This document shows positions 1-42,048 of a DNA stretch of 42,048 nt, piece by piece. Every line of letters starts with the position of its first letter. Position 1 is the stretch's first letter. Below the pieces are notes generated by a model, which saw nothing but the letters and a program-made list of their open reading frames with translations, was not told the DNA's origin and ran no database searches. The DNA is taken from NCBI GenBank assembly GCA_021778115.1, contig JAJYCS010000014.1, positions 1-42,048 of the forward strand. The letters are read 5' to 3'. The position numbers and the translations under genes were made by a program. Source of the stretch: Deltaproteobacteria bacterium (GTDB lineage: Bacteria > Desulfobacterota > Desulfuromonadia > Geobacterales > Pseudopelobacteraceae).

Positions 1-633
1 GCCCTGTCGCTTTCTGCGTTAACGGCCTGGAGCACTACGCCGGTCAATGCTGCCGAGCTTGTGGTCTCCCGATTTGCAACCGAAGCGCTTAACGGCTGGG
101 AGAGCAAGAGCTTTAAGGGAACTACCGAGTACCGTATCGTCCAGGAGGATGGACGCCGTGTGCTCAAGGCCCATGCGCAAGGGGCAGCCTCCGGCCTCAG
201 CAAAAAGCTGAGCTTTGATCCCCACACCTACCGTTACCTGAGATGGAGCTGGAAGGTGGCCGGCACGATTGCGAGCGGTAACGAATGGGCCAAACAGGGG
301 GATGACTGCGCTGCCCGGATCTATGTGGTTTTTCCGGGGCGTTTCTTCTGGCAGATGCGGGCCTTGAACTACATCTGGGCCAACAAGCTGCCTAAGGGAA
401 GATTTCTCCCGGACGCCTTCACTGCCAATGCCATGCTGATTGCGGTTGAGTCCGGACCTGGCAGGGCAGGACAGTGGGTCAGTGAGCAACGGGATATTCT
501 GGCTGATTATCGTCGCGTGTTCGGCGAAGAGCCGTCTGCTGCCGGAGCGATTGCCATTATGACCGATACCGACAATACCGGTAGCGAAGCTACCGCCTGG
601 TACGGTGAGATCACCCTCTCGACAAAACCATGA
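1..633 (+). CDS. DUF3047 family exported protein (5' partial)
   Basis: The reading frame is open from base 1, so the start lies outside the window. The first visible residues (ALSLSALTAWSTTPVNAA, then ELVV) look like the hydrophobic core and small-residue cleavage site of a signal peptide, so the protein is probably periplasmic. The rest, about 190 residues, resembles DUF3047: a Trp-rich beta-sandwich-like domain with RWSWKV and a late ATAWYGEITL. Its function is unknown. The stop codon overlaps the next start in an ATGA arrangement, so it is the first visible gene of a five-gene operon with a radical SAM/methyltransferase fusion and two transferases. The family call comes from recalled motif style and is moderately sure; partial status is certain. 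Confidence 0.72.
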   Translation, partial: ALSLSALTAWSTTPVNAAELVVSRFATEALNGWESKSFKGTTEYRIVQEDGRRVLKAHAQGAASGLSKKLSFDPHTYRYLRWSWKVAGTIASGNEWAKQGDDCAARIYVVFPGRFFWQMRALNYIWANKLPKGRFLPDAFTANAMLIAVESGPGRAGQWVSEQRDILADYRRVFGEEPSAAGAIAIMTDTDNTGSEATAWYGEITLSTKP

Positions 634-1322
634 ACAAAGACAAGCTGATGATCCTGATGGTCGTGCTGCTGACGATCGGCCTGTTCTTCTACCTTGACCT
701 GGGGCGTTATCTGACGATTGAGCAGCTTACAGCCAACCGCCACCAGCTCCAGCAGTACTATGCCGGGCACGCCGTGCTGATGGTTGCGGTCTTTATGGCG
801 ATCTACATCATCCAGACCGCATTCTCCCTGCCCGGCGCTACGATTCTATCGCTGGCCGCCGGCGCCGTATTCGGCCCTTGGCTGGGGACGCTGTATGCCG
901 TTACCGCCGCTTCCATAGGTGCTGCCCTGGCCTTTCTGGTTACTCGGTACCTGCTGCGTGACCTGGTTCTGAAGCGGTTTGGCAGCAGCCTGGAAGGAAT
1001 CAACGAAGAGCTTGCGATACGGGGGATCAACTACCTGCTGTTCCTGCGGCTGGTGCCGATCTTCCCGTTCTTTCTGATCAACCTGGCCGCCGGGCTTACC
1101 CGCCTGCGGCTTTCCACCTTTGTGCTGGGCACCTTTTTCGGCATCATCCCCGGCGGGTTCGTCTACGTCAATGCCGGCGCCAGTCTGGCCGCCATAAGCA
1201 GTCTGTCGGACAGCGCATCGCCCCGGGCACTGGGTGCCTTTGCCCTGCTGGGACTGTTTGCCCTGATCCCGGCGCTGTATGCACACGTTACCACCAGAAA
1301 AACGGCTGCCCATGACCTTTAA
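630..1322 (+). CDS. TVP38/TMEM64 (VTT-domain) membrane protein
   Basis: This 230-residue integral membrane protein of the VTT (SNARE-associated, DedA-like) family has an N-terminal membrane helix, then the family hallmarks: a Pro-Gly turn in FSLPGATILSLAAGAVFG (about residues 66-83), and the second conserved block RLVPIFPFFLINLAAG with Arg-Pro-Pro-Asn around residue 145. Known VTT proteins include lipid scramblases and flippases, and TVP38-type members recur in arsenosugar-type clusters; the substrate here is unknown. The start overlaps the upstream stop by 4 nt and the end overlaps the next gene by 11 nt, so translation is probably coupled. Confidence 0.85.
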   Translation: MNKDKLMILMVVLLTIGLFFYLDLGRYLTIEQLTANRHQLQQYYAGHAVLMVAVFMAIYIIQTAFSLPGATILSLAAGAVFGPWLGTLYAVTAASIGAALAFLVTRYLLRDLVLKRFGSSLEGINEELAIRGINYLLFLRLVPIFPFFLINLAAGLTRLRLSTFVLGTFFGIIPGGFVYVNAGASLAAISSLSDSASPRALGAFALLGLFALIPALYAHVTTRKTAAHDL

Positions 1323-4296
1323 GCCCTCCCGCTGGACCCGCTATACGGTTGCTGATACCGCCATCTGGCTCTGCCCGAATCGCCCAGCCTGGTTTGTCCC
1401 GAACAGCGCCGGTGACCAACTGCTGTGTAACGCCGATGCCTCTGGTGACGGTCCCTTTCGGCGGCGCCTGCCGGACCTGCCGGAAGACCGTTACCCGGGG
1501 CGCCAAACCCTGATCAGCGGGCAGATGCCGCTGAAAGAGCTGTGGCTGCATATTACCGACCGCTGCAATCTTTCCTGTAGCCACTGCCTGTTCTGTTCCG
1601 GCCCGGATCAAGCCCGCCGGCTTTCGCTTGAGCAGATAGCCTCCCATCTACAGGCCGCAGCCGCATTGGGCTGTCGGCTGTTTGCCCTGACCGGTGGCGA
1701 GCCGCTGGTGCATCCAGATTTCGGGCAGATCATCGAGCAGATTCTGGCGATTCCCGACAGCAGGATCGTGCTCCTGACCAACGGTTTGCTTGCAGCAGAA
1801 CGGTTGCAACCGGACTGGCCAGACGACCGGCTGCACCTGCAGATCAGTCTGGACGGCAGACCGGAGCATCATAATGCCATCCGGGGAGCTGGGACGTTTG
1901 AGCGGCTTGAACGGGAACTGAATCAGCTGCGTAGCCAAGGTTGGCGTTTTACCTTAAGCTGCTGCGTAACTACAGACAATGCCGCCGATCTGACCTGGCT
2001 GGTTGACTATGCCGCTGATCAGGGGGCAGCCGCTGTCCACCTGATGTGGCACGTTATCCGGGGGCGGGGCAGTGACCAGCAGCATGCAGCGCCGCTTGCC
2101 CTGCTGGGGCCGGTGCTGGCCGCCCAGGTTGTTTCCGAACAGCGGGGCATCGTCATTGACAACATCGAAAACCTGAAAGGCCAGATCTTCTCTCCCCCCG
2201 GCACCATCCATGACGGCTCCAGCGCCGGCTGGGAGGCAGCGGCCATCGGGCCGGACAATCGGCTATATCCATCGGCTGCAACCATCGGATGTGATGAGCT
2301 TGCCACCCCGCTTGATCAGGGGCTTACCCAGGCCTGGCAGGCCAGTCCGGTGCTGACCCGCATCCGTCAGCAGAGTGTGGTGCAGCTTGCTGACCCCTGG
2401 CGGTACCTGTTGGGGGGGGGCGATTTTGACCATTGCTGGCACCATGCCCACTGCTTCATTGGAGCTGATCCTTATCAGCCACTGCTTGAACAACTGGCAC
2501 TGTGTCTGATTCAGCAAGCAGCCACCAGACTGCCGGAACAGAAACAGCCGGGCCTGCGCCTCAAGATGGGGGAGCTCGTGGTCAGCTGCGGCAGTCACGG
2601 GCCGGTGGCGCTCTGTCATACCAACTGCCTGCTGTCGTTGGATACTCCGATGGATCATCGTGGGCAGGTGGGGCGCTACTACGCCGCCGCTGCCGGCGAC
2701 AAACGGCTGGAGATCCTGAATCCGGTCCACTACGACTCACAGTTGATGACCCATATCCCCCCGGCCTACCGTTTCCGGGGCTATGGCTGCGGCAGCCCGG
2801 TGCTGGATGCCGGTCTGAAACCGGGTGAACGGATGGTTGATCTGGGCTGCGGCAGCGGGGTGGAGTGTTTCATTGCCGCCCGTCTGGTAGGCAGCAAAGG
2901 ATTGATCACCGGGGTTGATATGCTGGAGCCGATGCTGGCACTGGCGGAGCAGGGGGCTTCCGAGGTCCGGCGCGAACTGGGCTACGACAATGTGTGCTTT
3001 GCACAGGGGTACCTGGAACAGCTGCCGCTGGCGGATGGTCAGCAGGATCTGGTGGTCTCCAACTGTGTGCTGAACTTGTCGGCTGACAAGCGGATGACTT
3101 TTCGGGAGATCCTGCGGGTACTGCGCCCCGGCGGCAGACTGGTGGCGGCGGATGTGGTCTGCGAGATCGAGCCGGATGCCACCATCCTGAACGATGCAAC
3201 CCTGCGAGGGGAGTGTATCAGCGGCGCCCTTACCCAGAAAGACCTGCTGGGGATTCTGGAGGAAACCGGCTTTACCGGTTTTAAGCTGCTTAAACGGTTG
3301 CCGTACCGGGTGGTGCAGGGGCATCCGTTCTTTTCCCTGACCTTTATTGCATACAAGCCTGAGCAGAAGCCAGGCTGGGTAACCGTGCTGTATCCCGGTC
3401 CGGCAGCATCGTTGCGTACCGCTTCGGGTAGTGTGCTGCTACCCGGTCAGACCATGCAGATACCCCGATCAGACGCAGAACTGCTGGGGGATCTGGTCTG
3501 GGTGCTGGACGCAGACGGTTTTGTCACCAATGTGTCCCTTGAGGCCGGGGCAAACTGCGCCCTGCCGCCGGAGGCGCGTGCCAAGAGCGCACCGCCGGCG
3601 ACTGAACGCCGGCAGTCCGGCTGTATGGTCTGTGGCGCGGCGCTGGTCTATCACCCCGCCGAGCAACAGGCAACCTGCCACTACTGCGGCCGATTGTTGT
3701 CCAGCAACGCCTGGTGTGAGCAGGAGCATTTTGTCTGTGATGCCTGCCATACCGGTGACACGCTGAAACTGATCGAACACCTCTGTGGTGCCTCCACCAC
3801 CACCGATGCCATCCAGCTCTTCAGCAGCATCCGGCAGCATCCCTCCATGCCGTTGCACGGCCCCCAGTACCACGCCCTGGTGCCGGGGGTGCTACTGGCC
3901 TGCCTGCGTAATGCCGGTCATCCGGTCAGTGATGCACAGCTCCATGCCGCCATCCAGCGTGGGGCCGAGGTCTGCGGCGGCAGTTGCGGGTTCTGGGGGG
4001 TCTGCGGGGCAGCAACCGGTGTCGGTATCGGTTTCAGTGTTCTGTTGGAAACAACGCCGCTCAAGGCAGGCGCCCGCCAGACCGTGCAGGGGATCGTCCA
4101 GCAGGTGCTGGCGGAGATTGCCGGGTATCAGGCTGCCCGCTGCTGCCAGCGGGACTGCTGGATCGCCCTGCGGATCAGTATGCGGCTGGCTACGGAACGG
4201 TTTGACCTGCGTCTGCCGACCGTGGAGCCGTTTGCCTGCACCCAGATGGCCCGCAACAAGGAGTGTCTGGGGCTGGACTGCCCGTTGTGGCCATGA
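1312..4296 (+). CDS. Radical SAM / ArsM-like methyltransferase / DUF5714 three-domain fusion
   Basis: A 994-residue protein with at least three modules. Residues about 75-330 are a radical SAM domain with the CxxxCxxC cluster motif at C85, C89, C92 and TGGEP at 127-131. Residues about 485-690 are a class I methyltransferase with motif I VDLGCGSG at 509-516; it resembles arsenite methyltransferase ArsM, and its YGCG (C493), SNCVLNLS (C585) and GECISGA (C635) blocks match the places of the ArsM metalloid-binding cysteines. Residues about 765-994 are a Cys-rich DUF5714 region opening with a zinc-ribbon-like CxxC at 771/774. I chose the ATG at 1312, which overlaps the previous gene by 11 nt; an in-frame ATG at 1279 has no better ribosome site. 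ATGA coupling to the following transferase supports one pathway. Domain calls are solid; the substrate (arsenic, selenium or other) is inference. Confidence 0.85.
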   Translation: MTFKPSRWTRYTVADTAIWLCPNRPAWFVPNSAGDQLLCNADASGDGPFRRRLPDLPEDRYPGRQTLISGQMPLKELWLHITDRCNLSCSHCLFCSGPDQARRLSLEQIASHLQAAAALGCRLFALTGGEPLVHPDFGQIIEQILAIPDSRIVLLTNGLLAAERLQPDWPDDRLHLQISLDGRPEHHNAIRGAGTFERLERELNQLRSQGWRFTLSCCVTTDNAADLTWLVDYAADQGAAAVHLMWHVIRGRGSDQQHAAPLALLGPVLAAQVVSEQRGIVIDNIENLKGQIFSPPGTIHDGSSAGWEAAAIGPDNRLYPSAATIGCDELATPLDQGLTQAWQASPVLTRIRQQSVVQLADPWRYLLGGGDFDHCWHHAHCFIGADPYQPLLEQLALCLIQQAATRLPEQKQPGLRLKMGELVVSCGSHGPVALCHTNCLLSLDTPMDHRGQVGRYYAAAAGDKRLEILNPVHYDSQLMTHIPPAYRFRGYGCGSPVLDAGLKPGERMVDLGCGSGVECFIAARLVGSKGLITGVDMLEPMLALAEQGASEVRRELGYDNVCFAQGYLEQLPLADGQQDLVVSNCVLNLSADKRMTFREILRVLRPGGRLVAADVVCEIEPDATILNDATLRGECISGALTQKDLLGILEETGFTGFKLLKRLPYRVVQGHPFFSLTFIAYKPEQKPGWVTVLYPGPAASLRTASGSVLLPGQTMQIPRSDAELLGDLVWVLDADGFVTNVSLEAGANCALPPEARAKSAPPATERRQSGCMVCGAALVYHPAEQQATCHYCGRLLSSNAWCEQEHFVCDACHTGDTLKLIEHLCGASTTTDAIQLFSSIRQHPSMPLHGPQYHALVPGVLLACLRNAGHPVSDAQLHAAIQRGAEVCGGSCGFWGVCGAATGVGIGFSVLLETTPLKAGARQTVQGIVQQVLAEIAGYQAARCCQRDCWIALRISMRLATERFDLRLPTVEPFACTQMARNKECLGLDCPLWP

Positions 4297-4982
4297 CCAT
4301 CTCCATTGTCATACCGGTTGTGAACGAACAGCAGCGGATCAATAGCCTGATTGAACATTTGAAGGGGGTGGTGGGCAGGGGCCAGGAAATACAGGAACCT
4401 GAAATCATTGTGGTTGATGGCGATGCTGAAGGTTCAACCTTGTCAGCTGTAGCCGATTCGCACGTTATTGGCATTACGGCGCCTCAAGGGCGGGGAGTCC
4501 AGCTTGCAGCAGGCGTCTCCCACGCAACCGGCGAGATTATCCTGCTGCTGCACGCCGATACCCAACTGCCTGAGCATGGAGTTGCACGAGTCGCCGATGC
4601 CGTTGCAGGCGGTGCTGACTGGGGGGCCTTCAGGCTGGGGATTGATGCCCCCGGATGGGCCTATCGTGTTATTGCGTGGTCTGTTGATGTGCGCTGTAAA
4701 CTGTTTGCACTGCCCTACGGCGACCAGGCTGTCTTTGTCACCCGTGCTGCTCTGGAGAGCGTCGGCGGTATCCCCCCCATCCCTCTGATGGAGGATGTTG
4801 AACTGGCCTGGCATCTGCGTAAGGCCGGCAAGCGTTTTATCTTGCTGCCGCAACGGATACGGACATCGGCGCGGCGTTGGCAGAGAGACGGCATCGTTCG
4901 CCGCACCCTGCACAACTGGTGGCTGCTGGTGCGCTACCTGACAGGCGTCGATCCGGAACACCTGGCAAAGGAATATCGATGA
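4293..4982 (+). CDS. TIGR04283-type glycosyltransferase (rSAM/arsenosugar-associated)
   Basis: A 229-residue GT-A fold family 2 glycosyltransferase. It opens with ISIVIPVVNEQ (residues 3-13), has the nucleotide-sugar Asp region EIIVVDGD (37-44) and the metal-binding HAD (88-90 in LLLHADTQLP), then GDQAVFV near 143 and the acceptor-base motif MEDVEL at 166-171. The layout matches the TIGR04283 family, named for its link to radical SAM/selenodomain proteins and arsenosugar synthesis. It starts in an ATGA overlap with the fusion gene and ends in another with the next transferase. An upstream in-frame GTG at 4263 is possible but would overlap by 34 nt. The donor and acceptor are unknown. Confidence 0.87.
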   Translation: MTISIVIPVVNEQQRINSLIEHLKGVVGRGQEIQEPEIIVVDGDAEGSTLSAVADSHVIGITAPQGRGVQLAAGVSHATGEIILLLHADTQLPEHGVARVADAVAGGADWGAFRLGIDAPGWAYRVIAWSVDVRCKLFALPYGDQAVFVTRAALESVGGIPPIPLMEDVELAWHLRKAGKRFILLPQRIRTSARRWQRDGIVRRTLHNWWLLVRYLTGVDPEHLAKEYR

Positions 4983-5596
4983 ATCATCCCGCGGTCGTTG
5001 TCCTGTTTGTCAAACCTCCAATCCCTGGTCGGGTAAAGACCCGCCTGGCCAGGGATATTGGCGCAGAGGCCGCCTGCAGCATCTATCGAGCCCTGGTGGA
5101 GCGGGTTCTGCAGCAGATAGAGGCCAGCGGGTTTCCGCTGGCCCTGTTTTTTGACGGCGATGAGGATCAGGTGCCTGACCGTTGGAAGCGGCATGCCCGA
5201 TGCTGTGTACAGCAGCAGGGGGGGGATCTTGGGGGGCGGATGGCGCATGCCTTTCGGCAGTTGTTTGATGCCGGGTATCAATCGGCGGTGCTGTGCGGCA
5301 GCGACATTCCTGGTATTGATGCTGCGTATCTGCGGCATGCTGGGCAAGCGTTGCAACAGTCTGGCATGGTGATCGCCCCGGCACATGACGGTGGCTACTG
5401 CCTGATCGGATTTGTCTCTGAGCGGTTTACTCCTCTGGTGTTTGACCAGATACGCTGGAGTACGGATCAGGTACTGCAGCAAACCCTCGACCGCTGTAGC
5501 CAGGTGGGGCTGCAGCCGATGCTGCTGACGCTGCTGCGGGATATCGATACGGTTGATGATCTGCGTGAGGTGGCGCCGGAGATGGTGCAGGAGTAG
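4979..5596 (+). CDS. TIGR04282/DUF2064-type transferase (CofC/MobA-like fold)
   Basis: This 205-residue protein has a nucleotidyltransferase-like fold. The NTP-binding loop VKPPIPGRVKTRL is at residues 11-23, GSDIPG at 107-112 is the metal-binding region, and HDGGYCLIG follows about 40 residues later. These are typical of TIGR04282 (DUF2064) proteins, annotated as glycosyl or guanylyl-type transferases that accompany TIGR04283 partners. The start is set by a 4-nt ATGA overlap with the upstream transferase. It is the last gene of the operon; its stop codon lies inside the left arm of the terminator hairpin at 5593-5639. Exact chemistry is not established. Confidence 0.87.
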   Translation: MNHPAVVVLFVKPPIPGRVKTRLARDIGAEAACSIYRALVERVLQQIEASGFPLALFFDGDEDQVPDRWKRHARCCVQQQGGDLGGRMAHAFRQLFDAGYQSAVLCGSDIPGIDAAYLRHAGQALQQSGMVIAPAHDGGYCLIGFVSERFTPLVFDQIRWSTDQVLQQTLDRCSQVGLQPMLLTLLRDIDTVDDLREVAPEMVQE

Positions 5597-5639
5597 TACA
5601 CAAACGGCCATGTCATCGACATGGCCGTTTGTGTACTAC
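5593..5639. terminator. Perfect 22-bp inverted repeat, bidirectional terminator
   Basis: Left arm 5593-5614 and right arm 5618-5639 are exact reverse complements around the 3-nt loop ATC. The left arm contains the stop codon of the upstream transferase gene. The hairpin sits between convergent genes (plus-strand operon ending at 5596, leuD ending at 5655). There is no clear T-tract on either side, so an efficient intrinsic terminator is likely but not certain; it may also protect 3' ends. Confidence 0.72.
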
Positions 5640-5654
5640 AGTATCCGGGATGCA

Positions 5655-6182
5655 TCAGTACTTTGTGTCGGCGTAATCCACCCACCCGCCGGCCATCACC
5701 AGCGCCTTGTCGAAGGGTGACAGCTCAAAGCTGAAGGTCTTCTGTTTGCCGTTGCCGGAAACGGTCAGTGTCTGGGCCTCGATGTCGATGGTCATGCAGG
5801 CATCGGCATCGGCGGCATGGGAGAATATCTGGTCCAGATCGGCCTTGGGCAGTTCAATGGCCGCCATGCCGCAGTTGAACATATTCTGACGGAAGATGCG
5901 GGCAAAGGATTCCGCCACCACGGCGGTGATGTCGTTGACCTCGAACACCCACGGGGCATGCTCGCGGGAGGAACCGCAGCCAAAGTTGGCGCGGGAGACC
6001 ACTACACGGGCATTTTTGGTTTTGGTACCCTTGGGATCAAACCCCTCCAGCTTCAGGTCTTCCAGGATGTACGGCTTCAGGTCCTGCTTGGTGATCTCGG
6101 TCAGGTATTTGGCCGGGATGATCTCATCGGTATTGATGTCGGCGCGATCCAGGAACAGGACCGGCCCGCCAAACGTTTTCAT
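5655..6182 (-). CDS. leuD: 3-isopropylmalate dehydratase small subunit
   Basis: A 175-residue small (swivel-domain) subunit that pairs with LeuC to isomerise 2-isopropylmalate to 3-isopropylmalate in leucine synthesis. It has the early TDEIIPAKYL block and the substrate-binding SRANFGCGSSREHAPW near residues 63-78, both diagnostic of the LeuD family. The length fits the short, archaeal-like LeuD type. The start ATG at 6182 is preceded by AAGGAG at good spacing and lies 26 nt after the leuC stop, so the two form a two-gene operon. In bacteria using the citramalate route to isoleucine the same enzyme also handles methylmalate-type intermediates; that dual role is an inference here. Confidence 0.93.
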   Translation of the reverse strand: MKTFGGPVLFLDRADINTDEIIPAKYLTEITKQDLKPYILEDLKLEGFDPKGTKTKNARVVVSRANFGCGSSREHAPWVFEVNDITAVVAESFARIFRQNMFNCGMAAIELPKADLDQIFSHAADADACMTIDIEAQTLTVSGNGKQKTFSFELSPFDKALVMAGGWVDYADTKY

Positions 6183-6208
6183 GACGTGCTCCTTTATGCG
6201 ATCAGGTA

Positions 6209-7492
6209 TTAGAGGTACTTTCTTGGGTCAGCGATCTTGCCTTCAATGGCGGTGGCTGCGGCGGTGGCCGGTGACATCAGGTGCACCATACCCCCCTTGC
6301 CCATCCGACCGTTGAAGTTGCGGTTGGTGGTGGAGGCGCAGACCTCGCCCTCGGCCAGCACGCCGTTGCTCATCCCCAGGCAGGCGCCACAGGTGGAGTT
6401 GGTGACGCAGAAGCCGGCATCCAGGAAGATGTCGATCAGCCCCTCCTTCATGGCCTCACGGTAGATCTTGGGGGTGGCCGGCGACAGGATGCCGCGCACA
6501 TGCTCGGCCAGCTTGCGGCCCTTCAGGATCTGAGCGGCGATCCGCAGGTCCTCCAGGCGGCCGTTGGTGCAGGAGCCGAGATAGACCTGATCCACCTTGT
6601 TGTCGGTAAATTCGGTGACCGCCTTGACCTGATCAGGTTTGAAGTTGAAGGTGGCCACCGGCACCAGGCTGGCGGCGTCAATCTCGATGGTCTGCTCATA
6701 GACCGCATCAGTATCGGAACACCATTTCTGGTACTCGGAAAGTGCTGCCTCTTTGGAGGCGAACTCGCCCTGGATGAACGGCCAGAGGTGCTCCACGGTG
6801 GTCATGTCCGGCATGCAGATGCCGGAGGTGCCACCAGCCTCGATGGCCATGTTGCACAGGGTCATGCGGGATTCCATGGTCATGGCGTCGATGGTGGAAC
6901 CGCGGAACTCCAGCACCCGGTCGGTGGCGCCGTTGACGCCGATTGTGCCGATCAGGGTCAAGATGACATCCTTGGCGTAGACCCCCTTGGGCAGGCTGCC
7001 GTTGACGTTGACCCGGATGGTCCTGGGCTCGCGGAAGGCGCAGACCCCTTTCAGGATGCCCACCTCCAAGTCGGTGGTGCCGACACCGGCGGCAAAGGCG
7101 CCGAAGGCGCCGTGGGTGCAGGTGTGGGAGTCACCCATGATCACGGTATTGCCGGGGCGGATGAAACCTTTTTCAGGGAACAGCGCATGGCAGACGCCAT
7201 TGGCGCCCACATCGAAGAAGTCCTTGATCCCCTGGCGCCGGGCCCAGTCCCGCAGGATCTTGGCCTGGGTGGCGGTCTTGGAGTCCTTGGACGGGGTGAC
7301 GTGGTCGATGACGGCCTTGATCCTGGTCGGATCAAAGACGCGGTCCTTGCCCCGTAGGATCAGGTCGTCAATGGCGATAGGGGTGGTTATTTCGTGGCAC
7401 AGCACGACGTCCAGACGCAGCACCTTGGTGCCGCTGAACGGCTCGTCCACCAAGTGGGCGGCGAAGATCTTCTCTGCAGTGGTCTTGCCCAT
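6209..7492 (-). CDS. leuC: 3-isopropylmalate dehydratase large subunit (LeuC, short type)
   Basis: A 427-residue aconitase-superfamily catalytic subunit holding a [4Fe-4S] cluster. Cluster ligands are seen in YLGSCTNGR (one Cys) and in NSTCGACLG (CxxC); GDSHTCTHGAFGAFA and the near-terminal FNGRMGKGG substrate motif are also present. Length and sequence style match the archaeal-like LeuC2/HACN group common in Geobacter rather than the roughly 465-residue E. coli type. It is the first gene of the leuC-leuD operon and is divergent from larB across 188 bp. A homoaconitase-like or citramalate-pathway activity is possible within this family, but pairing with leuD makes leucine synthesis the best call. 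Confidence 0.93.
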   Translation of the reverse strand: MGKTTAEKIFAAHLVDEPFSGTKVLRLDVVLCHEITTPIAIDDLILRGKDRVFDPTRIKAVIDHVTPSKDSKTATQAKILRDWARRQGIKDFFDVGANGVCHALFPEKGFIRPGNTVIMGDSHTCTHGAFGAFAAGVGTTDLEVGILKGVCAFREPRTIRVNVNGSLPKGVYAKDVILTLIGTIGVNGATDRVLEFRGSTIDAMTMESRMTLCNMAIEAGGTSGICMPDMTTVEHLWPFIQGEFASKEAALSEYQKWCSDTDAVYEQTIEIDAASLVPVATFNFKPDQVKAVTEFTDNKVDQVYLGSCTNGRLEDLRIAAQILKGRKLAEHVRGILSPATPKIYREAMKEGLIDIFLDAGFCVTNSTCGACLGMSNGVLAEGEVCASTTNRNFNGRMGKGGMVHLMSPATAAATAIEGKIADPRKYL

Positions 7493-7680
7493 ACGGATAG
7501 CTTTCCTTTCAGTGGTTCAGAATACCTGCCAGATGTAGCAGAATCAGCCCGGGAAGTCTACTGCTTTGGTCTGGTAACACCCTGTTTTCGTATGGTTAAA
7601 CCGTGGCATGCATGAACAGGTCTGGCAATTCTGCGGCCACATGCTATAAGACCACTAGGTATCGTGCATCAGGAGGCGTC
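7493..7680. promoter_or_regulatory. Divergent intergenic region leuC / larB
   Basis: These 188 bp separate divergent leuC and larB and must hold both promoters. For larB a weak sigma70-like pair can be drawn: TGGCAA at 7623-7628, 16-bp spacer, TATAAG at 7645-7650. AGGAGG at 7671-7676 lies only 4 nt before the GTG start at 7681 and decides that start over an in-frame ATG at 7603. For leuC, AAGGAAAG lies just before the start on the minus strand. I see no clear leader peptide or attenuator. Confidence 0.4.
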
Positions 7681-8457
7681 GTGCAGGAGTCATTCATTCG
7701 AGAGGTGTTGGAGCAGATCGCACGTGGCGAGGTGAGTGCTGACCAAGGGGTTGAGCGGCTGCGTCATCTGCCCTATGAGGATATCGGCATCGCCCAGGTG
7801 GACCACCATCGCAGTCTGCGGCAGGGACAGCCGGAGGTGATCTTCGGCCAGGGCAAGAGTGTGGAGCAGATCAGCCGGATCATGGAGACCATGATCAAGC
7901 GGGGCAGCAACCTGCTGGTGACCCGTCTTGACAAAGATAAGGCGGCCGCGTTGCAGGCGGTCTTTCCTGCTGCGGTGCTGCATGCCGAGGCGCGCTGCCT
8001 GACGCTGGAAACCACTGCCGTTGAACCCAGTGGCTCCGGCACGATCCTGGTGATCTCCGCCGGCACCTCAGACATCCCGGTGGCCAGCGAGGCGGTGGTT
8101 ACAGCCCGCTTTCTGGGCAATCGGGTCGAGCAACTGTTTGACGTGGGGGTGGCCGGCATCCATCGACTGCTGGCACGGGTGGAGCTGCTCAGATCGGCCA
8201 CGGTGCTGATCGTGGTGGCCGGCATGGAGGGCGCCCTGCCCTCGGTGGTGGGCGGTCTGGTGGACCGGCCGGTGATTGCCGTGCCGACCTCGGTGGGCTA
8301 CGGCGCCTCCTTTGGCGGTATCGCTGCCCTGTTGGGGATGCTCAACTCCTGTGCCAGCGGGGTAACGGTGGTCAATATCGACAACGGTTTCGGCGCGGCC
8401 TGTGCCGCCAGCAGGATCAACTGTTCGATAGCGGCGGTAACGTCGCAGCATTGTTGA
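7681..8457 (+). CDS. larB: Nickel pincer cofactor biosynthesis protein LarB
   Basis: A 258-residue protein of the LarB family, which carboxylates and hydrolyses nicotinic acid adenine dinucleotide as the first step of nickel-pincer nucleotide synthesis. The N-terminal part has a short helical region; residues about 120-250 form a PurE (AIR carboxylase)-like domain with [10 protein letters not shown] at 127-136 and [13 protein letters not shown] at 201-213. C224 in LNSCASG sits where the LarB cysteine that forms the substrate adduct is expected. The GTG start at 7681 has AGGAGG upstream. The usual partner larC is displaced to 10384 by an integron remnant. larE and a lactate racemase larA are not in the window. 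Confidence 0.93.
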
Positions 8458-8496
8458 CATGCAATCTGTCGGTGTCAAAGGGGTGGCAGCCCGGTG

Positions 8497-8620
8497 TTTA
8501 TACGATAGTAAGTCGGCGACACCGGAGCGGCGCTGCCTGACTTGCCTGCCAACTGACGACTGAGGCACTGGTGAAATTCAGCGCACAGTAAGCCAGACCG
8601 AGTTGATTCAGCTGTTAGGG
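8497..8620 (-). repeat. attC-like recombination site of the brnTA cassette (degenerate)
   Basis: Read on the minus strand, the site starts with CCCTAAC (complement of GTTAGGG at 8614-8620), which includes the brnA stop codon. From about 8512 to 8620 it matches the second site (9235-9366) at most positions, estimated by eye at about 80%. The far end lacks the expected GTTAGGG box, so the distal R' half-site seems mutated or lost. The left boundary is approximate; 8458-8496 holds nothing I can assign. Confidence 0.7.
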
Positions 8621-8920
8621 GGAAGGCGTTGGCGTATGAGTTTTTAGCCAGTCACGGAGGGCATTGTTCATGCGGGTTTGCCAGCCTTTGCCGGTTGCCT
8701 TGAATGCGGCCAGAATTTCAGCGTCAAAACGGATGTTTTGGGCAATTTTGGTGCCGCTGCCAAGTGGGCGCCCAGGTTTTGGAGTAAGCATTTCCTTGAC
8801 CACTTCTTGATTAAATAATTGCGGCAGCACTTCGCTGGCAGGCTTGAACTGTTTGAAGTCTTCGGTGGTAAGCTCTCGGACTTCTCCGTCCTTGTTAGTC
8901 AATGGTGAGCGGCTTGCCAT
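8615..8920 (-). CDS. brnA: BrnA-family antitoxin
   Basis: A 101-residue protein matching BrnA antitoxins: a toxin-binding N-terminal part and a C-terminal ribbon-helix-helix-like DNA-binding segment (KIAQNIRFDAEILAAFKATG, about residues 58-77, then GWQTRMNNALRDWLK). BrnA neutralises the RNase BrnT and represses their shared promoter. It overlaps the end of brnT by 26 nt, so translation is probably coupled. Its stop codon lies within the R'' box of the downstream attC-like site, marking the pair as an integron cassette. The PGRPLGSGTK linker before the DNA-binding part is typical of this group. Confidence 0.9.
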   Translation of the reverse strand: MASRSPLTNKDGEVRELTTEDFKQFKPASEVLPQLFNQEVVKEMLTPKPGRPLGSGTKIAQNIRFDAEILAAFKATGKGWQTRMNNALRDWLKTHTPTPSP

Positions 8921-9173
8921 GTTTTTCTGCCTCCCTTCTGTTAGCTTTTCTGAAGCTGATTACTCGGATTGCGTCACTCGTTGGGGTGAAGCAAAGCACA
9001 TGTAAACGGCTGTCGAGATACCCGACGGCAATATAGCGTGCTTCAGGATATTCATTGCGAAGATCGGATGCGATAACCGCTGAACTCCAGTCAAAATCGC
9101 TTGCACGCTCAAATGACAGCTGGCGTTCACACAGATTTTTGTCTGATTTGGCTTGATCAAATTCGATCTTCAT
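8895..9173 (-). CDS. brnT: BrnT-family ribonuclease toxin
   Basis: A 92-residue BrnT toxin (RelE-like fold RNase). Family features visible: an opening MKIEFDQAKSDKN, the central RYIAVGYLDSRLHVLCFT, and the C-terminal IRVISFRKANRREAEKHG, which carries the Arg/Arg/Glu residues typical of BrnT (ISxRxAxxxE). It lies upstream of brnA in the standard toxin-first order. The ATG at 9173 has only a weak ribosome site. The AT-rich upstream region with two direct repeats is a plausible autoregulated promoter, so the cassette would not need an integron promoter. It appears intact. Confidence 0.9.
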   Translation of the reverse strand: MKIEFDQAKSDKNLCERQLSFERASDFDWSSAVIASDLRNEYPEARYIAVGYLDSRLHVLCFTPTSDAIRVISFRKANRREAEKHGKPLTID

Positions 9174-9232
9174 GTAGATATTTGTGGCAACAAAAATTAA
9201 TTATGTCAATATAAATGTTGCAACAAAAATAA
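9174..9232 (-). promoter_or_regulatory. brnTA promoter/operator with two direct repeats
   Basis: An AT-rich segment directly upstream of brnT carries two copies of GCAACAAAAAT-type sequence, at 9187-9197 (GCAACAAAAAT) and 9220-9230, spaced 33 bp (about three helical turns). On the minus strand a perfect TTGACA lies between the copies; a TTGCAA / ATTAAT pair with 16-bp spacing is another reading. BrnA proteins are known to repress their own promoters, so the repeats are operator candidates. Exact promoter hexamers are uncertain. Confidence 0.5.
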
Positions 9233-9234
9233 CC

Positions 9235-9366
9235 CCCTAACGTTCACGAGATAACCGACTGGCGACACCGGAGAGGTGCCGCCTGACTAACCTGCCAACT
9301 GCCGACCTGGACACTGCTGAACTTCAGCGCACAGTTAGCCAGGCCGAGTTGATTAAGCCGTTAGGG
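9235..9366 (-). repeat. attC-like recombination site of the HNH cassette
   Basis: This 132-bp site is bounded by CCCTAAC (9235-9241) and GTTAGGG (9360-9366), which are complementary. The outer 30-35 bp of both ends show imperfect inverted symmetry (for example CGACTGGC against GCCAGGCCG), and the centre holds a short hairpin-like GGCGACACC / GGTGCCGCC. Simple paired ends plus an imperfect stem are the hallmark of integron attC sites. The stop codon of the upstream HNH reading frame lies in the R'' box. The last R' base (G) departs from the usual GTTRRRY consensus. Confidence 0.75.
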
Positions 9367-9828
9367 GTTGGCATTGGCAACCAACTTGGATAGCTCTTCA
9401 ACCGTGAGCATTGGTGATGTGCGGTGTATGATTCTGTGGCAGTTTGAGCACAGAACCGCCAAGTCTTCGAGAGCTGTGGTGACAGATTCCGACGATGCTG
9501 ACAATGGCACCAAGTGGTGAACTTCGCAGAAACCCGCACCGATGGGGCCGTATGTTGTGAAAAAGTTAAAACCGCAGACTTCACAGCATAATGCCCCCTT
9601 GCTATTGAAAATTGCAGTTTTCTTTGCTTCTATGATGGTTCGATTACGCTCACGGCAAAGATGCGAGACAAGACGTGTTGCGCCTTCAGTTCCGGCTGTA
9701 GGGAGATCAATGTCGGGCAGTGCAGCGGGTTTGGTTGGTTCAATTCCTTCGCCAAGAAGCGCAATAAGAGATTGAACAACGGTCTCGTCGTTAAGCCTGT
9801 TAAAACCAATACTGAAATTACTTCCTGA
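9361..9828 (-). pseudogene. HNH endonuclease, 5'-truncated integron cassette gene
   Basis: Translating the minus strand from 9828 to the TAA at 9361-9363 gives an open frame of 155 codons. It contains a clear HNH nuclease domain: CEVCGFNF (CxxC), then FCEVHHLVPLS (double His), and VLCSNCHRIIHR (Asn, Cys pair and final His). No ATG, GTG or TTG start occurs before the HH motif, and an in-frame stop lies at the upstream palindrome, so the 5' end is missing. The domain itself looks undamaged. It probably encoded a restriction-type or homing-type DNase of about 200-300 residues carried as a cassette; it is now likely silent unless an unusual start is used. Confidence 0.75.
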
Positions 9829-9864
9829 TTAGCGCCAATCTGCGGAAGATTGGCGCTAATCAGG
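9824..9864. repeat. Perfect 18-bp inverted repeat at the HNH/intI junction
   Basis: Arms 9824-9841 and 9847-9864 are exact reverse complements with a 5-nt loop (GCGGA). It sits precisely where the HNH gene (minus strand) and the integrase remnant (plus strand) both lose their 5' ends. No T-tract follows on either side. It could be a deletion scar with foldback duplication, or the remains of a regulatory hairpin. Confidence 0.8.
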
Positions 9865-10331
9865 TACCCTTATTACTGCCGGTGGCTTGCCGAGTGTCTG
9901 GCGCTGCGGGTTAAGGATGTTGATCTGCAGCAGTTTCTGCTTGTGGTGCGAGGCGGCAAGGGGGACAAGGACCGCCGGACCATGCTGCCAACAACCCTTC
10001 TGGATGATTTGACATCCCAGCTGGATGCGGTACGATCCCTGTACGATCAGGATAGAAAAAACAGTGTCCCCGGTCTGTTGTTACCAGGGGCGCTGGAGCG
10101 GAAATATCCCAATGCCGGCACGGAGTGGGGCTGGTTCTGGCTCTTTCCCGGCAGGCCTCCATCCATACCCTGCGTCACAGCTTCGCAAGGCACTTGCTGG
10201 AAAAGGGGTATGATATCCGCACTATTCAGGAGCTTTTGCGGCACACCAATCTGCAGACCACCATGATCTATACCCATGTCGCCAAGCGTAATATCCTGGG
10301 CGTAATCAGCCCCCTTGACAGCCTTGTCTGA
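9865..10331 (+). pseudogene. intI: Integron integrase IntI remnant (truncated, frameshifted)
   Basis: Two frames together give the C-terminal part of an IntI tyrosine recombinase. Frame one (9865 to about 10150) reads LAECLALRVKDVD, then GGKGDKDRRTMLP and [20 protein letters not shown], the last being characteristic of integron integrases. Frame two (about 10150-10331) reads [36 protein letters not shown] and SPLDSLV, with the HxxR and catalytic Tyr boxes. Between WLFP and HTLRHSF roughly 35-40 residues expected in IntI, including its family-specific extra segment, are missing, together with a frame change. The N-terminal half (about 180 residues) is absent. The protein cannot be functional. 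Orientation is opposite to the cassettes, as in intact integrons. Confidence 0.88.
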
Positions 10332-10383
10332 CTTTGCCGGCCATCCTGAGCCGGTATCAGCCAACGAACAACAGGTACCGATA

Positions 10384-11565
10384 ATGACTATCCTGTATCT
10401 TGACGCAACCGCCGGTATTGCCGGCGACATGACCGTGGCGGCCCTACTGGACCTGGGGCTGCCGCTTGACTATCTGCGACAGGAACTGGGAAAGCTCGGC
10501 CTGCCGGAGGGATCATACGCCCTCGATGAGGAACAGGTCCAACGTCAGGGGATGATCGGGCGGCACTTTCTGGTTCACGTAACGGCTGAAGACCATCATC
10601 ACGTGCATCATCACCACCACCATCGCCGTTACGCCGATATCCTCGCCATGATTGCAGACAGTCGGTTGTCGGCACGAACGAAGGAGTTGGCCCACGCCAT
10701 CTTTTTGAAGCTGGCCGAGGCCGAGGCCCTGGCCCACCAGGTGGCGGTGGATGAGGTGCAGTTCCACGAGGTGGGGGCGGTGGACAGCATCGTCGACATC
10801 GTGGGCACGGCCATTGGTCTGGAATGGCTGGGGGTTGGGCAGGTCTACACCTCGGTTGTCCCCCTTGGAGGCGGTTTCGTGGAGACGGCCCATGGTCGTC
10901 TGCCGGTGCCGGCGCCGGCCACGGCCGAGTTGTTGAAGGGCTTGGCGGTGCATGGCCGCTGCGGTGATGGCGAGCGGGTGACCCCCACCGGCGCCGCCAT
11001 TCTGGCGGCCCTGGCAGAGCCGGTATCCTGCATGCCGGGTATGAAAATCGAGGCCATCGGCCATGGCGCCGGCACTAAAGATTTTAGTGATTGCCCCAAT
11101 ATCCTGCGCGGTTTTTTGGGGGTGCTTGTGGGGGCTGCGACCGATGTCGTGTTGGAGCTTTCCTGCAACCTGGATGACGTGACACCTGAGGTGATCGGCT
11201 ATACCGTGCAGCGGCTGCTGCAGGCCGGCGCCCTGGATGTGTGGACCACGCCGATCCAGATGAAGAAGAATCGACCGGCGGTCATGCTTGCACTGCTCTG
11301 CACAGCGGATCAACAGGCGGCATTGGCGGAAATCATGACGACCGAGACCGGTACGCTGGGAGTGCGGATGCAGGTGATGGAACGTCTGCTGCAGGAGCGG
11401 CAGGTGGTGGAGCGGGCGACGAGCTACGGTATGGTACGCTATAAGCAGAGCGATTGTACCCTGAAGCCGGAGTTTGACGATTGCCGGAGGATCGCTGAGG
11501 AACAGGGGCTACCGTTGCGGGAGGTACAGCGGCGCCTGCTGGAGGAGTTAGGCGATGCCGTATGA
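10384..11565 (+). CDS. larC: Nickel pincer cofactor biosynthesis protein LarC
   Basis: A 393-residue LarC, the CTP-dependent cyclometallase that inserts nickel into the pincer nucleotide. The family opening is seen as [12 protein letters not shown] (residues 5-16). Residues 71-80 are His-rich (nine of ten are His), a likely nickel-binding loop. [14 protein letters not shown] and TPTGAAIL follow, and the C-terminal domain has [12 protein letters not shown]. It is one continuous frame, unlike the Lactobacillus gene that needs a frameshift. I chose the ATG at 10384 because it gives the canonical N-terminus; the frame extends to a TTG at 10315 inside the integrase remnant. It overlaps pncC by 11 nt. 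Loss of contiguity with larB may have changed its expression. Confidence 0.94.
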
Positions 11566-12037
11566 CCGGCAGGTGGCGATGCTTCTGCGGGAAGCGGGCC
11601 TGACCCTGGCCCTGGCCGAATCCTGCACCGGTGGCCTGATCGCTGGCCGGATCACCGCCCTGCCCGGCAGTTCGGCCTATTTTGCCGGTGGCGTGGTGGC
11701 CTACAGCAATCGGGTCAAAGAACAGCTGCTGCAGGTGCCTCCCAGCCTTTTGGCCGAACATGGCGCGGTGAGCGAACCGGTGGCCCGGGCCATGGCAGAG
11801 GGTGCGCGTCTGCTGCTCGGCAGCGACCTTGCGCTGGCGGTGACCGGTATCGCCGGTCCCGATGGCGGCAGCCCGGAGAAGCCGGTGGGCACCGTCTTGA
11901 TCGCCGTGGCTGATCGTTCCGGCTGTAAGGTGGAACGGTTTGTGTTTTCGGGTGATCGCGAACAGGTCCGCAAACAGACGGTTGATCAGGGTATTATCAT
12001 GCTGAAAAAGCGACTTGAGGCATCGAAAAGAAGCTAA
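11555..12037 (+). CDS. pncC: Nicotinamide-nucleotide amidohydrolase (CinA C-terminal domain, PncC)
   Basis: A 160-residue protein consisting only of the CinA C-terminal domain, which deamidates NMN to nicotinic acid mononucleotide in pyridine nucleotide recycling. Motifs include LAESCTGG (about residues 20-27), [10 protein letters not shown], and the [13 protein letters not shown] stretch near 91-103. The length fits stand-alone PncC proteins; the N-terminal MoaB-like half of full CinA is absent. It overlaps larC by 11 nt and ends in a hairpin before recA. Its product feeds the NaAD pool that LarB uses, so grouping with lar genes is biochemically sensible; that link is inference. Confidence 0.93.
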
Positions 12038-12055
12038 TTTGCCCCAAATTAGCTT
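12031..12055 (+). terminator. 10-bp hairpin overlapping the pncC stop codon
   Basis: AAGCTAATTT (12031-12040) and AAATTAGCTT (12046-12055) form a perfect stem with loop GCCCC. The pncC stop codon is inside the left arm. Only a short TTTT at 12065 follows, not directly, so this is at best a weak terminator separating the lar/pncC transcript from recA. Confidence 0.45.
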
Positions 12056-12129
12056 GCCGCTGTCGGTTTTGATGTGCTATTTTTTATAACTCTTCCCAGC
12101 TCTGCACAGACCCGAAGGAGGTACATGCC

Positions 12130-13134
12130 GTGAATGATAAGAACAAGGCCATCGAACTTGCCCTTTCCCAGATAGAGAAGCAGTTCGGTAAGGGGGCGAT
12201 CATGCGGCTCGGCAATGACGAGGCGCTGCCCGGCGTCGAGGCGATCTCCACCGGCGCCATCTCCCTCGACCTGGCCTTGGGGGTGGGCGGGGTGCCCCGG
12301 GGACGCGTTATTGAGGTCTATGGCCCGGAATCCTCCGGTAAGACGACCCTGGCCTTGCATATCGTGGCCGAAGCCCAGAAGAGCGGCGGGATTGCCGCCT
12401 TCGTGGATGCCGAGCATGCCCTGGACATCACCTATGCCCGTAAGCTGGGGGTCAAGACCGATGATCTGCTGGTCTCGCAGCCGGACACCGGCGAACAGGC
12501 ACTGGAGATCGCCGAGACCCTGGTGCGCAGCGGCGCCATCGACGTGCTGGTGGTGGACTCGGTGGCGGCCCTGGTGCCCAAGGCCGAGATCGAAGGGGAG
12601 ATGGGGGACGCCCATGTGGGGCTTCAGGCCCGCCTGATGTCCCAGGCGCTGCGCAAGCTGACCGGCATCATCTCCAAATCGAACTGCTGCGTGATCTTCA
12701 TCAACCAGATCCGGATGAAGATCGGCGTGATGTTCGGTAACCCCGAGACCACCACCGGCGGCAACGCCCTTAAATTCTACGCCTCGGTACGGCTGGATAT
12801 CCGCAAGATCGCCACCCTCAAGCAGGGGGATCAGGTGATCGGTTCCCGCACCAGGGTCAAGGTGGTCAAGAACAAGGTGGCCCCCCCCTTCAAGGAGGCC
12901 GAGTTCGATATCCTGTACGGTGAGGGGATCTCGCGGACCGGCGATGTGCTGGACCTGGCGGTGGAACGCGGTATCATCGACAAGAGCGGCGCTTGGTTCT
13001 CCTACAACAAGGAACGGATCGGCCAGGGCAGGGAAAACTCCCGTCAGTTCCTGAAAGACAACCCGGAGATGCTGGCCGAGATCGAAGGCAAGCTGCTGGA
13101 GCTGATCAAACCGGCTCCCAAGGCAGGAGAGTAA
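12130..13134 (+). CDS. recA: Recombinase RecA
   Basis: A 334-residue RecA, the ATP-dependent strand-exchange protein of homologous recombination and co-protease of the SOS response. Walker A GPESSGKT is at residues 65-72; the Walker B-type [12 protein letters not shown], the DNA-binding loop L1 ([10 protein letters not shown]) and loop L2 region ([16 protein letters not shown]) are all present. The start is a GTG at 12130 with AAGGAGG about ten bases upstream. The 92-bp leader shows no LexA-like palindrome that I could recognise. Downstream genes pilT and recX follow closely. Confidence 0.98.
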
Positions 13135-13162
13135 CAATCCGGCAGTGCTGGAGGTGGGTGCC

Positions 13163-14326
13163 ATGGATCTGAACGAAATCCTCACCATCGCGGTCAAGGC
13201 TCGCGGTTCCGACGTCCATATCAAGACCGGCCTCCCCCCGATCGTCAGGATCGACGGCAGGCTCCATCCGATCCCCAATGCCCAACGTTTGGCGCCGGAT
13301 CTGGTGGCCAGTATGGCCACCATGATGATGAACGACCGCCAGAAGCGGATCTTTGAGGAAAATTCCGAGGTGGACCTGGCCTACGCCGTGCCCGGTCTGG
13401 GGCGGTTCCGGGTGGCGGTCTACAAACAGCGGGGCACCATCGCCATGGTGTTCCGTTCCATCTCGGTCACCATCCCTACCCTGGAAGGGTTGAACCTCCC
13501 TCCTATCCTGCAGAAACTCTGCCTGGAGGAGCGGGGGATGATCCTGGTGACCGGCACCACCGGCTCCGGCAAGTCGTCCACCCTGGCGGCCATGATCGAC
13601 CATATCAACAACAGCCGGACCTGTAACATCATCACCATTGAGGACCCGGTCGAGTTCCTGCACCGCGACAACAAATGCATCATCTCCCAGCGGGAGGTGG
13701 GCACCGATACCCCTTCCTTTGCCGGCGCGCTGAAGGGGGCTCTGCGGCAGGACCCGGATGTGATCCTGGTGGGTGAGATGCGTGACTACGAGACCATCGA
13801 GACCGCCATGACCGCGGCAGAGACCGGTCACCTGGTGATGTCCACCCTGCACACCATGGATGCGCCGGAGACCATCAACCGGATTATCTCGGTCTTCCCG
13901 CCGTACCATCAGCGTCAGGTGCGGATCCAGCTGGCCAGCATCATCAAAGGGATCGTCTCCCAGCGGCTGGTGCCGCGGGCCGACGGCAAGGGCAGGGTGC
14001 CGGCGGTTGAGGTACTGCTGGGTACCGCGCGGGTTCGGGAGTGCATCGACGACAAGGACAAGACCAAGCAGATCAGGGATGCCATCGCCCAGGGGTTTGT
14101 CACCTACGGCATGCAGACCTTCGACCAGTCGTTGATGAAGCTATTCACCTCCAAGCTGATCACCTATGAGGAGGCGTTGCGCCAGAGTTCCAACCCGGAC
14201 GACTTCGCACTCAAGGTCTCCGGTATCTCCTCCACCTCCGATGCCTCATGGGACAACTTTGAGAACAAGGAGGAAAAGGTGGAGGAGGTGCTGAAGGAAG
14301 AGCGGATTGAGGTCGACCGCTACTGA
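13163..14326 (+). CDS. pilT: Type IV pilus retraction ATPase PilT
   Basis: A 387-residue hexameric ATPase that depolymerises type IV pili from the inner membrane base. An N-terminal PAS-like part (GSDVHIKTGLPP) is followed by Walker A GTTGSGKS at about residues 131-138, Asp box IITIEDPVEF, Walker B-type DPDVILVGEMRD and His box STLHTMDAPETINR. The usual AIRNLIRE retraction motif is altered to VRECIDDKDK with a following KTKQIRD, so it is a divergent paralogue. The C-terminus is a long acidic/charged tail. ATG 13163 has GGAGG at 13150-13154. In Geobacter a pilT paralogue (pilT4 in G. sulfurreducens, from memory) sits next to recA. Confidence 0.95.
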   Translation: MDLNEILTIAVKARGSDVHIKTGLPPIVRIDGRLHPIPNAQRLAPDLVASMATMMMNDRQKRIFEENSEVDLAYAVPGLGRFRVAVYKQRGTIAMVFRSISVTIPTLEGLNLPPILQKLCLEERGMILVTGTTGSGKSSTLAAMIDHINNSRTCNIITIEDPVEFLHRDNKCIISQREVGTDTPSFAGALKGALRQDPDVILVGEMRDYETIETAMTAAETGHLVMSTLHTMDAPETINRIISVFPPYHQRQVRIQLASIIKGIVSQRLVPRADGKGRVPAVEVLLGTARVRECIDDKDKTKQIRDAIAQGFVTYGMQTFDQSLMKLFTSKLITYEEALRQSSNPDDFALKVSGISSTSDASWDNFENKEEKVEEVLKEERIEVDRY

Positions 14327-14792
14327 GCCTGGTGAGTCGGCGTACCCGGCAGCCCTGCGGCTCCTGGCGGGCCGTGATTACTCCGTTGCGGCCTTGGTCC
14401 GTAAACTGAATCTGCGCGGGTATGCGCCGGGACAGGTTGCAGAGGCCGTGGCACGGCTGGTTGCTGAGGGCTTCCTGGATGACCGGCGGTATGCCGAGCG
14501 GTTCATCGCCCAGGCCCGCGAGAGCGGCCGGTATCTGGGCTATCGGCTGCGTCAGGAGTTGAAACGGCGCGGCCTTGAATCGCAGCTGATCGCTGAACTG
14601 CTGACCGAGGGGCCGGACCATGCAGAGGAGCGGCTGGTGGCCCGCCGCTTGCTAGCTCGGCGCTACCCCTACTTCGACCCGGCCGCCAGCGATGATCGAG
14701 ACCGTCGGCGGGTAGCCGGCTTTCTGCACCGCCGTGGTTTTGGCGTTGAAACCATTCGGCAGCTGCTGGACCGCCGTCAGCCGATTGATTGA
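14307..14792 (+). CDS. recX: Regulatory protein RecX
   Basis: A 161-residue RecX, a small helical-repeat protein that caps RecA filaments and limits their growth. Typical elements: [16 protein letters not shown] near residues 20-35, [13 protein letters not shown] near 60-72, and the Arg-rich ELKRRGLE, then a C-terminal [17 protein letters not shown]. The likely start is TTG 14307, which overlaps the pilT end by 20 nt and has AAGGAAGAG upstream; no ATG or GTG precedes the conserved part. Here pilT is inserted between recA and recX. No terminator hairpin is seen before alaS. Confidence 0.9.
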
Positions 14793-14832
14793 CACTGCCA
14801 TTGATTTTTTTATCAGGAGAGGGATGCAACAG

Positions 14833-17463
14833 ATGACCGGAACCGAGATTCGCGCACGTTTTCTGAAGTATTTTGAGGAACGGGGCCATACCGTGGTGGC
14901 CAGTTCGGGGTTGATCCCCCAGAACGACCCGACCCTGATGTTCACCAACGCCGGCATGAACCAGTTCAAGGACTGCTTTCTGGGGATGGAGGACCGGGGC
15001 TACTACCGGGCCGCTTCGTCACAAAAATGCGTGCGGGCCGGCGGCAAGCATAACGATCTGGAAAACGTGGGGCGCACCGCCCGTCACCATACCTTTTTTG
15101 AGATGCTGGGCAACTTCTCCTTTGGCGACTACTTCAAAAAGGAGGCGATCTCCTTTGCCTGGGAGTTCCTGACCAAGGAACTGCAACTGGATAAAAGCCG
15201 ACTGTATGTGACGGTCTATACCGATGATGACGAGGCAGCCGACATCTGGCACCAGCAGGAAGGGGTGCCGCTCGACCGGATCTACCGTTTTGGCGAGAAG
15301 GACAACTTTTGGTCCATGGGGGATACCGGCCCCTGCGGTCCCTGCACCGAGATATTCTGGGATAACGGTCCCGAGGTGGGCTGCGGTACACCGGACTGTG
15401 CCGTGGGGTGCGATTGCGACCGTTACATGGAGATCTGGAACAACGTCTTCATGCAGTTCAACCGCACCGCCGACGGCGTGCTGCATCCGCTGCCCAAGCC
15501 GTCCGTGGATACCGGCATGGGGCTGGAGCGGATCACCACCGTCATGCAGGGGGTCCGCTCCAACTATGACACCGACCTCTTGCAGGGGATCATCCGCCAT
15601 ATCGAGCGTCACAGCGGCAAAAAATATGGTGAGAGTGAAAAGGACAGCGTCTCGATGCGGGTGATCGCCGATCACTGCCGGGCGGTGACCTTTCTGATCT
15701 GCGATGGCGCCCTGCCCAGTAACGAGGGACGCGGCTACGTGCTACGCCGGATCATGCGCCGGGCCGCCCGCCACGCCAAGATGCTCGGCGTCGCCGAGCC
15801 GCTCTTGTGCCGGATGGTGGATGCGGTGCGTGAGATGATGGGCGAGGCCTATCCCGAACTGGCCGAGCGCGAGGCGTACATCAAAAAGGTGATCCTGGCC
15901 GAGGAGGAGCGGTTCAACGAAACCCTCGACCGCGGCCTGGCCATGCTGAACGAGGAAGTCTCCAGTCTGCGGGCGGCCGGCAGGACTGTCATCCCCGGTG
16001 ACACCCTGTTCAGGCTGTACGATACCTACGGGTTTCCGGTGGACCTGACCGAGGATATCGTGCGGGCCGAAGGGTTCAGCGTGGACGAGCCTGGCTTCGA
16101 GGTCTGCATGGAGCGGCAGCGCGAGTTGGGCCGTGAAAACTGGAAAGGTTCCGGCGCCGCCGGTATCGCAGATGTCTTCAAGGAGTTGCATACTCGTGGT
16201 CTGCGCTCCACGTTCGTGGGCTATACCGCCCTGACCGCCTTTGCGCCGGTCACGGCCCTGCTGCTAGATGGTGTCAAGGTGCCCTCAGCAACGGCCGGCG
16301 ATCGGGTTGATCTGGTTGTTGAGACTACGCCGTTCTATGGGGAATCCGGCGGCCAGGCCGGTGATAGCGGCACCATCTCCTCGGGCCACGCCCATCTGGA
16401 GGTACTTGCCACCTCCCGACCCTTTACCGATCTGGTGGTGCATCACTGCCTGGTCAAGGAGGGCTCTGTCAAGGTCGGCGATGCGGTCAATCTGACCGTG
16501 GCGGTGGATGGACGTCGCGCCACGGCCCGTAACCATACCGCCACCCACCTGCTGCAGGCCGCTCTGCGCCAGGTGCTGGGGGAGCATGTCAAACAGGCCG
16601 GTTCCTTGGTGGAGCCGGATCGATTGCGCTTCGACTTCACCCACTTCACCGGAATGACCTCCGATGAGGCGCAGCGGGTGGAAGAGCTGGTGAACGGCTG
16701 GATCATGGAGAATGTCGCGTTGTCGATCCGCGAGATGGGGATGCAGGAGGCGGTGGAGAGCGGCGCAACGGCGCTGTTTGACGAAAAATATGGCGATACC
16801 GTGCGGGTGGTGCGGGTCGGTGAGGTGAGCGCCGAACTGTGCGGCGGCACCCATGTGCGGGCCAGTGGTGACATCGGCCTGTTCAAGATCCTCTCCGAAG
16901 GAGGCATTGCGGCCGGTGTACGGCGGATCGAAGGGGCCACCGGCTTCAACGCCCTGCGTATGGTACGTCGTCTGGAAACGGAGCGTCAGGCCGTGGCTGA
17001 GCTGCTCAAGGCCGACAGCAGCAAGCTCCTGGACCGGGTCGAAAAGCTGGTGGAACGACAGCGGGAGCTGCAGCGGGAGCTGGAGACACTGCAGAGCAGG
17101 CTGAACGCCGTCCAGTCCGGCGACCTGTTGTCCCAGGTCCGAGAGGTTGCCGGGGTCAGGCTGCTGGCCACCCAGGTGCCGGTGGCCGATATCCGGGCGC
17201 TGCGTGACCTGGCCGACCAGCTGCGGGACAAGCTCGCTTCCGGGGTGCTGGTGCTGGGGGCGGAGCTGGACGGCAAGGCCAATCTGCTGGTGGTGGTGAC
17301 CAAGGACTTGACTGACCGATTCAAGGCTGGCGAACTGGTGGCAAAACTGGCGCCGATGGTTGGCGGTCGGGGTGGCGGTAAACCTGAACTGGCCCAGGCC
17401 GGTGGTTCCCAACCGGAAAAACTGGCTGAGACGCTGGCGGCGGTGGCGGAGATGCTGGGCTAG
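14833..17463 (+). CDS. alaS: Alanyl-tRNA synthetase
   Basis: An 876-residue class II synthetase that charges tRNA-Ala in the cytoplasm. The catalytic domain (about 1-250) has [11 protein letters not shown] (motif 2 region) and [10 protein letters not shown] (motif 3). The editing domain shows HTATH at 568-572 and CGGTH at 670-674, the zinc ligands used to clear Ser and Gly mischarging. The C-Ala domain ends in [16 protein letters not shown] prefer the ATG at 14833 over 14824 because GGAGAGGG (14816-14823) is spaced properly only for the former. Only 9 nt separate it from the following sensor gene. Confidence 0.97.
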
Positions 17464-17472
17464 GGACGGCTG

Positions 17473-18570
17473 ATGGCGGAGCAACGGCAGATCACGGTGC
17501 TGGTGGTGGATGACGAACAGATCATCCGTGAGCTGTGTGGCCATGCCCTGAAGGAATACCGCGTCCTGCAGGCGGGCTCGCTGCCGCAGGCGCTGGAGCT
17601 GTACCGTACCGAGCAGATCGATCTGGTGTTGACCGACGTGATGATGCCCGGCGGCAGCGGGATTGAGCTGCTGCGCCAGGTCAAGCAGATCGACCCCGGG
17701 GCCGTGGTGATCGTGATGACCGGCTTTGGGGACAAGGAGACCATCCTGAACGCCCTCAAGGAGGATGCGGATGATTTCATCAACAAACCGCTGCAGCTGC
17801 TGCAGCTGCGTACCGCCGTGCAGAAGGCCCTGGGCAAGCGGGCGCTCAAGGAGGAGCTCGCCACCCTGAAACGCCTGGACAGCCTGAAGGGGCTCTTCCT
17901 CGCCATGATCTCTCACAAATTGCGTACCCCTATTACCTCCCTCTCCCTCGGTCTGGAAGAACTGCAGCGTTATGCCGTGCAGTTCGCCCCGGAGGAGAGT
18001 TGCCGCGAACGTTTGCGCTCCATGCATGACGATCTGCAGTTTCTGACCCGTCTGGTCACCAGTCTGCTGCGCTTCAACCAGATCATGCTGCAGGAGGGGG
18101 ACCATCGGACAGCCCGCTGGGGAGTTGCCGAGCTGCTGCGTGAGGTCGCCGAGACCGCGGCCCTGGTTGCAGACAAGCCAGGCATCACCCTTACCATGGC
18201 CCTTGATGTTGTCCCTCCCCTCCTGTGCGACCGCGAACGGTTGGCATTCGCCCTGCAGCAGGTGCTGGATAACGCCTTCAAGTTCAGCGATGACAGCGGT
18301 ACCGTGACGGTCTCGCTGATGCATGCCGATGGGCAGGCCCAGATTGTGGTGCAGGATACCGGCTGCGGCATTCCTGCTGAGGAAATGCCGAAGCTTTTTG
18401 AGCGGTTTTATCAGGTTGACCCTGATGCCACCGGTCAGATACCAGGCTTCGGTCTGGGCCTGTTCTGCGCCCGGGAGATCATCCGGCAGCATGGCGGTAC
18501 CATTACCCTTGCCAGCGAGCCGGGGCAGGGAACGACTGTCACCATCTGTCTGAAGACCACCAAGGAGTGA
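17473..18570 (+). CDS. Response-regulator receiver / histidine kinase hybrid (REC-HisKA-HATPase)
   Basis: A soluble 365-residue protein with no membrane helix. Residues 7-120 are a receiver domain with acidic pair D13/D14, phospho-acceptor D55 in LTDVMMP and K105 in NKP. Residues about 140-205 are a dimerisation/phospho-acceptor domain with H148 in SHKLRTP; the residue after His is Lys instead of the usual Glu/Asp. Residues 240-360 are the ATPase domain with N box QVLDNAFKFS, G1 DTGCGIP, F box LFERFYQ and G2 GFGLGLF. It lies 9 nt after alaS and 7 nt before argB, so it is probably co-transcribed with arginine genes. Its signal and partner are unknown. Confidence 0.9.
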   Translation: MAEQRQITVLVVDDEQIIRELCGHALKEYRVLQAGSLPQALELYRTEQIDLVLTDVMMPGGSGIELLRQVKQIDPGAVVIVMTGFGDKETILNALKEDADDFINKPLQLLQLRTAVQKALGKRALKEELATLKRLDSLKGLFLAMISHKLRTPITSLSLGLEELQRYAVQFAPEESCRERLRSMHDDLQFLTRLVTSLLRFNQIMLQEGDHRTARWGVAELLREVAETAALVADKPGITLTMALDVVPPLLCDRERLAFALQQVLDNAFKFSDDSGTVTVSLMHADGQAQIVVQDTGCGIPAEEMPKLFERFYQVDPDATGQIPGFGLGLFCAREIIRQHGGTITLASEPGQGTTVTICLKTTKE

Positions 18571-18577
18571 ACGGACC

Positions 18578-19456
18578 GTGAAGCATCTGATCGATAAAGC
18601 TACTACCCTGATGGAGGCCCTGCCGTATATCCGCCGTTTTTCCGGCAAGACCTTCGTGATCAAGTACGGCGGGCATGCCATGGCGGACGAACGTCTCAAG
18701 CAGTCCTTTGCCCTGGATGTGATCATGCTCCGTTCGTTGGGTATCAACACGGTGATCGTGCATGGCGGCGGCCCCCAGATCAATGAGACCCTCAAACGAT
18801 ACGGTATTGTATCCGAATTCGTACGCGGCATGCGGGTCACCGACCGCGAGACCATGGCGGTGGTGGAGATGGTGCTGGTGGGGCAGGTCAACAAGGAGGT
18901 GGTGGGGTACCTGAATCAGCATGGCGGCCGCGCCGTGGGCCTGTCCGGCAAAGACGGCACCCTGCTGCTCTCCCAAAAGTTGCTGCAGGAGGTGCCCACC
19001 GAACAGGGCGGTGTCGAACAGGTAGACATCGGCTATGTGGGCGATGTGGTCAAAGTGAACAGCGATCTGATCCGGACGCTGGAACAGGGCGGCTTTCTGC
19101 CGGTGATCGCGCCGGTGGGGGTCGGGCCGGAGGGGGAGAGCTACAACATCAACGCCGACCTGGTGGCCGGCCGGGTGGCGGCGGCCCTGCATGCCGAAAA
19201 GCTGATCCTGTTGACCGATACGCCTGGCGTGCTGGACGCCAACAAACAGTTGATTCCCGCCATCGCGGTGGCCGAGATGCACCGGCTGATCGAGCAGGAG
19301 GCCATTACCGGCGGCATGATCCCCAAGGTGGTCTGTTGCGCCGAGGCGTTGCGGGATGGTGTCAAGAAGGCCCACATTATTGACGGCAGGATGGAACATG
19401 CCGTGCTGCTGGAGATATTTACCGATGTCGGCATCGGTACGGAGATAACGAAATGA
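18578..19456 (+). CDS. argB: Acetylglutamate kinase
   Basis: A 292-residue N-acetyl-L-glutamate kinase, second step of arginine synthesis. The amino acid kinase fold is shown by VIKYGGHAM (about 27-35), VIVHGGGPQIN (about 63-73) and the late SYNINADLVAG. The extra N-terminal helix (KATTLMEALPYIRRFSGK) is the mark of hexameric, arginine-inhibited kinases, so feedback inhibition by arginine is likely; this is family knowledge, not shown here. The GTG start has AAGGAG 10 nt upstream. ATGA overlap with argD. Confidence 0.96.
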   Translation: MKHLIDKATTLMEALPYIRRFSGKTFVIKYGGHAMADERLKQSFALDVIMLRSLGINTVIVHGGGPQINETLKRYGIVSEFVRGMRVTDRETMAVVEMVLVGQVNKEVVGYLNQHGGRAVGLSGKDGTLLLSQKLLQEVPTEQGGVEQVDIGYVGDVVKVNSDLIRTLEQGGFLPVIAPVGVGPEGESYNINADLVAGRVAAALHAEKLILLTDTPGVLDANKQLIPAIAVAEMHRLIEQEAITGGMIPKVVCCAEALRDGVKKAHIIDGRMEHAVLLEIFTDVGIGTEITK

Positions 19457-20655
19457 CAACAACAGAACAGTGGGTGGAACGGTCCGACCGGGTGATCATG
19501 AAGACCTACGGCCGCTACCCGATTGTGCCGGTCAGGGGTGAAGGGTGTCGGGTATGGGATGCCGATGGCCGGGAGTACCTGGATTTTTTGGCTGGCGTGG
19601 CGGTGAACAACCTGGGCCATTGCCATCCGCGGGTGGTAAGAGCGATCCAGGAACAGGCCGCTACGCTGATCCATTGTTCCAACTACTACCAGATTCCCCA
19701 ACAGATCGAGCTGGCTGAGCTTTTGTGCAGCCACTCCTTCGCCGACAAGGCCTTCTTCTGTAACAGCGGAGCCGAGGCCAACGAGGCGGCCATCAAGCTG
19801 GCCCGCAAGTACAGCCGCGAAACCTTCGACAACCCCGAACGCTACGGGATCATCACCGCTGCCGATTCGTTCCATGGCCGCACCATGGCCACGGTCTCCG
19901 CCACCGGGCAGGAGAAGATCCAGCGTTTTTTCGATCCGCTCTTGCACGGGTTCGCCCATGTGCCGTTCAACGACCTGGCCGCCCTGGAGGCCGCCATTAC
20001 CCCGCAGACCTGTGCCGTCATGCTGGAGCCGATCCAGGGTGAGGGCGGGATCAATGCCCCCTCGGCGGCCTATATGCAAGGGGTGCGGGAGCTGTGCGAC
20101 CGGCACCGGTTGCTGTTGATCCTGGACGAGGTGCAGGTGGGAATGGGCCGCACCGGTAAGCTGTTTGCCCATGAACATTTTGGCATCAGGCCGGACATCA
20201 TGACCTTGGCCAAGGCCCTGGCTGGCGGTGCACCGATCGGCGCCATGCTGGCCACGGATGCCGTGGCCGCCTCTTTTTCGCCGGGCACCCACGGGTCCAC
20301 CTTTGGCGGCAACCCCCTGGTGACCGCCGCTGCGGTTGCAACAATACGGACCATGCTTGAGGAAGGGCTGCTGAACCGCTGTGAGGAGATGGGGGAATAC
20401 CTGCATGGCGAACTGGAGACCCTGGGCACGAAGTATCCCTTTGTGAAAGAGGTGCGCGGCATCGGCCTGATGATCGGCATGGGGCTTTCCATCCCCGGTG
20501 CTGAAATCGTCAAAAAAGGCCATCAGCGCGGCCTGCTGCTGAATGTGACCCATGATACGGTGCTGCGCTTCGTGCCGCCGCTGGTGGTGACCAAGCAGGA
20601 GGTTAACCGGATGATCGAAATTCTGGACGGCATATTCAAGGAGATTGAGGCATGA
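19453..20655 (+). CDS. argD: Acetylornithine aminotransferase
   Basis: A 400-residue class III PLP aminotransferase making N-acetylornithine. It shows FFCNSGAEANEAAIKLAR (phosphate-binding), the Asp motif LILDEVQVGMGRTG, and the PLP lysine in TLAKALAGGAPIGAM. GSTFGGNPL near residue 278 is typical of the ArgD group rather than GABA or succinylornithine enzymes. It overlaps argB and argF by 4 nt each (ATGA), so the three genes are translationally coupled. It may also act in lysine synthesis (DapC role), as in many bacteria. Confidence 0.96.
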   Translation: MTTTEQWVERSDRVIMKTYGRYPIVPVRGEGCRVWDADGREYLDFLAGVAVNNLGHCHPRVVRAIQEQAATLIHCSNYYQIPQQIELAELLCSHSFADKAFFCNSGAEANEAAIKLARKYSRETFDNPERYGIITAADSFHGRTMATVSATGQEKIQRFFDPLLHGFAHVPFNDLAALEAAITPQTCAVMLEPIQGEGGINAPSAAYMQGVRELCDRHRLLLILDEVQVGMGRTGKLFAHEHFGIRPDIMTLAKALAGGAPIGAMLATDAVAASFSPGTHGSTFGGNPLVTAAAVATIRTMLEEGLLNRCEEMGEYLHGELETLGTKYPFVKEVRGIGLMIGMGLSIPGAEIVKKGHQRGLLLNVTHDTVLRFVPPLVVTKQEVNRMIEILDGIFKEIEA

Positions 20656-21563
20656 CCCGGCATTTCCTGCGCCTGCGGGACTATACGAAGCACGAACTGG
20701 ACGGCCTGCTGGCGTTGGCGGCAGACTTGAAAAGCAAGCAGAAGAATGGAGTGGCGCATCACCTGCTGAAGGGCAAGACCTTGGCGATGATCTTCGAGAA
20801 GGCCTCCACCCGCACCCGCATCTCCTTTGAGGTGGGTATCTTCCAACTGGGTGGGCATGGCCTGTTCATCTCTTCGGCCAACTCCCAGATGGGGCGCGGC
20901 GAGCCGATCAAGGATACGGCCCGGGTGATGGCCCGCTATTGCGACGGTGTGATGATACGGACCTTCGGCCAGGAGATTGTGGATGAGTTTGCCCGGTACT
21001 CCGGCGTGCCGGTGATCAACGGCCTGACCGACCTCTACCACCCCTGCCAGATCCTGGCTGACCTGCAGACCGTGATCGAGCAGAAGGGCGGCTACCAGGG
21101 GCTCAAGTTCGCCTGGGTCGGCGACGGCAATAACATGGCTAACACCTGGATTGAGGCGGCCGCTATCCTGGGCTTTGACCTGACCCTGGCCTGCCCTAAG
21201 GGCTACGAGCCGGACCGTGAGGTATGGGAGTGGGCCCAGGCCCACGGAACCAGCCGTATCACCATCACCGAGGATCCGGAAGAAGCGGTGCGCGATGCGC
21301 AGGTGATCAATACCGATGTCTGGGCCAGCATGGGGCAGGAGGCCGAGCAGAAGCAACGCGAGCAGGCCTTCCAGGGTTACTGTGTGGATGATCGGCTGTT
21401 GTCCTTGGCTGATCCAGCCTGCATCGTTCTGCATTGCCTGCCCGCCCACCGCGGCGAGGAGATCAGCGACAGCGTGATCGAAGGCAGGCACTCCGTCGTC
21501 TGGGATGAGGCGGAAAACAGACTGCACATACAAAAGGCCATCATGGCCACTCTGATGCAATAA
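20652..21563 (+). CDS. argF: Ornithine carbamoyltransferase
   Basis: A 303-residue anabolic OTCase converting ornithine and carbamoyl phosphate to citrulline. The carbamoyl-phosphate motif is [13 protein letters not shown] (about residues 47-59), followed by HPCQILAD, the ornithine-binding [12 protein letters not shown] and the catalytic [10 protein letters not shown] (about 259-268). Length matches the short bacterial enzyme. It follows argD with a 4-nt overlap and precedes argG by 26 nt. Confidence 0.97.
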
Positions 21564-21589
21564 ACAGCGATCGATTAAGGAGACACACC

Positions 21590-22810
21590 ATGGCAAAACC
21601 GAAGCTCGATGCGAAGAAGATTGTACTGGCCTACTCCGGTGGGCTGGATACCTCGATTATCCTCAAGTGGTTGAAAAACGAATATGGCGCCGAGATCGTC
21701 ACCTTCTCCGCCGACCTGGGGCAGGGGGACGAACTGGCGCCGATTCGGGAAAAGGCCCTTAAGACCGGGGCCAGCGCCGTCTATATCGATGACCTGAAGG
21801 AGGAGTTTGTCAAGGACTTCGTCTTTCCGATGTTCAGGGCTAACGCCATCTACGAGGGGCACTACCTGTTGGGTACCTCCATCGCCCGTCCGCTGATCGC
21901 CAAGCGTCAGATGGAGATCGCCAAGCTGGAGGGCTGCGACGCCGTCTCCCATGGCGCCACCGGTAAGGGGAACGATCAGGTGCGCTTCGAGCTGGCCTAC
22001 TACCACTTCGATCCCGCCATCAAGGTGATCGCCCCCTGGCGGGAGTGGAAGCTGAACAGCCGCAAGGCGCTGATCGCCTACGCCAAGAAGAACGACATCC
22101 CGATCCCGATCACCAAGAAGCGTCCCTGGTCGTCCGATCGCAACCTGCTGCATATCTCGTTTGAAGGCGGCATCCTGGAGGACACCTGGGCCGAGGCGCC
22201 GGAAGAGATGTACGTGCTGACCAAGAAGCCGGAGAAGGCCCCCAACAAGCCGCAGTACGTGGAGATCGAATTCAAGAACGGCAACGCGGTGGCGGTGGAT
22301 GGCGAGAAGATGTCACCGGCACAACTGCTGGCCCACCTGAACTACATCGGCGGTGAGCATGGCATCGGCCGGGTGGACCTGCTGGAGAACCGCTCGGTGG
22401 GTATGAAGTCCCGCGGCGTGTACGAGACCCCCGGTGGCACCATCCTGCGTGAAGCCCACATGGCTGTCGAGCAGATTACCATGGACCGCGAGGTGATGCG
22501 GATCCGTGACTCGTTGATCCCTGAATATGCCCGTCTGGTCTATGCCGGCTACTGGTTCTCCCCTGAGCGGGAGATGATGCAGACCCTGATCGACGATTCC
22601 CAGAAGGCCGTTAACGGCGTGGCCCGGCTCAAGCTGTACAAAGGGCACTGCCGCACCGTGGGACGCAAGTCGGAGACCAACTCCCTGTTCAACCTGGACT
22701 TTGCCACCTTCGAGAAGGATCAGGTCTACAACCAGGCCGACGCCGAAGGGTTTATCAAGATCAATTCCTTGCGGCTGCGGATCCGCTCGCTGATGCAGGG
22801 CAAGAAGTAA
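21590..22810 (+). CDS. argG: Argininosuccinate synthase
   Basis: A 406-residue enzyme ligating citrulline and aspartate with ATP. The P-loop-like pyrophosphatase motif is [11 protein letters not shown] (about residues 13-23), with the substrate-binding [15 protein letters not shown] near 123-137. The start ATG at 21590 follows AAGGAGA at good spacing. It belongs to the short (about 400 residue) bacterial ArgG type. It is followed by a Nudix gene after 3 nt, so the arginine operon continues through unrelated-looking genes to argH. Confidence 0.97.
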
Positions 22811-22813
22811 GGT

Positions 22814-23260
22814 GTGACGCACAAGCGGTTCCGGAAGGAACATATCGTCACCTCGGTGGTGGCGGTGATCGTCGATGAACGGCAGCGGGTGCTCCTCACC
22901 AAGAGGAGCATCCCGCCGTTTCAGGGCATGTGGGTCATGCCCGGCGGACAGATCGACCTGGGAGAGCCGATAGTGGCGGCGCTCAAGCGGGAGGTCGATG
23001 AGGAGGTCGGCCTGGATGTGGAACCCGGCCCCCTGATCGATGTCTTTGAGCATGTCACGCCGGGGGAGGACAACTGTCACTACATTATCCTGTTTTACCG
23101 GTGCCGTCCGTTGCATGCCAAGGTTGAACACAATCAGGATGAAGTGGCAGAGGTGCAGTGGGTGCCCCATCAGGAATTACTTCACTACCCGATGCCGGAA
23201 GGGACCCGGCATATCCTGGGGAAGGTCTTTCCGGACGCCTTTCCCTCCGTCGCGGGGTGA
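22814..23260 (+). CDS. Nudix hydrolase
   Basis: A 148-residue Nudix-fold pyrophosphohydrolase. The Nudix box is complete: G45, E51 and REVDEEVGL at 59-67, following the Gx5Ex7REUxEExGU pattern. It starts with a GTG 3 nt after argG. Substrate cannot be read from sequence; MutT-like, ADP-ribose or nucleotide-sugar activity are all possible. The position inside the arg operon suggests co-expression, perhaps a housecleaning role, but this is inference. Confidence 0.9.
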   Translation: MTHKRFRKEHIVTSVVAVIVDERQRVLLTKRSIPPFQGMWVMPGGQIDLGEPIVAALKREVDEEVGLDVEPGPLIDVFEHVTPGEDNCHYIILFYRCRPLHAKVEHNQDEVAEVQWVPHQELLHYPMPEGTRHILGKVFPDAFPSVAG

Positions 23261-23269
23261 GGAAAGGCC

Positions 23270-24436
23270 ATGCCGGAGATTATCGAACAGAAGGTCAACC
23301 TGCAGTTCCCGCTGGGGCATCATCTGCACTGCCTGATCGCCCAGCTGCCCAACCATCTGCATACCGCCGGGGGGGCTCTTGCGGCCGAGCAGGAACAACG
23401 CTGGTCCGCTATTCGATCAGTGCTGGAGCTGGTGAGCAGGGGGGAAGGTAACCTCAAGAAGTTGCACTTTCTGCTGTTTCCCGAGTCATCGCTGCCGGTC
23501 AACCGTTTTGATGACCTGCTGGATAGGGTGAGAACCGACTTCCGGCCCAACACGGTCACCATGATCGGTATCGAGCATCTGTCGCTACGGGAGTACCGTC
23601 AATTCTTAGAACGTTTCCGTGATGACAACGCGGAGGCGATCACCCTGGTTGACAACGACATCGATGCCGGTGACGTGCTGGAGATGCCGGTAAACTGGTG
23701 TGCCATCCTGATCAAGGAGGCTGATGGCCGGTTACGGGTCTTTCTGGAGGCCAAGAGCCATCCATTTCATGGTGAGGAGTTCATCGATACCGAGCACGAC
23801 CTGTACCGCGGACGCCACTTCTACCTGCTGCGCAGTCGGCCGTCCTGTTTTAACTTCATGGCCATTATCTGCCTTGATTATCTGTATCGGAGCCTGTACC
23901 AGTCCAACATCAAGCAGATCATTGACCACGCCAACCAGCTGTACTTCAGCACCCGTCAGGGGCTGGACGCTCTGTTCGTGATCCAATGCAACCCCAAGCC
24001 GGAGCATAAGGCGTACCGCGATGTGGTCAGCGGTTGTTATGGGGAGTACCTCGAGGACCTGCCCGGCGTGCGCGAGACGGTCACCGTCTTTGGCAATGCC
24101 TCCGATGAGACGCTGCTGGACGGCCGGTTGGTGCCGCATGGCTTTGGCCATGCCGCGGTGGTGATCAACCAGCGTCATCGCCTGGCCAAGGTCAAGTTCC
24201 CGGAGTTCGCAACCGATGACTTCGACGGTGCGCCGGTCTGCCGCCTGCGTTTTGGCAGTGGCACCCGGCTGCTCTATTTTAATCTGCCGCTGCAGCACGA
24301 ACTCGACCCGCGCAGCTCCCGGGTGCCGCTTAAGGTGCACAGCATCATGGCCCTGGCGCCGTCCGGCACGTGGGAGAAGGTGTCGGCCATGGAACCGGCA
24401 GAGGGCTACTGGCTTGGTGTCGGGACGCAAAATTGA
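23270..24436 (+). CDS. Uncharacterised protein with nitrilase-like Glu/Lys/Cys pattern
   Basis: A 388-residue soluble protein I cannot assign to a named family. Three segments resemble the carbon-nitrogen hydrolase triad: LLFPESS (E72), FLEAKSHPF (K162) and MAIICLDYLYRS (C201). Spacings of 90 and 39 residues are in or near the nitrilase-superfamily range, and each residue sits at the end of a hydrophobic strand as in that fold. A C-terminal part (about 260-388) adds GNASDETL and RLRFGSGTRLLYFNLPLQHE. It lies 9 nt after the Nudix gene and 18 nt before argH, so it is in the arg operon. Amidase or ureido-type hydrolysis is a guess. Confidence 0.7.
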   Translation: MPEIIEQKVNLQFPLGHHLHCLIAQLPNHLHTAGGALAAEQEQRWSAIRSVLELVSRGEGNLKKLHFLLFPESSLPVNRFDDLLDRVRTDFRPNTVTMIGIEHLSLREYRQFLERFRDDNAEAITLVDNDIDAGDVLEMPVNWCAILIKEADGRLRVFLEAKSHPFHGEEFIDTEHDLYRGRHFYLLRSRPSCFNFMAIICLDYLYRSLYQSNIKQIIDHANQLYFSTRQGLDALFVIQCNPKPEHKAYRDVVSGCYGEYLEDLPGVRETVTVFGNASDETLLDGRLVPHGFGHAAVVINQRHRLAKVKFPEFATDDFDGAPVCRLRFGSGTRLLYFNLPLQHELDPRSSRVPLKVHSIMALAPSGTWEKVSAMEPAEGYWLGVGTQN

Positions 24437-24454
24437 GAGAAGGAGATCAGTTCC

Positions 24455-25831
24455 ATGTCTGAAGATAAGCTTTGGGGCGGACGTTTTACCCAGCCCACCG
24501 ACAAGTTTGTGGAGGAGTTCACCGCCTCCATCGAGTTTGATAAACGGCTCTACCACCAGGATATCCGTGGTTCGGTTGCCCATGCGCGGATGCTGGGGCG
24601 TCAGGGGATCATCCCGCAGGAGGATGTGGACAAGATCGTGAACGGCCTGCTGGATATCCTGCAGCAGATCGAGGCCGGTCAGTTCGATTTTTCGGTGGGG
24701 CTGGAAGATATCCATATGAATATCGAGGCCCGGCTTTCCCAGAAGATCGGCGAGGCTGGCAAGCGGCTGCACACCGGTCGCTCCCGCAACGATCAGGTGG
24801 CGCTTGATATACGGCTCTACCTGCGGGACGAGATCGTGGAGGTGGTGGCCTATCTTGATATGCTGGTTGATGCCCTGCTCAATCAGGCGGAGGCCAATCT
24901 TGACGTGGTGATGCCCGGTTTCACCCATCTGCAGTCGGCCCAACCGATCCTGTTCTCCCACCATCTGCTGGCGTACGTGGAGATGTTCAAGCGGGACAAG
25001 GGGAGGATGGAGGACTGTTGCAAACGGGTGAATGTCATGCCGCTGGGGGCGGGTGCGCTGGCCGGTACTACGTTCCCGATTGACCGTGAGTACGTGGCGG
25101 AACATCTCGACTTTCCGGCCGTGACCCGCAACTCACTGGATTCGGTCTCCGACCGTGATTTTGCCCTGGAGTTCCTGGCGGCCTCTTCGATCCTGATGAT
25201 GCACCTGTCGCGTTTTTCCGAAGAACTGATCCTCTGGTCCACCAGCGCCTTTCGGTTTGTGGAGCTGTCCGACGGTTTCTGCACCGGCTCCTCGATCATG
25301 CCGCAGAAGAAGAACCCTGACGTGCCGGAGCTGGTGCGGGGCAAGACCGGCCGCGTCTATGGCAACCTGATGGCCCTGTTGACCGTGATGAAGGCGCTGC
25401 CCCTTGCCTACAACAAGGATATGCAGGAGGATAAGGAACCGCTCTTTGACACCATTGACACGGTAAAGGGCAGTCTGAAGATCTTCGCCGACATGGTGAA
25501 GGAGATGCGGGTGCATGCCGCTGTCATGGCCAAGGCTGCCGGACAGGGATTTTCCACGGCTACCGATGTGGCCGACTATCTGGTCCGCAAGGGGCTGCCG
25601 TTCCGTGACGCCCATGAGGCGGTGGGTAAGGCGGTGGCCTACTGTGTCGAGAACGAGATGGAGATCACCGATCTCTCCCTGGCGGAGTGGCAACTGTTTT
25701 CGCCCTATTTTTGCGATGATATCTTTGCCGCCATAACGGTTGAGGCCAGCGTCAATGCCCGGAATGTAACCGGTGGTACGGCTCGTAACCGGGTAGAGGC
25801 GGAGATCCGGCGCTGCCGGGAGGGGAAATAG
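24455..25831 (+). CDS. argH: Argininosuccinate lyase
   Basis: A 458-residue fumarase/aspartase-superfamily enzyme that releases arginine and fumarate. The family signature [12 protein letters not shown] is at about residues 278-289, with [13 protein letters not shown] near 106-118 and TPRxxH-like HLQSAQP near 158. The start ATG at 24455 follows AGAAGGAGAT. It is the last arginine gene; the downstream lipoprotein gene begins 1 nt after its stop. Confidence 0.97.
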
Positions 25832-25832
25832 G

Positions 25833-26615
25833 ATGGGGAGGAGTCGATCGGCTGCAGTACCGCTCCTGATCATGACCAGTGCTGTTCTCCTGGCCGCCTG
25901 CGGCAGGAAGGGGCCGCTCATTTATCCTGACCTGCTGGTCCCCGAGGCGCCGCAGCAGGTGCAAGTGCAGCAGCTGGGGGACCGCCTGCAACTCTCCTTT
26001 GCCCTGCCTGCCAAGGACCGTGCCGGCAGGGCGTTGCGCGAACCGGTGATAATCCAGGTGCAGCGACGGGAACTCAATCCCGATGAACCGGGGCTCTGCG
26101 GCAGCTCACCCGCGGATTACCTCTCCTTGCTGAAGGTTGACCCTGCATTTCCCGCCCCGGCAATCATGCAAGGAGGGCAGGTGACGTTGCTGGATGCCGG
26201 CGTCCATAGTGGCAAACGTTATCAGTACCGATTGGTGGCCGTTGACCGTGACGGTGCGATCGGCGAGCCGGCTGAGAGCCTGCAGGTGTTGGTTGTGCCA
26301 GCCGTTGCGGCGCCGGTTGTGACCGCTACCCCGGTCTTCGGCGGTATGATCCGGCTTACGATTACCGGTCCGATCCCGTCCGGCTCCGTATTCCTCGGCT
26401 ATCTCCTGTACCGGACCACCGGCGCGGGGCCGTTGCCGCCGATGCCGCTGGTGATTGGCCATGGCGTGACGCCGTATCTGGATCAGACGGTGCAGCGTGG
26501 GATTGAGTACCGTTACGGTGCACGGCTGTTCATGCGGCGGAAAGATGGCGTGGTGATGCTGAGCCGCTGTTCCCGTCCGGTGGCAGTGCGCGCCCAGGAT
26601 TCTCCGACCCCCTGA
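25833..26615 (+). CDS. Lipoprotein with LptM-like N-terminus and fibronectin-like body
   Basis: A 260-residue predicted lipoprotein: hydrophobic signal segment then lipobox LLAAC, with acylated Cys at residue 23. Directly after it comes CGRKGPLIYP, which resembles the CGxKGPL motif of small LptM/YifL lipoproteins. Unlike those short proteins it continues with two apparent beta-rich repeats (QYRLVAVDRDG and EYRYGARLFMRRKDG), typical of fibronectin type III-like domains. In related genomes such a gene often follows argH. The LptM link is a motif-level resemblance only; function is unknown. Confidence 0.75.
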   Translation: MGRSRSAAVPLLIMTSAVLLAACGRKGPLIYPDLLVPEAPQQVQVQQLGDRLQLSFALPAKDRAGRALREPVIIQVQRRELNPDEPGLCGSSPADYLSLLKVDPAFPAPAIMQGGQVTLLDAGVHSGKRYQYRLVAVDRDGAIGEPAESLQVLVVPAVAAPVVTATPVFGGMIRLTITGPIPSGSVFLGYLLYRTTGAGPLPPMPLVIGHGVTPYLDQTVQRGIEYRYGARLFMRRKDGVVMLSRCSRPVAVRAQDSPTP

Positions 26616-26631
26616 AAACCTTTCATCCTGA

Positions 26632-26673
26632 AACAACACGAGGCGACCGGTAACCCGGCCGCCTCGTGTTGTT
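26632..26673. terminator. Strong bidirectional hairpin between lipoprotein gene and atpE
   Basis: Arms 26632-26645 and 26660-26673 are exact 14-bp reverse complements (AACAACACGAGGCG), with an inner CCGG-TAAC-CCGG stem. A-rich and T-rich bases at the outer ends give a terminator-like tail in both directions. It separates the arg operon from the convergent atp genes. Confidence 0.88.
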
Positions 26674-26699
26674 TGCGCGTCTTTTGAGCTGGGATGGCG

Positions 26700-26975
26700 T
26701 TACTTTGCCACCGTCTCCAGGGCCTTCATGGCAACCTCTTTGTAGGGGTTTGCGTAGAGGATGATCAGGGAGACAACCAGGGCGTAGATCGCCAGGGACT
26801 CGATCATGGCCAGACCGATCATCATGGTGGTCAGGATCTTGCCGGAAGCGCCGGGGTTGCGGGAGACGCCTTCAACGGCGCGGCTGACGGCGAAACCTTG
26901 ACCCAGACCGGTGCCGATGGTGCCCAGTGCCATACCGATGCCTGCTGCCAGGATACACATGGTGAAAAAGCTCAT
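26700..26975 (-). CDS. atpE: ATP synthase F0 subunit c
   Basis: A 91-residue two-helix proteolipid forming the rotor ring of F0 in the inner membrane. Helix 1 is Gly-rich (GTIGTGLGQGFAV) with Q26; the loop is SRNPGASGK; helix 2 carries the ion carboxylate E59 in MMIGLAMIESLAIY, followed by S60 and Y64. Gln, Glu-Ser and Tyr at these places match the sodium-binding c-ring pattern, although the Thr that helps in Ilyobacter is Leu61 here. GGAGGT precedes the ATG. It is the last gene of the minus-strand F0 cluster. Confidence 0.97.
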   Translation of the reverse strand: MSFFTMCILAAGIGMALGTIGTGLGQGFAVSRAVEGVSRNPGASGKILTTMMIGLAMIESLAIYALVVSLIILYANPYKEVAMKALETVAK

Positions 26976-27035
26976 TTGTACTACCTCCGTGTGGTGTATG
27001 CTCCTAAACGGTATAGGAGTTAATAGGTTTGGTGG

Positions 27036-27728
27036 TTAGTGGGCCTCTTCCAGGGAACCCTGGATGTAGATCATGGCCAGCAGCATGAAGACGAAGGCCT
27101 GGATGAAGGAGACCAGCACGCCCATCAGCATCATCGGCAGCGGTACCAGGAACGGCGCCAGGCCGAAGAAGATCATCAGCACCAGCTCGTGACCGTTCAT
27201 ATTGCCGAAAAGACGCAGCGTCAACGAGACCGGACGGGAAAGATGGCCGATCACCTCGATAAAGAACATGATCGGGGCCAGCCACCAGATAGGTCCGAGG
27301 AAGTGTTTCAGGTAGTGAAAGCCATGGTGCTTGATACCGACCACGTGGGTGGAGAGGAAGACGATAATGGCACAGGCAGCCGTGGTGTTGATGTTGGCGG
27401 TGGGGGGGTAAAAGCCGGGGATCAGGCCGATCAGGTTGGATACCAGGATGAAGAGGGCAAGGGTTGCCACCAGCGGGAAGAAGGGACGGCCGTGCTCCCC
27501 CATGGTCTCGACGATCATGTTTTCGATGCCGTCGAGCACCACCTCCATGAAGTTCTGCATCCCGCCTGGTACCAGCTGCATGCTGCCGGTGGCGAGCTTT
27601 GAGAGGATCAACAGCAGCGCGATGATCAGCCAGGTGTAGACAATTGCGTTGGCGGCGGCCTCGCCGATATGCAGCATCTCCGCGAGCTGACTGCTGATTA
27701 CCTTCAGGAACAACAGCGGTTCAACCAT
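27036..27728 (-). CDS. atpB: ATP synthase F0 subunit a
   Basis: A 230-residue membrane stator subunit with five or six hydrophobic helices that forms the ion half-channels. The essential Arg is in [19 protein letters not shown], about residues 163-181. [20 protein letters not shown] is the conserved block after helix 2. AGGAGATTGATCA precedes the ATG. It lies 60 nt before atpE and 23 nt after atpI. The subunit b, delta and F1 genes are not next to it, so the complex is encoded in at least two loci. Confidence 0.96.
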
Positions 27729-27751
27729 TGATCAATCTCCTTTATCGTTCA

Positions 27752-28129
27752 CTACCTTAGATGCAGCGTAAAGTACACGGTACAGAGTACAATCATGATA
27801 ACTACCACCGAGAGACCCACCAGGAGGCCGGCGAGTGAAAACAGGCCGGAGGTGAGAATCCAGTAAAGCAGGATGGCTGTCAGGCCTAGGCGCAGCAGAT
27901 AACGGATGACGACATAGGCGGCAGGGCGATGGAGCTGCAACCCGAGGGCCCGCTGCATGATACTGCGCTGCCAGATAAAATTGACGACCGCGATACCGGC
28001 GCCGGCAGCGATGCCGAGTCCCATGGGGCGGCTGAACAGAAACAGGCTGGCCAGCGACAGCACCAGTGCCAGGGTGCTGCTCCCGATGACCACCACCCGA
28101 AGGAGATTGTCCTCATTGGGTCTGATCAC
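27752..28129 (-). CDS. atpI: ATP synthase subunit I-like membrane protein
   Basis: A 125-residue protein with four predicted membrane helices. It matches the AtpI/subunit I type found directly upstream of atpB, which assists c-ring assembly. It has a conserved-looking NFIWQRSIMQRALG loop between helices two and three. The start is a GTG at 28129, overlapping the end of atpZ by 17 nt. Family assignment rests on topology, size and position, since subunit I sequences vary greatly. Confidence 0.8.
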   Translation of the reverse strand: MIRPNEDNLLRVVVIGSSTLALVLSLASLFLFSRPMGLGIAAGAGIAVVNFIWQRSIMQRALGLQLHRPAAYVVIRYLLRLGLTAILLYWILTSGLFSLAGLLVGLSVVVIMIVLCTVYFTLHLR

Positions 28130-28349
28130 GGTTCAATTTGCCGATCTCCCGGTGGGTGATGACGTAGACATTTTTGAAACCGGCAGCTATGCCGATTACC
28201 GTGAATATCCAGAAGAACCAGGGGCTGCTGTTAAACCAGCGGTCCATTGTCAGGCCGAACCAGACCCCGATGCCGATGGCCAGGGCCACCGAGATCCCCA
28301 TACTGGAGACCATGCCGAGATTACGAAAAAGATCACGAAGTTCGCTCAC
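28113..28349 (-). CDS. atpZ: AtpZ/AtpI-family small membrane protein
   Basis: A 78-residue protein with two membrane helices (GISVALAIGIGVWFGLTMD and the segment FFWIFTVIGIAAGFKNVYV) joined by a short Trp/Asp turn. This is the AtpZ pattern; AtpZ-AtpI pairs have been reported as a channel or assembly aid for F0. The GTG start at 28349 follows GGGGGAAAA. It heads the atpZ-atpI-atpB-atpE group, 83 nt after the hemL stop. A shared GTATAC element lies 23 nt upstream. Confidence 0.83.
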   Translation of the reverse strand: MSELRDLFRNLGMVSSMGISVALAIGIGVWFGLTMDRWFNSSPWFFWIFTVIGIAAGFKNVYVITHREIGKLNRDQTQ

Positions 28350-28432
28350 TTTTCCCCCGGGCCGGTCTTAATTGTATACAAAACCTGTCTCACATATCAT
28401 GAACGATAGAATCCTGTCAACCCACTTGATGA
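28350..28432 (-). promoter_or_regulatory. Upstream region of atpZ with TTGTATACAA palindrome
   Basis: The 83-bp gap between hemL and atpZ, read on the minus strand, contains TTGACA just after the hemL stop and the palindrome TTGTATACAA at 28372-28381. The 12-mer GTTTTGTATACA (28384 to 28373) is repeated exactly upstream of nuoA. This suggests a separate, regulated promoter for the F0 genes. The -10 element is not clear. Confidence 0.5.
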
Positions 28433-29719
28433 TCAGACGATCAGCCTGAAACATCTGGCGGCTGCCGCGACGGTGGCGTCGATATCGGCTTGGCTGTGGC
28501 TGCTGGAGATGAAAGCGGTCTCGAATTGTGAGGGGGCCAGATAGACCCCCTCATCCAACATCGCCTTGAAGTAGGCGGCAAAGGCGCGGGTGTCGCAGGC
28601 CGCGGCAGTTCCCCAGTCATACACCTCTTCGGCGGTGAAGAAGGCGCAGAACATGCTGCCCACTCTGGTGGTGAACAGGGGGTAACCGGCCGTCTTGGCC
28701 GCCTTGGCAATTCCCGTGGCGAGGGCTGCCGCCTTGTCTTCCAGTTTCTGGTAGAAACCTGGCTGCCGGAGGAGTTTCAGGGTCTCAATGCCGGCGGTCA
28801 TGGCCAGGGGGTTGCCGGAGAGTGTCCCAGCCTGATAGATGCCACCGGAGGGGGAGAGTTGTTCCATGATCTCGCGTTTGCCGCCAAAGGCCCCCACCGG
28901 CAGCCCACCGCCGATGATCTTGCCCAGGGTGGTCATGTCCGGGGTGACGCCGTAGACCTCCTGGGCGCCGCCGTAGGCAACGCGAAAGCCGGACATCACC
29001 TCGTCAAATATGAGGATGATCCCTTCATTGCTGCACAGTTCTCGCAGCCCTTCGAGAAAGCCGGGGCGGGGCGGGATGGTCCCCATGTTGCCGGCCACCG
29101 GTTCCAGGATGATGCAGGCGATCTGGCCCGGATGGTCGGTGACCAGTTTTTTTACCGAATCGAGGCTGTTGTATTCTGCAGTCAGGGTATGCTTGGCGAA
29201 GTCTGCCGGGACGCCGGGGGAATCGGGCACGCCGAAGGTGGCGGCGCCTGAGCCGGCCTTGACCAGCAGGGAGTCGGCGTGACCGTGGTAGCAGCCGGAG
29301 AACTTGAGGATCGTGTCGCGGCCGGTATAGCCGCGGGCAAGTCGAATGGCGCTCATGGTCGCCTCGGTGCCGGAGCTGACCATCCGGACCATCTCGATGG
29401 AGGGGACGGCGTCGATCACCATCTGGGCAAGGGTGATCTCCAGCTCGGTGGGGGCGCCGAAGCTCGAGCCGCTCTCCAGGCAGCGTTTGACCGCTGCTAC
29501 AACCTGGGGGTGACAGTGGCCGAGGATCATCGGACCCCAGGAACCGACATAGTCGATATAGTTGTTGCCGTCTTCATCAAAGATATGGCTGCCGGCTGCC
29601 TGTTTGATAAAAATCGGGTCGGCGCCCACCGATTTGAAGGCCCTGACCGGACTGTTGACCCCGCCGGGGATGATCTGTTTGGCCGTGGTGAAGAGTTCAC
29701 GGGAACGGGCATGGAGCAT
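28433..29719 (-). CDS. hemL: Glutamate-1-semialdehyde 2,1-aminomutase
   Basis: A 428-residue PLP enzyme giving 5-aminolevulinate in the C5 route to heme, needed by cytochrome-rich Geobacter-type cells. Motifs: [10 protein letters not shown] near the N-terminus, [18 protein letters not shown], the Asp in [11 protein letters not shown], and the PLP Lys in [29 protein letters not shown] lies directly upstream of the ATG at 29719. It is divergent from nuoA and followed at 83 nt by atpZ, with which it may be partly co-transcribed. Confidence 0.97.
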
Positions 29720-29993
29720 GGCTGACCTCCTGATTCGTATCGGAATGCCCCCGTCTTGTACCGGTGGCCGACCGGTTTGTCAATCGCTTCTCGGCGCCCG
29801 TGACGGCTGTCTAATGCCCCCAGCCGGCAGGACGCTCCGTGGAGCGATAACGGTGAAACTGGTGTAGCGGAGATTGCGTGGATGGGGGAAAAAGTGCTTG
29901 ACAACCTGCCGCGAAATGAAATAGGTTTGGTGCGTTTTGTATACAGTATACTTCGTAACTATTTGATTTATCAGATCGGGGAGGTTGTAACAG
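29720..29993. promoter_or_regulatory. Divergent hemL / nuoA control region
   Basis: The 274-bp region holds both promoters. On the nuoA side there is TTGACA at 29898-29903 without a good -10 at standard distance, then GTATACAGTATAC at 29939-29951, two GTATAC hexamers forming a palindrome. The 12-mer GTTTTGTATACA at 29934-29945 recurs upstream of atpZ. A GGGGAGG ribosome site precedes the nuoA ATG. A small CGCTCC-GT-GGAGCG hairpin is at 29833-29846. Nothing coding is seen. Confidence 0.5.
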
Positions 29994-30350
29994 ATGCTTG
30001 GAACCTATCTGCCTATTATCGTCCTGCTGGGCGTGGCAATTGCCTTCGGCCTTGGCTCCGTTGTGCTCTCGTCGCTGATCGGCGAGAAGAAGGTGACACC
30101 GGTGAAGGTGGCGCCGTACGAGTGCGGTATCGACCCGGTGGGCACCGCCCGTGAGCGGTTTTCGATCAAGTTCTATCTGATCGCCATGCTGTTTATCCTG
30201 TTCGATATTGAAGCGGTCTTTCTCTACCCCTGGGCCATCCTCTACAAGAAGCTGGGCCTGTTCGGGCTGGTGGAGATGGGGCTGTTTATCATCATCCTGT
30301 TTGTCGGTTATATCTATGTCTGGAAAAAAGGAGCACTGGAATGGGAGTAA
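29994..30350 (+). CDS. nuoA: NADH-quinone oxidoreductase subunit A
   Basis: A 118-residue membrane subunit of complex I with three hydrophobic helices. The loop after helix 1 has the conserved [19 protein letters not shown], including the Cys near residue 42, and helix 2 has the acidic [13 protein letters not shown]. First gene of the nuo operon; it overlaps nuoB by 10 nt. Regulatory elements lie upstream at 29898-29951. Confidence 0.97.
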
Positions 30351-30850
30351 ATCAGCCCCTCGGTGACAATATCATTGTGACCTCCCTTGACAAGCTGGTC
30401 AACTGGACCCGGAAGTCGTCCATCTGGCCGATGACCTTCGGTCTGGCCTGCTGCGCCATTGAGATGATGGCGGCTGGCGCCTCCCACCACGACCTCGACC
30501 GCTTCGGGATCATTTTCCGCGCCTCACCGCGTCAATCCGACTGCATCATTATCGCCGGCACGGTGACCAAGAAGATGCTGCCGGTCATCAAGACGGTCTA
30601 TGAGCAGATGCCTGAGCCCAAGTGGGTGATCGCCATGGGCGCCTGCGCCTGCTCCGGCGGTATCTTCGACACCTACAGCGTGGTGCAGGGTATCGATGAG
30701 GCGCTGCCGGTGGATGTCTACGTGCCCGGCTGTCCCCCCCGCCCCGAGGCGTTGCTGTACGGCATCCTCAAGCTGCAGGACAAGATCATGAACGAACGCA
30801 ACTCCTTTGGCGCCGCCTTCGGTCTGGGTGAGCGGGTCTCCGTCGCCTAG
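30341..30850 (+). CDS. nuoB: NADH-quinone oxidoreductase subunit B
   Basis: A 169-residue peripheral-arm subunit holding the terminal [4Fe-4S] cluster N2 that reduces quinone. Ligands are C37 and C38 (tandem pair in [10 protein letters not shown]), C102 and C131 ([10 protein letters not shown]); spacing agrees with known NuoB proteins. The ATG lies 10 nt inside nuoA. A 54-nt T-rich gap follows before nuoC, with no hairpin. Confidence 0.97.
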
Positions 30851-30904
30851 GGTTGATTTTTTTGTTTTTATAACACTACTTCGGTCTGAAAAGGTTTCGA
30901 CGCT

Positions 30905-31393
30905 ATGGCAGACACAAATCGCGCCGTTGAAAAGCTGCAGGGCAAGTTCGCCGCCTCCATCCTGGAGGTGAAACAGGATCGTGGCGACTGGATCGTCACG
31001 GTGAAGAAGGAGGAGATCATCCCCGTGCTCTCCTTTTTGAAGAAGGAGTGCGCCTTCTCAATGCTGACCGACGTGACCGCGGTCGATTATCTGGGCAAGC
31101 TGGATGACCGGTTCATGATGGTCTATCAGCTGACCTCGGTGGCACACAAGGATCGCATCAGGATCAAGGCGCCGGTCAGCGAGGCGGACTGCCGTATCGG
31201 GAGCGCCACGCAGGTGTTCGCATCGGCCGGCTGGCTGGAGCGGGAGGTGTATGACCTGTTCGGGATCACCTTTGACAAACACCCGGACCTCCGGCGCATC
31301 TTGATGACGGATGATTGGGTCGGTCACCCGCTGCGGAAGGATTACCCGCTGCAAGGGCCTGGCCGCGAGCCGTACAAGGGCCGACTGTCCTGA
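30905..31393 (+). CDS. nuoC: NADH-quinone oxidoreductase subunit C
   Basis: A 162-residue 30-kDa-type subunit of the complex I connecting module, separate from NuoD rather than fused as in E. coli. The C-terminal signature ERE(V)YDLFGITFDKHPDLRRIL is present, split here as WLEREVYDLFGI and FDKHPDLRRIL, followed by GHPLRKDYPL. No cofactor. The distance to nuoD is 37 nt. Confidence 0.96.
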   Translation: MADTNRAVEKLQGKFAASILEVKQDRGDWIVTVKKEEIIPVLSFLKKECAFSMLTDVTAVDYLGKLDDRFMMVYQLTSVAHKDRIRIKAPVSEADCRIGSATQVFASAGWLEREVYDLFGITFDKHPDLRRILMTDDWVGHPLRKDYPLQGPGREPYKGRLS

Positions 31394-31430
31394 TTTTGAG
31401 CTGACTATCTAACGAGTAACGAGGCGATAC

Positions 31431-32603
31431 ATGGCGAACACAGAGATCATGACCGTTAACATGGGCCCCCAGCATCCCAGTACTCACGGCGTTCTGCAGC
31501 TGGTTGTCGAGTTGGACGGCGAGACCATCGTCAAGGTGGATCCGGTTATCGGCTATCTGCACCGTGGTGTTGAAAAGTTGTCTGAATACCGCACCTATCA
31601 TCAGACCCTTCCCCTGACCGACCGGATGGACTACCTGGCCCCCATGGCCAACAACCTGGGCTATATCCTGACCGTCGAAAAACTGCTCGGTATCGAGGTG
31701 CCGGAGCGGGCCCGGGTGATCCGGGTGATCATGAACGAGATGGCCCGCCTGCAGTCCCACTTGGTCTGGCTGGCAACTCACGCCCTGGATATCGGCGCCA
31801 TGACCGTCTTCATCTACGCCTTCCGCGAGCGTGAAGTGATCATGGAAACCTACGAATTGATCTCCGGCGCCCGGATGACCTCCAACTTCTTCCGCGCCGG
31901 CGGCCTTTCCCAGGATGTCCCTCCCGAGTTCGAGAAGAAGGTGCGTGATTTTGTTGCATCCATGCCGGGCTATCTGGATACCTATGAAGGGCTGTTGACC
32001 AATAACCCGATCTGGCGCAAGCGGACCATCGGCAACGGGGTCATCTCCGCTGAGGACGCCACCGACTTCGGCATCACCGGGCCTGCCCTGCGCGGTTCCG
32101 GGGTCGATTTCGACCTGCGCCGCGATATCCCGTACTGCGGCTATGAAAAGTACCAGTTCAAGGTCCCGACCGGCACGAACTGTGATACCTACGACCGGTA
32201 CAAGGTCCGTATCGTTGAGATGCGTGAGTCCTGCAAGATCATCGAGCAGGCCCTGGCCGAGCTGAAACCGGGGCCGGTGCTGGCCGATGCGCCGCAGGTC
32301 TGCTATCCACCCAAGGAGTCCGTCTACAACTCCATCGAAGGGCTGATTCATCACTTCAAGATCGCCAGCGAAGGTTATCCGGTGCCCGAGGGGGAGGTCT
32401 TCGTCTCCATTGAAAACCCCAAGGGCGAGCTGGGCTACTACATCGTCAGTGACGGGAGTGCAAAGCCCTACCGGATGCGTGTCCGTCCCCCTTCATTCGT
32501 CAACCTGCAGGCCATTGAGAAGATGACGAAGGGCGCCATGATCGCCGACCTGGTGGCCGTGATCGGTACCATGGACGTGGTACTGGGCGAGATTGACCGC
32601 TAA
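31431..32603 (+). CDS. nuoD: NADH-quinone oxidoreductase subunit D
   Basis: A 390-residue 49-kDa-type subunit that with NuoB forms the quinone site. It opens with NMGPQHPSTHGVLQL, containing the quinone-binding HPSTHG, and has GYLHRGVEKL and a C-terminal DVVLGEIDR. The nickel-binding Cys pairs of related hydrogenase large subunits are absent, as expected for complex I. nuoE begins 28 nt later. Confidence 0.97.
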   Translation: MANTEIMTVNMGPQHPSTHGVLQLVVELDGETIVKVDPVIGYLHRGVEKLSEYRTYHQTLPLTDRMDYLAPMANNLGYILTVEKLLGIEVPERARVIRVIMNEMARLQSHLVWLATHALDIGAMTVFIYAFREREVIMETYELISGARMTSNFFRAGGLSQDVPPEFEKKVRDFVASMPGYLDTYEGLLTNNPIWRKRTIGNGVISAEDATDFGITGPALRGSGVDFDLRRDIPYCGYEKYQFKVPTGTNCDTYDRYKVRIVEMRESCKIIEQALAELKPGPVLADAPQVCYPPKESVYNSIEGLIHHFKIASEGYPVPEGEVFVSIENPKGELGYYIVSDGSAKPYRMRVRPPSFVNLQAIEKMTKGAMIADLVAVIGTMDVVLGEIDR

Positions 32604-32631
32604 CCTGAGACCGGAAAAGGAGACGCCGCCG

Positions 32632-33150
32632 ATGAGCGAAGCGGTTGCTGACACGACACAGACCGAGATGCAAGAAGAGTCGCCGTTTGATCCGACCAAA
32701 GCGGAACAGGTGATTGAGCGATATAAGGATATCCCCGGCAATCTGATGCCGGTCCTGCAGGGGGTTCAGGATGAATATGGGTACATCCCCAAGGCGGCCG
32801 TGGAACTGATCGCCGACCGTCTGAATGTCTACCCAAGCCAGATCTATGGTGTGCTCACCTTTTACGCCCAGTTCCACCTCAAGCCACGCGGCAAGTACAT
32901 CATCCGGGTTTGTATGGGTACCGCCTGCCACGTCCTAGGGGCTGAGCGGATTCGGGAGACCTTCCATGAGCGGATCGGCATCGGCCATGCCGAGACCACT
33001 CCGGACAAACGGTTCACCTTCGAACTGGTGGCCTGCCTCGGGGCATGTGGTATGGCACCCCTGGCCATGGTCAACGATGAGACCTACGGCAAGATGACCG
33101 TCCAGAAGGTTGATGAGATCGTCAAGGAATATTCTTCGCTCCCGCTCTAG
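32632..33150 (+). CDS. nuoE: NADH-quinone oxidoreductase subunit E
   Basis: A 172-residue thioredoxin-like [2Fe-2S] subunit of the NADH dehydrogenase module. Ligands are C94 and C99 (VCMGTACHV) and C135 and C139 (ACLGACG). A variable, acidic stretch of about 20 residues precedes the helical N-terminal domain. I chose the ATG at 32632, preceded by AAAAGGAG, over a non-ATG in-frame start at 32593 that would overlap nuoD. Confidence 0.96.
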   Translation: MSEAVADTTQTEMQEESPFDPTKAEQVIERYKDIPGNLMPVLQGVQDEYGYIPKAAVELIADRLNVYPSQIYGVLTFYAQFHLKPRGKYIIRVCMGTACHVLGAERIRETFHERIGIGHAETTPDKRFTFELVACLGACGMAPLAMVNDETYGKMTVQKVDEIVKEYSSLPL

Positions 33151-33180
33151 CTACGGGGCGTTCGTCAGGGGACAGAACAT

Positions 33181-34953
33181 ATGGCTGAAGCTATCAAGAT
33201 ATTGATCTGCCAAGGAACGGGCGGCATCTCCGCCGGAGCCAAGAAGGTTGAGGCGGAGTTTAATCGTGTCCTCGCCGAAAAAGGGGTGGTTGCCACCGTC
33301 GGCAAGCGCTGTGATATCGTCAAGACCGGTTGCCGTGGCCTCTGCGCCAACGATGTGCTGGTTGACATCGTCGATGAGAAGGGGTGTGTTACCTACGATT
33401 TCGTCCAGCCAGAAGAGGTCGCCCAGCTGGTGGATGAGCATATTCTCAAGGGTGAGCCCTTGGAGAAGCGGAAGGCGAAACCGTATTACAACCAGTTCGT
33501 CGATGCCCAGCGCCGTGTGGTTATGTCCGGCTGTGGTCATATCGATGCCGAATCATTGGATGCCTATCTGGCTACCAACGGTTTTAAGGCCATTGAGAAG
33601 TGCATTACGGCCATGAAGCCGGCCGAGGTGATCGAAGAGGTCAAAAAATCAGGCCTGCGCGGTCGTGGGGGCGGCGGCTTCCCCACCGGTATGAAGTGGT
33701 CCTTCTGCGCCGCCTCGCCCGGTCATCACAAGTATATCATCTGTAACGCCGATGAAGGGGATCCCGGCGCCTTTATGGACCGTTCGATCTTGGAGGGGGA
33801 CCCCTACTGCGTGATCGAAGGGATGATGATCGCCGGTTACGCCATCGGTGCCCAATTCGGGTATGTCTACGTCCGGGCCGAGTATCCGCTGGCCATCGAC
33901 CGCCTCCAAAAGGCGATCGACACCTGCTACGAGAAAGGCTATCTGGGCAAGAACTGCATGGGACTCGGCTTTGAGTACGACATGCGGATCAAGAAGGGCG
34001 CCGGCGCCTTCGTCTGCGGTGAAGAAACCGCGTTGATGGCCTCCATCGAGGGTGAGCGCGGCATGCCCCGCCCCCGTCCGCCGTTCCCCGCAGTGAAGGG
34101 CCTCTGGCAAAATCCTTCAAACATAAACAACGTCGAGACCTTTGCCAACGTCCGGCATATTATCAACAACGGCTCTGATTGGTATGCCGCCATCGGCACC
34201 GATACCACCAAGGGGACCAAGATCTTCGCCGTTACCGGCAAGGTCAAGCATACCGGTCTGGTGGAAGTGCCGGCAGGGATGACCGTCCGCTCGGTCATCT
34301 ACGACGTCTGCGGTGGCATCCTCAATAACCGCAAGTTCAAGGCGGTGCAGGCCGGCGGCCCTTCCGGCGGCTGTATCCCCGGTGAGATCCTTGATACCCC
34401 GGTCGATTACGACTCCCTGATCAAGGCCGGCGCCATGATGGGCTCCGGCGGGCTGGTGGTCATGGATGAGACCACCTGTATGGTGGACGTCTCCAAGTTC
34501 TTCCTTACCTTCACCCGTATGGAATCCTGCGGTAAGTGCGTACCCTGCCGGATCGGTCTGAAGGCGATGCTGGACATCCTGATCCGGATCACCGAGGGGA
34601 ACGGCCGTGAAGGTGATATCGAGACTTTGATCGATCTTGGCACCACCATCAAACAGGCCTCACTCTGCGGTCTGGGCCAGACGGCGCCGAACCCGGTGCT
34701 CTCCACGATCCGCTACTTCAGGGATGAGTATGAGGCCCACATCACGAATAAGCGCTGTCCCTCCAACTCCTGCAAGGAACTGCTGCTCTGGCAGGTGGTG
34801 GAGGAGAAATGCGTCAAGTGTGGCGCCTGCAAGAAGGCCTGTCCGGTGGATGCCATTGTCTGGGAGAAGGGGCAGATCGCCTACCTGGACAAGGAAAAGT
34901 GCACCAAGTGCAAATCCTGTTATGACGCCTGCCGTTTCATGGCGATCGAGTAG
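33181..34953 (+). CDS. nuoF: NADH-quinone oxidoreductase subunit F with extra N- and C-terminal Fe-S domains
   Basis: A 590-residue enlarged NADH-binding subunit. Residues 1-110 are a thioredoxin-like domain with C10, C51 and C55, but the expected second Cys of CxGTxC is Gly15. The core (about 120-530) has the FMN/NADH site GRGGGGFPTGMKW, NADEGDPGAFMDR and the [4Fe-4S] motif ESCGKCVPCR. The C-terminus (541-590) is a two-cluster ferredoxin: C544, C547, C550, C554 and C574, C577, C580, C584. This arrangement resembles HydB/NfnB-like subunits of bifurcating or formate/hydrogen-linked enzymes and is usual in Geobacter-type complex I, as far as I recall. It may accept electrons from partners other than NADH; that is inference. 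Confidence 0.95.
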   Translation: MAEAIKILICQGTGGISAGAKKVEAEFNRVLAEKGVVATVGKRCDIVKTGCRGLCANDVLVDIVDEKGCVTYDFVQPEEVAQLVDEHILKGEPLEKRKAKPYYNQFVDAQRRVVMSGCGHIDAESLDAYLATNGFKAIEKCITAMKPAEVIEEVKKSGLRGRGGGGFPTGMKWSFCAASPGHHKYIICNADEGDPGAFMDRSILEGDPYCVIEGMMIAGYAIGAQFGYVYVRAEYPLAIDRLQKAIDTCYEKGYLGKNCMGLGFEYDMRIKKGAGAFVCGEETALMASIEGERGMPRPRPPFPAVKGLWQNPSNINNVETFANVRHIINNGSDWYAAIGTDTTKGTKIFAVTGKVKHTGLVEVPAGMTVRSVIYDVCGGILNNRKFKAVQAGGPSGGCIPGEILDTPVDYDSLIKAGAMMGSGGLVVMDETTCMVDVSKFFLTFTRMESCGKCVPCRIGLKAMLDILIRITEGNGREGDIETLIDLGTTIKQASLCGLGQTAPNPVLSTIRYFRDEYEAHITNKRCPSNSCKELLLWQVVEEKCVKCGACKKACPVDAIVWEKGQIAYLDKEKCTKCKSCYDACRFMAIE

Positions 34954-34993
34954 TCACGGTACCCACGTTTAATTCCAGCAATCGAGGTCTTTG

Positions 34994-37447
34994 ATGGTCA
35001 CTCTGACGATAGACGACAAGCAGGTTCAGGTTGAGAAGGATGCAACCATCTACGACGCCGCCAAGGCGGCCGGCATCAACATTCCGATCCTTTGCCACGA
35101 CAAGAAGCTAAAGCCGTTCGGCGCCTGCCGGATGTGTCTGGTGGAGGTGGAGCAGATGAGGGGCCGGCTGATTCCGGCCTGCACCACGCCAGTCACCGAG
35201 GGAATGATCGTTCGTACCAGCACACCGCCGGTTGAGAAGGCCCGTAAACTGGTATTGGAACTCCTCCTCCTGAATCATCCGTTGGATTGCCCGGTCTGCG
35301 ACAAGGGTGGGGACTGCGACCTGCAGAACCTGGCCTATGACCACAAGGTAAACGTCAATCGCCTGAGTGATGAGAAATTCCACCACGAGATCGATTACAA
35401 TAACCCACTGATCGAGCGTGACCAGAATCGGTGCGTGCTGTGCGGCAAGTGCGTGCGGATCTGTGACGAGATCGTCTCCCGCGGTGCACTTACCTTTATC
35501 AACCGCGGCATCGAGACAAAGATCGGGACCGAATTCGACGGGCCCTTGAGTTGTGAGTTCTGCGGTTCTTGTATCTCGGTCTGCCCGGTGGGCGCCCTGC
35601 TGGCCCGTCCCTTCAAGTTCAAGTCCCGTTTCTGGGCCCTGACTAAGAAGAGCTCGGTCTGCGGGTACTGCGGTACCGGCTGCAGCGTGACCTTGGGAGT
35701 CAGGGACAACAAGGTGCTGACCACCGTGTATGACGAGAATCAGGGCTTTCACAACGGTCAGCTCTGTGTGCGCGGCCGTTTCGGCTACCAGTTTATCTCC
35801 TCCGAAAAACGGCTGACCACGCCGCTTATCCGTAAGAACGGCCAACTGATGGAAGCTGGTTGGGATGAGGCGATGGCGCTGCTTGTGGATAGGCTGAAGG
35901 GTGCTGCTAACAACGCTGCTGCCCTAGCCACACCCCGCATGACCAATGAAGAGCTGATGCTCCTTAAACAGCTGATGACGGAGCAGGTGGGGAGCGCCAA
36001 TATCGACCATTCCGCCGGTTATGCCCATGCGGCATTGACCGAAGGCCTGGCAAAGAGCTTGGGCGTTGCTGCCGCCCCATCCTCGATCCTTGACATCCAG
36101 AAGAGCGACCTGCTCCTGGTGATCAAGAGTGACGCCTATGAGACCCACCCGGTGGTGGGCTTTGAGATCAACATGGCGGTCAAGAACAAAGGGGTAAACC
36201 TCCAGATCCTCTCCGACAAGCGGGGTAAACTCGGCAAACTGCCCAGGACGACCACCCTGCTGCACAAGCCGGGTAGCGAAGTTGCCCTCCTGAACGCCCT
36301 GGCAAAGGTCCTGATGGATGAAAATCTAGCCGCAGCTGCAGCATCAGTGCCGGGCTATGCCGAGTTGACGGCCGGGCTGGCCGCCTTCACGCCTGAGCAG
36401 GTGGCGCCCCAGTGCGGCGTGAGCGCCGATGCCATCAAGCAGCTGGCTCGCACCTACGCCGCTGCAGAAAAAGCGCTGATCATCTTCCCGGTCGGGCTCG
36501 CCTATCCTGGCCATGATGCCCAGCTGGCCCATGCCGCTGCAAACCTGGCCATCCTGGCCGGTAAACTGGGCAAGGACGGTTCCGGTCTGCTGGTGCTGCA
36601 GGAGAAGAACAACAGCCAGGGCGCCGTTGATACCGGCTTCTTCCCGCAAGCGGGCGGCAAGGACGCCCGTCAGATCCTCGCCGGCTGCGCTGACGGCAGT
36701 ATCACAACCCTGCTGCTGGCCGGAGAGAATCCGCTGGTTTCCTATCCTGACCACGCCAAGGTGAAGGCTGCCTTGGACAAGGTCGAGTTCCTGGTGGTGG
36801 CAGACCTGTTCCTGACCGAGACCGCCCAAATGGCCGATCTAATCCTGCCGGTCTGCTCCTACGCCGAGAAGGAAGGCACCGTTACCGCCACGGACCGCCG
36901 GGTCCAGAAGCTGCTGCCGGCCATCCATCCGGTGGGGCAGAGCCGCCCCGAGTTCAGGGTCTACGGTGACCTTATCGCTGCCTTGGGCGGCCAGGCGCCG
37001 GCAACCCCCGCTGCGGTCTTTGCCCAGATCGCCGCATACGCCGGTATCGACTATGCCGCCCTGGGGGCTGACGGGCACTTTGCGTCGGTTGCGGTGTCAC
37101 CGGCCCTGGTTATGCCGATAGCCCCTCCCGCCGCCATCCTGGAGTCAGGCAAGATTGCCCTGTTGACTGGCGCCGCCCTCTACCACTGCGGTACCCTGTC
37201 CCAGTACGGTGAGGGGACCGTCGCTGCCTGTCCCGAGGGGTACATCGAGCTCTCCTGTGCCGACGCAGGCCGGATCCAGATCGCGGACGGCGTTGCGGTA
37301 ACGGTGACCTCCAACAGCGGCGCCATCACCCTGAAGGCTCGTGTCAGTTCGCGGCTGCCTGAAGGGGTGGCCTTCGCCCCCTACCACTTTGCCGTCAATC
37401 AGGTATGGTCCGGCGCAGGCGTCACCAGTGTAACCGTGTCGAAGTAA
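34994..37447 (+). CDS. nuoG: NADH-quinone oxidoreductase subunit G
   Basis: An 817-residue 75-kDa-type subunit. [2Fe-2S] ligands C34, C45, C48, C63; His/Cys cluster H95, C99, C102, C108; two further [4Fe-4S] sets C147/C150/C153/C157 and C187/C190/C193/C197, of ferredoxin type; and a formate dehydrogenase-like cluster C223/C226/C230/C258 opening a molybdopterin-oxidoreductase-like domain that probably binds no cofactor. The presence of the 187-197 and 223-258 sets makes it cluster-rich compared with mitochondrial homologues. ATG 34994 is preferred to the adjacent TTG 34991. Confidence 0.95.
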   Translation: MVTLTIDDKQVQVEKDATIYDAAKAAGINIPILCHDKKLKPFGACRMCLVEVEQMRGRLIPACTTPVTEGMIVRTSTPPVEKARKLVLELLLLNHPLDCPVCDKGGDCDLQNLAYDHKVNVNRLSDEKFHHEIDYNNPLIERDQNRCVLCGKCVRICDEIVSRGALTFINRGIETKIGTEFDGPLSCEFCGSCISVCPVGALLARPFKFKSRFWALTKKSSVCGYCGTGCSVTLGVRDNKVLTTVYDENQGFHNGQLCVRGRFGYQFISSEKRLTTPLIRKNGQLMEAGWDEAMALLVDRLKGAANNAAALATPRMTNEELMLLKQLMTEQVGSANIDHSAGYAHAALTEGLAKSLGVAAAPSSILDIQKSDLLLVIKSDAYETHPVVGFEINMAVKNKGVNLQILSDKRGKLGKLPRTTTLLHKPGSEVALLNALAKVLMDENLAAAAASVPGYAELTAGLAAFTPEQVAPQCGVSADAIKQLARTYAAAEKALIIFPVGLAYPGHDAQLAHAAANLAILAGKLGKDGSGLLVLQEKNNSQGAVDTGFFPQAGGKDARQILAGCADGSITTLLLAGENPLVSYPDHAKVKAALDKVEFLVVADLFLTETAQMADLILPVCSYAEKEGTVTATDRRVQKLLPAIHPVGQSRPEFRVYGDLIAALGGQAPATPAAVFAQIAAYAGIDYAALGADGHFASVAVSPALVMPIAPPAAILESGKIALLTGAALYHCGTLSQYGEGTVAACPEGYIELSCADAGRIQIADGVAVTVTSNSGAITLKARVSSRLPEGVAFAPYHFAVNQVWSGAGVTSVTVSK

Positions 37448-37493
37448 CGAGATTCTGGACTCTTAACGCTACCAGAGAAGGAAAGAGGGACCG

Positions 37494-38576
37494 ATGGACA
37501 CCGTGATTCTTGGACTGCCACTGTATTATTACATCGCCATGGTTGCGAAGGTGCTGGCTGCGTTCGTGTTCGTGCTGTTGACCGTGGCCTACGCCACCTA
37601 CGCCGAACGGAAGCTGATCGGCTTCATGCAGGTACGGATCGGACCGAACCGGGTCGGCCCTAAAGGGCTGCTCCAACCGATTGCCGACGGACTGAAGCTC
37701 TTCTTCAAGGAGGAGATCATCCCGGCTAATGCCAGTACATTCGCCTATCTGATCGCCCCGCTCATCGCCTTGGTGCCGGCATTCATCACCTTTGCCGCCA
37801 TTCCGTTCGGCGGTACCATCGAGGTCATGGGCTACAAGGTACCGCTGCAGATCGCCGGTTATTACGATACCACCATCGGCAGGGTCTTCGACCTGAACGT
37901 CGGGGTCCTGTATATCCTGGCCATGGCTGGCCTCGGCATCTACGGTATCGTCCTTGCCGGTTGGGCCTCCAACAGCAAGTATTCCCTCCTGGGTGGACTC
38001 CGTTCTTCAGCGCAGATGATCTCGTACGAATTGGCCGCCGGTCTGGCCATCATCCCGGTCTTTATGTTGGCCGGTTCTCTCTCCCTACATGAAATCGTCA
38101 AGGCCCAGGAAGGGCTCCGGTGGTTCATCTGGAGCAACCCGATGACCTTTGTCGCCGGCATTCTCTTCTATATCTGCGCGCTGGCCGAGATCAACCGGGT
38201 ACCGTTCGACCTGCCCGAGTGCGAGTCGGAGCTGGTCTCTGGCTTCTGTACCGAGTACTCATCCATGAAATACGCCATGTTCTTCATGGCGGAATACGCC
38301 AACATGGTGACTGTCAGCGCCATTACCACCACCCTGTTTCTAGGTGGCTGGGATGGACCGTTTACCAGTCAGTACCCCCTGCTGTCCGTGGTCTACTTTG
38401 TCCTCAAGGTCTACTTCCTGATGTTTATTGCCATCTGGCTGCGGGCCACGCTTCCCCGCTACCGCTATGACCAACTGATGAAACTGGGCTGGAAGGTGCT
38501 ATTGCCCCTGGCCCTCGTGCTGATCGTCCTGACCGCGTTGGCCGGGTACTTCGGCTTCTACAGCTTCTTTGGCTAA
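37494..38576 (+). CDS. nuoH: NADH-quinone oxidoreductase subunit H
   Basis: A 360-residue membrane subunit with about eight helices lining the quinone chamber and linking to the proton pumps. The signature ERKLIGFMQVRIGPNRVGPKG is seen near residues 38-58 (split: ERKLIGFMQVRIG and PNRVGPKG), as is the AEINRVPFDLPECESELVSG block near 226-245. GGAAAGAGGG lies before the ATG. Confidence 0.97.
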   Translation: MDTVILGLPLYYYIAMVAKVLAAFVFVLLTVAYATYAERKLIGFMQVRIGPNRVGPKGLLQPIADGLKLFFKEEIIPANASTFAYLIAPLIALVPAFITFAAIPFGGTIEVMGYKVPLQIAGYYDTTIGRVFDLNVGVLYILAMAGLGIYGIVLAGWASNSKYSLLGGLRSSAQMISYELAAGLAIIPVFMLAGSLSLHEIVKAQEGLRWFIWSNPMTFVAGILFYICALAEINRVPFDLPECESELVSGFCTEYSSMKYAMFFMAEYANMVTVSAITTTLFLGGWDGPFTSQYPLLSVVYFVLKVYFLMFIAIWLRATLPRYRYDQLMKLGWKVLLPLALVLIVLTALAGYFGFYSFFG

Positions 38577-38620
38577 TCTCTGAGCTTTATACTCTGAACA
38601 ACGATACAAAGGACGACGTC

Positions 38621-39028
38621 ATGCCGAATCCGATTACACCGATCATACAAGGAATGAAGATCACCCTGGGGCACCTGTTCAAGAAGCCGGTCACCCTTAT
38701 GTACCCAGATGAGCGCCCCAAGGTCGCCGAGCGGTTTCGTGGCCTTCACGCCCTGAAGGTCTCCCACGACAAGGCAAAATGCGTGGCCTGTTACCTCTGC
38801 CCCACGGTCTGTCCTGCCAAGTGTATTACCGTTGAGGCCGGTGAGGATGCCAACCATGACAAGTTTGCAGCCCGATACGAGATCGACATCCTCCGCTGCA
38901 TCTTCTGCGGCTACTGTGTCGAGGCATGTCCGGTGGATGCACTGAAGATGACTGGTGAATTCGAACTTGCCAATTACCGGCGCGAAGATTTTGTCTTCAC
39001 CAAGGAACGACTCTTAGAAAAGAAATAA
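38621..39028 (+). CDS. nuoI: NADH-quinone oxidoreductase subunit I
   Basis: A 135-residue two-[4Fe-4S] ferredoxin subunit that passes electrons to NuoB. Ligands: C54, C57, C60, C64 and C93, C96, C99, C103, in the crossed pattern of 8Fe ferredoxins. An additional Cys at 68 sits in CPAKC. The N-terminal segment GMKITLGHLFKKPVT is amphipathic and typical of membrane-docking NuoI. AAAGGA precedes the ATG. Confidence 0.96.
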   Translation: MPNPITPIIQGMKITLGHLFKKPVTLMYPDERPKVAERFRGLHALKVSHDKAKCVACYLCPTVCPAKCITVEAGEDANHDKFAARYEIDILRCIFCGYCVEACPVDALKMTGEFELANYRREDFVFTKERLLEKK

Positions 39029-39041
39029 AGGAGCGCAGTAC

Positions 39042-39557
39042 ATGGACATCACATCCGTCTTCTTCGCCATTGTCACCATCGTGGCCGTTGTCTCGGCCCT
39101 GCTGGTCGTCACCTGCAAGAACCCGATCAACAGTGCGCTCTCCCTGGTGCTGACCTTCTTCTGCCTGGCTACCTACTACGCCATGCTGGACGCCCCATTC
39201 ATGGCGGCCATCCAGATCATCGTCTATGCCGGGGCCATCATGGTATTGATCGTGTTTACCATCATGCTGCTGAACATCCGTGTTGACGCCAACAAAAAGC
39301 ATACCCACAAGGTTGCGCTCAGTACCGTGCTCGGGATCGTTACTCTCCTCCTGAGCGGTCTGGTCGTCACCCACGGGAAGGTCTCCCAGCTGTGTGCGAA
39401 CCCGATCCCGGTTGAGGCCATACGGCAGATTGGTCACACCGAGCTGATTGGCGCGGTTATGTTCACCCAGTTCCTGCTGCCGTTCGAGATCACCTCCATC
39501 CTGCTCCTTGCAGCCATGGTGGGAGCCGTGATCCTGGCAAAGAAAAAACTCTCCTAG
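39042..39557 (+). CDS. nuoJ: NADH-quinone oxidoreductase subunit J
   Basis: A 171-residue membrane subunit with five helices. It carries the pi-bulge helix region [20 protein letters not shown], characteristic of NuoJ/ND6, and starts with the [17 protein letters not shown] pattern. AAAGGAG lies at the 3' end of nuoI, giving close coupling (13 nt gap). Confidence 0.95.
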
Positions 39558-39570
39558 AGGTGTAACGATA

Positions 39571-39873
39571 ATGGATAACCTGACCAATTACCTGCTTGTC
39601 AGTGCCGTACTCTTTTCTATCGGCACCATTGGGGTCCTTACCCGCAAAAACGCCATCGTCGTCTTCATGTGTATCGAGCTGATGCTGAACGCCGTCAACC
39701 TGACCTTCGTCGCCCTGTCGCGCCAGTTGGGTAATCTGGATGGTCAGATATTCGTCTTCTTCATCATGACCGTGGCCGCCGCCGAGGCTGCAGTTGGCCT
39801 GGCGCTGTTCATCGCCTTCTTCAACAACCGCGAGTCGATCGACATAGACGATGCAAACCTGATGAAGTGGTAA
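39571..39873 (+). CDS. nuoK: NADH-quinone oxidoreductase subunit K
   Basis: A 100-residue three-helix subunit of the ND4L type. The key acidic residues are seen in [14 protein letters not shown] (Glu, helix 2) and [16 protein letters not shown] (Glu, helix 3), which belong to the proton path next to the quinone chamber. It follows nuoJ by 13 nt; 67 nt then separate it from nuoL. Confidence 0.96.
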
Positions 39874-39940
39874 CGCGGCAGCCCGGCAGTAGAGCTGACC
39901 AGTACAACGAATAAGCCGAATGAAATAAAGGAGTAGCTCA

Positions 39941-41944
39941 ATGTTCGACAACGTGTGGCTCATACCCCTGTTCCCCCTGATCGGCTTTCTGATCAACGGA
40001 CTCCTGGGGAAGAAGATCAAGAACGAGACGGTCATCGGCTCCATTGGCGCCCTTGCGGTGCTCTGTTCCTTCGTGGTCTCCGTCATGACCTTCCTCAACC
40101 TGATCGGACTCCCTGCTGAGGAACGATCGGTTAACGTCAAGGTCTTTACCTGGATCACCGCCGGGCATTTCACCGCCGACGTAGCCTTCCTTATCGACCC
40201 GCTCTCCTGCCTCATGTTGCTGGTGGTGACCGGGATCGGCTTTCTGATCCATGTCTACTCCATCGGCTATATGCATGGTGAGGAAGGGTTCTACCGGTTC
40301 TTTGCCTACCTAAACCTCTTCGTGTTCTCCATGCTGCTCCTGGTAACCGGTAACAACCTTCTGTTGATGTTTGTTGGCTGGGAGGGGGTGGGTCTCTGCT
40401 CCTATCTCTTGATCGGCTACTACTTTCACAAGAAGTCGGCAGGTGATGCCGGTAAAAAGGCGTTCGTCATGAACCGGGTTGGTGACTTCGGCTTTCTGCT
40501 GGGCCTCTTCACCCTGTTCTGGTGGTTTGGCCAGACCCACAACATCTGGACCATCCAGTTCACCGAACTGGCAAAAAACGCAAACCTCCTTCCCACTGGC
40601 GGTGTGGTGACCGTCATCACCCTCTGTTTCTTCCTTGGGGCCACCGGCAAGTCTGCTCAGATCCCCCTCTATACCTGGCTGCCTGACGCCATGGAAGGCC
40701 CGACCCCGGTCTCCGCCCTGATCCACGCAGCCACCATGGTGACAGCCGGTGTCTACATGATCGGCCGGATGAGCTTCCTCTTCATCCGTTCCCCTGAGAC
40801 CATGACCGTGGTTGCCCTGGTGGGTGGCTGTACCGCCCTGTTCGCCGCCACCATCGGTACCGCCCAGAACGACATCAAACGGGTACTGGCCTACTCCACC
40901 GTCTCCCAGCTGGGGTACATGTTCCTGGCCATGGGTGTTGGCGCCTTCACCGCCGGCATCTTCCACCTGATGACCCACGCCTTCTTCAAGGCCTGTCTCT
41001 TCCTCGGTTCCGGTGCGGTCATCCACTCCATGCACGGCGCACTGCATCATGTCCACTCACATGATGACGCGCAGGACATGCGCAACATGGGGGGCCTCAG
41101 GAAGCATATGCCCCTTACCTTCCTGACCTTTCTGATAGCCACCCTAGCCATTGCCGGTATCCCGGGCTTTTCCGGCTTCTTTTCCAAAGATGAGATCCTC
41201 TGGCAGGCATTCTCTAACCCGTTGCACGGTGATCTGAACATCCTGCTTTGGGGGATGGGCGCCAGTGCCGCACTGTTGACCGCCTTCTACATGTTCCGTC
41301 TGGTTTTCATGACCTTCTTCGGTACCTGCCGGATCAAGGAAGGTGCGGAGAAGCACCTCCACGAGTCTCCGATGGTTATCGTGATGCCGCTTATCGCCCT
41401 GGCGATTCTCTCCATCGCCGGCGGTTATCTCGGTCTTCCCAAGCTGATCGGCGACCTGTTCGGCGGGTTGCCCAACTACATTGAGCAGTACCTCGAGCCG
41501 GTCTTTGCCAATGCGAACGCCTACATGCTGGCACATGCCCATCCAGAACAGCATAGCCACACCCTAGAGTGGGGTATGATGGCCGGCTCCGTGGTGATCG
41601 CCCTGATCGGTATATCCATTGCTGCTCTGCTCTATCTGGTGAATCCCGAACTGCCGAAGAAATTCACCACGGCCTTTCCGGCCCTGCACCGCGCGGTGTA
41701 CAACAAATGGTATATCGATGAACTGTATGACTTCATGATCGTCAACCCCTGCAAGGCTCTGGGCAACTTCCTCTGGAAGGGGTTCGACGTCCTGGTGGTG
41801 GATGGGGTGGTAAACGGTGTTGCCCAGGCGGTCATGGCGGTCGGTGGCGTTGTCCGCTACCTCCAGTCCGGCCAGATCTACAACTATGCTTGGACCATGG
41901 CATTCAGCGTGGTCGTTATCGTCGCGTACTACCTGTTCAAGTAA
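39941..41944 (+). CDS. nuoL: NADH-quinone oxidoreductase subunit L
   Basis: A 667-residue antiporter-like proton-pumping subunit with about 16 helices and the long lateral amphipathic helix at the C-terminus. Visible signatures: NLLLMFVGWEGVGLCSYLLIG with the essential Glu, LPDAMEGPTPVSALIHAATMVTAG split around residues 243-266, and the Lys in IGTAQNDIKRVLAYSTVSQLG. A His-rich stretch (HGALHHVHSHDD) lies near residue 365. AAAGGAG precedes the ATG. Confidence 0.97.
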   Translation: MFDNVWLIPLFPLIGFLINGLLGKKIKNETVIGSIGALAVLCSFVVSVMTFLNLIGLPAEERSVNVKVFTWITAGHFTADVAFLIDPLSCLMLLVVTGIGFLIHVYSIGYMHGEEGFYRFFAYLNLFVFSMLLLVTGNNLLLMFVGWEGVGLCSYLLIGYYFHKKSAGDAGKKAFVMNRVGDFGFLLGLFTLFWWFGQTHNIWTIQFTELAKNANLLPTGGVVTVITLCFFLGATGKSAQIPLYTWLPDAMEGPTPVSALIHAATMVTAGVYMIGRMSFLFIRSPETMTVVALVGGCTALFAATIGTAQNDIKRVLAYSTVSQLGYMFLAMGVGAFTAGIFHLMTHAFFKACLFLGSGAVIHSMHGALHHVHSHDDAQDMRNMGGLRKHMPLTFLTFLIATLAIAGIPGFSGFFSKDEILWQAFSNPLHGDLNILLWGMGASAALLTAFYMFRLVFMTFFGTCRIKEGAEKHLHESPMVIVMPLIALAILSIAGGYLGLPKLIGDLFGGLPNYIEQYLEPVFANANAYMLAHAHPEQHSHTLEWGMMAGSVVIALIGISIAALLYLVNPELPKKFTTAFPALHRAVYNKWYIDELYDFMIVNPCKALGNFLWKGFDVLVVDGVVNGVAQAVMAVGGVVRYLQSGQIYNYAWTMAFSVVVIVAYYLFK

Positions 41945-41981
41945 GGTTCCGTTTCGCATTCTGTATAAAGGAGCAGATTCG

Positions 41982-42048
41982 ATGAGTAACATTTTGAGCG
42001 TGATGACCTTTCTGCCGATCCTGGGGGTGCTCTTGCTGCTCTTCATCC
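41982..42048 (+). CDS. nuoM: NADH-quinone oxidoreductase subunit M (3' partial)
   Basis: Only 22 codons are inside the window: MSNILSVMTFLPILGVLLLL and onward, the hydrophobic first helix of an antiporter-like subunit. AAAGGAGCAG precedes the ATG and the position directly after nuoL fits nuoM. The rest lies beyond the window edge. Confidence 0.85.
   Translation, partial: MSNILSVMTFLPILGVLLLLFI

Follow-up and report, generated by a model that had tools for sequence, protein, structure and literature searches.

The window analysed here, a stretch of 42,048 nucleotides, encodes on its forward strand (1312-4296) a single 994-residue polypeptide in which a radical SAM enzyme, an ArsM-type methyltransferase and DUF5714 are fused. 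Its architecture and conservation, the genomic slot that it occupies, a distribution complementary to that of ArsS and the separate ancestry of its radical SAM half are shown by the comparisons below. We propose that the fusion is a bifunctional organometalloid synthase and a non-orthologous replacement for ArsM plus ArsS, a reading to which we give a little more than an even chance (about 0.55), its substrate, the transferred group, the hand-off between the halves and the role of DUF5714 all being inferred. The original prediction, made from sequence alone, had suggested that one polypeptide could carry out the steps done elsewhere by separate ArsM and ArsS proteins. That suggestion is now further supported by near mutual exclusion with ArsS and by the finding that the fusion fills the slot of ArsS in sister species, but it remains an inference, with no activity shown.

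Architecture of the fusion

The frame is open from 1279, and the start at 1312 is favoured because many homologues align from that methionine. On the same strand the gene is preceded by a DUF3047 protein truncated by the window edge (1-633; PF11249, 222 bits) and a VTT/TVP38-type membrane protein that overlaps its start (630-1322; PF09335, 93.5 bits), and followed by a TIGR04283 glycosyltransferase-like protein that overlaps its stop (4293-4982; 229 bits, cut-off 182) and a TIGR04282 transferase-like protein (DUF2064) with an overlapping start (4979-5596; 197 bits, cut-off 134). Pfam assigns the three parts as Radical_SAM (69 bits), Methyltransf_31 (104 bits) and DUF5714 (PF18978, 191 bits, cut-off 26.2). 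Homologues keep this architecture at 40-81% identity across about 1000 residues, and since both the whole architecture and three metalloid cysteines are conserved, the fusion is not a chance observation. The predicted combination of a CxxxCxxC motif, an ArsM-like cysteine triad and DUF5714 held in full; the RRE-like region, the degenerate SPASM-like segment, the ArsM C-terminal segment, the zinc-ribbon, the C426/C439 pair and the lack of a cysteine at 469/470 had been missed.

The radical SAM half falls within the RRE/SPASM lineage, no longer has the auxiliary-cluster cysteines and has an ancestry separate from that of ArsS. Its core (residues 79-255; 1546-2076) scores 96 bits with the Rv1681 family (NF049973), and C85/C89/C92 of the CxxxCxxC motif (1564-1587) are present in 45/45 class rows that reach this point and 20/20 rows from the rest of the phylum. 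Residues 6-407 of the predicted model align with residues 2-450 of CteB (5wgg; Z 27.6, rmsd 3.5 over 384), meeting the RRE, barrel and SPASM fold. The N-terminal RRE/PqqD-like region (about residues 6-60; 1327-1491) is tentative and rests on this match: Pfam PqqD does not match the first 83 residues of the window protein, and reaches 13 bits, below cut-off, in one homologue with two domains. The degenerate SPASM-like segment (residues 300-404; 2209-2523), with a GGGDxDH motif, is likewise supported by fold matches to SPASM enzymes; its auxiliary-cluster cysteines are not conserved in three-domain fusions (C375 in 5/46, C381 in 4/46), and a CxxC...CGGG pattern was seen by eye in 5/9 two-domain rows. 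The best fold matches are CteB, anSME, TigE, ChlB, SuiB and SkfB, and the best-scoring families are Rv1681, NirJ2, AhbD, mycofactocin maturase and StsB. An identification as an ordinary ArsS was rejected, with 53-55 bits against a TIGR04167 cut-off of 300 and an hhalign alignment limited to the core (147 columns), which leaves out the C-terminal cysteines conserved among 11 ArsS sequences. Because homology to ArsS does not extend beyond the core, the group transferred is not settled. An inter-domain motif (2587-2634) follows, with C426 and C439 invariant (46/46 class, 20/20 phylum); two-domain fusions keep C439 in 9/9 and C426 in 6/9.

Profile, alignment, fold and tree evidence identify residues 467-667 (2710-3312) as an ArsM-type SAM methyltransferase. 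A phmmer search of PDB sequences returned ArsM structures (CrArsM 5evj, E 8.5e-34; CmArsM 4kw7/4fr0, about 2e-29), and the predicted domain superposes on 5evj with Z 26.2 and rmsd 2.3 A over 215 residues, and on 4fr0 with Z 26.7 and rmsd 6.8 over 263 residues. In the CmArsM alignment C493 (YGCG; 2788-2790), C585 (SNCVLNLS; 3064-3066) and C635 (GECISGA; 3214-3216) fall on C72, C174 and C224; the predicted motif places and the 50-residue spacing of C585 and C635, re-read here, held. We tested whether homologues of the fusion lack these cysteines, and they do not: all are invariant in 46/46 class and 20/20 phylum sequences. The ArsM fold was matched, and clustering of the triad was judged from alignment and fold match, without inter-cysteine distances. 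The fusion satisfies the criterion of at least three of four metalloid cysteines for ArsM (PMC5552862). Positions 469/470, the place of the N-terminal ArsM CC pair (presumably the CmArsM C44 region, an equivalence without an alignment behind it), hold no cysteine in three-domain fusions (0/46 class, 0/20 phylum), and are CC in 9/9 two-domain relatives. A cysteine at 473 occurs in 28/46 class fusions; the window protein has His there, and so lacks the fourth ArsM cysteine at 469/470 and at 473 alike. Its NF008823 score (192-195 bits) is under the curated cut-off of 263. The ArsM C-terminal segment (residues ~668-750; 3313-3561), in which an NF040538 match extends to residue 720, is conserved in two-domain fusions and Nitrospira ArsM. 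In a tree of ArsM domains the fusions group with ArsMs of ArsS loci and are separated from 24 solo ArsMs (support 100/98; every second of 48 solo rows was omitted, and three rows labelled as beside ArsS, L139, L141 and L143, are really cut or partial three-domain fusions).

The C-terminal module comprises a cysteine zinc-ribbon (residues 771-812; 3622-3747), whose C771, C774, C789, C792, C802, C809 and C812 are each present in 46/46 class sequences, and DUF5714 (residues 821-993; 3772-4290). The MbdU model matches residues 761-992. The structure model of DUF5714 is confident and found no good match in the PDB (best row Z 4.5), which is not proof of a new fold, and no viral match at E 0.001. 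An hhalign comparison with the C_GCAxxG_C_C redox family (PF09719; 66% probability, E 5.6e-5, 76 columns) is suggestive only. The TrsS/DVU_1556-type methyltransferase (TrsS/TrsM) system was considered as a frame and rejected (NF045646, 46 bits, cut-off 490; NF045667, 81 bits, cut-off 155).

The fusion occupies the ArsS slot and rarely coexists with ArsS

Across genomes, the fusion and ArsS are nearly mutually exclusive. The fusion, counted as at least one match of at least 500 bits, is present in 51/244 class genomes, and ArsS in 3/51 of these versus 144/193 others (both 3, fusion only 48, ArsS only 144, neither 49; Fisher p 5e-20, without correction for kinship). At genus level (n=79) the counts are both 7, fusion only 12, ArsS only 46 and neither 14 (p 0.002). 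Elsewhere in the phylum (n=285) the fusion is found in 23 genomes, with ArsS in 0/23 versus 78/262 others (p 0.0009). The class count takes in one genome with only residues 1-494 at a contig end (G159), two with an in-frame stop (G136, G109) and several fusions split over contig ends, and excludes G167 (residues 883-992 only); the phylum count takes in G394 and G454, with DUF5714 in another frame, and G495, in which only residues 552-992 matched. Among named-record genomes, which possibly overlap the phylum sample and were not summed with it, ArsS accompanies the three-domain fusion in 0/8 (one record, L141, stops before DUF5714) and unfused ArsM of this type in 10/11. At 10/12 loci of such unfused ArsM, a same-strand ArsS gene begins 11-430 bases downstream. 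Two-domain fusions, which lack DUF5714, were found in other phyla, with ArsS co-present in 2/9 genomes. TIGR04283 was rejected as a presence/absence marker (223/244 class genomes match, 184 above cut-off, many via longer frames), as was NF008823 at E 1e-66 for stand-alone ArsM: it matched only 14/244 genomes, five matches being the fusion itself, and is therefore uninformative on a separate ArsM in fusion genomes.

The fusion also fills the ArsS slot in sister species. In one genome (G033) MsrA, c89, MerA-like, sterol desaturase and VTT genes lead to the fusion, and in another of the same genus (G009) MsrA, c89, MerA-like and VTT lead to ArsS. A second copy in G033 follows T04282, DUF169, GNAT, MBL and flavin reductase genes, and an identical series in G141, with one extra frame, ends in ArsS. 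At least two of 13 partner genes lie beside 18/46 class fusions, 9/20 out-of-class fusions and 24/40 ArsS genes, against 0/20 random stretches and 0/15 solo DUF5714 genes; none of the 13 was found at 19/46 class fusion loci, 8/20 phylum fusion loci and 14/40 ArsS loci. It should be noted that choosing the partners from loci of the fusion and of ArsS favours both kinds over random, and that the 46 loci include two from some genomes. Twenty ArsS loci were chosen deliberately, as near kin of fusion genomes or with ArsM on the same contig (14/20 with at least two partners), and the other 20 in ranking order (10/20). Random stretches were taken at one fixed position per large contig (one has a T04283 hit), and neighbourhoods were retrieved for 20 of the 23 phylum fusion genomes.

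As context evidence for arsenic, ars genes give little support at three-domain loci: an ArsR-like gene lies beside 1/46 class and 1/20 phylum fusions, with Acr3, ArsC and PiT at 0, and random stretches have ars genes in 0/20. Unfused relatives (n=12) have ArsR at 7, ArsC at 3, Acr3 at 1 and PiT at 4 loci, and two-domain fusions (n=9) have PiT at 3 and ArsR at 1. An aquaporin-type channel adjoins 6/40 ArsS and 4/46 fusion loci. The 'arsenosugar' names of TIGR04282 and TIGR04283 stem from association with ArsS, so this context gives no independent proof that arsenic is involved.

Proposed function and its rivals

In our proposal, the ArsM half would use C493, C585 and C635 to bind a trivalent metalloid, most likely As(III), and would methylate it with SAM, as inferred from the cysteines and fold. 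The methylated arsenical would then be handed to the radical SAM half within the same polypeptide, where a [4Fe-4S] cluster on C85/C89/C92 would cleave SAM to a radical that is added to arsenic; slot substitution and ArsS exclusion suggest 5'-deoxyadenosyl, as in ArsS, as the most likely group. The zinc-ribbon/DUF5714 cysteines may hold or re-reduce the arsenical, a guess and the weakest step, and the TIGR04283 and TIGR04282 proteins would complete an arsenosugar-like product. To our knowledge no other metalloid enzyme uses such an internal hand-off. A bolder version, which we consider rather less than an even bet, is that C-As bonds are formed by a second radical SAM lineage of independent origin, with RRE/SPASM ancestry and its auxiliary clusters lost, in the same polypeptide that methylates arsenic. 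DUF5714 would be a built-in metalloid carrier, and in anaerobes a single enzyme would turn As(III) into a complex organoarsenical.

Some observations stand against the main reading: we have seen neither activity nor arsenic data for any of these organisms, and three class genomes carry both the fusion and ArsS. Among the alternatives, it is possible that arsenic is the substrate and the halves act in sequence, with a group other than 5'-deoxyadenosyl being moved, for example 3-amino-3-carboxypropyl, as by ArsL, or another carbon radical; the partner proteins could still use such a product. The lack of ArsS homology outside the core speaks for this, and ArsL, also a radical SAM enzyme acting on arsenic, forms a different C-As bond (PMC8552651, PMC12159101), but the exchange with ArsS in one slot and the shared partners suggest the same or a close product. 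It is unlikely that the metalloid is selenium, antimony, tellurium or mercury, although the related ArsM-like and MbdU proteins are double selenoproteins with no known substrate (PMC13188914), some partners are MerA-like and few three-domain fusions have ars genes nearby: the cysteine triad and the place in the tree match ArsM, the aquaporin-type channel adjoins some ArsS and fusion loci, and ars genes lie beside unfused relatives.

The fold matches and families of the radical half (CteB, SuiB, mycofactocin maturase and others) raise the possibility of a RiPP-type maturase, of RRE and SPASM ancestry, acting on a peptide or on its own cysteine-rich domain, with methylation as a detoxifying side activity. 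This too seems improbable, as the SPASM cysteines are not conserved in the three-domain proteins and both the ArsS exclusion and the shared slot would be left unexplained. Least likely is degradation of organoarsenicals, by radical C-As cleavage coupled to methyl transfer. Nothing specific favours it beyond the reversible direction of radical chemistry, and the ArsS that is replaced works in biosynthesis (Cheng 2021, as cited in PMC12159101) and the operon encodes transferase-like proteins.

Descriptions of arsenosugar-type chemistry involve ArsM together with ArsS. Should the fusion carry out the steps of both, these bacteria would make organoarsenicals more commonly than a survey of ArsS indicates, as such a survey would miss the 48/51 fusion-bearing class genomes without ArsS, and the radical C-As step of the pathway would have evolved twice. 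We infer that the fusion could be a second, self-contained route to complex organic arsenic compounds in anaerobic bacteria. It provides a single-protein system for studying C-As bond formation and gives DUF5714 its first functional foothold, and sister species with different enzymes in the slot offer a natural comparison.

Comparison with known systems

ArsS (TIGR04167), the radical SAM enzyme of arsenosugar synthesis, has its radical SAM core, its genomic slot, its partner genes and its pairing with ArsM in common with the fusion, but in the fusion RRE-like and SPASM-like segments stand in place of the C-terminal cysteine set of ArsS. With RRE/SPASM enzymes (CteB, anSME, PqqE, the Rv1681 family, NirJ2, AhbD) it has in common the fold over residues 6-407, CxxxCxxC and the best family scores, and differs in its unconserved auxiliary-cluster cysteines, fused ArsM and arsenosugar-type gene context. 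ArsM/AS3MT proteins (NF008823, NF038099; CmArsM, CrArsM) have the same fold as its methyltransferase (Z 22-27, 28-36% identity), three of four metalloid cysteines and the C-terminal segment, but are not flanked by a radical SAM half and DUF5714, and the fusion lacks a cysteine where the N-terminal CC pair aligns. The double selenoprotein MbdU (NF045648) shares the zinc-ribbon and DUF5714-like part (132 bits), but the fusion is far under the cut-off of 600 and the whole protein is different. A TrsS protein (NF045646) at locus L074 also joins radical SAM to DUF5714 (TrsS 654 bits, DUF5714 190 bits); its radical SAM part is of TrsS type, unlike that of the fusion, and it has no ArsM domain.

The original prediction knew of no characterised enzyme with this architecture, and other printed ArsM fusions join different partners: ArsRM of Brevundimonas (PMC10190100) joins ArsM to a regulator, judging by its name, and arsM-SelD in Naegleria (PMC5552862) joins it to selenophosphate synthetase, neither to a radical SAM enzyme. 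A further parallel is arsinothricin biosynthesis, in which the radical SAM enzyme ArsL and ArsM act in sequence on arsenic (PMC8552651); these are separate proteins, unlike the fusion, and the likeness is drawn without an alignment of ArsL to the fusion.

Architecture and conservation of the fusion protein

The fusion gene (1312-4296, + strand) encodes a protein of 994 aa, in which family-model searches place a radical SAM domain at residues 79-255, an ArsM-type methyltransferase at 467-667, and a zinc-ribbon and DUF5714 at 761-993; the 25 best of 99 NCBIfam models (June 2026) all fell below their own cut-offs. In an AlphaFold model (16 sequences in the input, mean pLDDT 81.5, pTM 0.72), residues 6-407 are predicted to match, as one unit, enzymes combining an RRE, a radical SAM domain and a SPASM domain, the best match being CteB (Z 27.6, rmsd 3.5, 384 residues, 17% identity). 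Residues 471-720 of the model match ArsM crystal structures, with CrArsM giving Z 26.2 (rmsd 2.3 over 215 residues, 36% identity) and CmArsM (4fr0) Z 26.7 (rmsd 6.8 over 263). The original prediction had equated three cysteines with those of ArsM, and this held: C493, C585 and C635 fall on CmArsM C72, C174 and C224 in a phmmer alignment.

Under a 500-bit rule the fusion is present in 51 of 244 genomes of the class. The class alignment (46 sequences) keeps the radical SAM cysteines invariant (45/45), together with C121, C426, C439, C493, C585, C635, C749, C771, C774, C789, C792, C802, C809, C812 and C892 (each 46/46) and C944, C945, C976, C985 and C990 (each 45/45); C825 and C898 are each found in 42/46 rows. 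Cysteines at SPASM positions are not kept in this alignment (C375 in 5/46, C381 in 4/46). Elsewhere in the phylum the fusion occurs in 23 of 285 genomes, and the 20 proteins compared all retain the three ArsM cysteines, with C121 in merely 14.

A scan of named genomes gave at least 590 matching stretches (more exist), from which the best 80 were retained. Among these, three-domain fusions come from Desulfobulbia, such as Desulfogranum japonicum DSM 18378, from a MAG of the Chitinivibrionales and from other sources; nine two-domain fusions, which lack DUF5714 (824-980 aa), come from Nitrospinota, Acidobacteriota, Nitrospirota, Wallbacteria and an archaeal MAG. All nine two-domain proteins retain C85, C89, C92, C439, C493, C585 and C635, and a SPASM-like CxxC...CGGG is still visible by eye in five. 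An ArsM-like CC pair at window residues 469/470 is present in 9/9 two-domain proteins vs none of the three-domain ones (0/46 in the class, 0/20 in the rest of the phylum); a cysteine at 473 is found instead in 28/46 class and 4/20 phylum rows, although not in the window protein. We infer that the join of radical SAM and ArsM is the older unit, that DUF5714 was added later, and that an auxiliary cluster was lost.

The isolated DUF5714 domain is modelled at high confidence (pLDDT 91.9, 29 sequences), and comparison of this model with PDB folds gave no row above Z 4.5; the word DUF5714 was absent from the open-access literature searched. Unfused DUF5714 was examined in 15 loci. One of these, in G072, has a second copy fused to the C terminus of a TrsS radical SAM protein (L074:12094-14295, - strand; 654 bits, above cut-off), an independent radical SAM-DUF5714 fusion from the same family of bacteria. 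Genome G240 has a row of ArsM, a small AhpD-like protein (named by eye) and DUF5714 (L079:1221-3057, + strand), and ArsM and AhpD are also joined as one protein in selenoproteins. In G148 (L084:6406-8504, + strand) DUF5714 is directly followed by a C_GCAxxG_C_C plus DUF4213/DUF364 'heavy-metal chelation' protein. DUF5714 may itself be a distant relative of the C_GCAxxG_C_C redox family. At two loci, L261 (G394) and L268 (G454), a radical SAM-ArsM frame of 741-761 aa overlaps a separate DUF5714 frame, which could be either a natural split or an assembly frameshift.

Genomic setting and exchange with ArsS

ArsS (TIGR04167) is present in 147 of the same 244 class genomes. Three have both ArsS and the fusion (G077, G141 and G159), 48 the fusion alone, 144 ArsS alone and 49 neither (Fisher p 5e-20, uncorrected for kinship). 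Counted by genus, 7 have both somewhere, 12 the fusion alone, 46 ArsS alone and 14 neither (p 0.002), and in five genera (g1, g2, g41, g42, g51) different species carry one or the other. In the 285 phylum genomes outside the class, ArsS occurs in 78 and never with the fusion (p 0.0009); G296 and G497, where the match is an unfused methyltransferase of the fusion type, both have ArsS on other contigs. In the genomes of named records, ArsS accompanies 0/8 three-domain and 2/9 two-domain fusions. Ten of the 11 genomes with an unfused methyltransferase of the fusion type (L154-L158, L160-L165) have it; only L154, a small Nitrospinota record, does not. At 10 of 12 unfused-ArsM loci (L155-L158, L160-L165) ArsS starts 11-430 bases downstream on the same strand (in L161 the end of the locus truncates it; L159 stops too early and L154 has none), and two of these ArsS genes scored 450 and 462 bits with the family model.

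The two also share genomic slots. In the window, the genes for a VTT-type membrane protein, the fusion, TIGR04283 and TIGR04282 form a tight operon with overlapping start and stop codons, downstream of a DUF3047 gene truncated by the window edge. The order is DUF3047-VTT-fusion-TIGR04283-TIGR04282, compared with ArsM-aquaporin-MerA-like-(small frame)-VTT-ArsS-DUF3047-TIGR04283-TIGR04282 in G042, of the same family. Within the window's genus, DUF3047-MsrA-c89-MerA-like-sterol desaturase-VTT-fusion (G033) is matched by MsrA-c89-MerA-like-VTT-ArsS (G009) and MsrA-MerA-like-VTT-ArsS (G108), c89 being one partner gene. A second slot reads TIGR04282-DUF169-GNAT-MBL-flavin reductase-x-ArsS in G141 and TIGR04282-DUF169-GNAT-MBL-flavin reductase-second fusion (58% identical) in G033.

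Across 13 partner genes and stretches up to ~17 kb, at least two partners were found at 18/46 fusion and 24/40 ArsS loci vs 0/20 random stretches and 0/15 solo-DUF5714 loci; for VTT by itself the counts were 14/46, 19/40, 0/20 and 0/15. None of the 13 was found at 19/46 fusion and 14/40 ArsS loci. The choice of partners, and the deliberate picking of the first 20 ArsS loci, tilt the fusion and ArsS counts above random. At out-of-class fusion loci, which were not used in choosing partners, 12/20 have at least one and 9/20 at least two, including TIGR04283-TIGR04282-fusion-VTT-MerA-like at L255. Partner identities rest on family models run on single examples, with MsrA, GNAT and c89 named by eye only; the 'MerA-like' protein best fits the FAD-containing oxidoreductase family NF004991 (above cut-off) and is below the MerA cut-off.

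In L070-L072, which carry a divergent second kind of fusion (~42% identical), an ABC substrate-binding protein is encoded 11 bases upstream of it, ABC genes lie just upstream of a close-kin fusion at L032, and TrmO-like and tungstate/molybdate-binding-type ABC genes (by eye) lie near the fusion at several of L061-L064, L066, L068, L069 and L090. Further along the window, 7603-11565 holds what we take by eye to be larB- and larC-like genes; between them lie a fragment of an integrase and a toxin-antitoxin pair resembling BrnT/BrnA, as though the two lar-like genes had been parted by an insertion.

Arsenic genes and proposed chemistry

Neighbourhoods were searched with Acr3, ArsC, ArsR and PiT proteins from Nitrospira-type loci, named by eye. 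Three-domain fusion loci had ArsR in 1/46 (class) and 1/20 (phylum) and no Acr3, ArsC or PiT. The controls gave 0/20 for any of these in random stretches and ArsR in 2/15 solo-DUF5714 loci. ArsS loci (n=40) had Acr3 in 2, ArsR in 1 and PiT in 2; two-domain loci (n=9) PiT in 3 and ArsR in 1; and the unfused-ArsM loci that supplied the queries (n=12) ArsR in 7, ArsC in 3, Acr3 in 1 and PiT in 4. Since ars genes are scarce beside the three-domain fusion, what ties it to arsenic is the ArsM half, the related proteins and the exchange with ArsS.

The C-As bonds of methylarsenicals, arsenosugars and arsinothricin are all made by SAM-dependent enzymes, adenosylation being the work of a radical SAM enzyme (PMC12159101, citing Cheng 2021 for ArsS and Yao 2024 for ArsL), and ArsL acts before ArsM (PMC8552651). 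We propose that the fusion would be bifunctional, replacing the ArsM and ArsS pair: its substrate would be As(III), the radical half would transfer a 5'-deoxyadenosyl group, and the arsenical would be handed off internally between the halves, the order of steps also being inferred. It is only a guess that DUF5714 uses its cysteines to carry or reduce the arsenical. The near mutual exclusion with ArsS, shared slot, architecture, cysteine conservation, fold match and separate ancestry of the halves are shown, all from genomes, sequences and models. No title describing such a protein appeared in the open-access literature on ArsM with radical SAM, arsenosugar or fusion, a search mostly outside subscription journals. 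Some ArsM-like matches carry one in-frame TGA (G175:C67:30954-31628, G143:C78:5001-5678, G028, G150 and others) and may be selenoprotein ArsMs.

Ancestry of the two halves compared with ArsM and ArsS

A tree of 82 methyltransferase domains separates three-domain, two-domain, Nitrospira-type and ArsS-locus ArsMs from 24 solo ArsMs with support 100/98; L139, L141 and L143, labelled as ArsS-locus, are really cut or partial three-domain fusions. The top families for the radical half are Rv1681, NirJ2, AhbD, mycofactocin and StsB, each in 12/12 members. The ArsS model matches this half only weakly, in 11/12 members (55 bits for the window protein vs a cut-off of 300), and in profile comparison 147 core columns align and nothing more. 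Taken together, the tree, family scores and profile alignment suggest that an ArsM of the ArsS-associated type became fused to a radical SAM enzyme other than ArsS, and that the product replaced ArsS.
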